From an uncultured Desulfuromonadales bacterium (lineage in GTDB: Bacteria; Desulfobacterota; Desulfuromonadia; Geobacterales; CAIOGM01): a DNA stretch of 37,506 nucleotides. A model generated the notes under the pieces. The model was given only the letters and a program-made list of their open reading frames with translations. It had not been told where the DNA came from and made no database searches. This document shows positions 1-37,506 of the stretch, one piece after another; within the stretch, counting starts at the first letter, position 1, and each line of letters begins with the position of its first letter. The stretch is taken from the NCBI GenBank assembly GCA_903929485.1, contig CAIYUY010000104.1, forward strand, positions 1-37,506, in the 5' to 3' direction. The position numbers and the translations under genes were made by a program.

Positions 1-3000
1 CAAGGTCTCCACGTACCCAGCCTGATTCGTTTCCCATGATTTCAGCACAGTGCTGGTTATCAGCAGCGGATCGCGCACGGTCACCGTAAAGACTTTGTTG
101 GCCGTGTTACCTGCGGTGTCGGCAACCTGAATGGTGAAGCTGTAGCTACCGGCCTTGGTCGGCGTCCCGGAGACCGTGCCGCCTCCGGCGTTCAGTATCA
201 GCCCGTCGGGCAGCGCTCCCGACAGAAGCGACCAACTGTACGGCAATGTGCCGCCGGTCGCCTGCAAGGTGACGCTCACCGGCACATTGGTCTTCATGTC
301 GGAAATGGTGCCGGTGCCGATGGCCAGGGGAGCGGCGACCGTCAGCGTCAGGGTCTGGGATGCGGTCGCCCCGCTTTTGTCGCTAACCGTGATCGTGAAG
401 GAGGAAGAACCGACGGCGGAAGGTATCCCGCTGAGAACGCCGGTGAAGGGGTCGAGATTCATCCCCACGGGAAGCGCCCCCCCCGTGACCCCCCAACTGA
501 AAGGGGCGGTGCCGCCGGTGTGACCCAAGGGCTGGTTGTAGAGGAGAAACTGCGTACCGTTGGGGAGAAGTCCGGTGGTCAGCAGCAGTTCCTGGTTCAC
601 CAGAATGGTGAACTGCTTGATTCCCAGCGCCGGGGTCGTGACGTTGCTATCCCTGGCCTGAACGGTGAAGGTGTAACTCCCCGCCAGGTTCGGTGTGCCG
701 CCCAAAACACCGGCGGCAGTGAGGTTCATTCCGCTGGGAAGCGCGCCCGCCACAACAGTCCAGCCGTACCCCGGCACGCCGCCGGCGGCGGTGAGCGTTT
801 GGGGGATATACGCCAGGAGTCTGGTCCATTCGGCAACGATACCGGTCGTGGTGATGCTCACCGCATCCACAACGACGATGGCCAGGGTTTTCCTGTCGAT
901 CCTTCCCGCCGCATCAACCAACTGAACGACGAACTGATAGGTCCCGGCGGTTGTGGGGATACCTGAAAAGTTTCCAATAGCGGCGTTGAACAGTATCCCC
1001 GGCGGCAAGGAGCCGCTGAGGATACTCCAGGTCAGGGGGGGGGTGACGCCATTGCTCTGCAGGGTGGCGTTGTAGGAAGAACCAACCGCCACCGCCGGGA
1101 GACCGGCCGTGATGATGAGCGGCGCGGTTGCCTGTCCCTGCAGGTTGACGGTCTGATTGCCGTTGGTGGCGTCGGTGCCGATGACAAAACCGGAGGAGTA
1201 GGCGCCCGATGCCGCCGGGTTGAAGGTGACGAAAAGAGTAATGCTGGTGTTGGGAAGAAGCTGGATCGGAACCGATCCGGTGGAGAATACCGTAAATACC
1301 GGGTTACCCGGATTGGTGAGGCTGGTGATGTTGAGAGGAGCGTTCCCACTGTTGGCCACCGTCATGGCGATGGTCCTGGAAGTTCCCGAAGCGATGGCGC
1401 CGAAATCCACCTGAGCCGGCGTCACCGTTACCTGTCCCCCCGCGCCGATACCCGCCAGCGCCACGCTCCCCGAACCTCCGTTGCTGACGATGGAAAGAGT
1501 TCCGGCAAAGGTGGAGATGCCGTTGGGGGTAAAGCGGAGAGTCACCGTGGCGGTTCCCCCGGGAACCACTGAAAGGGGAGTGGCGGGCGAAATCACCGAA
1601 AAGGACGCGCCGGTAATGGTCAGGGCGTTGATGGTCAGGGTGTCGTTACCGCTGTTGCCCACCGTAAAGGTCAGATCCTTGGTCGTCCCCCCCTTGACCA
1701 CGCTGAAATCCATCGTCGCCGTGGAGACGGTGAGAATCGGCGCTGTCCCCTTGCCGGATAACTGGATGGTTTTATTGATAAGGGGATTATCCGTAATCAG
1801 GTTGATCTGACCGGTAAAATCTCCGGACAAAACAGGAGTAAAACGGACCGTCAGGGAGATGGATTGCCCCGGAGTAAGCACTGACGGAATCGCCGGCTGA
1901 TTCACGATGCTGAAGGGGGGGGTAATACCGGTGATGTTTGTCAGGGTGACATTGGCCGTGCCGTTGTTGGTGATGATCAGGAACTGGTCCTGGGCGCTCT
2001 GGCCGACCTTGGCGCTGCCGAAATTCATGGTCAGGGTGTTCACATCCAGGGTCGGTGTGACCCCCTGCCCGCTCAAGGCGACACTCTTGTTCTGGGCGTT
2101 GGATGAAATCATGAAACCGGCGTTGGAACTCCCCACCACGGTGGGATTGTAGGTCACGGTAAAAGTCAACTCCGCATTGGGGGGCAACTGGGCCGGACCG
2201 GTGGGGGTTATGGTGAAGGGCGCTCCGGGATCGGAAACACCGGAGATGACGAGAGTGGTGTCGCCGCTGTTCCTGACCTTGAAGGATTTCGAAACCATCT
2301 TGTTCACGGTCACCGAGCCGAAATCCAGCAGCGCGGGATTCAACGGAGAGTTATCCGGGTTCAGAAGAGTCAGCCCCGGCTGTCCCAGGGAAAAACGCTG
2401 GCCGTAGATGTCCGCCCCCGTGCCGCTCCCCACAACGGGGTTGGCGTTACGGGCGTCCTTCCAGACCGCCAGAAATTCATTGGTAGCACTGTTATAGGTG
2501 ATGGCCGGAGAGTCCTGGGTTCCCGGCGCATTGGTGATGGCATAGTTCCCCCCCCGCAGCGATCCGTCCGTATCAACATATTGACCGTAGATATCCAGAT
2601 TCTCCGGCGAGGAGATGCCGTTTCTCCCGTCCTTCCAGGCGACGAAGAAACGCTGATTCACACTGTCATAGCTCATCGCCGGGGTTGTCTGGGCGGAAGC
2701 CGCCACATTGGGATCGAGGGTTCCCGTGCCGCTGGAATCCTGATAGCCGATGAAATGATTTATATTGTAGAGTCCCCCCCCGGAGTAGAGGAGCTGCCCC
2801 CAGATCTTCTTGGTGGCGCCATCCCGCATGTCTTCCCAGGCGGCCAGGAATTTCTTGCCGATGGGATCAAACGCCAAGGCAGGTTTGTAACTGGGGCCTG
2901 CCCCGGCATCCAGTAACCGGGATGAAATAACCGGCTGAGAAAACTCCTTGCCGAACAGTGAATAGATGTGATCTATCCCCTTGTCGTGGGGGGTCGTCGT

Positions 3001-4389
3001 GAAGGTGAACGAAACCGGCTCGAAGCTGTCACAGAAACCGTTACCGTTCGTGTCCGTGCAGCTGCAGGTAAGGGTCGTATCCTGTTTGACCCCTTCCCAG
3101 GCGAACAGGGATTCCGGTGACGTGGAATCGGTGGAAAGGGTGACATTATTGAGGGTGGAGTAGAATTCATAGTTATAGGTTTCGGTAAGCGACAGCAGAC
3201 TGGTGGAGAGGAGTCGATCGTTTCTGGCGGCGCCGTTTCTCAAGATATCGGCGCCGGTGACGTTGAAAAACGACGCCTGCTCCGTCAAATCCGAGCCTTT
3301 CAGGGAAACATAGCCAAGAAACGAATTGTCACCGGTGGAGTAGCCGGCGTTGGCTCTTCTGAAACAGAGCTCGTTGTTGACGGTCAGCACTGTTCGCGAC
3401 TCCACCCAGGCCAACCAGAACCGGTCGCGCACCTGATCATAAACGATCTTCGGGAGTCGACGGGACTGAAGCGTATCATCAACGCGCACCGTATCGGGAT
3501 TGGGTGACAAGGAGTAGGTCGTGTACTGGTAGGTCGTCAGGATGACCGAACCGGCAACCGGCGCGACCCGGAACTTCAGCGCCAGCGACCCGGTAGCGTA
3601 GTTGATGGCGCCGCTGAGCGTCGCATTGCTCAAGACTCCGTTGCCGTTATCATTGGCCACCACAGTTCCATTAACGGTAACGGACAGAGTGTTCGGTATC
3701 ACCGGAATCGTGAGAGTTGCGGCATAGTCCGTAAGAATGCCGTCGCCGAAGCCCATGAGTGTCGAGTTATTCGTGGGGGTCTGTACTGTCGTGGGAGTCG
3801 TATGCTGCTGAATCGGGTTGAACCCTACCGGAGCGCCGTTGGAGGGAGGAGGAGGAAGGTAGGCGGCGCAGAGACCGGCGGTGGGAATGGCGCTCTGGGG
3901 AACAACGACATACTGCACGTAGCCGCTGACGGCGTTCCCCCGGGTATCCTGCCAGACAACGACAATCTTGCTGTCGACGCCGGTGGGATCCATGCGATAG
4001 GCTGCCTGGGGCGAGGTCTGATTCCCCGGCGCGGTCGTGAGGGGAAAAGAAGCCCCACAGATCGTGCCGTCCGGATTAACGAACTGGCCATAAATGTCCG
4101 CGCCGCTGCTGTTCCGATTACGCCAATCCTCCCAGACGATAAAATAGACATTTTTGTCGGCCAAGTAGATGGTATGAGGATTCTGCTGATCTTCCGGCAG
4201 GGGAGCCGTGTAAACACCCGCGCTGTCCGGCGGCACCCCGCTCACGAGGATTTCACTGCCGGCAAGCTTGGCCAAACTCTTCTTGGGAGCAACAACCTGC
4301 GCCGAATCGCCGGAACCCCCGGAACAGGCAGCCAACATGCCGATCATCATGATCCCGACAAATGCCGACAGATACCGTGTGATTTTCAT
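1..4389 (-). CDS. very large secreted lipoprotein with HYDIN-type and Ig-like repeats (partial)
   Basis: The frame is open from an ATG at 4389 to the window edge, giving at least 1,463 codons without a C-terminus. GAGGG lies 8 bases before the start. Residues 1-22 form a signal peptide ending in a lipobox (LAAC, Cys22), so the protein should be lipid-anchored. Residues about 80-650 carry six spaced W-x-D-x-R motifs (for example VWEDWRN, AWKDGRNG, VWKDARN), several followed by IYGQ. One DTNGNGFCD stretch looks calcium-binding. About 690-1087 hold four HYDIN/ASPM-like repeats of the kind seen in choice-of-anchor-D proteins (DFG start, NSG, FxP). About 1090-1433 hold four putative Ig (He_PIG-type) repeats with LPxG and SGTP motifs, and a fifth begins at the edge. 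A cell-surface adhesive or structural role is inference; the ligand is unknown. It lies 158 bp after another lipoprotein gene behind pilQ. Confidence 0.85.
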   Translation of the reverse strand, partial: MKITRYLSAFVGIMMIGMLAACSGGSGDSAQVVAPKKSLAKLAGSEILVSGVPPDSAGVYTAPLPEDQQNPHTIYLADKNVYFIVWEDWRNRNSSGADIYGQFVNPDGTICGASFPLTTAPGNQTSPQAAYRMDPTGVDSKIVVVWQDTRGNAVSGYVQYVVVPQSAIPTAGLCAAYLPPPPSNGAPVGFNPIQQHTTPTTVQTPTNNSTLMGFGDGILTDYAATLTIPVIPNTLSVTVNGTVVANDNGNGVLSNATLSGAINYATGSLALKFRVAPVAGSVILTTYQYTTYSLSPNPDTVRVDDTLQSRRLPKIVYDQVRDRFWLAWVESRTVLTVNNELCFRRANAGYSTGDNSFLGYVSLKGSDLTEQASFFNVTGADILRNGAARNDRLLSTSLLSLTETYNYEFYSTLNNVTLSTDSTSPESLFAWEGVKQDTTLTCSCTDTNGNGFCDSFEPVSFTFTTTPHDKGIDHIYSLFGKEFSQPVISSRLLDAGAGPSYKPALAFDPIGKKFLAAWEDMRDGATKKIWGQLLYSGGGLYNINHFIGYQDSSGTGTLDPNVAASAQTTPAMSYDSVNQRFFVAWKDGRNGISSPENLDIYGQYVDTDGSLRGGNYAITNAPGTQDSPAITYNSATNEFLAVWKDARNANPVVGSGTGADIYGQRFSLGQPGLTLLNPDNSPLNPALLDFGSVTVNKMVSKSFKVRNSGDTTLVISGVSDPGAPFTITPTGPAQLPPNAELTFTVTYNPTVVGSSNAGFMISSNAQNKSVALSGQGVTPTLDVNTLTMNFGSAKVGQSAQDQFLIITNNGTANVTLTNITGITPPFSIVNQPAIPSVLTPGQSISLTVRFTPVLSGDFTGQINLITDNPLINKTIQLSGKGTAPILTVSTATMDFSVVKGGTTKDLTFTVGNSGNDTLTINALTITGASFSVISPATPLSVVPGGTATVTLRFTPNGISTFAGTLSIVSNGGSGSVALAGIGAGGQVTVTPAQVDFGAIASGTSRTIAMTVANSGNAPLNITSLTNPGNPVFTVFSTGSVPIQLLPNTSITLFVTFNPAASGAYSSGFVIGTDATNGNQTVNLQGQATAPLIITAGLPAVAVGSSYNATLQSNGVTPPLTWSILSGSLPPGILFNAAIGNFSGIPTTAGTYQFVVQLVDAAGRIDRKTLAIVVVDAVSITTTGIVAEWTRLLAYIPQTLTAAGGVPGYGWTVVAGALPSGMNLTAAGVLGGTPNLAGSYTFTVQARDSNVTTPALGIKQFTILVNQELLLTTGLLPNGTQFLLYNQPLGHTGGTAPFSWGVTGGALPVGMNLDPFTGVLSGIPSAVGSSSFTITVSDKSGATASQTLTLTVAAPLAIGTGTISDMKTNVPVSVTLQATGGTLPYSWSLLSGALPDGLILNAGGGTVSGTPTKAGSYSFTIQVADTAGNTANKVFTVTVRDPLLITSTVLKSWETNQAGYVETL

Positions 4390-4450
4390 ATGATTACCCT
4401 CGTGATGACATCCGACAATCCGATTTGTTTTACCTTGATCAATGTTTTCT

Positions 4451-4491
4451 CTTTGCGGTTCCTTTGCGTCCTTTGCGTCTTTCCGGTGAAA
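4451..4491 (+). repeat. TTTGCG-type dispersed repeat, copy 1
   Basis: A 40-base element with three spaced CTTTGCG units ending in CCGGTGAA. It is almost identical, in opposite orientation, to the element at 37461-37506, and a diverged copy lies at 35681-35720. It sits in the 158-bp gap between the two lipoprotein genes. Its function is not known to me; such GCAAAG-rich intergenic elements recur in many bacterial genomes. Confidence 0.75.
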
Positions 4492-4547
4492 ATGTCTTCG
4501 CATTTGGTTGCGCAGGTAAGATTTCTTTTGTTGATTGCTTGTCCGGC

Positions 4548-5081
4548 TTAGGGATTGGCGAAATCCGCGAAACGGACGTTGGTCTGGGCGGAGACGTCAA
4601 AGGTCCCCCCTCCCTTGAGATACTGACAATGAAACGTCATGGTCACGTAGTACGGAAAGATGGTGGGGGTGCATCTCAGGGAACTCAGCGGCGGCGTCCC
4701 CTTCATATCCTGGGGCGCCACCCTCACGGGAATTGTCACCGAGCTCCCCATATCCACCTGGAGCCCCAGCCCCATGTATTGAGTCGGAAGCGCCGGCGTG
4801 GTGGTAGTTGCCGGTCTGTAGACGATATCCACGGTGTTTACCAGGACCTTCTCGTTCACCGTGCCGTTGTTGGTGGCAACCGGAAACGCGGCAAGGGTGA
4901 CATTGACGGAATCCGGCTGGATCGTATAGGTGGAGGTGGCGGCGCAGGGGATCCCCGTCCATGTAGCCACATCCGAATCGAGAGTGTCCACGGCCGAGGT
5001 TGCCGTCGCCCCTCCCCCGCCGCCACAGGATGCCGGAGCTATGCAACAGAGCGCCAGGAGTAATCGCAACCGTCGTTTCAT
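4548..5081 (-). CDS. small lipoprotein downstream of pilQ
   Basis: A 177-residue protein with an N-terminal signal (MKRRLRLLLALCC) and a lipobox-like PASC at residues 16-19, followed by a Gly-rich tether. The remainder is rich in Thr, Val and Pro and looks like a beta-rich exported domain, with three further cysteines (PCAA, RCTP, HCQY). No family was recognised. The ATG follows an excellent AAGGAGGAG site and begins only 12 bp after the pilQ stop, so it is very probably cotranscribed with pilMNOPQ. A pilus-related role is inference from position; an unrelated surface lipoprotein is equally possible. Confidence 0.8.
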   Translation of the reverse strand: MKRRLRLLLALCCIAPASCGGGGGATATSAVDTLDSDVATWTGIPCAATSTYTIQPDSVNVTLAAFPVATNNGTVNEKVLVNTVDIVYRPATTTTPALPTQYMGLGLQVDMGSSVTIPVRVAPQDMKGTPPLSSLRCTPTIFPYYVTMTFHCQYLKGGGTFDVSAQTNVRFADFANP

Positions 5082-5093
5082 GGTAACTCCTCC

Positions 5094-7280
5094 TTAATTC
5101 AGTATCCTTGGTGTAATGAAAATCAGCAGTTCGGTCTTGAGCTTGCTCTTGGTATTGGATTTGAACAGCCAGCCCAAAACCGGAATATCCACCAGGAACG
5201 GGACTCCGGAGTTGTTCTCCGTGTCATTGTCGATATAGATGCCGCCAATAACGGTGGTCTCGCCACTATGCACAATCAGCTCGGTGGTCGCTTCCTTCTT
5301 GTTAATCGCCGGGGCCGTCCCTCCCGTGGGGACAGCTCCCGGTGAATTATTGGACGCCTTGATCTTCATCATGACGCTGCCGTCCGGTGTGATATGCGGC
5401 GTCACCTCAAGGGAAAGCGCCGCTTCCACGAATTGGGTCACGGCGCCGGTGTTGGCCGTGGTGTTCTGATACGGGATCGACTGCCCCTGGGTGATCTTGG
5501 CCGGCTTGTTGTTCAACGTGGCGATACGTGGCGAGGAGATAACCTTGATCATCTCGGCGGTGACAGCCGCGGAGAGCCGCAGGTCCACATTGACGCTACT
5601 GGCCAGGGAGCCGAAAGAGATCCCCGTGGCCATCCCCGGTCCGTAGGTACCGCTGAGCTGCGGCGCGGTAACCGCCCCCCCGAACCCGGTGCTGAGACTG
5701 TTCAGACCCAGAAATGAGGCGGACGGATCACGATAATGAAATCCCCACTGGATACCCAGATCACGGGTAAAGCTGTCCGTGGCCTCGACGATACGCGCCT
5801 CGATGAGCACCTGCTTTTCCGGGATGTCGATGCTCTCCAGAAACTTCTTCATCCGCTTCAACGCCGGCTCGATGTCGGTGACGATGACCTTGTTGGTCCG
5901 TTCATCCTGGGTCATGGAACTGTCCACGCGACCGCTCCCCAGGCTCCTGAACTGAGCGACCACATCGGAGGTCTGGGCGAAGTTTACGTCAAACACCCGG
6001 GTCTGAAGCTCCATCATCTTTTCCCGGCTCTTTTTCGCATCCATGGCCTCCTCGTCGGAGCTCTTGAATTTACTCCGAGGCTTGATCAGGACGATGTTCC
6101 CTTCACTCCTCATGGCAAGTCCCTTGCTCTCCAGGATCATCTCCAGAGCCTGATCCCAGGGGACATTCACCAGTTTGAGAGTGATGACGCCGGAGACGTC
6201 ATCCCCCAAAAGGATATTGAGATTGCTCACCTCGGCGATAAGCTGAAAGATCTTACGGATATCCGCATCCACGAATTCAAGCGTGACCTTCCGCCCTGTG
6301 TAGATCTTCCCGGCGCCGGGTGAGTCGGGGGAAACAGGTAGAGGTTGAGGTTGAAGTTGAGGTTGAGGTTGAGCAGGGGGGGCCTTCTCTTTCAGCTTGG
6401 GATGAAAGATATTCAGAACCACCGTCCCATCCTCCTGGCTTAAAGTCCAGGTGGCGGCGCGATTCAGTTTGACGAGGACCCTCGTCTCGGGAACCCCCTT
6501 CACCATGAGTTGAGAAGGGATTACCGCCTGGACCGCGCTGGGAAAGGATCCGGTATCCAGGGGGCGTCGCAGGGCGCGAGGAAGAGAGCACTTTTTCACA
6601 AAGAAAGTTACCCCTTCCGAATTCTTGAATGGTTGTGTCGCCAGACAGGAACCGCCCACTTGCATGGTGATCCGTGAACCGGTATCCACGATCCCGAAAT
6701 CAACTGCTTCGACCTTTGACGGGGAAGGGTCACGGGCTGTTGGGGAAGCCCCTCTTGCCGGATTACCCGGAGGGACAACCGGCGGGCCCGGTTGGAACCG
6801 TACTCCCCGGTCGGTCATGATCACCCTCGCCTGCCCGAAACCACCGGACTTTCCTTCAAAGACGATGCGGCTTTTCCCCTCCGATTCAACAAGACGGGCG
6901 CTCCGGATGCCGAAAGCATCCAGGGGGACCGTCTCCCCCCCCACGGCGACCCGTACACCGGGGAGATCAATGACGAATCGATCCGGATTCGCCATGGGGA
7001 AAGCCGTATAACTCGTAACCGGCCCATCGGTGACAAGGTCGATCCCTTCCGGGGTTGCAACGACCTCCAAGAGTTTCCGGACGGTCACGAGGGAAGATCC
7101 CGACGTGGCGGGCCGGCCGGCGACTTCCACCTTGGTCGCCCCATGCTCCGACTCGACCCCTGACCCGACGGGGGGTGGGAGTTCCTGACCCAAGGCAGGG
7201 CTATTCAGACAAGATGCCGCAAGACAGAGTGTCAGGACTTGGGCGCCGACCTTGATGGATTTCCTGATCTGCGTGTGCAT
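5094..7280 (-). CDS. pilQ: type IV pilus secretin PilQ
   Basis: Outer-membrane secretin forming the channel through which the type IV pilus passes. The chosen start (MHTQIRK) follows GGAGAGG and leaves 10 bp after pilP; an in-frame upstream ATG at 7364 would lie inside pilP and gives a poor signal peptide. The 728 residues show a signal peptide, a first AMIN domain (about 63-145, peptidoglycan-binding), a second AMIN-like region, a Pro/Gln linker (about 297-325), a secretin N0/STN domain (VTLEFVDADIRKIFQLIAE), an N1 domain, and the C-terminal secretin domain with VISSPRIATLNN and VPFLVDIPVLGWLF motifs ending in ITPRILN. Domain order and length fit PilQ. It is the last pil gene of the run, and a lipoprotein gene follows directly. 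Confidence 0.95.
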   Translation of the reverse strand: MHTQIRKSIKVGAQVLTLCLAASCLNSPALGQELPPPVGSGVESEHGATKVEVAGRPATSGSSLVTVRKLLEVVATPEGIDLVTDGPVTSYTAFPMANPDRFVIDLPGVRVAVGGETVPLDAFGIRSARLVESEGKSRIVFEGKSGGFGQARVIMTDRGVRFQPGPPVVPPGNPARGASPTARDPSPSKVEAVDFGIVDTGSRITMQVGGSCLATQPFKNSEGVTFFVKKCSLPRALRRPLDTGSFPSAVQAVIPSQLMVKGVPETRVLVKLNRAATWTLSQEDGTVVLNIFHPKLKEKAPPAQPQPQLQPQPLPVSPDSPGAGKIYTGRKVTLEFVDADIRKIFQLIAEVSNLNILLGDDVSGVITLKLVNVPWDQALEMILESKGLAMRSEGNIVLIKPRSKFKSSDEEAMDAKKSREKMMELQTRVFDVNFAQTSDVVAQFRSLGSGRVDSSMTQDERTNKVIVTDIEPALKRMKKFLESIDIPEKQVLIEARIVEATDSFTRDLGIQWGFHYRDPSASFLGLNSLSTGFGGAVTAPQLSGTYGPGMATGISFGSLASSVNVDLRLSAAVTAEMIKVISSPRIATLNNKPAKITQGQSIPYQNTTANTGAVTQFVEAALSLEVTPHITPDGSVMMKIKASNNSPGAVPTGGTAPAINKKEATTELIVHSGETTVIGGIYIDNDTENNSGVPFLVDIPVLGWLFKSNTKSKLKTELLIFITPRILN
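6341..6373 (+). repeat. GAGGTT hexamer repeat inside pilQ
   Basis: Five tandem GAGGTT units, one altered to GAAGTT, plus a partial unit. On the coding strand they encode the alternating Pro/Gln linker of PilQ (PQPQLQPQP) between the AMIN-type region and the secretin N domain. Being in frame, changes by whole units would lengthen or shorten the linker by two residues. Confidence 0.8.
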
Positions 7281-7290
7281 AAGCCTCTCC

Positions 7291-7818
7291 TTACTCTTTC
7301 CTGGGAAGGGTAAGTTTAACAACCCTGTTCCTGATCTTGCCGTTTTCTTCCCGATACTGTTCAAGAACCTCGATGTAACGTGGCAGGATTTTCGTCACCC
7401 GGCCATTGCGAGAACCGATGAGCGAACCCTCCTTGATGACATAGGAGCTACCGCCCGGATCCTGCACCATGGCCCGGTTCTCCTCCAGGCCGGCGATGAT
7501 GCCGATAACTTTGAACTGGTTCACCTCATACTTCTGAATGGGGAGCTGATTCGCCGAGAGCGACGGCAGGGGGAGCGCCGCCTTGGTGACGACCACGTAG
7601 GAACGAAAAGGGTCCTTCCTGCCGGTGAAATCCAGCCGCTCCTGAGGGGGAGGCGACGTGGCGGAACTCCTCTTCCCCTGGACCGGCGGTTTGGACCCTG
7701 CCGGCCTCTTCATTGCCGTCGGCTGCGCCGTCTCCTTGGCGCCGCAGCCGAAAACCGCCAGGGCCAGAAGCGCCAGGAAACAGAGCGCCGTCAATTTTCT
7801 ATTTGCTCTTGGGCTCAT
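7291..7818 (-). CDS. pilP: type IV pilus lipoprotein PilP
   Basis: A 175-residue inner-membrane lipoprotein that links the PilN/PilO subcomplex to the PilQ secretin. It has a signal peptide with lipobox VFGC (Cys25), a Pro-rich flexible segment, a GRKDPF motif typical of the PilP family near residue 67, and a C-terminal beta domain (FKVIGIIAGLEENRAMV). The start overlaps the end of pilO by 20 bp and the stop lies 10 bp before pilQ, consistent with translational coupling inside pilMNOPQ. Confidence 0.92.
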   Translation of the reverse strand: MSPRANRKLTALCFLALLALAVFGCGAKETAQPTAMKRPAGSKPPVQGKRSSATSPPPQERLDFTGRKDPFRSYVVVTKAALPLPSLSANQLPIQKYEVNQFKVIGIIAGLEENRAMVQDPGGSSYVIKEGSLIGSRNGRVTKILPRYIEVLEQYREENGKIRNRVVKLTLPRKE

Positions 7819-8398
7819 TGGGTGTCTCTTTCTTGTTCAAAAACCGGAAGGTCGTCGCCAGACAGTTTACCCGGAGCATGGTGCGACCGCCGACATCCCG
7901 GATATCGGTAAAGGAGACATTTCCGATGTTGACGATACGGGGCAGATTTCCCACGGAGATAAAAAAATTGGCGACTTCGTAGTACGTTCCGGCAACGGAG
8001 ATATCAACGGGGACGGCGGCGTAAAAATCCTTGGGCTCTTCGCCCTTGGGCCTGAAAATCAGGAAATCAAGGCCGGCAGCCTTACCGGCCGTGGTGATAC
8101 CGGTGAGGAGAGTGGGAATCTCTTTCTGGTTCGGCAGTTCGGTGAGCGCATTATGGAGATCCCGATTCAACAGCTCGAACTCCCGCTTCAACCGGGGGAG
8201 ATTGTCCGCTATCTTACGTTTATCGGCCACCTCATTTTGCAAAACGGTCAGTTTTTCGTTAAGCTGGGTATACTCTTCCTGACGAGGGGCGAAAAAAAGG
8301 AAGTAGAAGATAAGAGCTTCCACGATGAGGATAAGGAGGAGGATCAACAGTTTCTGCTTGGTCGGCGCTCTGAGGAGCGTTTCTATTCTCGGATCCAT
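7799..8398 (-). CDS. pilO: type IV pilus inner-membrane protein PilO
   Basis: A 199-residue bitopic inner-membrane protein that heterodimerises with PilN in the pilus alignment complex. A short cytoplasmic N-terminus is followed by one hydrophobic helix (about residues 16-36), a coiled-coil periplasmic segment (about 40-95, QLNEKLTVLQNEVADKRK) and a C-terminal ferredoxin-like fold containing VPVDISVAGTYYEVANFF, which is diagnostic of PilO. It starts 13 bp after pilN and overlaps pilP by 20 bp. Confidence 0.93.
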   Translation of the reverse strand: MDPRIETLLRAPTKQKLLILLLILIVEALIFYFLFFAPRQEEYTQLNEKLTVLQNEVADKRKIADNLPRLKREFELLNRDLHNALTELPNQKEIPTLLTGITTAGKAAGLDFLIFRPKGEEPKDFYAAVPVDISVAGTYYEVANFFISVGNLPRIVNIGNVSFTDIRDVGGRTMLRVNCLATTFRFLNKKETPNEPKSK

Positions 8399-8411
8399 GG
8401 CTCCCCCGCTC

Positions 8412-8990
8412 TTATCTGGCCGGCTGCTGCGGTTTTAACGTCTCTTTTCGAGGAGCTCCCAGCTTGCAGGAAAAATCGAATCGCTTAAGCTTGACACCGG
8501 AAAGCTCCATCTGCTCGGATACCAGCAGCTCCACCTGATGAAATTGACCGGAAGCGTCAAGATTCCGCATGAAATCGGCAATAAGTTCCTCGGTGTAGGC
8601 GATGCCGCCGATACTCACGGCATCGGCGGTTTCGGTATATCTGGTCAACCATACCTTGTCGGGGAGTGAATCGCTCAGCGCCGCCAGCCGTCTCATGGGA
8701 CCGCTCTTCCCGGCCCGTAACTGTTTGAGGACATCAAGCTTCTTTTGAACCTCTTCTTGAAGCTTCTTGATGTTTTCGATCTGTCCGATCTTGCTCTTGA
8801 GTTGAGCGACCTCGCTTTCCGCCTTTGTTATGGAGAGCTTGGCGGAATGTATCCTGCTCACGAGGTAGAGCTGGATACCCACCATGATAAGAACCGTGAC
8901 CGCCAGGAAAAAAATCAGGATATTGATCTGCTGCCTGCTGTTTTCCTTATGACGGGCTTCCCTGACGAGGAGCAGGTTTATTTTTATCAT
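8412..8990 (-). CDS. pilN: type IV pilus inner-membrane protein PilN
   Basis: A 192-residue bitopic protein. The N-terminus MIKINLL is the conserved cytoplasmic tail that binds PilM. A transmembrane helix covers about residues 23-45, then a coiled coil (about 50-95), then a Fimbrial assembly/PilN-type domain (WLTRYTETADAVSIGGIAY). Its ATG overlaps the pilM stop by 4 bases (ATGA), so translation is probably coupled to pilM. Confidence 0.93.
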   Translation of the reverse strand: MIKINLLLVREARHKENSRQQINILIFFLAVTVLIMVGIQLYLVSRIHSAKLSITKAESEVAQLKSKIGQIENIKKLQEEVQKKLDVLKQLRAGKSGPMRRLAALSDSLPDKVWLTRYTETADAVSIGGIAYTEELIADFMRNLDASGQFHQVELLVSEQMELSGVKLKRFDFSCKLGAPRKETLKPQQPAR

Positions 8991-10039
8991 TTGTCCCCAT
9001 ACCTCCTCATGGCCAAGCCCATAGCCAATGCAACATGCGTGCCCATCTCCTGAAGATACTCCGGAGCAAACCTCTTTTTCTGACAGGTGATCTTCCTGAA
9101 GGGATCAATAATCTCCACGGGGATATCAAGCCTCCGGCGAATGGTTTCCAGGAGAAAAGGGGTCTTGCAACAACCGCCGCTAAGGTAGAGCTTCGAAATC
9201 TTATCCGCGCCGGCGGTGGCGCCGTAGAAATCCATGGATCGGTAAAGTTCCATGGCCAGAGTATCATTACACTGAACTATTCCTCCGCGCGCGGCTTCGT
9301 CATTAACGATGTTCCCCGAAACCTTCAGTTTCTCGGCCTCCTCCCAAGACAGGGAAAGCTTCTTCCGGATCTCCTGGGTATACTGGCTCCCCCCCATTTG
9401 CATGTCCCGGGTAAAGAGAGAGTCGCCGTTTCTGACGATATTCAGGTTCATGGTTGTGTTGCCGATATTCGCCAAAGCGACGACTTCATCGGGTAACGCC
9501 TCGTAGTTGAACTCAAAGGCGTTTTGCACCGCAAAGGCATCCACATCCAGAACGGTCAGCGTGATCCCCACCTGGTTGAACAGGGTCACGTACTCTTTTA
9601 TGATCTCTTTTTTACTGGCCACCAAAACCACATTCATTTTTTTCGGATCCAGTTCATCCGGGCCGAGGATATGAAAATCGATATTAACGTCGTTTATATC
9701 GAAGGGGATATACTGTTCCGCCTCCCAGTTTATCTGCTCTTCCAGCTCAGCAGCGCTCATGAGTGGAAAACTGATATTTCTGATGATGACCGAGTTGCCC
9801 GAAATGGAGCAGGCCGCCTGTTTGACCTTTACGTTAAGACTCTTGGTAAGTGAACTGACGGCTCCCACGATGGCGGAACTGTCCATGAGGGTGTTCTCTA
9901 CAATGGCCTCCAGAGGGAGCGGGACCATGCCGATTTTCATCAGTTCATAGCCGGCGCCGGCTTCCTTGAGCTGCACCAGTTTTACCGAACTTGACCCGAT
10001 ATCGATCCCCACCAGCTCTTTTCTCTTGAGCAAAAACAT
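8987..10039 (-). CDS. pilM: type IV pilus actin-like protein PilM
   Basis: A 350-residue cytoplasmic actin-fold ATPase-like protein that docks on the PilN tail. The N-terminal phosphate-1 motif GIDIGSSSVKLVQL is clear at residues 11-24. NIGNTTMNLNIV is the phosphate-2-like segment, and LYLSGGCCKTPFL matches the adenosine motif. Full length for PilM. It is the first gene of the pilus run, with GGGGTGA before the ATG and an AT-rich upstream region that should hold the operon promoter. Confidence 0.95.
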   Translation of the reverse strand: MFLLKRKELVGIDIGSSSVKLVQLKEAGAGYELMKIGMVPLPLEAIVENTLMDSSAIVGAVSSLTKSLNVKVKQAACSISGNSVIIRNISFPLMSAAELEEQINWEAEQYIPFDINDVNIDFHILGPDELDPKKMNVVLVASKKEIIKEYVTLFNQVGITLTVLDVDAFAVQNAFEFNYEALPDEVVALANIGNTTMNLNIVRNGDSLFTRDMQMGGSQYTQEIRKKLSLSWEEAEKLKVSGNIVNDEAARGGIVQCNDTLAMELYRSMDFYGATAGADKISKLYLSGGCCKTPFLLETIRRRLDIPVEIIDPFRKITCQKKRFAPEYLQEMGTHVALAMGLAMRRYGDK

Positions 10040-10153
10040 GGCGACTCACCCCATCCGCTCTTCTTTGTTATTCACTAACACCGGCCTGAATGTAGGAAAA
10101 ATTCACAAATGGGAGAAAGTTACAGTTTTACCTATACAACAGTTATGAAGAAA

Positions 10154-10181
10154 TTAATAGAAATATAATGGAGATAATCAA
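10154..10181 (-). promoter_or_regulatory. candidate promoter for the pilM operon
   Basis: On the minus strand TTGATT and TATTAA are separated by 16 bases in a very AT-rich 157-bp gap between ykgJ and pilM. This is the best sigma70-like pair I could find there, but it is a weak match and lies more than 100 bp before the pilM start. Other AT-rich hexamers nearby could serve instead. Confidence 0.3.
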
Positions 10182-10196
10182 ATTTTTAAGCACTAG

Positions 10197-10850
10197 CTAA
10201 CGACGACGCCGACCATGACCGGAACAGTCACTGAGCAGCGCCGCGGGAATCAGGGTGTCCATTTGTGCGGTGGGAAGAGCGTTAAACAGAGAGTTGAACC
10301 GGCTGATCAGGTCGGTTTCCTTGCGGAAGAGTTCGGCGAATTCACCCCGCAACCCGGCGACAGTCAACGGGTCCCGGGCGGCGAAATTCAGGGGGCAAAA
10401 GGAGTCATCCAGGAGCTCTCCGGAGAGGTCAACCAACGGCAGACCGTGAAGGCGGCAGGTCATGGGACGATAATCGTAGAGCAGACAGCGACCGTCCGGG
10501 TCCAGGAGAACACAGGGAGTGTCATCATCCTCCGGCATGATCCGGGGCCACTCCTCCTCGGGGCGGTGGGAAAGGAGGTAGGGAGGGGAAAACTCCGGCC
10601 AGATTTTCCGAATCCCTTTCACCCGTTCCCGAGCCTTCCGCGTGACGTCCGTCCTGACCGCCTGGGGAAGTAGCTCAAAGCCGCTCTTCAGCAGAGCGGC
10701 ATCCGGGAGCGTGATATCAAAGAGACCGCGACAACAAGAGGAGCACCCCCCGGCACAGACAATCTGTTGGGGGTACGCGGTGGAGCAACCGGTAAACCAC
10801 CGATCCACCTCCCCCAGGAGGTCGCCGTATGATCTCAGAATATCATCCAT
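10197..10850 (-). CDS. YkgJ-type cysteine-cluster protein
   Basis: A 217-residue protein with the cysteine cluster of the YkgJ family (putative zinc- or iron-binding): CAGGCSSCC near residues 32-40, then CLLYDYRPMTCRLHGLP around 127-143, and FCPLNF. RCLLYDYRPMTCR is the family's most conserved segment. Its biochemical function is unknown. It starts 15 bp after the pyrE stop, with only a weak ribosome-binding site, and appears to be the last gene of the nucleotide operon. The link with pyrimidine synthesis is positional only. Confidence 0.85.
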   Translation of the reverse strand: MDDILRSYGDLLGEVDRWFTGCSTAYPQQIVCAGGCSSCCRGLFDITLPDAALLKSGFELLPQAVRTDVTRKARERVKGIRKIWPEFSPPYLLSHRPEEEWPRIMPEDDDTPCVLLDPDGRCLLYDYRPMTCRLHGLPLVDLSGELLDDSFCPLNFAARDPLTVAGLRGEFAELFRKETDLISRFNSLFNALPTAQMDTLIPAALLSDCSGHGRRRR

Positions 10851-10865
10851 GGGGTTGTCAACGCT

Positions 10866-11417
10866 TCAGGTAACCAGCTGACTCTTTGTAAAGAGCGCCC
10901 GGAGCCAGTACCCCTCCTTTTCAATATTTTCGCGTCCTCCTTCCTCGCGATCCACCAGCGTCACTATGCCAAGAACCACGAGACCCTCTTCCTCGGCTCG
11001 ACGTACCGCCTTCATGGAGGAACCGCCGGTGGTGACAACGTCCTCCACGATAACGACCTTCGTGCCGGGAGGGAGGTTTTTCCGCCCTTCCAGCCACTGG
11101 CCGGTGCCGTGCCCCTTGGGTTCCTTCCGGATAATGAACGCGTGCAGATGGCCGCCGTCCAGATGGGCGGCAATGGAGGTCGCCGTGGCTATGGGGTCCG
11201 CCCCCAGGGTAATCCCACCCACCGCCTGAACCCCCGGCACGTCCTTGATCGCCTCATAAAAAAGCTTCCCCACCAAAAAGCCCCCCTTGGCGTGCAAGGT
11301 GGTCTGCTTGCCGTCAAAGTAGAAGTCGCTCTCTCTTCCCGAGGCGAGAATGACCTGCCGTTTTTCATAGGAGAGGGCAAGAATAATCTCTTTCAGTTGC
11401 GCTTTCTCGGTCATCAT
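10866..11417 (-). CDS. pyrE: orotate phosphoribosyltransferase
   Basis: Makes orotidine 5'-phosphate from orotate and PRPP in pyrimidine synthesis. The PRPP-binding loop [18 protein letters not shown] is complete, and the orotate/dimer part ([26 protein letters not shown]) is present. The start is one of two adjacent ATG codons (11417 or 11414) placed 4 or 7 bases after AGGAGG; the second fits usual spacing better. The purF stop TGA is embedded in this ATGATG, so the two genes overlap. An upstream in-frame ATG at 11510 would lie within purF and is unlikely. About 183 residues, normal for this enzyme class. Confidence 0.95.
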
Positions 11418-12832
11418 GGTTCCTCCTGGAATAATCCCAACTGCGGTTTGGGCTCCATCCCCATGTTGGGAAACTTGACGGGATACCCCCCGGAAAAACA
11501 GGCGCGGCAATACTCGGTGTTATCACCTCCCACCGAGGTGAGAAGCCCCTCCTGGGAAAGATAGCCCAGGGAGTCCGCCGTTATGTAGCGCCTGATCTCC
11601 TCAATGGTATGAGACGACGATATGAGTTCCTTGCGAGTAGGGGTGTCGATGCCGTAGTAACAGGGAAAACTGGTGGGGGGGGACGAGATTCTCATATGAA
11701 CCTCCTTGGCGCCGGCATTGCGCACCATCTTGACGATCTTACGGGAAGTGGTCCCCCGGACGATGGAATCATCTATGACCACCACCCGTTTCCCCTTGAG
11801 GAGTTCCCGCACCGGATTCAGCTTGATCTTGACTCCGAAATGCCGGATGGACTGCTGCGGCTCAATGAAGGTCCTCCCCACGTAGTGATTACGGATGAGC
11901 CCCATCTCGAAACTGATGCCGGATTCCTCGGCGTATCCCATGGCCGCCGGGACACCCGAGTCAGGAACCGGGATGACCACGTCGGCATCGATGGCATGTT
12001 CCCGTGCCAATTGGCGGCCAAGATCCTTGCGCACCATGTAGACGTTCTTGCCGAAGATGAACGAGTCCGGACGGGCGAAATAGATGAACTCAAAAAGACA
12101 GGGGGTCGGCACGATCTTCTTGAACGGGAAATAGGATTTCATCCCCTGTTTGTCGATGACCACCATCTCTCCCGGTTCGATCTCCCGGATGAATTCGGCT
12201 TCGATGAGATCCAGGGCGCAGGTCTCCGAGGCGACCACGTAGGAGGAACCCAACCGCCCGAGACAGAGAGGACGAAAACCGTTGGGGTCACGCACCGCGA
12301 TCATCCGGCTTTCGGTGAGAAAGAGAAGGCTGTAGGCCCCCTGAATCCGCTTCAGGGACTCTACAATCCGATCTTCCAACGCCCCGGCCTTGCTGGTGGC
12401 GAGGAAGTGAACGATGATCTCGGTATCCATGGTGGTCTGAAAGATGGAGCCCCATGCCTCCAGTTCGTCCTTGAGTATCCGGGCGTTGGTGATATTGCCG
12501 TTATGGGCCACGGCGATGGAACCGCGGGAGTAATCCACCATGATGGGCTGGATATTTTTGCTCACGGAGGCTCCGGCCGTGGAGTACCGCACATGGCCGA
12601 TGGCGGAGTAGCCGGGAAGTCTCTTGAAAACCTCCTGGTTGCCAAAAACATCGGCCACCAGCCCCATGCTCTTATGGGCATGCAGCGTCTGGCCGTCTGA
12701 GGAGACGATGCCGCAACTCTCCTGCCCCCGGTGCTGCAGGGCATACAGCCCCAGGTACGTAAGGTTGGATGCCTCGGGGTGATTGTGGACACCAAATATG
12801 CCGCACTCTTCGTGGGGACGATACAGATTCAT
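11414..12832 (-). CDS. purF: amidophosphoribosyltransferase
   Basis: Catalyses the first committed step of purine synthesis (PRPP plus glutamine to phosphoribosylamine). The chosen ATG follows AGGAGAAACC; a longer in-frame start at 13027 would run into purQ. The first nine residues (MNLYRPHEE) look like the propeptide cleaved to expose the catalytic Cys10 (CGIFGV). The glutaminase domain shows [15 protein letters not shown] and HNGNITN. The phosphoribosyltransferase half has the PRPP loop [16 protein letters not shown]. Cysteines in CLFEF, PCYYG and YCRAC match the Fe4S4 ligands of the Bacillus-type enzyme. 472 residues. Confidence 0.96.
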
Positions 12833-12854
12833 GGTTTCTCCTGGAAAAAACTGT

Positions 12855-13679
12855 TCAACAAAGGTTCTTCCTTGCATACTCCGCCGCGTTCCGGAACAGG
12901 GTAAGCCCTTCCCCCTTTTCCGGCAGTGACTCGCGGGTCCAGCGGGGGTGCTGGGTGTAGTGGACAAATGCCTCGGGATGCGGCATGAGCCCCATGATAC
13001 GACCGGTGGGGTCGCAGAGTCCGGCAATGGCGTCCTGGGAACCGTTGGGGTTCAGGGGGAATTCCATGGTGGAGGCGGCGTAATCCGACGTGGCATAGGT
13101 GAGCGCCGCCAACTTCTCCACCCTGATCCGCTCCGCGGTTGCCGGGGAATCGCAGACAAACTTCCCTTCACCGTGGCGCACCGGGAGGTAGAGCCCCTGT
13201 AGACCCTTGGTGTAGATGGAGGGAGAAGCCGGATCAACCTTCAGCCAACACCACCTGTCCTGAAAACGGCCGCAATCATTATGAGTCAAGGTTACGGTCT
13301 GGTTCAGATACTCCCCGTCCATTCCCGGAAGCATCCCCATCTTCACCATGAGCTGAAAACCGTTACAAACCCCAAGGATCAATTTCCCGTCACTCATGAA
13401 CCTGATGAACTGCTCCACCACCTTTTCACCGGTTCCCGCCACCACTGCATATTGCAGCCGGTTGGCCTGGGCCTTGGCGCTCCCCAGGTCGTCTCCGTCC
13501 AGAAAGCCGCCGGTGAGGTTCAAAAAATGGAAATCATCCAACACAATTTCGCCGGAGAGAATTTCACATATATGGGCGATGACGACCTCGTCGAAACCAC
13601 CCAGACGACAGGCATGGGCCGCTTCCGTTTCACAGTTGGTGCCGTTGCCGGTGATTACAAGTGCGCGTGTTTTTGCCAT
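12855..13679 (-). CDS. purQ: FGAM synthase glutaminase subunit PurQ
   Basis: Class I glutamine amidotransferase that supplies ammonia to PurL in step four of purine synthesis. The nucleophile lies in [14 protein letters not shown], and the catalytic His/Glu in MPHPEA near the C-terminus. About 274 residues, longer than the roughly 230-residue PurQ of Bacillus and similar to the glutaminase end of the large fused enzyme. I chose the ATG at 13679 ([11 protein letters not shown]). A GTG at 13697 overlapping the preceding gene by 4 bases (GTGA) is the alternative. It lies 22 bp before purF. Confidence 0.93.
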
Positions 13680-13693
13680 CTCTCTTCTGCTCC

Positions 13694-14296
13694 TCACTGG
13701 TCAGCTTTATCGGCAAAGATATCCCGCAGCTCCACGATCAGCTCCCCCAGGATCGGTACGGGAAGCTGCTCCGTTGCTGCGTAAAGTTCGTGACTCCCAA
13801 ATTTACCGTCCTCCCTCAACCTGAAAAGCATGACCGTCCGATCCACCGGCTGCACCACCCAATACTCCCGCACGCCGTGACGTTGGTAGAGATTGAATTT
13901 ATCCCGCAAATCCCGCTGAGCGCTCCCCGGGGAAAGGATTTCCACCACCAGATCGGGGGCGCCGCGACACCCCTTCTCATCCAGCTTGGTCCTGTCACAA
14001 ATCACTACCAAGTCAGGCTGCACCACGGTGGGAATTTCATCTTCGGCCTGCTCCGGATAATCAGGGAGCCTTACGTCAAAGGGGGCGGCAAAGGCCTGAC
14101 ACGGTTTATCCTTGAGATGATTGCCGATCTGCCTGCCAAGCTCAAAGAGTATCCTTTGATGTGTGCGTGAAGGCGCCGGGCTCATGGCGTAAGCTTCGCC
14201 ATCAATCAGCTCCCAACGCTCACCGTCATCCCAAGTCAGATAAAGTCCATAGGTAAAATGATCCGCCATTGTCCCGGTTCGTTGCGCATGCGCCAT
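13694..14296 (-). CDS. Uma2-family (DUF820) putative endonuclease
   Basis: A 200-residue protein of the Uma2/DUF820 family, a restriction-endonuclease-like (PD-(D/E)xK) fold. Visible hallmarks are ERWELIDGEAYAM near the N-terminus, SRTHQRI, PDLVVICD and APDLVVEILSPGSAQRDL with the catalytic-type D...E, followed by REYWVVQPVDRTV. GGGGGAAAAGCC precedes the ATG. It sits between purL (12 bp away) and purQ (overlap or 14 bp), so it is embedded in the purine operon. Family members are common in cyanobacteria and some other bacteria, and their cellular role is poorly known. No inverted repeats or other mobility signals were seen around it. Confidence 0.88.
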   Translation of the reverse strand: MAHAQRTGTMADHFTYGLYLTWDDGERWELIDGEAYAMSPAPSRTHQRILFELGRQIGNHLKDKPCQAFAAPFDVRLPDYPEQAEDEIPTVVQPDLVVICDRTKLDEKGCRGAPDLVVEILSPGSAQRDLRDKFNLYQRHGVREYWVVQPVDRTVMLFRLREDGKFGSHELYAATEQLPVPILGELIVELRDIFADKADQ

Positions 14297-14308
14297 GGCT
14301 TTTCCCCC

Positions 14309-17300
14309 TTACAACTCCCGCAGCGTCGCCTGCCACGCTTCCTTCAGATCCGCCAGCCCGGCGAAAACGACAACGGAGCCGCCCATGCCGGTGATTGCCA
14401 GTTCCGACCTATCCGTCACCCTGCCGATGAGGGCCAGACCGGTATCCGCCATGAACAGTTCGAAGGCATCTCTTTTCTCCGGTGAAACCGTAACCAAAAG
14501 CCGCGATGCGGATTCGCTGAAGAGGAGCGTCGCATCGTTCTTACCGGCCGGATCCCCCTTCCAGACGACCTTGGCGAGCTCCAAGGCCATGCCGTAGCCG
14601 CCGGCAAAGGCCGACTCCGCGGCAGCCACGGCCAGGCCGCCGTCGGAGAGGTCGTGACATGAAGCCACGGCGCCGGCCAGGAGCGCCCGGCCATAGGCCT
14701 GGTAGCGAAGATAGGCGGCCGCCGTATCCACCACCGGAACCCCGTTACCCACCCCCCCCTTGAGGGCGAAGTATTCCGATCCCCCCAGTTCGGCGCTGGT
14801 TGGACCAAGGAGGTAGACCAGATCTCCCGACCGCTTGACGTCCATGGTGACGGCGCTTCGGGCATCCTCTATCTTGCCGATGACCGAAAAAAGGAGCGTG
14901 GGAGGAATGGAGATCTTAAGCTTTTCGTCGTAGAAGTCGTTTTTCATGGAATCCTTGCCCGAAACCAACGGCAGATTGTAGGCAAGACAGACGTCATAGA
15001 GCGCTTGGTTGGAGCGGACAAGCTGGGCCATTTTGTAGGGTCCGTCGGGGGTTTTCTCGGAAAGGACCGGATCGCACCAACAGAAATTGTCCAGACCGGC
15101 CACCAATTCCAGCGCCCCCCCCACGGCGACGTAGTTGCGCAGCGCCTCGTCCACGGCGTTGGCGGTCATATGGTAGGTGTCGATGTCCGAGTAGCGGGGA
15201 CAGATGCCATGGGCCGTCACCACCCCCTCGAAGGAGTCCAACAGGGGACGAACCACCGCCCCGTCGGAAGGGCCGTCGTTGGCCACGCCGGTGAACGGCT
15301 TCACCACCGATCCCCCCTGTACCTCGTGGTCGTAGCGCCGGACCACCGACTCCTTGGAGCAGATATTCAGTGCTCCCAGGAGTTGCACCAGATCCCCGGT
15401 ATAATCATCCTTTACCTCAACCTCAACCTCAGCCTGCCGGGGTGGCGTCCATTTGGCCGGGATTTGCAGCGGGGGGAGCCCCTCATGCATGAAGGAGACG
15501 GGGAGCCATGCCACGGTTTCATCCTCATAAAGCATATGGAAGATCCCAGAATCATTAAATTCACCTAATACCGTGGCTTCCACGCCGAACCGCTTGGCCA
15601 TGGCCAGGAACTCGACCATCTGCTCAGGCGGCACCGCCAGGGACATCCGTTCCTGGGCCTCGGAGATGAGGATCTCCCACGGCTTGAGACCGGGGTATTT
15701 GAGAGGCGCCAGGGCAAGATCCATCCGGCACCCCCCCACTTCGCCGCACATCTCGCCGATGGAAGAGGAGAGTCCGCCTGCGCCATTGTCGGTGATGAAC
15801 CGGTAGAGCCCCTTGTCCCGGGCCCGGATGAGAAAGTCGAACATCCTTTTCTGGGTGATGGGATCGCCGATCTGCACCGCTGTCACCGGCGAATTTTCAT
15901 CCAACTCCTGGGAGGAGAAGGTAGCGCCGTGGATGCCGTCCTTGCCGATCTTCCCCCCGGTCATGACGATGAGGTCACCCGGCAGGATGGACTTCTCGTG
16001 ACTGGGTTGTCCGTTGATCCTGGCCGGCATGATCCCGGCGGTGCCGCAGAAGACCAGCGGTTTGCCGCCGAAACGGTCGTCGAAAACCAGGGAACCGTTC
16101 ACCGTGGGGATGCCGCTTTTGTTACCGCCATGCTCCACCCCTTCCACCACCCCTTCGTAGATCCGCCGGGGGTGAAGGAGCCGCGAGGGGAGCGGTTTGG
16201 CGTAGAACGGGTCGGCAAAGCAGAAGACATCGGTATTGAAGATCAACCGCGCCCCCATGCCGGTACCGAAAGGGTCTCGGTTTACCCCCACGATACCGGT
16301 GAGCGCCCCGCCGTAGGGGTCCAGAGCCGAAGGGGAGTTGTGGGTCTCCACCTTGAAGACCAGGGACCAATGGTCGTTGAACCGGATGACCCCCGCGTTG
16401 TCCTTGAAGACCGAAAGGCAGAAGTCGCGCTCCCCCAGCTTCGCTCGCACATCCTTGGTGGTTCGCTGGATGAACGACTTGAAAAGAGATTTGATCTCCC
16501 GGCGATTCCCCAACTCATCCTCGTACTGCACGGTGCCGGAGAAAATCTTGTGTTTGCAATGCTCCGACCAAGTCTGAGCCAGACACTCCAGCTCCACGTC
16601 AGTGGGGGAGTCGCCAAGCCCCACCTTGGACCGTTCCGCCCGAACCTCTGTTTTGCGATAATGGGCTTGGATGATCTTCATCTCCTCCAGCGTCAGGGCC
16701 AGTACCCCGTCCCTGCTGATCCGGAGCAGCTCGTCGTCGGATACCTCCAGATTGATTTCCTGTACGGGCGACCGATCGGTCGCCCCTACGGTCTCGGCCA
16801 CCTTGGGCACCACTGGGGGGAAACCTCCCTGCCCGGAAAATTCCCCGGCGGAGAGGATCGTGTAGCGCTGAATGAGGGGGTTGCAGAGGAGCCCCGTGGT
16901 GATCCGTTCCAGGTCGGCGCGGGTAAGCTCATGGGAGGGGCTGCTTTTGATGAGGTACTGAACAGCGGTATAGACCGCCTCTCCCGGCTTAAACTCCCTC
17001 CCGGTGAGATATTCCATGGCCTCCCGGGCGGTACGCCCCACATTATCGGTTACCCCCGGACGAAACCCCACCTCCACCCCCCAGTCAAAGGAGAGCTCCC
17101 CCTCTTTCCGAGTAAGCGCAATGGGTCGGTCCATGGTCCGGTCCTGGATGACCGGATCGGAGAGAGGTCCGGCCGCGGCCCGCTCCAGCTCCTCCCGGGA
17201 AAGGGAGCCGTCCACGGTATAGACATCAATGGTTTGGACCTCCGCCACCGGCAGGTGAAGAAACTGCTCAATCTCACGTTTCACCCGCCGGCCGCGAGCA

Positions 17301-17344
17301 TCCCGGACGCTACACTTCAGGGCTATTTCCACACGATTCGCCAT
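14309..17344 (-). CDS. purL: FGAM synthase PurL, ~1,000-residue form
   Basis: ATP-dependent phosphoribosylformylglycinamidine synthase, step four of purine synthesis, using ammonia from PurQ. The 1,011 residues exceed the small PurL (about 740) and fall short of the fused enzyme (about 1,300). The N-terminus holds two PurS-like units (about residues 3-70 and 88-165, each ending in xxNPLIQ or SDPVIQ), which would explain why no separate purS is seen. The synthase core has TWSEHCKHKIF, ETHNSPSALDPYGGA, DNGAGGLSSSIGEMCGE and CHDLSDGGLAVAAAE motifs. It lies 4 bp after the channel gene and 12 bp before the Uma2 gene. A short AEVEVEVK stretch near residue 640 is encoded by an AACCTC hexamer repeat. 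Confidence 0.96.
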   Translation of the reverse strand: MANRVEIALKCSVRDARGRRVKREIEQFLHLPVAEVQTIDVYTVDGSLSREELERAAAGPLSDPVIQDRTMDRPIALTRKEGELSFDWGVEVGFRPGVTDNVGRTAREAMEYLTGREFKPGEAVYTAVQYLIKSSPSHELTRADLERITTGLLCNPLIQRYTILSAGEFSGQGGFPPVVPKVAETVGATDRSPVQEINLEVSDDELLRISRDGVLALTLEEMKIIQAHYRKTEVRAERSKVGLGDSPTDVELECLAQTWSEHCKHKIFSGTVQYEDELGNRREIKSLFKSFIQRTTKDVRAKLGERDFCLSVFKDNAGVIRFNDHWSLVFKVETHNSPSALDPYGGALTGIVGVNRDPFGTGMGARLIFNTDVFCFADPFYAKPLPSRLLHPRRIYEGVVEGVEHGGNKSGIPTVNGSLVFDDRFGGKPLVFCGTAGIMPARINGQPSHEKSILPGDLIVMTGGKIGKDGIHGATFSSQELDENSPVTAVQIGDPITQKRMFDFLIRARDKGLYRFITDNGAGGLSSSIGEMCGEVGGCRMDLALAPLKYPGLKPWEILISEAQERMSLAVPPEQMVEFLAMAKRFGVEATVLGEFNDSGIFHMLYEDETVAWLPVSFMHEGLPPLQIPAKWTPPRQAEVEVEVKDDYTGDLVQLLGALNICSKESVVRRYDHEVQGGSVVKPFTGVANDGPSDGAVVRPLLDSFEGVVTAHGICPRYSDIDTYHMTANAVDEALRNYVAVGGALELVAGLDNFCWCDPVLSEKTPDGPYKMAQLVRSNQALYDVCLAYNLPLVSGKDSMKNDFYDEKLKISIPPTLLFSVIGKIEDARSAVTMDVKRSGDLVYLLGPTSAELGGSEYFALKGGVGNGVPVVDTAAAYLRYQAYGRALLAGAVASCHDLSDGGLAVAAAESAFAGGYGMALELAKVVWKGDPAGKNDATLLFSESASRLLVTVSPEKRDAFELFMADTGLALIGRVTDRSELAITGMGGSVVVFAGLADLKEAWQATLREL

Positions 17345-17348
17345 CGTC

Positions 17349-18443
17349 TCAATCCTTTTTCATTATCATCATCCGGATGGGGAACGGAATCTCGATCTTT
17401 CGCTCCCGGAACCGGCTGATGATGAGTGAGTTGACCTGATCGGTCACACTGAGAAGCTTGGTATATTCGGCAACCCAGAAGAAGAGGGTCATGTTAAGGG
17501 CATTCTCCCCGAAGGAGACGAAATACGCCTCCGGGCCGGGATCGGCCAGGACTGCATTCACCTCCCGGGCGATCTCCAGGAGGAGCTGTTTCACAACCTC
17601 CACGTCGCTTTCGTATCCCACTCCGATGTTTATCCGTCCCCTCACCCGAAAATCGGGAAAAGAGTGATTGGTCACCATGGCGTTGCAGAGGTCGGAGTTG
17701 GGGATGACCAGGAGCATATTATCCAGGGTTCTGATCCTGGTGCTCCTCAAGCCGATATCCGCAACGTCGCCCACCTGCCCCCCCGTCAATTGAATCCGGT
17801 CGCCGATGCGAAACGGGCGATCCAGCATGAGGGTGAATCCGGAGATGACCTGGGCCAGGGTATCCTTGGCCGCCATCCCGATGGCCAGGGAGCCGATACC
17901 CAGGGCGGTGACAAAGGAGAGGATGTCAAAGTTGAAATGCTTGAGAGTGATCATCAGGGAGGTGATGATCAGGAACAGGGTCCCCAGTTTTTCCACCAGG
18001 GGGGCCAGTTGCCGATCCAGCCCTTCATTGCCGCGCTCCGCCATCCGGGTGGCGTACCACTCCAGCAGTTCATGGAGGGAGCGGTAGCCGATATTCGTCA
18101 GGATGATGACATTGGCGATGAAGAGGGTCCCGGCGGCCACCAGATGCACCTTCTCCGGCAGCGGCAGGGCGCGGACCGCCAGGAACAGCCCCGCAAAAAA
18201 GATCAGCAGGGAGACCGGAGGGGTAATCCTGCTCAGTATCCGGTCATCCAGATCGGTACGGGTTATGGCGGTGAACCGGGGCCCCCAGGTCGTGAGAAGA
18301 TACCTGACCGCCAGTGAGAGTCCCCAGAACAGGGCGATAATGAGGAGCGCCAGGAGCCCCTCCTTGAGCCAGAAGAGGATCACCCCCTCTCCTTCCCTCA
18401 CCAGGAAGAGTTCCAGATATCTAGACACCGAAGACCCTGGCAA
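17349..18443 (-). CDS. MscS-type mechanosensitive channel
   Basis: A 364-residue small-conductance mechanosensitive channel that would release solutes under osmotic downshock. Hydrophobic helices lie at about residues 22-50, 75-95, 102-120 and 150-165. The pore-lining helix is the Gly/Ala-rich segment ALGIGSLAIGMAAKDTLAQ near 180-200. It is followed by the MscS beta domain (LDRPFRIGDRIQL, VPNSD-like VIPNSDLCNAMVTNHS) and the C-terminal alpha/beta domain. The ATG overlaps the end of purB by 23 bases and the stop is 4 bp before purL, so it is locked within the purine operon. A direct link with purine synthesis is not evident. Confidence 0.92.
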   Translation of the reverse strand: MPGSSVSRYLELFLVREGEGVILFWLKEGLLALLIIALFWGLSLAVRYLLTTWGPRFTAITRTDLDDRILSRITPPVSLLIFFAGLFLAVRALPLPEKVHLVAAGTLFIANVIILTNIGYRSLHELLEWYATRMAERGNEGLDRQLAPLVEKLGTLFLIITSLMITLKHFNFDILSFVTALGIGSLAIGMAAKDTLAQVISGFTLMLDRPFRIGDRIQLTGGQVGDVADIGLRSTRIRTLDNMLLVIPNSDLCNAMVTNHSFPDFRVRGRINIGVGYESDVEVVKQLLLEIAREVNAVLADPGPEAYFVSFGENALNMTLFFWVAEYTKLLSVTDQVNSLIISRFRERKIEIPFPIRMMIMKKD

Positions 18444-19716
18444 AGATGGTGTTCACATGCTTCAGGTGATACCCAAGATCGAAGGATTCGCGAATCTTTC
18501 CTTCCCCCAGTGCTCCCACCACCTCCTGGTCCGCCAGCAGTTCCGTCTGAAAATCCTTCCCTTCCTCCCAGACCTTCATGGCGTTCTTCTGCACCAACCG
18601 GTAGGCGTCTTCACGGGAAACCCCAGCCTGGGTCAGATCCAGGAGGATCTTCTGGGAGAAGACCAGACCCTTCATCTGGTTCAGGTTTCTCAGCATGTTC
18701 TCGGGATAGACCACGAGATTCTTGATGAGGCCGTTTAAGCGGCGGAGGGAAAAATCCAGGGCCACCGTGGCGTCCGGGGCGATATACCGCTCCACGGAGG
18801 AGTGGGAGATGTCCCGCTCATGCCAGAGCGCCACATTTTCCAGGGCGGGGATGCAGAAGGAGCGGATGTAGCGGGCCTGGCCGGTGAGATTCTCGGAGAG
18901 GATCGGGTTCCGCTTGTGAGGCATGGCCGACGACCCCTTTTGCCCCTTGCTGAAGAATTCCTCAACCTCCAGTACTTCGGTCCGCTGCAGGTGCCGAATC
19001 TCCACGACGATCCGCTCCAGGGAGGATGCGATGATGGAGAGGGTGCAGAAGTATTCGGCATGGCGGTCCCGGGGGATGACCTGGGTGGAGACCGGTTCGG
19101 GAGCCAGCCCCATCTTCCGGCAGACATATTCCTCCACGTAGGGGTCAATATTGGCAAACGTTCCCACCGCCCCGGAGATGGCGCCGGTGGCGATATTTTC
19201 ACGGGCCGCCGTCAACCGCTTCTTGTTACGCTCCATTTCGGCATACCAGGAGGCCAGCTTGAGGCCGAAGGTGACCGGCTCGGCATGGACGCCGTGGGAA
19301 CGGCCGATGCAGACCGTATCCTTATGCTCAAAGGCCCTGATCTTGAGGGATTCCAGGACCATGTCCAGGTCGGTCAGAAGCTCGTCGGCGGCCTGGGTCA
19401 GCTGCACGGAGAGGCAGGTATCCAGCACGTCGGAAGAGGTCATCCCCTGATGGATGAAACGGGCCTCGGGTCCCACATGCTCGGCCACGGAGGTGAGGAA
19501 GGCGATGACGTCATGCTTCACCTCGGCCTCGATCATATCGATGCGGGCGATGTCGAAATTCCCCTTGTCCCGGATGATCGGCACGACCTCCTTGGGGATG
19601 ACCCCCAGTTCCGCCTGGGCCTCGCAGGCCAGGGTTTCGATCTCCAGCCAGATACGGAAGCGGTTTTCCGGCTCCCAGATGTTCGCCATCTCCTGGCGGG
19701 TATAACGTGGAATCAT
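18421..19716 (-). CDS. purB: adenylosuccinate lyase
   Basis: Cleaves SAICAR and adenylosuccinate in IMP and AMP synthesis. The 431 residues start MIPRYTRQEM, a typical opening. The fumarase/aspartase superfamily signature GSSAMPHKRNP near residues 263-273 is intact, as are GMTSSDVLDT and the catalytic His region RSHGVHAEP. AAGGAGACCTT precedes the ATG. It is the first gene of the purB, channel, purL, uma2, purQ, purF, pyrE, ykgJ run. A heptamer tandem repeat ends 14 bp upstream of the start, so the leader of the operon is unusual. Confidence 0.96.
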   Translation of the reverse strand: MIPRYTRQEMANIWEPENRFRIWLEIETLACEAQAELGVIPKEVVPIIRDKGNFDIARIDMIEAEVKHDVIAFLTSVAEHVGPEARFIHQGMTSSDVLDTCLSVQLTQAADELLTDLDMVLESLKIRAFEHKDTVCIGRSHGVHAEPVTFGLKLASWYAEMERNKKRLTAARENIATGAISGAVGTFANIDPYVEEYVCRKMGLAPEPVSTQVIPRDRHAEYFCTLSIIASSLERIVVEIRHLQRTEVLEVEEFFSKGQKGSSAMPHKRNPILSENLTGQARYIRSFCIPALENVALWHERDISHSSVERYIAPDATVALDFSLRRLNGLIKNLVVYPENMLRNLNQMKGLVFSQKILLDLTQAGVSREDAYRLVQKNAMKVWEEGKDFQTELLADQEVVGALGEGKIRESFDLGYHLKHVNTIFARVFGV

Positions 19717-19730
19717 AAGGTCTCCTTGGC

Positions 19731-19849
19731 GGTTCGGGGTTCGGGGTTCGGGGTTCTAGGTTCTAGGTTCTAGGTTCTAGGTTCTAGGTTCTAGGTTCTA
19801 GGTTCTAGGTTCTAGGTTCTAGGTTCTAGGTTCTAGGTTCTAGGTTCTA
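19731..19849 (+). repeat. 17-unit heptamer tandem repeat upstream of purB
   Basis: Three GGTTCGG units are followed by fourteen perfect GGTTCTA units, 119 bases in all. It ends 14 bp before the purB ATG, directly before the AAGGAGACC ribosome-binding site. Seen from purB the unit is TAGAACC. Stops occur in every reading, so it is non-coding. The unit contains CTAG, a tetramer usually scarce in bacterial genomes. The perfect identity of the fourteen units suggests recent or continuing slippage. Confidence 0.95.
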
Positions 19850-19878
19850 GACTGTAACGTAGAACGTCGAACATAGAA

Positions 19879-19893
19879 CTGTTTTTAAAACAG
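19879..19893. promoter_or_regulatory. 15-bp palindrome at the walJ-purB junction
   Basis: CTGTTTTTAAAACAG has seven-base arms around one central base. It overlaps the stop codon of the metallo-hydrolase gene and lies just upstream of the heptamer array. It could be an operator for purB or a weak bidirectional terminator; neither can be decided from sequence. Confidence 0.35.
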
Positions 19894-20649
19894 CGCCGTT
19901 GTTCTGTCTTGACAGCCGATGGCCACGCGAGGAGAACAACAGGTGGCGCCGTCAAGGAGGGCACGCGCCTCGCCCATGGCCAGGTCGGGGTGATTGTTAA
20001 CTTCGGAAAGATGGGCCAGAAAGAGGGATTCAAGCCCTTCGTGGAGCAGCTCGGCCAGAAGAGTCCGGGATTCCACATTGGAAAGATGACCGTGACGGGA
20101 TTTGATCCGCTGCTTGAGATGCCAGGGATAGGGGCCGTTCAAAAGCATCTCCTCGTCATGGTTGAATTCCAGCACCAGGGAACGGCAACGCTTCAGTTTT
20201 TCCTGCACCAGACGGGTCGCCACCCCCAGATCGGTGGCGCAGCCGGCAATCCCCTCGCGACTCTCCACGAGAAAACCGACGGGGTCGACGGTATCATGAG
20301 TAATGGGAAACGGGTCGATGAGGAGGTCGCGAAAAGCAAAGGAGTGTCCCGCCTCGAACTCCATGATCTGACACTTCTTCAACAGGGGGTCAATCTGTCG
20401 CGCCGTGGGATAGCTCACTACCACCGGAATCTTCAGTTTTCGCGCCAAAGTTCCCACACTCCGGATATGGTCGGTATGCTCGTGAGTTACCAGGATGGCG
20501 TTGAGAGTTTCCGCGTCCACCCCCACCGCGGCAAGGCGGAGCGTCAGCTCCTTGGCGGAGAGTCCGGCGTCGATGAGGAGACGGGTATCACCCGACTCCA
20601 GATAAACCGAATTCCCCTTGCTCCCGCTTGCCAACAGGCAGACCCGCAC
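19885..20649 (-). CDS. WalJ/YycJ-like metallo-beta-lactamase-fold hydrolase
   Basis: A 254-residue MBL-fold protein. The N-terminus MRVCLLASGSKGNS and the metal motif THEHTDH near residues 55-61, with later HD (ITHDTVDPVGF), D (CATDLG) and H (LAHLSEVNNH), match the YycJ/WalJ subfamily. Members are exonuclease-like hydrolases linked to DNA metabolism or the WalRK system in Firmicutes; here there is no walRK nearby. The protein is full length. It is followed by the heptamer repeat and purB, and may or may not share their transcript. Confidence 0.88.
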   Translation of the reverse strand: MRVCLLASGSKGNSVYLESGDTRLLIDAGLSAKELTLRLAAVGVDAETLNAILVTHEHTDHIRSVGTLARKLKIPVVVSYPTARQIDPLLKKCQIMEFEAGHSFAFRDLLIDPFPITHDTVDPVGFLVESREGIAGCATDLGVATRLVQEKLKRCRSLVLEFNHDEEMLLNGPYPWHLKQRIKSRHGHLSNVESRTLLAELLHEGLESLFLAHLSEVNNHPDLAMGEARALLDGATCCSPRVAIGCQDRTTALF

Positions 20650-21006
20650 CAGCCCCTCCGATTATACAACGTAAGAATCCGCGGCGGCATCCCGGCGGAG
20701 AAACAACCCTGTTCTTATAACAGGAATAGCGAGGTGGGTTCAAGGATAAAAGGGAGCAAGGGGGAATCAACCATGTCGGAAGGAATCTTCCTCAACCCCC
20801 TAGCAGCCCGTCCCGCTTAACGTTTTGGATCAGGTTAACGATTCAACAGACAAAAAAATTACGGCGGATAGCGAAAAAACAAGCAGAACAGAGCAGAAAG
20901 TCCTCCTGATTTTCAACTGGTTGCTTGATCGGCGGAAAGGGAATCAACCCTAAATCGAGCTTAACTCTTTCCTGGCCGGATCAAAACCTGCTGACGGACT
21001 ACCAGA
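20650..21006. other. 357-bp gap without a supported gene
   Basis: No convincing coding frame or RNA gene was seen. It holds a 17-bp inverted repeat (20708-20724) and a 15-codon open frame on the plus strand at 20773-20820 behind AGGGGG, too short to call. The sequence GGGAATCAACC occurs twice (near 20761 and 20939). The promoter of the metallo-hydrolase gene should lie here. Confidence 0.5.
20708..20724. promoter_or_regulatory. inverted repeat upstream of the walJ-like gene
   Basis: CCTGTT-CTTAT-AACAGG has perfect six-base arms with a five-base spacer, about 60 bp upstream of the metallo-hydrolase start. It is a plausible operator. There is no T-run, so it does not look like a terminator. 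The regulator is unknown. Confidence 0.35.
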
Positions 21007-21231
21007 TCATAGTGAGGCAAGCTGACCGAATGCACCCGACCCACGGCCTCCGGCTACCGGAACCCGGTGCCGGCTATAGCCCTGCCGAGCCACAACCCGC
21101 CTCTTGAGCCGTGCCGTCGCCTTATGCACAGACACTGCCGGTACTATTCGCGGATCCCTCAACAGGTCACCCACCGTCAGATAACCGCAGTAACCGACCA
21201 AGGCCAGACAAAAGATAAAAAATGGTTCCAT
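21007..21231 (-). CDS. small single-span membrane protein
   Basis: A 74-residue frame beginning MEPFFIFCLALVGYCGYLTV, a hydrophobic segment long enough for one transmembrane helix, followed by a basic Arg/Lys-rich tail. The ATG is preceded by AGGAGAGTTACC, a strong ribosome-binding site, and lies 43 bp after the lexA stop. These points favour a real gene, perhaps read through from lexA. No family was recognised. The far C-terminus is Gly/Ser-rich and of low complexity. Confidence 0.5.
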   Translation of the reverse strand: MEPFFIFCLALVGYCGYLTVGDLLRDPRIVPAVSVHKATARLKRRVVARQGYSRHRVPVAGGRGSGAFGQLASL

Positions 21232-21274
21232 GGTAACTCTCCTGTTCTAGTGTGGAAACACCCCATGACGTCAC

Positions 21275-21937
21275 TTACCCCATGGCGCGATAGAGGCCGA
21301 CGACCTTGCCGACAATGGTTACCTCCTGATCGGGGAAAGCATAGATCGGCTCATAGTTGGGATTAGCCGGCTGTAGTCGAATACGATCCCCCTCGTGATG
21401 GAACCACTTCAGTGTCGCCTCGCCATCCACCATGGCCACCACCATGTCCCGGTTCGCCGCCGTGAGCTGAGGCCTGATGAGCGCCAGATCTCCCTCGAAC
21501 ACCCCGGCGTTGATCATCGAGTCCCCCTTCACCTTGAGGCAGAACGCAGCCCCCGTCTTGCGGGCCACGGCATCGGCAATCGGATGGTAGTCCATGATAT
21601 CCTCCATGGCCGGCTGGGGTATTCCGGCCCGAACCATGCCCACCACCGGCAGGAACACCGCCGCCAGGCACTCGCCGATACTGTCCAAAAATCCGCCTCT
21701 CTCCGGAGAGACCTCCACCTGTTTTCTGGGAAGGAGAGTAATTCCGCGGGATCCCTTGGCCTGTCTCTTGATGTACCCCTTCTTCTCCAGAGCCTCCAAG
21801 TGCCGTGTGGCGCTCAAGGTGCCGGTAATCTTCATATGAGCGGAGATCTCGCGCAGTGTAGGCGGGAAACCATGCTCTCCCAGGTAGTCCCGGAGAAAAC
21901 TGAGGGCTTCGCGCTGGCGATCGGTAAGTGGGTTCAT
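21275..21937 (-). CDS. lexA: LexA repressor
   Basis: SOS-response repressor and RecA-stimulated self-cleaving protease, 220 residues from the chosen ATG (MNPLTDRQREALSFL), which follows GAGGACGCC. An in-frame ATG 36 bases upstream lacks a good site. The winged-helix DNA-binding domain covers about residues 1-68, with FPPTLREIS as the recognition-helix region. The cleavage bond is Ala104-Gly105 (VRAGIP). Catalytic Ser140 (KGDSM) and Lys177 (GEATLKW) are present. The linker between domains is somewhat long. A near-consensus sigma70 promoter lies just upstream. Confidence 0.95.
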   Translation of the reverse strand: MNPLTDRQREALSFLRDYLGEHGFPPTLREISAHMKITGTLSATRHLEALEKKGYIKRQAKGSRGITLLPRKQVEVSPERGGFLDSIGECLAAVFLPVVGMVRAGIPQPAMEDIMDYHPIADAVARKTGAAFCLKVKGDSMINAGVFEGDLALIRPQLTAANRDMVVAMVDGEATLKWFHHEGDRIRLQPANPNYEPIYAFPDQEVTIVGKVVGLYRAMG

Positions 21938-21977
21938 GGCGTCCTCGTTTGTATCATTTGTCTTAGTAGTCAAATAA

Positions 21978-22006
21978 TATATAAACCTTTACCGTGACCA
22001 TGTCAA
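21978..22006 (-). promoter_or_regulatory. near-consensus promoter of lexA
   Basis: On the minus strand TTGACA (22001-22006) and TATATA (21978-21983) are separated by exactly 17 bases, about 40 bp before the lexA ATG. Autoregulation by LexA would be expected, but I could not find a confident operator palindrome in or beside it. Confidence 0.75.
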
Positions 22007-22172
22007 GCAGAACCGGCAACGGTTATCCGATGGGCGCAGGCGTCACAGCCGACGGCACCGAGACACGATAACGCCGGCCACCAGGGAGCTGGGAACTGGG
22101 GGGGACGGCTGGAGCTTGTACGGACGTTCATGCAATTATGCGGGCTATGATTACGGTGGCATGGGAATGGTC

Positions 22173-22202
22173 TTGACCATACCAAGGAGGCAGTCATATA
22201 AT
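22173..22202 (+). promoter_or_regulatory. strong sigma70-type promoter before the IHF/HU remnant
   Basis: TTGACC and TATAAT are separated by 18 bases, and the first ATG downstream is 62 bp away at the IHF/HU-like mini-gene. An excellent match, so the mini-gene and perhaps the ADP-ribosylglycohydrolase gene should be transcribed. Confidence 0.75.
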
Positions 22203-22264
22203 ACTTTTCATATCAATAAGATAGTGGTATTTTGTCCGCCATTTCAGCCACCGGGAGAGATTTT

Positions 22265-22396
22265 ATGACGAAAGCGGATATCGCCGCCAGGATAGCCGAA
22301 AAGCTGTCCATGACCATCACCGCCCGCGGCATCCTGTCATATCACCCCAGTGTGGTTTTGAAGAACAGGATCAACGGGATCAACAAGGCGGCGTGA
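22265..22396 (+). pseudogene. internally deleted IHF/HU-family DNA-bending protein (43 codons)
   Basis: The frame begins MTKADIAARIAEKLS, the usual first helix of IHF-alpha/HU, then jumps to MTITARGILSYHPSVVLKNR, which matches the last strand and C-terminal helix of the same family (compare the usual ITITARRVLTFHPSQVLK). About 50 central residues, including the second helix, the dimer beta sheet and the DNA-binding arm, are missing, and the join keeps the frame. GGGAGAG lies before the ATG and a strong promoter stands upstream. It is most simply a deletion pseudogene that is still expressed; a dominant-negative micro-protein is possible but speculative. The next gene follows 54 bp on. Confidence 0.75.
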
Positions 22397-22450
22397 AATT
22401 CGGAACCCCTGAATTGTCGTTGGGAATTAAAACCAGAGGAGGCATGATCC

Positions 22451-23563
22451 ATGAACGTGGTGGCAATTATGACAGTTCAGAAGCAGAGAGAAAAGTATAC
22501 CGGCTGCCTGTTGGGTGGCGCTGTCGGCGACGCCCTGGGGTGGCCGGTGGAGTTTGCCCGGATGAGCGAGATCGTCCGGAACTACGGACCGAAAGGGATC
22601 CGGGATCCGGCGCCCGGAGCAGGTGAACTCTTTGAGATCACCGACGACACCCAGATGACCCTCTTCACCGGCGAGGGGTTGCTGCGAGCCTGGGCCGGCT
22701 CCCGGCATCACAATAATGAACCGAACTTTGCCGCGGCGACCCGGCGCTCTTATCTTTGTTGGCTGGAGACCCAAGGGGAAAGCCCAAGCAAACTCCTCCT
22801 CGCCGGTGGCGCCACCGGCTGGCTGCTGGGCGTTGAAGGGCTGCACCGACGACGGGCGCCAGGCAACACTTGCATCTCGGCCCTGCGCGAGGGTGTCCTG
22901 TCCAAGGAGGGGATCGCAGATAACGACAGCAAGGGATGCGGAGGGATCATGCGGGCAGCACCGGCGGGACTGCTGGCCGCCGGAATCCGCAGTGGCGACA
23001 CCCCCGGCGCCATCCGGTTGGCCTTCGAGATCGGCTGCGCCACGGCGGCCCTCACCCATGGTCACCCGTCGGGCTATTATCCCGCCGGAGTATTGGCTGC
23101 GGTTATCGCTACCATCGTCACCGGCGGCACGATTACGGATGGAATCGACTACAGCCTCGGCTTCCTCGCCGATCGCTGTGGTTCGCAGGAAACGACCGAC
23201 GCGATCCGGAAGGCGCTCGACCTCCGGCATGATCCGCGGATAACCCCCTCACCTGAAATTGTTGAGACCTTGGGTGGCGGCTGGGTCGGCGAGGAGGCGC
23301 TGGCTATCGGCCTCTACTCTGCCCTCGTGGCGGGGGATGATTTTGCCGGAGGGGTGCGGCTGGCGGTCAACCATTCCGGAGATTCCGACTCCACCGGCTC
23401 CATCACCGGCAACATCATGGGGGCGTTGTTGGGGGAAGAGGTGATACCGGCGGCATGGCTCAATCGACTGGAGTTGCACGATATTGTCCGGCAGGTGGGG
23501 GAGGACCTGTTTGACGCCTTTCAGGGAACCGCCGCCTGGCTGAAAAGGTATCCACCGTTATGA
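22451..23563 (+). CDS. ADP-ribosylglycohydrolase family protein
   Basis: A 370-residue enzyme of the DraG/ARH fold, which removes ADP-ribose from proteins or other acceptors using two magnesium ions. Metal-binding motifs are clear: GCLLGGAVGDALGWPVEF (residues 18-35), TDDTQMTLFTGEGLL (about 64-78) and the C-terminal NHSGDSDSTGSITGNIMGA. The start follows AGAGGAGG at slightly long spacing; an internal ATG at 22469 is an alternative. No dinitrogenase reductase ADP-ribosyltransferase gene or toxin partner is seen next to it, so the substrate cannot be named. Confidence 0.93.
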   Translation: MNVVAIMTVQKQREKYTGCLLGGAVGDALGWPVEFARMSEIVRNYGPKGIRDPAPGAGELFEITDDTQMTLFTGEGLLRAWAGSRHHNNEPNFAAATRRSYLCWLETQGESPSKLLLAGGATGWLLGVEGLHRRRAPGNTCISALREGVLSKEGIADNDSKGCGGIMRAAPAGLLAAGIRSGDTPGAIRLAFEIGCATAALTHGHPSGYYPAGVLAAVIATIVTGGTITDGIDYSLGFLADRCGSQETTDAIRKALDLRHDPRITPSPEIVETLGGGWVGEEALAIGLYSALVAGDDFAGGVRLAVNHSGDSDSTGSITGNIMGALLGEEVIPAAWLNRLELHDIVRQVGEDLFDAFQGTAAWLKRYPPL

Positions 23564-23589
23564 CTTTCTCTTTTCCTGGTTGAAAGGAC

Positions 23590-23633
23590 GAAGCAGCGGA
23601 GACTTTTGCTTCGCTCCCACGACTCTTTTTTTT
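23590..23633 (+). terminator. possible terminator after the ADP-ribosylglycohydrolase
   Basis: A GAAGCA...TGCTTC stem with an 11-base loop is followed, after 12 bases, by a run of T residues. The distance between stem and T-run makes it an imperfect intrinsic terminator. It would separate the ADP-ribosylglycohydrolase gene from the glycan cluster. Confidence 0.35.
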
Positions 23634-23728
23634 CGCATTTTTCCTCAATAACGAGGATTATGTTCACCTTTTTCGATGAAATCAGGTAAACTGCACGCAA
23701 TCCCGATTCTTTAAATCATCAGGTTTTT

Positions 23729-24766
23729 GTGGTCAGCTCTCGTCTTTATACTTCGCCGGTGAATCATCCCGAAACGTCCCTCATCATGCCCGTACATGGT
23801 CCACCGTCACTGTGGGCGCCGGCGCTACGGGCTCTTTGCTCGCTTTCCCCTGCTCCGGAACAGATTATTGTGGTGGTTGATGTGCCGTTGGGAATAGACG
23901 ACATGGCTACGCTCCCAAACGGGGCACTGTCGGTAACCGTCCCCTATGCCTCCGGTCCGGCCACGGCGAGGAATGCCGGCGCCGCGGTGGCCGAAAAAGA
24001 GATTTTTCTGTTTGTGGACGCGGATGTGGTAATCCCTCCCGATACGGTGCAACGAGTGGGGGAGGAGTTCGCACGGCATCCCGGGGTGGCTGCGCTTTTT
24101 GGTTCCTACGATACCTCGCCGGGTGACCCTGATTTTTTGTCGCAGTACCGCAATCTGATGCATCACTACGTGCATCAATGCGCCGAAGAAGTGGCCGGCA
24201 CGTTCTGGGCGGGGCTGGGCGCCATCCGGGCGGAAGCGTTCCGGGCGATTGGCGGGTTCGATGCTGCGTATGGCGTCCCCTGTATCGAGGATATTGAGTT
24301 GGGGGTCCGCCTGCGGGATGCGGGGAGGAAAATCCGGTTGATAAAGAGTCTTCAGGGATGTCATCTGAAGCGCTGGACTCCGGTCGGAATGTTGAAGACG
24401 GATCTGTGGCAGCGGGGTGTGCCCTGGATGTGCCTTATTCTGGCCCGTGGAAAGGCGCGGACTGACTTGAATATCGGCTGGGCTTCACGGTGGAGCACAC
24501 TCTTGGTTTATTTCGGGGTGGCGCTGTTGCCGTGGGGTGTGCGGTCGATAGTGTGGGGTGGTGTAGCGCTGACAGCTTTGTTATTTGTTGTCGGTCTTAA
24601 TATGCCGTTTTATCGGTTTCTGGCGCAGCGCCGTGGTATCGGCTTTGCACTGCGGAGTATTCCCTGGCATCTGCTCTATTATCTGGAGTGCGGGCTTGCC
24701 GTGATGCTCGCTCTTCTGTTACATTGTCGCGATCTGTTGCGCCATAAACGTGCGAGAAAATCATGA
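23729..24766 (+). CDS. family 2 glycosyltransferase with C-terminal membrane helices
   Basis: A 345-residue GT-A fold transferase. The nucleotide-sugar half shows TSLIMPVHGP, ASGPATARNAGAAVA and the metal-binding DADVV near residue 97. GAIRAEAFRAIGGFD and CIEDIELGVRLRDAG are the acceptor and base motifs of family 2. Residues about 255-335 contain hydrophobic helices, so it is membrane-bound. The start is uncertain: GTG at 23729 with a weak AGG, or a GTG at 23759 just before the domain. Its stop overlaps the next gene by 4 bases (ATGA). It opens the glycan cluster; the sugar is unknown. Confidence 0.88.
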   Translation: MVSSRLYTSPVNHPETSLIMPVHGPPSLWAPALRALCSLSPAPEQIIVVVDVPLGIDDMATLPNGALSVTVPYASGPATARNAGAAVAEKEIFLFVDADVVIPPDTVQRVGEEFARHPGVAALFGSYDTSPGDPDFLSQYRNLMHHYVHQCAEEVAGTFWAGLGAIRAEAFRAIGGFDAAYGVPCIEDIELGVRLRDAGRKIRLIKSLQGCHLKRWTPVGMLKTDLWQRGVPWMCLILARGKARTDLNIGWASRWSTLLVYFGVALLPWGVRSIVWGGVALTALLFVVGLNMPFYRFLAQRRGIGFALRSIPWHLLYYLECGLAVMLALLLHCRDLLRHKRARKS

Positions 24767-26205
24767 ATCTAGCAATGGGTAGACGAGAACTGGTGGTGAT
24801 CGGTGCTGGCCCCGCCGGATTAACCGCAGCTTTCGAGGCTGCCCGCAACGGGTTGAAACCACTCGTGCTGGAGCAAAGCGCACTGGTCGGCGGCATCTCC
24901 CGGACCGAAGTGCATCGCGGTTACCGGTTCGATGTCGGGGGTCACCGGTTTTTCACCAAAGTACCCGAAGTGCATCAGTTGTGGGAAGAGACCCTCGGAG
25001 TGGACTTCCGGTTGACACCGCGGCTGTCACGCATTTTTCATGACCATCGCTTTTACCGGTACCCGCTGGACGTCTGGGAAACTCTGCGGAATCTGGGCCC
25101 GGTAAAAAGCAGTACGGCGCTTCTGAGTTTCGCCAAGGCCCGGGTCAGGCGAAAACGGGACGAAATAACCTTCGAGGATTGGGTAACCAACCGGTTTGGC
25201 CGCAGCCTGTTCGAGACTTTTTTTAAAACGTATACCGAAAAGGTCTGGGGTATCTCCTGCAAAGAGCTTCAGGCGGAATGGGCGGCCCAGCGGATCAAAG
25301 ACCTTTGTCTCATGACTGCCGTCCGCCATGCGCTCTGGCCGAAACGGGGCACTGGCCCCAAATCCCTTATCGACCAATTTCACTATCCGCGACTGGGCCC
25401 GGGGATGATGTGGGAACGGTTGCAGGGTAAGGTGGAGGAGCTCGGCGGCGTCGTCCGTACCCGGCAGGAGGTAGTCGAGATTCACCACGGGGGAGGGTGC
25501 ATCGCGGCGGTGGCGCTTCGTCGCGAAGCCGGCGGGACCACCACTCTCCCCGTCGACCAACTTATCAGCACGATGGCTCTGGATGATCTGATTTTACGCA
25601 TGCGTCCTGCGCCGCCGTCCCTTGTGGTGGAGGCGGCGCGGTCGCTTCGCTATCGGGATTTTGTCATGGTAGGGCTTATCCTGAAGCGACCGGCGCTCTT
25701 CAAGGACAACTGGATCTACATTCATAGCCCCCATGTCATGGTGGGGCGCATCCAGAATTTCGGCAACTGGAGCGCCGACCTGGTGCCGGACCCCGAATCC
25801 TCGTCGCTGGGAATGGAGTATTTCTGCAACGTGGGAGATTCAACCTGGACGATGCCTGACGACGGGCTGGTGCGACTGGCATCACAGGAAATCGAGGCGC
25901 TTGGGTTGGCGCGGCGCACCGATGTGGTCTGGGGCACGGTGATCCGGCAGCCCAAGGCGTATCCGGTATACGACGCCGACTATCAACGGCATCTGGAAAC
26001 AATCCGGGCTTGGTTGGCGACTCTGGAGAACTTTCAGACGATCGGTCGTAATGGTCAGCATCGGTACAACAATCTTGATCATTCCATGCTGACCGGCCTG
26101 GCGGCGGTGCATCGAATTCTGGGAGAAGGGACCGATCCCTGGCAGGTTAATACCGAAAGCTCGTATCATGAGGAACGTGAATTGCAACGGGTCACCAAGT
26201 CATGA
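24763..26205 (+). CDS. UDP-galactopyranose-mutase-like FAD oxidoreductase
   Basis: A 480-residue flavoprotein. The FAD-binding Rossmann motif VVIGAGPAGLTAAFEAAR is at residues 11-28, followed by GGISRTEVHRGYRFDVGGHRFFTK, a pattern shared by UDP-galactopyranose mutases and related amine-oxidase-fold enzymes. The C-terminal part has GRNGQHRYNNLDHSM, where the flavin end of the site is expected. It overlaps both neighbours by 4 bases, so it belongs to the glycan operon. Converting a UDP-hexopyranose to a furanose, or another redox change of a sugar nucleotide, is inference; it is longer and more divergent than the classical mutase (about 370 residues). Confidence 0.8.
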   Translation: MNLAMGRRELVVIGAGPAGLTAAFEAARNGLKPLVLEQSALVGGISRTEVHRGYRFDVGGHRFFTKVPEVHQLWEETLGVDFRLTPRLSRIFHDHRFYRYPLDVWETLRNLGPVKSSTALLSFAKARVRRKRDEITFEDWVTNRFGRSLFETFFKTYTEKVWGISCKELQAEWAAQRIKDLCLMTAVRHALWPKRGTGPKSLIDQFHYPRLGPGMMWERLQGKVEELGGVVRTRQEVVEIHHGGGCIAAVALRREAGGTTTLPVDQLISTMALDDLILRMRPAPPSLVVEAARSLRYRDFVMVGLILKRPALFKDNWIYIHSPHVMVGRIQNFGNWSADLVPDPESSSLGMEYFCNVGDSTWTMPDDGLVRLASQEIEALGLARRTDVVWGTVIRQPKAYPVYDADYQRHLETIRAWLATLENFQTIGRNGQHRYNNLDHSMLTGLAAVHRILGEGTDPWQVNTESSYHEERELQRVTKS

Positions 26206-27029
26206 GACATACCCTACCTCTGCGGATACGGCCTCCGGGACGGTGGAACGGCTTTGCCTGGCGCGAGATGTGGAATCGACGCGAACTGGTGGCAGCCGTG
26301 GTCCGTCACGAAATTCAGCTCCGTTACCGTCAAACGGTGTTGGGGGTCGTTTGGGTAATCGGTCAGCCCCTGATCACTACCCTGATTCTGAGCATCCTGT
26401 TGACCCGCCTGACCGGTCAATCACACAAGGGAATTCCGTACCCGTTGTTTGTGTATGTCGCCATGACCGCATGGGCGTATATCAGCCATGGTCTGACTAA
26501 AAGCGCCGGTTGTTTTATCTGTTACGCTCCGCTCGTCAATCGCGTGTATCTGCCGCGCCTGTTGGTGCCGTTTGCCGTGGTCCTTGCCGCGTTGGTTGAT
26601 TTTTTGGTCGCGCTGTTACTGCTACCGGTCGTGATGGCGTACTATCAGGTGACGCCGTCCCTCACTCTTCTGGCGTTGCCGTTGGTGATCGTCCTGATGA
26701 TTCTTACCGTGTTCGGCATGGGAATCTGGCTTGCCGTATTAAATGCAAAGTTTCGCGATATTGCCTATGCACTCCCCTTCCTGTTGCAGTTGGGTTTGTT
26801 TTCCTCCCCCATGTTTTATGGCAGTGATATCGTTCCGTTGCCGTGGCGCTGGTTATATGCCTTGAATCCGGTGGTCGGCATCGTCGAAGGGATGCGCTGG
26901 ACCTTGTTGGACGCGCAACCCGCGCCAGTTGCGCTGATGCTGATTTCGACCGGCGCGGCGCTGGCTATTTTATCCGGCGGACTATACGTTTATCAGCGCC
27001 GTGAACCTACTTTGGCGGATGTGATCTGA
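26202..27029 (+). CDS. polysaccharide ABC exporter permease (Wzm type)
   Basis: A 275-residue ABC-2-type inner-membrane permease with about six helices. The cytoplasmic lead-in LVAAVVRHEIQLRYRQTVLGVVWVIGQPL is typical of O-antigen and teichoic acid exporters. Further hallmarks are LNAKFRDIAYALPFLLQ and the SPMFYGSDIVPLPWRWLYALNPVVGIVEGMR region. Its ATG overlaps the stop of the mutase-like gene and it lies 1 bp before the ATPase gene. It would move the lipid-linked glycan across the inner membrane. Confidence 0.93.
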   Translation: MRHTLPLRIRPPGRWNGFAWREMWNRRELVAAVVRHEIQLRYRQTVLGVVWVIGQPLITTLILSILLTRLTGQSHKGIPYPLFVYVAMTAWAYISHGLTKSAGCFICYAPLVNRVYLPRLLVPFAVVLAALVDFLVALLLLPVVMAYYQVTPSLTLLALPLVIVLMILTVFGMGIWLAVLNAKFRDIAYALPFLLQLGLFSSPMFYGSDIVPLPWRWLYALNPVVGIVEGMRWTLLDAQPAPVALMLISTGAALAILSGGLYVYQRREPTLADVI

Positions 27030-27030
27030 C

Positions 27031-27819
27031 ATGGACAACGTCATTGCCGTGCGTAACATCTCCAAATGTTTTCCGGTGAATCGTGGTCAGGCGCATGCAT
27101 TGCGAGCCGCGCTTGAAAAAGCGGCTCTGTCGCCGTTGACGCGGTCACACAACAGAAGCGAGACTGCCCAGCAGTTTCGGTGGGCGCTTGATAACATCTC
27201 TTTTGAAATAAAACGTGGTGAGTGCGTAGCGCTCGTCGGTCATAACGGGGCGGGCAAGTCGGTGTTACTGCGGGTGTTGTCGCGGGTGATTCGTCCGACA
27301 TGCGGCGAGGCTGATCTGTATGGCAGCGTCGGCGCCATGTTGGACATCGGCGTCGGTTTCAATCGCGACCTGACCGGACGAGAGAATGTGTTCCTGCAGG
27401 GGGCAATTTTGGGAATCAGGAAGCGCGATCTGGAACGGAAATTCGAGGAAATTGTCGAGTTTTCAGGGATCGGCGATCTTGTTGAGCAACCGCTCAAGAG
27501 TTATTCCAACGGCACGCAGGTACGGTTGGCCTTCGCCATTGCCGCGCAACTGGAACCGGAAATTCTGCTGATGGATGAGGTCCTGGCGGTTGCCGATGAA
27601 GAATTTGTCGGCGCCTCCGTTCGGAAACTTGCCGACCTGAAGCGGGAAGGGCGCACCATCCTCCTGGCCTCGCACGACATGTCTCTGTTGAGTCAGCTCT
27701 GCACCCGTGCGCTCTGGTTCGAACAGGGGCGTCTTATGGGTGACGGACCGATGAAGGAAATCGAGGAACGCTATCATGCATACCTCCACGAAGTTTCGTC
27801 AACTCCGCGCCATGGATGA
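27031..27819 (+). CDS. polysaccharide ABC exporter ATPase (Wzt type)
   Basis: A 262-residue ATPase partner of the preceding permease. Walker A is GHNGAGKS (residues 70-77). The signature is YSNGTQVRLAFAIA, with T in place of the usual M of GMQ. Walker B is ILLMDEVLAVAD, and the switch His is in LLASHDMS. A 50-residue N-terminal extension precedes the core, as in Wzt/TagH proteins. It lacks the C-terminal carbohydrate-binding domain of long Wzt proteins, so recognition of the glycan end must occur differently or not at all. Confidence 0.93.
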   Translation: MDNVIAVRNISKCFPVNRGQAHALRAALEKAALSPLTRSHNRSETAQQFRWALDNISFEIKRGECVALVGHNGAGKSVLLRVLSRVIRPTCGEADLYGSVGAMLDIGVGFNRDLTGRENVFLQGAILGIRKRDLERKFEEIVEFSGIGDLVEQPLKSYSNGTQVRLAFAIAAQLEPEILLMDEVLAVADEEFVGASVRKLADLKREGRTILLASHDMSLLSQLCTRALWFEQGRLMGDGPMKEIEERYHAYLHEVSSTPRHG

Positions 27820-28708
27820 TGCTCCGAAACCTGTCGTCACTGTCGTGATCCCCACGTACAACCGTCCTGCCAGTATCAGGCGTTGTCTGGATGCTCTCAA
27901 GCAACAGATACTGCGGTCGGGAACCTTTGAGGTCATTGTCGTCGACGATGGTAGTGCAGTACCCCTGTCGCTTGATCCGGGTGAATGGGCATCTGCTTTT
28001 GCTCTGCGGGTAATCCGTCAGGAGAACTCCGGACCATCCGGAGCGCGTAACCGGGGAGTTGAAGGTGCTCAGGGGGAAATTCTGGCTTTTACTGATGATG
28101 ATTGTCTCCCTACGCCGGAATGGTTGAAAAATTTGCTTTCCTCCTTGAACGAACATTCCGAAGCGCTGGTGGGTGGCTCCACTTTTAATGGCTTGCCGAA
28201 CAGTCTCTGCGCCGAAACCAGTCAACTCATCATAGAAATGGTATATGAATACTTTAATTCAGGAGCCGGAGGGTCATATTTCCTTGCCAGCAACAACTTT
28301 GCCTGCCGTCGTGAAGCCTACCTGTCATCCGGAGGGTTTGATACCGATTTCCCCGCGCCCGGCGCCGAGGACCGTGAATTTTGTGATCGTTGGCGGATAC
28401 TGAACAGGCCGCTTATCTGGGTTCCCTCCGCCTTGGTGGAGCATCGTCACGTTCAGACACTGAGGAAATTTATCAATCTTCACTACCGGTACGGACGGGG
28501 CGCGTACCTGTACCAGGCAAAACGGCGGGAGCGCAACTCCGGAACGATGGGGGATGATATTGGATTTCACCGGGCATTCATGGGGAGCATATCCGGAAAA
28601 CTGTCCGGCTACCCTGTTTCGCGGCGATTGTCCATCGTCGGCCTGCTGATAGTCTGGCAGTTTGCCAATGCCGTCGGTTTTTTCCGGCAAGCAGTCGCCA
28701 CATTATAA
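27776..28708 (+). CDS. family 2 glycosyltransferase
   Basis: A 310-residue soluble or peripheral GT-A transferase: VTVVIPTYNRPASIRRCLDAL near the N-terminus, VVDDGS, NSGPSGARNRGVEGA, then the metal-binding FTDDDCLP. The acceptor region SSGGFDTDFPAPGAEDREFCDRW carries the ED base motif. The ATG at 27776 has GAGGAACG in front and overlaps the ATPase gene by 44 bases; a second ATG at 27812 (MDDAPKP) starts nearer to the domain but lacks a good site. The donor sugar cannot be told. Confidence 0.9.
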   Translation: MHTSTKFRQLRAMDDAPKPVVTVVIPTYNRPASIRRCLDALKQQILRSGTFEVIVVDDGSAVPLSLDPGEWASAFALRVIRQENSGPSGARNRGVEGAQGEILAFTDDDCLPTPEWLKNLLSSLNEHSEALVGGSTFNGLPNSLCAETSQLIIEMVYEYFNSGAGGSYFLASNNFACRREAYLSSGGFDTDFPAPGAEDREFCDRWRILNRPLIWVPSALVEHRHVQTLRKFINLHYRYGRGAYLYQAKRRERNSGTMGDDIGFHRAFMGSISGKLSGYPVSRRLSIVGLLIVWQFANAVGFFRQAVATL

Positions 28709-28757
28709 TGTTCCGGAGAAGGTAACTGTCGTTACTTCGAGAGGAGCAGATAAAGCT

Positions 28758-29306
28758 GTGACGCGAGTCAGCATAATTACCACTTCCCGGCATAATGTGG
28801 GTGATGATTTTGTCCGGGAGGGGATCTTGTACCTGCTGCAAAAGCATTATGGTTCTATCCGGGCATCATGTATTCATAAACATCCGCCGATTACTTCACG
28901 TCCTGAATTCGCTTGGATTTATGGCCGGAAATGGGATGCATGGCTAGATAACTGTCATGATTCACTGGCTCTACGAACAACGAGTGTCGTGGATCAACTC
29001 CTTCCGCTTTTCCCCTGGTCTGATCGGATTCTACAGTGTGATGTCCTCGTGCAATCGGGCGCACCGGTTTATTGGACACACCCGACAACAGACTGTCGTG
29101 ACAATGAGTGGTGGACCCCGCTGATACAGCGTCGCTGGTTAAAGATGGGATCAGGGCGACCATTTTTTAACCTGGCTGGGGGGACCTGTCAGAGTTGGGG
29201 GAGCGACGGGTCTGAATTTGGAGAGCAACCGGCGACTCTGGAGTATATCCGTGTACAAAGGGTACAAAGTACAAAGGGGTACGCCCTTGATTTCATGCGT
29301 TGCTAA
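28758..29306 (+). pseudogene. truncated polysaccharide pyruvyltransferase-like gene
   Basis: From a GTG at 28758 the frame reads VTRVSIITTSRHNVGDDFVREGILYLL, then DVLVQSGAPVYW and FFNLAGGTCQSWGSDGSEF, a sequence like the N-terminal half of polysaccharide pyruvyltransferase family proteins. These are usually about 350-400 residues, but this frame ends after about 182. The match stops exactly where three GTACAAAG direct repeats begin (29253), and the last 17 codons (VQRVQSTKGYALDFMRC) are unrelated. It is very probably broken by a deletion or insertion and inactive. An in-frame ATG at 28662 gives a longer, less likely start. Confidence 0.65.
29253..29276 (+). repeat. GTACAAAG direct repeats at a truncation point
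   Basis: Three GTACAAAG units lie at 29253-29260, 29262-29269 and 29269-29276, the last two sharing a G, followed by GGGGTAC. They coincide with the end of similarity in the pyruvyltransferase-like gene, so they may mark the scar of an insertion or deletion. The following 130 bp to the radical SAM gene hold no supported gene. Confidence 0.6.
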
Positions 29307-29409
29307 CGCCACCAAGTGAAGAAACGCATAATTTCAGAGCGTCCCCACTGCCCCCACTGCCCACAAGGAAGTCGAATGTTCCAGGCTTCCCACTCAAAGG
29401 AACCAGACC

Positions 29410-30294
29410 ATGGACTGGCTGCAATCATCCCTGTCTTCATTGGCTCCGTTTATCCAACTGAAAAAAATTGATACGTTTCATTTCGATATCGTGCAGGGAT
29501 GCCAATTGCGCTGCATCGGTTGCCCCAACTCTACAGTGCGACCCGTTATTGAACATATCTCTCCTGATGATTTTCATCGATGCCTTGCCAACGTTGACGT
29601 CAGTCATGTCGAGACACTACGTCTCTTTAACTTCGGGGAAGCATTCCTGCACCCGAAAATCATTGAATTGCTGGCGGTGCTAGGCAAACAAAAGTGGCAG
29701 GCTGACCGTGTGGAGATTTCCACCAACGCCATGATCTATGACGAAAAGCTGATTCGGGAAATTCTCCGTGCAAAACTTGTCACACATTTAATCGTAAGTT
29801 GTGATGGAGATGGCACGCCCGAGGAATTTGAACGCCTTCGTCCTCCGGCATCGTGGGGTAAGCTCCTGGAGTTTCTCAAGGGCGTTTCAATGATCAAGCA
29901 GGAATTAGTTTCATCAATCCACCTGATGACCAGAACCGTCTGCGGTACAGAAGAAGGCCACATGCGCTGGCGCGCTTTGCTAACACCGCTGGGATGGGAG
30001 CCGGAATTCCGGGATTGGATTTTATTGCCCAACAGCAGTCATCGTCCATGGGATCGTGTCGCGGACGCTACCCATGACAAAAGAATTTGCTGGCCACTGC
30101 AAGGGGTTAAACTGTTCGTCAATTGCCATGGCGATGTGATTCCTTGCTGTGCCTACCCGGATATGGCTTCATTTGGAAACCTGAAGAACGAAAAGTTCAG
30201 CTCGATTTTTCGTAACGCCTCGCGCAGGCAGATGATAAAAACAGTACAAAACGGACGGGCGTCCCAGCGCATTTGCAGTCAGTGTGAGCAATAA
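29410..30294 (+). CDS. radical SAM/SPASM protein
   Basis: A 294-residue enzyme with the radical SAM iron-sulfur motif C-x3-C-x2-C at Cys31, Cys35 and Cys38 (GCQLRCIGC), followed by FNFGEAFLHPKI and VEISTNAM, the partial-barrel motifs of the family. Near the C-terminus CHGDVIPCCAYPD and ICSQCE form a SPASM-type cysteine set for an additional cluster. In glycan clusters such proteins can modify sugars or peptides, but the substrate here is unknown. ATG at 29410 was chosen; the end overlaps the longest reading of the next gene only if that gene uses an upstream GTG. Confidence 0.88.
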   Translation: MDWLQSSLSSLAPFIQLKKIDTFHFDIVQGCQLRCIGCPNSTVRPVIEHISPDDFHRCLANVDVSHVETLRLFNFGEAFLHPKIIELLAVLGKQKWQADRVEISTNAMIYDEKLIREILRAKLVTHLIVSCDGDGTPEEFERLRPPASWGKLLEFLKGVSMIKQELVSSIHLMTRTVCGTEEGHMRWRALLTPLGWEPEFRDWILLPNSSHRPWDRVADATHDKRICWPLQGVKLFVNCHGDVIPCCAYPDMASFGNLKNEKFSSIFRNASRRQMIKTVQNGRASQRICSQCEQ

Positions 30295-30313
30295 CACATT
30301 GCCAGGAGAACGT

Positions 30314-31291
30314 ATGATCACTCGTTGCAACGGCAATGGCACAAATACGACAACCGCCCCTCTTCCCCGGCGCCGGATCTCACGCACTACGGCGGCGGTT
30401 GTCATACCGGCATTCAATGGAGGGGAGAAGTTGCTGTCATGCCTGCACTCTTTTCTTCATCAGACCGCTGAGGCGACTGCGCCGATCATCATCGTCGACA
30501 ATGCTTCCTCCGACGGCTCTGTGGCTGAGGCGCAACGGCGCTTCTGCGCCCTGGAGGTTATCAGAAATGAGTCCAATCTCGGTTTCGGAATAGCCTGCAA
30601 CCAAGGTATAAACCTCGCCCTTAAGCAGGGCGCGGAATTTGTCCTGCTTGCCAATCAGGACACCATCGCCTCGGATGACCTTCTGGAAAAGCTCCTGACC
30701 TCCGCCCGGGAATGTTCTCGCGCCGGAGTTATCGGGCCCAAGACCCTCTCCTTTGACCCCATGCCCGATGGCAGGCCACGACTGGCGTATGCCGGAGCTT
30801 GGCGATGTATCTTGCCGCTCCGACAACGGGTGCCGGGAATCAACCAGGCGGATTCCGGCGCTGTCACCGCTCCACTGCAGGTCGACTATGTGTGGGGGCA
30901 CGGCATGTTGTTGCGCGCCGCCGCTCTCAAGAAGGTAGGGCTCTTTGACCCGGGATTCTTCATGTATTACGAAGACCTCGACCTCTGCGACCGGATGAAG
31001 AGCGCCGGATGGGAACTTTGGTGCGACCCTCGGGCCGTGATGTGGCATGATGTCCGCGACGGCGCTCGGGCTCTGAACTCGGAGCTGTGGCGCTGGCGTC
31101 ACAAGGTGCAGAGCGCCAGATATTTCCATGGCAAGCGGTTTGCCCCGGTCACCTCGGAAGCGCTGACTGCAGCCACCATCTTCCGCGAAGCGCTATCTCT
31201 GTTGCGCAACCGGCATGCCCGGGCAGCAGGGCATCTCTTATGGGTCTGGAATCGCACTCTGTTCAACTCCACCCATAAAACGTTCTTGTAA
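30314..31291 (+). CDS. family 2 glycosyltransferase, rhamnosyltransferase-like
   Basis: About 325 residues from the ATG at 30314, which follows AGGAGAACGT; an in-frame GTG at 30284 is less likely. Motifs are AAVVIPAFNGGEKLLSCL, IIIVDNASSDGS, NLGFGIACNQGI and LLANQDT. The last is the NQD form of the metal site typical of rhamnosyltransferase-like GT2 enzymes. VGLFDPGFFMYYEDLDLCDRM and WHDVRDG complete the pattern. Donor and acceptor are not determined. Confidence 0.9.
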   Translation: MITRCNGNGTNTTTAPLPRRRISRTTAAVVIPAFNGGEKLLSCLHSFLHQTAEATAPIIIVDNASSDGSVAEAQRRFCALEVIRNESNLGFGIACNQGINLALKQGAEFVLLANQDTIASDDLLEKLLTSARECSRAGVIGPKTLSFDPMPDGRPRLAYAGAWRCILPLRQRVPGINQADSGAVTAPLQVDYVWGHGMLLRAAALKKVGLFDPGFFMYYEDLDLCDRMKSAGWELWCDPRAVMWHDVRDGARALNSELWRWRHKVQSARYFHGKRFAPVTSEALTAATIFREALSLLRNRHARAAGHLLWVWNRTLFNSTHKTFL

Positions 31292-31355
31292 CGAGCGATA
31301 TCACACAGCTCTTTACTACCGCACACATTGTATTCAGTAAAAAGAGGACGAAGCG

Positions 31356-32042
31356 ATGAGATTATGGGAACGGTTTCTGGAAAATAAAGGTCGTGAAACA
31401 TTCAAATGCACACACTATTTCCCTATTTATGAGCGCTACTTTGCTCCCTGGAAGAACAGATCATTAGTATTCATGGAAATAGGAGTCAACTCAGGCGGGT
31501 CGCTGCAGATGTGGCAACGGTACTTTGGCCCGATGGCCAGGATTGTCGGAATCGACATCAACCCGGAGTGCAAACAATGCGAGGAGCCTGGAATTTTCGT
31601 CAGGATTGGCGACCAGAGTTCTCCGGAGTTCCTCCAATCGGTGTTGGATGAATTCGGTGTGCCGGATATCGTGCTGGACGACGGCAGCCATAAAATGAAT
31701 GATATCCTGACATCCTTCAATTTCCTTTATCCTCGACAACACAAAAATGCCCTTTATGTTATCGAAGATCTCTGCACCTCCTACTGGGAGGAGTACGGAG
31801 GAGGAGTCCACAGGCAAGAGTCATTCATCAACATTGCCAAATCGTTGATTGACCGACTGAATGCCGATCATACACGAGGCGCCATCCCGGCCGACTCGTT
31901 TTCAAAGGAGACGTTAGGCATGTCGTTTTATGACAGTATGGTCGTCTTCGAAAAAGGTGATGTTTGGTGGAAGGAACCCCTGCAGACCGGACGGAAAGCT
32001 CAACAGGGCATCAGGGGAATCCTGCAAAAAATCCGCGGTTAA
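31356..32042 (+). CDS. SAM-dependent O-methyltransferase, MycE/cephalosporin-hydroxylase-like
   Basis: A 228-residue class I methyltransferase. CTHYFPIYERYF, FMEIGVNSGGSLQMWQRYF, VGIDINPE and DIVLDDGSHKMNDIL are typical of the macrolide sugar O-methyltransferase (MycE) group, in which the D/DGSH part contributes to metal and SAM binding. GAGGACGAAGCG precedes the ATG. The likely role is methylating a sugar of the exported glycan. It is the last gene on the plus strand, and a convergent gene ends 47 bp further on. Confidence 0.85.
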   Translation: MRLWERFLENKGRETFKCTHYFPIYERYFAPWKNRSLVFMEIGVNSGGSLQMWQRYFGPMARIVGIDINPECKQCEEPGIFVRIGDQSSPEFLQSVLDEFGVPDIVLDDGSHKMNDILTSFNFLYPRQHKNALYVIEDLCTSYWEEYGGGVHRQESFINIAKSLIDRLNADHTRGAIPADSFSKETLGMSFYDSMVVFEKGDVWWKEPLQTGRKAQQGIRGILQKIRG

Positions 32043-32089
32043 GGCGTATGAGTATCCCAAAAGCACCGGCAATGGAATAGCGCCTAATT

Positions 32090-33832
32090 CTACATGAAAT
32101 GAGTCTCAATGAACGCGGCGAATGTATCGGGTGAACGCAAATCGAGAAGAGAGTCTCGACGAGCTTCGAACTCAGGATACGTCATTGCCGCAACCTCATC
32201 GGCGGATAACGGCAGTGGAGAAATATTCTTGCCACGGGTTACGATGCCCAGACCGCAATCGGTGTCCAAGACAAACACATTCAGATCGTTGTGGAGAGAC
32301 CTCAGAAGGAGTACTGTTTTCCAGACATCTCCGCACCACCTCGTATCCGGATTAGGGTAGTTCCTCTGGATCGCCTCCTCATGTGACGTTGAGGGGGTAG
32401 CCGCGCTCGCGCAGGGCGGATTACAGTCATGCATGACAATCACTCCCTTTGGCCCCAGCACCTTGAGGCAGTTGAGGACATCCAGATAGGCCTGTTCAAA
32501 GGTGTGCAAGCCATCCACAAGGGCGACATCAAGGGGACAATCGTGAAACAGTTCCGCATGCCCGGCAAAGAATTCGTCGCTGGTTTTGGTGTAGAGCGTT
32601 GTTGTCTCTGGTGAAAAGAGGTTCTTTACCGCCATCTTTAGTCGAGTATACCGGGGAATACCGGGCTTGGGATCGACTCCGATTTTGGATTTTGCCCGGA
32701 TAGGCCGGAGACTGTCACCATAATCTATGCCTATTTCCAAATAAACATGTCGGCCCAGCCGGTCCAGGAGTTGTTGCACAACTTCCTGGCGACTAAGAGA
32801 CAGACCGTACGGTGAGAAAGAAGCATTCGCGGTACCGGTTTCACTCCGACGGCCTCCTGAGCCACTCATCTTTTGCTGACCCGATCGTCGAAGAAGACGT
32901 TTCGCACGACTCTTCAACGCTATTATCATCCGCTGCCAGCGCAACAGCTGCGAATACTCCGTGCTCATTTCCCAATCAGGAGGCTGGTGCCGGAAGCCAC
33001 CCCAGGAGATGAGCGGCTTATCGGGATAGGAATAATCCCGACCCCGTAGCGCCCGGTATTCCTTGTCGAATTTTCCAAACATTTCTGTTACGCTGTTGGT
33101 GGATACTCCGCCATGAATCTGGTGGAAGGTTGCCTCGCCGAGTAATACGATGGCGATGGCGTCAGGAAGCTGGCAAGCGCGGAACCAAGTGTCGAGATTA
33201 ACAAGACCACCGCCAGGTTGTACGAATTTTGCATCATATCCTTGCAATTCGTTCCACATCGCTCGCGGCATGAACAGGCTGTTACTCTCGGAGATCCGGT
33301 GAAACCAAGACGGCCCGGAAGACTCATCGAAAAACGACTGATCAAACAACTGGTACCCGTCGCGCTCCCAACCACATTTCGCCAGCATGCGATCCTCAAC
33401 CTCCCGGCTATACCCCCGGGCAATCAGGGAGCGTTGAAAACCGGGACCAAGATAACGACCGCGAGACCCGACAAACGCCCGAGGGGACGTTTTCATGGAT
33501 GCCAGGACATTGGCCAGTAATCCTGGTGACGCCATGCGGGCGCCGTCGATGAATACGCCGATGACGCCACCCCGTGCAACCGCGATGCCGCGGTTGATGG
33601 CGGGAACCGGGCTAGGTGTGGCATCCTCCATGTTCAGCGCCGTCAGATTGAGATCAAGATGAGAATAAGCGTCCGGAGCCGGGGGGTCCGCTGAGCCATT
33701 ATCCACAAGAATAATCTCATACTCTTCGCGCCTGATACCCTTCTGATAGGTCGCCGACAGGGAGTACAGTGTCCTCGGCAATTCCCGTTTCATATTGAAG
33801 CAAATGACCACTACAGACAGATACGGAAGCAT
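32090..33832 (-). CDS. fused family 2 glycosyltransferase and SAM methyltransferase
   Basis: A 580-residue two-domain protein. Residues about 1-290 are a GT2 domain (LSVVVICFNMKRELPRTL, IILVDNGS, GVFIDGARM, NLDTWFRA). Residues about 360-520 are a class I methyltransferase (HVYLEIGIDYGDSLRP, IGVDP, DVALVDGLHTFEQAYLDV, GVIVMHDCNPP), of the Methyltransf_24 kind. A basic linker around 310-345 joins them. The start at 33832 follows GAGAGGG and lies 4 bp after the preceding gene; an ATG at 33919 would run back into that gene. A single protein that adds and methylates a sugar, perhaps capping the chain, is inference. Confidence 0.87.
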   Translation of the reverse strand: MLPYLSVVVICFNMKRELPRTLYSLSATYQKGIRREEYEIILVDNGSADPPAPDAYSHLDLNLTALNMEDATPSPVPAINRGIAVARGGVIGVFIDGARMASPGLLANVLASMKTSPRAFVGSRGRYLGPGFQRSLIARGYSREVEDRMLAKCGWERDGYQLFDQSFFDESSGPSWFHRISESNSLFMPRAMWNELQGYDAKFVQPGGGLVNLDTWFRACQLPDAIAIVLLGEATFHQIHGGVSTNSVTEMFGKFDKEYRALRGRDYSYPDKPLISWGGFRHQPPDWEMSTEYSQLLRWQRMIIALKSRAKRLLRRSGQQKMSGSGGRRSETGTANASFSPYGLSLSRQEVVQQLLDRLGRHVYLEIGIDYGDSLRPIRAKSKIGVDPKPGIPRYTRLKMAVKNLFSPETTTLYTKTSDEFFAGHAELFHDCPLDVALVDGLHTFEQAYLDVLNCLKVLGPKGVIVMHDCNPPCASAATPSTSHEEAIQRNYPNPDTRWCGDVWKTVLLLRSLHNDLNVFVLDTDCGLGIVTRGKNISPLPLSADEVAAMTYPEFEARRDSLLDLRSPDTFAAFIETHFM

Positions 33833-33836
33833 GGCG

Positions 33837-34643
33837 TTATCCCTCTCGCCGCCAATAGACGGCGGTCCAGTCAACAGGGCAAACTTCTTCCCGGATGCCA
33901 TGCGTGGTCCGGTAATCATCGACAGCTTGCCGGCAAGCAGGTATCAACAGGTAATCATCCACAATCAGGAATCCACCGGGTGAAAGTTTGGGATAAAGGT
34001 TTACCAACCCATCCATGGTGGATTCGTACATGTCACCATCAAGCCGGACAACGGCTAGTTTTCCCAGGGGCGCAGACGGTAGTGTCTCCTTGAACCATCC
34101 CACAAGAAAACGGACCTGATCATCCAGAAGTCCGTACCGCTGAAAATTGGCGCGCACCTGATCTACGGAAACGGAAAGATTCCGAATTTCATGAAGCATA
34201 CTCCCCCTATCGGCAGGATAGAGGCCCTTGTCGGGCGGTGGCAGTCCAGCAAAGGAATCAGCCACGAACACGGAGCGGTCACGTACTCCCCAGGCGGCGA
34301 GGAGTCCCCGCATGAAGATGGATGCTCCGCCGCGCCAAACGCCGGTTTCAATGAGATCGCCCGGAATAGATTCTCTCAGCGCCGTCTCGACGCAGTGCCG
34401 GATGTTATCAAGACGTGCCGAACCGATCATCGTGAGCGCCATCTGTGGCCAGTCTTCACCCTGCAGGCGGGTGGTCTCGTCACCCGGGACGAACAGTCGT
34501 CCCTTGGAAGGGATGATAAGGCGCAACAGTTTATCCCGAATGGTTCCGGACGGCATCCATTCGGACAGATCCAGTTCCGGATAAAGAGTATGCAGCAAGC
34601 TTTTTTTCAGCAGATCAAGATAGAGTGCGCGTGTGTCGGGCAT
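33837..34643 (-). CDS. TylF/MycF-type O-methyltransferase
   Basis: A 268-residue metal-dependent O-methyltransferase of the macrocin O-methyltransferase (TylF) family. Motifs are GDLIETGVWRGGASIFMRG (SAM site), VFVADSFAGLPPPD, VVRLDGDMYESTMDGL and GGFLIVDDY (metal ligands). GAGGGGAATC precedes the ATG. It is cotranscribed with the fused glycosyltransferase-methyltransferase that follows 4 bp later. Both oppose the main glycan operon, so they may have been added or turned around as a module. Confidence 0.92.
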   Translation of the reverse strand: MPDTRALYLDLLKKSLLHTLYPELDLSEWMPSGTIRDKLLRLIIPSKGRLFVPGDETTRLQGEDWPQMALTMIGSARLDNIRHCVETALRESIPGDLIETGVWRGGASIFMRGLLAAWGVRDRSVFVADSFAGLPPPDKGLYPADRGSMLHEIRNLSVSVDQVRANFQRYGLLDDQVRFLVGWFKETLPSAPLGKLAVVRLDGDMYESTMDGLVNLYPKLSPGGFLIVDDYLLIPACRQAVDDYRTTHGIREEVCPVDWTAVYWRREG

Positions 34644-34843
34644 GATTCCCCTCGGAGAGAGAACAAGGCAGTGGAACTGATATCACACCACAGCATCCTG
34701 TTGAAGTCCACACTTTTTATAACCGGAAGCGAATAATTACCGACAACTCCAGCAACGCTCCAAATAACTCTTCTTCGGGGATAGTCATGGGGTACATTCT
34801 CTGGTCCGGCTTAACTTTCAAAACTTTTCCCAAAAATGGGAGG

Positions 34844-34999
34844 TTATCTGAAGAGATGTTCTGCCTCGGATAGTTCTCCTGCCGACAAACCGACTCTCCT
34901 GACAAGAGCTTTCCACCCTCCGACCACGTTGCCTACAGTTCCAACGATTTCCTCGGCGCGAACCGAATCCAGACGGAATACTCCGCGGTTGAGAGCACA
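34844..34999 (-). pseudogene. HipA-like C-terminal fragment
   Basis: Fifty-one sense codons between stops read in part GVFRLDSVRAEEIVGTV, VVGGWKALVRRVGLS and AGELSEAEHLFR, then TAA. This resembles the extreme C-terminus of HipA-type toxin kinases (..RAREIVAEV..V..WR..A...G....E.....AFR). The kinase domain is absent, so only a remnant is left. The assignment rests on a short stretch read by eye. Confidence 0.5.
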
Positions 35000-35299
35000 C
35001 TATTCATATCCGGTTGACGGTTATAGAGATCCAGGGAAGGTGCACTCAATTTCATAGAACATCCGTTGCAATTCTACATCCATGTTTACAAGAAGTCAAA
35101 ATGGCAGTAGGTAGAAGCTTGATTGCGGCCAGGGCGTACTTGCACATCGCAGCAGCCAAGCGAGGGATATCCACTTCCACATCGAGTCGAGCGCGAGCCA
35201 CCGCCCGGGTTTAGCTGCTCCCCTGCATTTCTCCCATACCAGGATATTACCCAGATTCAGCCGGCAACCATCCCCTACCCCGCCCACAACACCCGTACC

Positions 35300-35492
35300 C
35301 ATACCCTCATTGTTACTGCCAATATTGTACCGTCGGGCAACTCGCGCCATCAGTTCTTTCCTGGTTGAATCGAGGAGGGAGGATCTATGTCGTTTCGGGA
35401 TGGTCAGGGTGTGTGGCCGTGTGGTCGGGAGAAACGGGGAAGCCATCGAGGATGGCCATGGCGTGGATATTGGGGGAGCAGAAGAGACAGAA
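35300..35492 (-). pseudogene. HIT-family (histidine triad) remnant with frameshift
   Basis: One frame reads FCLFCSPNIHAMAILDGFPV SPDH; the next frame continues HTLTIPKRHRSSLLDSTRKE and YNIGSNNEG. Joined, this follows the HIT-protein pattern CxFC...AI.D.FPV.PGHTLVIPKRH..S..DL...E......YNIG.N.G. At least one frameshift lies near 35425, and the HxHxHxx active-site triad cannot be found, so the gene is dead. The parent was probably a HIT nucleotide hydrolase. Confidence 0.55.
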
Positions 35493-35511
35493 AAGTGTAA
35501 TTCCAGCATCT

Positions 35512-35643
35512 TCACGACTTGATGGTGTTCTGCACGCAGGCAACGGCTCCGGTGACGATATGGACCAGCGCCTCCAGACGAAAACCGCTCATTCCCAGCG
35601 GATCATGAATCCCGTCCTGCCTGCTTGAATGTTCGGTAATGAC
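35512..35643 (-). pseudogene. FtsA-like internal fragment
   Basis: Forty-three codons read VITEHSSRQDGIHDPLGMSG, then FRLEALVHIVTGAVACVQNT and IKS before TGA. The DPLGMSGxRLEAxVHIVTG pattern is that of the 1C domain of the cell-division protein FtsA (E. coli has NPVGLSGVRMQAKVHLIT). The stop could be a one-base frameshift, because the next frame continues EDAGI, and FtsA often has a KSCxxAGL-type sequence there. Nothing before or after is FtsA-like, so this is a tiny displaced remnant; the working copy must be elsewhere. Confidence 0.6.
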
Positions 35644-35680
35644 GGGGTTTGTGGTTTTTAAAATATTTTTTTCCGTTACT

Positions 35681-35720
35681 GCTTTCCTCTGCGTCCCTCG
35701 GCGTCCTCTGCGGTGAAAAC
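35681..35720 (+). repeat. TTTGCG-type dispersed repeat, diverged copy 2
   Basis: Units CTCTGCGTCC, CTCGGCGTCC and CTCTGCGGTGAAA follow the layout of the elements at 4451-4491 and 37461-37506, with several substitutions. Same orientation as copy 1. Confidence 0.6.
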
Positions 35721-35791
35721 AAGATTGTTACCAATGCACCCTTCCCAACTTTGACTGGGAAGTAAACCTGTGAACGTCCCCGCGCACCGGA

Positions 35792-36208
35792 TTACATCAC
35801 ATCGACCACCAAGCGTTTGCCGAAGGCAGCCAAGGCGGTTTCAATCTGCTCGATGCGGCTTTTATGTCGCAGAGACAACAGCCGATCAATCAGCGCCGGA
35901 GCCATATTTAGCATCCGCGCCAGATCGGCCTTTCTCTTGCCGGCGTCCATCAGGGTATTGTGCAGGATAACCTTACCGGCAATGACAACCGGCAAGATGA
36001 CTGTGGGGCGACCATCTGCAGAAGAAGGGTACGGAATGGGCTGTCTATCGTCCATATATGAGGCCAGCATGGTTTCCAGAGCATCTAGCGCCCATACCAG
36101 CGCTTCGGTTTCGGTCTCTCCGTAGGTAAGCGCTCCCGGAATATCCGGAAACGTCACCAGGAAGGTATCATTATCATCAGGAGTTAAAACAACGGGATAT
36201 GCGAGCAT
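35792..36208 (-). CDS. hicB: HicB-type antitoxin
   Basis: A 138-residue HicB antitoxin from the ATG at 36208, which follows AGGAGAAATACT; a longer reading from 36268 would overlap the toxin gene. The N-terminal partial RNase-H-like domain is clear (YPVVLTPDDNDTFLVTFPDI and GETETEALVWALDALE). The C-terminus (about residues 90-135, KADLARMLNMAPALIDRLLS) is a helix-turn-helix that should bind the hicAB operator. The stop lies beyond residue VDVM. Its partner hicA lies 10 bp upstream but is frameshifted, so this may now be an orphan antitoxin. Confidence 0.9.
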   Translation of the reverse strand: MLAYPVVLTPDDNDTFLVTFPDIPGALTYGETETEALVWALDALETMLASYMDDRQPIPYPSSADGRPTVILPVVIAGKVILHNTLMDAGKRKADLARMLNMAPALIDRLLSLRHKSRIEQIETALAAFGKRLVVDVM

Positions 36209-36218
36209 AGTATTTCTC

Positions 36219-36406
36219 CTACTTGAGTCCCAGGGCTTTTTTAACCGCACTGACCAGACCGGTTCCAAGTTCCTTGCCGTGACCGTGCATCGGAAGGTCC
36301 GTTTTCATATCACCTAGTTTTACAATCAAATGACCTCCGCCACCTTTTTTGCTCTCAAAAGTAGACCCTGCTTCTCCAGCCATCTTTTAAGTTCTTTACT
36401 GTTCAT
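36219..36406 (-). pseudogene. hicA: HicA-type toxin, frameshifted
   Basis: The ATG frame reads MNSKELKRWLEKQG, a normal HicA start, but then runs LLLRAKKVAEVI to a stop. The next frame continues FESKKGGGGHLIVKLGDMKT and DLPMHGHGKELGTGLV to the expected end KKALGLK. HicA has a catalytic His in GGGGHL and needs all of it. A single missing base near 36362-36366 (restoring GGT GCT ACT TTT GAG) explains the break. Without correction the toxin mRNA interferase would be truncated to 26 residues and inactive. Sequencing error in the short homopolymers cannot be ruled out. Confidence 0.8.
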
Positions 36407-36722
36407 GATCAGCATTGTATACATTTATGATTACGAAGTCAAACGGAATCGAAAGTCGGAAAGGCTTCTGTTCTCATCCATGTAACACAAAACGGAGCAC
36501 CCCGGGCGGACCTGCCGCCGGGGGCGTGGTTGTCACACTTCACACCCTTTTCGTACTCTTTGACCGCTACGTTCTTCTCGCCTCACTCATCACTGGATAA
36601 TTATCCAGTCCACCATAAGACTCCGCTGACCGATGGTCACCTTGCCGGAAAAGATATTTTCCAAAATCATCAGAAAGAATCATTTCCGAAACTTCAAGCT
36701 TGACATGGTACTACGCTCCGCT
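36407..36722. other. 316-bp gap with two strong inverted repeats
   Basis: No gene is supported. It holds a GC-rich hairpin at 36500-36524 (nine pairs, one bulged G, five-base loop) and the 18-bp perfect palindrome at 36592-36609. The hicAB promoter should lie in the first part. Confidence 0.5.
36592..36609. repeat. 18-bp perfect palindrome
   Basis: ACTGGATAATTATCCAGT is a perfect, spacer-free palindrome about 110 bp from the end of the group II intron remnant and about 190 bp from hicA. It could be an operator or an insertion target. No T-run follows, so a terminator is unlikely. Confidence 0.6.
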
Positions 36723-37139
36723 TCACTGAAATAAACAAGTCAGCCAACATCTCCTCGTCGCCTCTGTTGACCCCGGTATTTTCTCATTTGTCGCGGTAGA
36801 GATGCCGGTTGCCCGGCACCCCCCGCACAGATCCCAGCGAGCAGATCTCCCGCACTGGGCTCCTGCCTCAGGTAGTAACGCGCAGGCGCTGTTCGGGATA
36901 AGGATGATAGATACGCGGCAAGGGAAACCAGCGGTCCGCTGATCCGCGATCCGGTGTTCGATGAACTTGATCAGCCACACGTGGTCGATGGTGTCGAAGA
37001 ATCCACGGATGTCCGCATCGAGCACCCAGTTCACCTCCCGCTTTCCGATCCCTACCGTGAGTGCATCGAGCGCGTTATGCTGACTGCGCCTTGGTCGGAA
37101 TCCGTACGAGAAACCTTTGAAGGTTGACTGAAGAGGCAC
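36723..37139 (-). pseudogene. group II intron reverse transcriptase/maturase fragment
   Basis: The reading FKGFSYGFRPRRSQHNALDA and WVLDADIRGFFDTIDH, then EHRIADQR, corresponds to reverse-transcriptase motifs of group II intron maturases (LtrA-type), including the sequence around the first catalytic Asp. After residue about 68 the similarity jumps to sequence resembling the 3' region of such introns (a CCCAG...CTGGG hairpin and GGGATCTGTGCGGGG). The N-terminus, YADD active site and maturase domain are absent. It is a deleted, immobile remnant. Confidence 0.8.
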
Positions 37140-37167
37140 TTTGCCTCTCCAGAATGTTCCGGCGCGA

Positions 37168-37461
37168 CTATGGCCGGCTGACTGATGTTACCAGACGCAC
37201 CCCCAGTTCGGATGCTTTTCGGCAATCTTCCGGAAACACATTGATGCGTCGTTGCTTCCGTTCTTCGGGATCGAAGTACTGGAACACAACCTTGTCGTAA
37301 TCCTCGAACTGAAGGGTTTCAAAGGCACAGAGCGTTTCGGACTGGCCGAAAATCCTGGCTAGTACCCTGTCCGGCTTGATATTGCGGTATGCACCCCAAA
37401 GAGCCCGAGTGAACCGTGATTCGTAAGATAACTCACCGACACGACGAAAAACAAAAAAGTT
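37168..37461 (-). pseudogene. unrecognised C-terminal gene fragment
   Basis: A 97-codon open frame without a start codon ends at TAG. It reads in part YESRFTRALWGAYRNIKPDR, QSETLCAFETLQFEDYDKVV and FQYFDPEERKQRRINVFPED. Codon choice and composition look like real protein. The 5' end meets the TTTGCG-type repeat that closes the window, as if the repeat had replaced the N-terminus. I do not recognise the family; a conserved hypothetical protein is likely. Confidence 0.45.
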
Positions 37462-37506
37462 TCACCGCAAAGACGCAAAGGACGCAAAGGAACCGCAAAG
37501 TAAAAG
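37461..37506 (-). repeat. TTTGCG-type dispersed repeat, copy 3
   Basis: Read on the minus strand this matches the element at 4451-4491 over 40 bases with a single difference (TTTGCGG against TTTCCGG). It runs to the window edge and abuts the truncated fragment before it. Confidence 0.75.

Follow-up and report, generated by a model that had tools for sequence, protein, structure and literature searches.

The heptamer array in front of purB is one arm of an inverted repeat element, and since the same element occupies dozens of other gaps in this genome and recurs in many related bacteria, the array is unlikely to be a switch specific to purine synthesis. We favor, at a probability of roughly 0.55, the reading that it belongs to a family of dispersed intercistronic repeat elements that are most likely transcribed as hairpins within operons. 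The purB array is by far the strongest tandem array, and the sole long one, that Tandem Repeats Finder reports in the window, by which we mean the entire 37,506-nucleotide stretch analysed. The genome to which it belongs comprises 369 contigs (99.25% completeness), and three congeneric genomes were compared with it.

The first-pass annotation described a simple tandem at 19731-19849, made of three GGTTCGG and fourteen GGTTCTA units, with 14 bp between it and the purB ATG. These units and positions are exact (Tandem Repeats Finder gives GGTTCGG x3 at 19731-19751 and GGTTCTA x14.1 at 19752-19850; score 198, 100% matches), and 17 units of 7 bp account for the span of 119 bp. What was overlooked is a second, shorter arm facing the opposite way, GAAC GTC GAAC ATA GAAC at 19862-19879, 11 bp past the array end. 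Because of this arm, the object at purB spans about 148 bp and is an inverted element with the general form (GTTCNNN)n-GTT-loop-AAC-(NNNGAAC)m, and the array is its long arm. The features of the region are as follows.

18421-19716, minus strand: purB, adenylosuccinate lyase (PF00206 and PF10397), the downstream gene
19717-19884, minus strand: intercistronic spacer between the MBL-fold gene and purB, 168 bp
19722-19727, minus strand: purB ribosome-binding site AAGGAG, by direct reading
19731-19751, plus strand: three GGTTCGG units (CCGAACC in the purB sense), the purB-proximal end of the long arm
19752-19850, plus strand: fourteen perfect GGTTCTA units (TAGAACC in the purB sense), the recently expanded part of the long arm
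19732-19879, no strand assigned: the entire inverted heptad element, with 17 GTTC and 3 GAAC cores on the plus strand
19837-19865, no strand assigned: centre of the inverted element, GTTCTAGGTTCTAGACTGTAACGTAGAAC, a pattern match to GTTCNNNGTT-N(1-9)-AACNNNGAAC
19862-19879, minus strand: short arm in the opposite direction, with GAAC cores at 19862, 19869 and 19876 (GTTCTAT GTTCGAC GTTCTAC in the purB sense)
19885-20649, minus strand: metallo-beta-lactamase-fold (MBL-fold) gene, upstream and codirectional, its stop codon lying 5 nt before the element's first GTTC in the sense direction

Read in the purB sense, the order is thus the MBL-fold stop codon, 5 nt, GTTCTAT GTTCGAC GTTCTAC, the centre GTTACAGTC, fourteen TAGAACC, three CCGAACC, AAGGAG and purB, and the inverted element fills the 168-bp spacer almost completely. 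The array had been noted to be rich in CTAG tetramers, and we count 14, one at every GGTTCTA-G junction; the only GGGG runs are three, contributed by the three GGTTCGG units. The sense RNA of the spacer has a predicted fold of -39.5 kcal/mol (z = -6.87). Recent slippage had been proposed from the fourteen identical units, and they do indicate a recent expansion, probably through slippage in one arm.

The purB ATG is at 19716 on the minus strand, and the 14 bp separating it from the array (19717-19730) contain the AAGGAG. Pfam assignments and open reading frame calls bear out the run of eight genes that had been recognized (purB, an MscS-type channel, purL, Uma2, purQ, purF, a phosphoribosyltransferase and a CxxCxxCC protein), with the correction that a ninth codirectional gene, the MBL-fold gene, lies directly upstream of purB. 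For that reason the array sits in an intercistronic spacer with no obvious promoter region, and a location within a transcribed leader, one of the two arrangements envisaged earlier, is probable. The other, a promoter inside the array with spacing set by unit number, finds no support in a sigma-70 scan of 19600-21350, which gave no match and no promoter-like site at the array; a bare TATAAT is present just upstream of the MBL-fold gene. A search for intrinsic (Rho-independent) terminators, a GC-rich hairpin followed by a T-run, found no such site in 19717-19884, and Rfam covariance models gave no match at E <= 1 between 18000 and 22000. We also note two unusual passengers in the purine run by Pfam, a Uma2-type putative endonuclease gene (13694-14296) between purL and purQ and the MscS-type channel gene (17349-18383) between purB and purL.

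Genome-wide, three GTTCNNN units followed by GTTC occur 222 times in comparison with 3 occurrences of a reversed control (overlapping counts, both strands). At least 56 separate elements are present, mostly between codirectional genes, these element counts being lower bounds gathered from the matches listed and the stretches retrieved. The orientation is strict: the inward pattern GTTCNNNGTTC-N(3-33)-GAACNNNGAAC is found 60, 64, 76 and 26 times in the four congeneric genomes (226 in all, overlapping counts) and the outward order GAAC...GTTC not once in the same four. The centre is typically GTT-(1-4 nt)-AAC and the arms are frequently very unequal, as with 17 and 3 units at purB; many arrays have no second arm detectable by the criterion used. 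Most elements lie outside called coding sequence. Several are found no more than about 300 bp from the end of a contig (L147 at 5-127, the start of contig C26, as well as L172, L176, L183, L193 and others), which suggests that long arrays break or limit assembly, and that the unit counts of the longest may be uncertain. Since other heptads, of the TGAATGG, TTTCACC and ATTCAAC types, adjoin GTTC/GAAC arrays (L166 near 1689-1727, L153 near 3092 and L169 near 3046), several heptamer families may coexist.

The elements are positioned preferentially just behind genes. They start no more than 14 nt after the upstream stop codon in 24 of 35, 23 of 32, 11 of 17 and 12 of 18 codirectional gaps of the four genomes, where a uniform-placement model reserving 12 nt for the ribosome-binding site predicts 15.1, 16.6, 8.2 and 8.2. 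Under stricter filters 19 of 32 elements are near the upstream stop codon versus 11.5 expected (P 0.0002). The modal distance is 4-8 nt, and between codirectional genes the element usually precedes the next ribosome-binding site; the genes were called with a simple codon-usage caller, and single distances may err. Divergent or convergent gaps hold 16 of 118 located intergenic elements by the simple gene caller, roughly in proportion to the number of such gaps, so the role may not be strictly intercistronic. The operon contexts identified by Pfam are varied and include RimP/NusA, two branched-chain (liv)-type ABC ATPases, LarA/FAD oxidase, DprA/TopA, a histidine kinase with a sigma-54 response regulator, and a class II (D/K/N) tRNA synthetase preceding an FtsX-like permease. 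Another element follows an EF-Tu (tuf) gene by Pfam (L178), and at L179 the upstream gene, of the same length, is probably the other tuf copy. One element in a genome from another family has a tRNA-Ser gene on either side (L268), and a purely translational role is therefore excluded at that site.

Comparison of the four congeners shows that sites are kept while their contents change. The purB spacer contains the element in all four, with 17+3, 10+2, 10+2 and 8+3 units, and thus unit number, which the first-pass annotation proposed to compare among related genomes, does differ (four species, one genome each). A homogeneous TAG run at purB is seen only in this genome, and the three sister species mix AAG, AGG, GGG, TAG and AAA. 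The same holds for another spacer, situated downstream of an argH-type locus with one small gene in between: all four have the element, its units being of TAC/TAG type here and of AAG/AGG type in the other three. Among the loci retrieved, both flanks identify 18 orthologous sites in the four genomes, including the purB and argH-type sites, where all four have the element. Beyond the genus, purB matches indicate Geobacter-type bacteria ('Geobacteraceae bacterium', 'Desulfuromonadales bacterium' and 'Geobacter sp. UBA5730', L039-L041). No heptad array was seen in the purB spacers of three named contigs or of 26 loci that represent other families of the order. An MBL-fold gene is present upstream of purB in most relatives, with a spacer that is often 17-60 nt, ranges from 17 to more than 200 and in one instance reaches 639. 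Because this gene pairing is common in other families in which the heptad array was not seen, the pairing predates the element, which is a later occupant of a conserved junction.

The element is widespread. Its centre pattern is present in 45 of 141 genomes examined in the order. Across the phylum, 39 of 395 sampled genomes (25 of 246 genera) match a pattern with 18 fixed bases, with a single match for the reversed-pattern control; only GTTC was searched for across the phylum, so other cores could be equally common. The same anatomy is found in three other families. Among the matching genomes the variable bases depend on lineage (for example GAT and GAG in G011, ACA and ACG in G502 and G210) and GTTC, GTT and AAC are constant, as the pattern requires. 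In stretches chosen regardless of repeats, GAAC/GTTC is the commonest core spaced at 7 nt, with counts that stem from the purB and argH elements themselves. Matching stretches are rare in viral contigs (56 in 2.9 million contigs of IMG/VR). One other family, represented by G502, G210 and G484, has near-identical copies, such as GTTCACAGTTCACAGTTTTTTCAACCGTGAAC seven times in G502, and looks more like a dispersed unit than a set of independent arrays.

Within the arms the core and the remainder of the heptad behave differently. Arms were analysed separately, a core-agnostic phase profile of period-7 regions having mixed both arms and proved hard to read. Of 672 interior units (arms of at least 4 units), 95.7% retain an intact GTTC, where about 24% would be expected at the per-base identity of NNN; the chain rule allows only single missing units and so biases the 95.7% upward, and the gap to 24% is still large. 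Neighbouring units agree at 65, 77 and 67% at positions 5-7 (NNN), position 6 is almost always a purine and position 7 mainly G, and the unit repertoire differs between species while GTTC stays. The next most probable explanation after the intercistronic hairpin, although we hold it to be distinctly less likely, is a neutral or selfish heptamer microsatellite, in which functionless 7-nt slippage products persist in spacers alone, since they would not be tolerated in coding DNA. It would account well for the fourteen identical purB units, for the lengths and unit repertoires that change from species to species, and for the over-representation of heptameric repeats in several bacteria, possibly via polymerase slippage (PMC4692102). 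Slippage and mutation should, however, erode GTTC as fast as NNN, and the intact core, its recurrence in unrelated families, the orientation bias of 226 to 0, the placement behind stop codons and the retention of positions across species all argue against it.

All 39 sense-oriented elements tested are predicted to fold better than their shuffles (z < -2, median -6.7), and the antisense RNA is predicted to be more stable than the sense RNA in 28 of the 39. Pairing next to the loop is unusual in that the two innermost heptads, one from each arm, are perfectly complementary in none of 46 elements (shuffle mean 7.7, P about 0.0005) and, in a looser set, in 2 of 63 compared with 11 expected. This non-complementarity fades outward (3 of 42 versus 5.6 expected, then 6 of 27 versus 5.5), and the commonest difference between innermost heptads is a single base. 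The arms also tend to a polarity: the side next to the stop codon favours AAG, TAC or TAT, and the far side AGG, CAG or TAG. A consistent RNA logic was sought for this, but the preferences of sense and antisense pairing do not agree from one position to the next.

A plausible scenario is that the element is transcribed with its operon as an imperfect hairpin that would separate the upstream from the downstream cistron through 3'-end protection, processing or differential expression, as has been proposed for REP and BIME sequences in operons, and that slippage within the arms would alter its length, the fourteen identical units at purB representing one recent expansion. REP and BIME sequences are likewise palindromic, dispersed and transcribed between operon genes, and differ in that they are not built from heptads in variable number. 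If hairpin stability were all that selection acted on, the never-perfect innermost pairing would be surprising. A more speculative extension, to which we give a minor share of credence, is that a dedicated putative RNA- or DNA-binding factor reads the GTTC heptad element as an intercistronic control element throughout the phylum. Such a factor would recognize the GTTC/GAAC core at 7-nt spacing together with the mismatched hairpin near the loop and tune relative cistron expression in many operons.

An array of sites for a putative DNA-binding protein concerned with chromosome organization or transcription, with the core as recognition tetranucleotide and three heptads (21 bp) making two helical turns, seems improbable. 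Conservation of the core independently of NNN and across families would suit it, and the avoidance of perfect innermost palindromes fits a DNA/protein constraint as well as an RNA one, but the location just after stop codons and the site between two tRNA genes suggest a role at the transcript level. Slightly less credible still is a remnant or copy of a mobile palindromic element of the REP/MITE type, spread by a putative transposase: the elements are dispersed, palindromic and intergenic, and near-identical copies exist in some other families, as with the sevenfold repeat in G502, yet no fixed ends are seen, arm lengths differ in steps of 7, and sites are common to species with completely different units. 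The least probable account is the length-variable switch on purB and nucleotide synthesis put forward in the first-pass annotation, with unit number setting leader length or promoter spacing, for although the array directly adjoins the purB ribosome-binding site, varies in unit number between species and has fourteen perfect units that imply recent change, dozens of equivalent elements lie in unrelated operons here, housekeeping ones included, the element recurs in many other genomes, no promoter-like match is found at the array, the purB units are heterogeneous in the three sister species, and the upstream gene is codirectional with and near purB in many relatives.

A literature search for the literal repeat strings gave no relevant match, and the closest known kind is the paired heptameric repeats of Xanthomonas, GGGAATC or (GGGANTN)n, described together with GGGGA(C/T)T of Nostoc by Rehm et al. 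2015 (PMC4692102). The Xanthomonas repeats form about 70 convergent inverted pairs per genome, usually keep their site between species (83%) with variable length and units, and are associated with all functional gene classes, mostly transcribed and of unknown function (PMC4692102). The GTTC element shares with them a genome-wide distribution of intergenic heptads in which some positions are conserved and others degenerate, a location mostly in codirectional gaps and near stop codons, convergent pairing as inverted repeats, and sites kept between species with changing units and length. It differs in its GTTC core, in arms that meet at a GTT-loop-AAC centre and, among the cases found, always face inward, and in innermost units that avoid perfect complementarity. 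Without a G-tract the GTTC element falls outside the Xanthomonas family proper, and the G-quadruplex proposal made for that family does not carry over; the element is best filed as a variant of the heptameric kind.

Other heptamers are more distant. The TAACTGA direct repeats of marine Beggiatoaceae, Cyanobacteria and Bacteroidetes (MacGregor 2015, PMC4679880) are also dispersed intergenic arrays, often next to start codons and with a proposed post-transcriptional role, but they consist of a single invariant unit, are direct in 169 instances and indirect in 1, lie just before start codons and have no predicted secondary structure. Gmet_H4 of Geobacter metallireducens (Aklujkar et al. 2009, PMC2700814) is likewise a multicopy heptanucleotide element of a Geobacteraceae genome, proposed as a regulatory RNA element; it consists of four tandem GGGACCG heptanucleotides, occurs in 49 copies, and differs in its unit, its fixed number of four and its locations, which include the inside of genes. 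Overlap between the GTTC element and the multicopy sequence families of G. bemidjiensis (PMC2996986) is possible. Simple sequence repeats of phase-variable genes resemble the purB array in their near-identical, slippage-prone units, but such contingency loci are limited to one or a few genes, unlike the GTTC elements in housekeeping and other operons. Intergenic heptamer repeats are thus reported from Xanthomonas, cyanobacteria, Beggiatoaceae and Geobacter with no agreed function, and the GTTC family makes function testable through its constant core with a drifting remainder, strict inward orientation, site conservation between species, post-stop preference in well-known operons (rimP-nusA, tuf, liv) and imperfect pairing beside the loop. 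It also cautions against taking a single heptamer array for a gene-specific phase switch.

Among other candidates, the Gram-positive LexA box GAAC-N4-GTTC was considered, a lexA gene being nearby, and was rejected: the elements run in the opposite order, GTTC...GAAC, and the doubled GAAC-then-GTTC arrangement is absent. A second intergenic repeat type, whose period is close to 9, is represented by TCCTTTGCG, TCCTCTGCG, CGCAAAGGA and 'cctctgcggtgaa'-like strings at 4451-4479, 35685-35712 and 37466-37491 of the window, and similar repeats are seen in the purB spacers of relatives (L271, L274, L287, L290 and L292). Tandem Repeats Finder also reports six copies of the hexamer AGGTTG within a coding region at 6336-6373 of the window.
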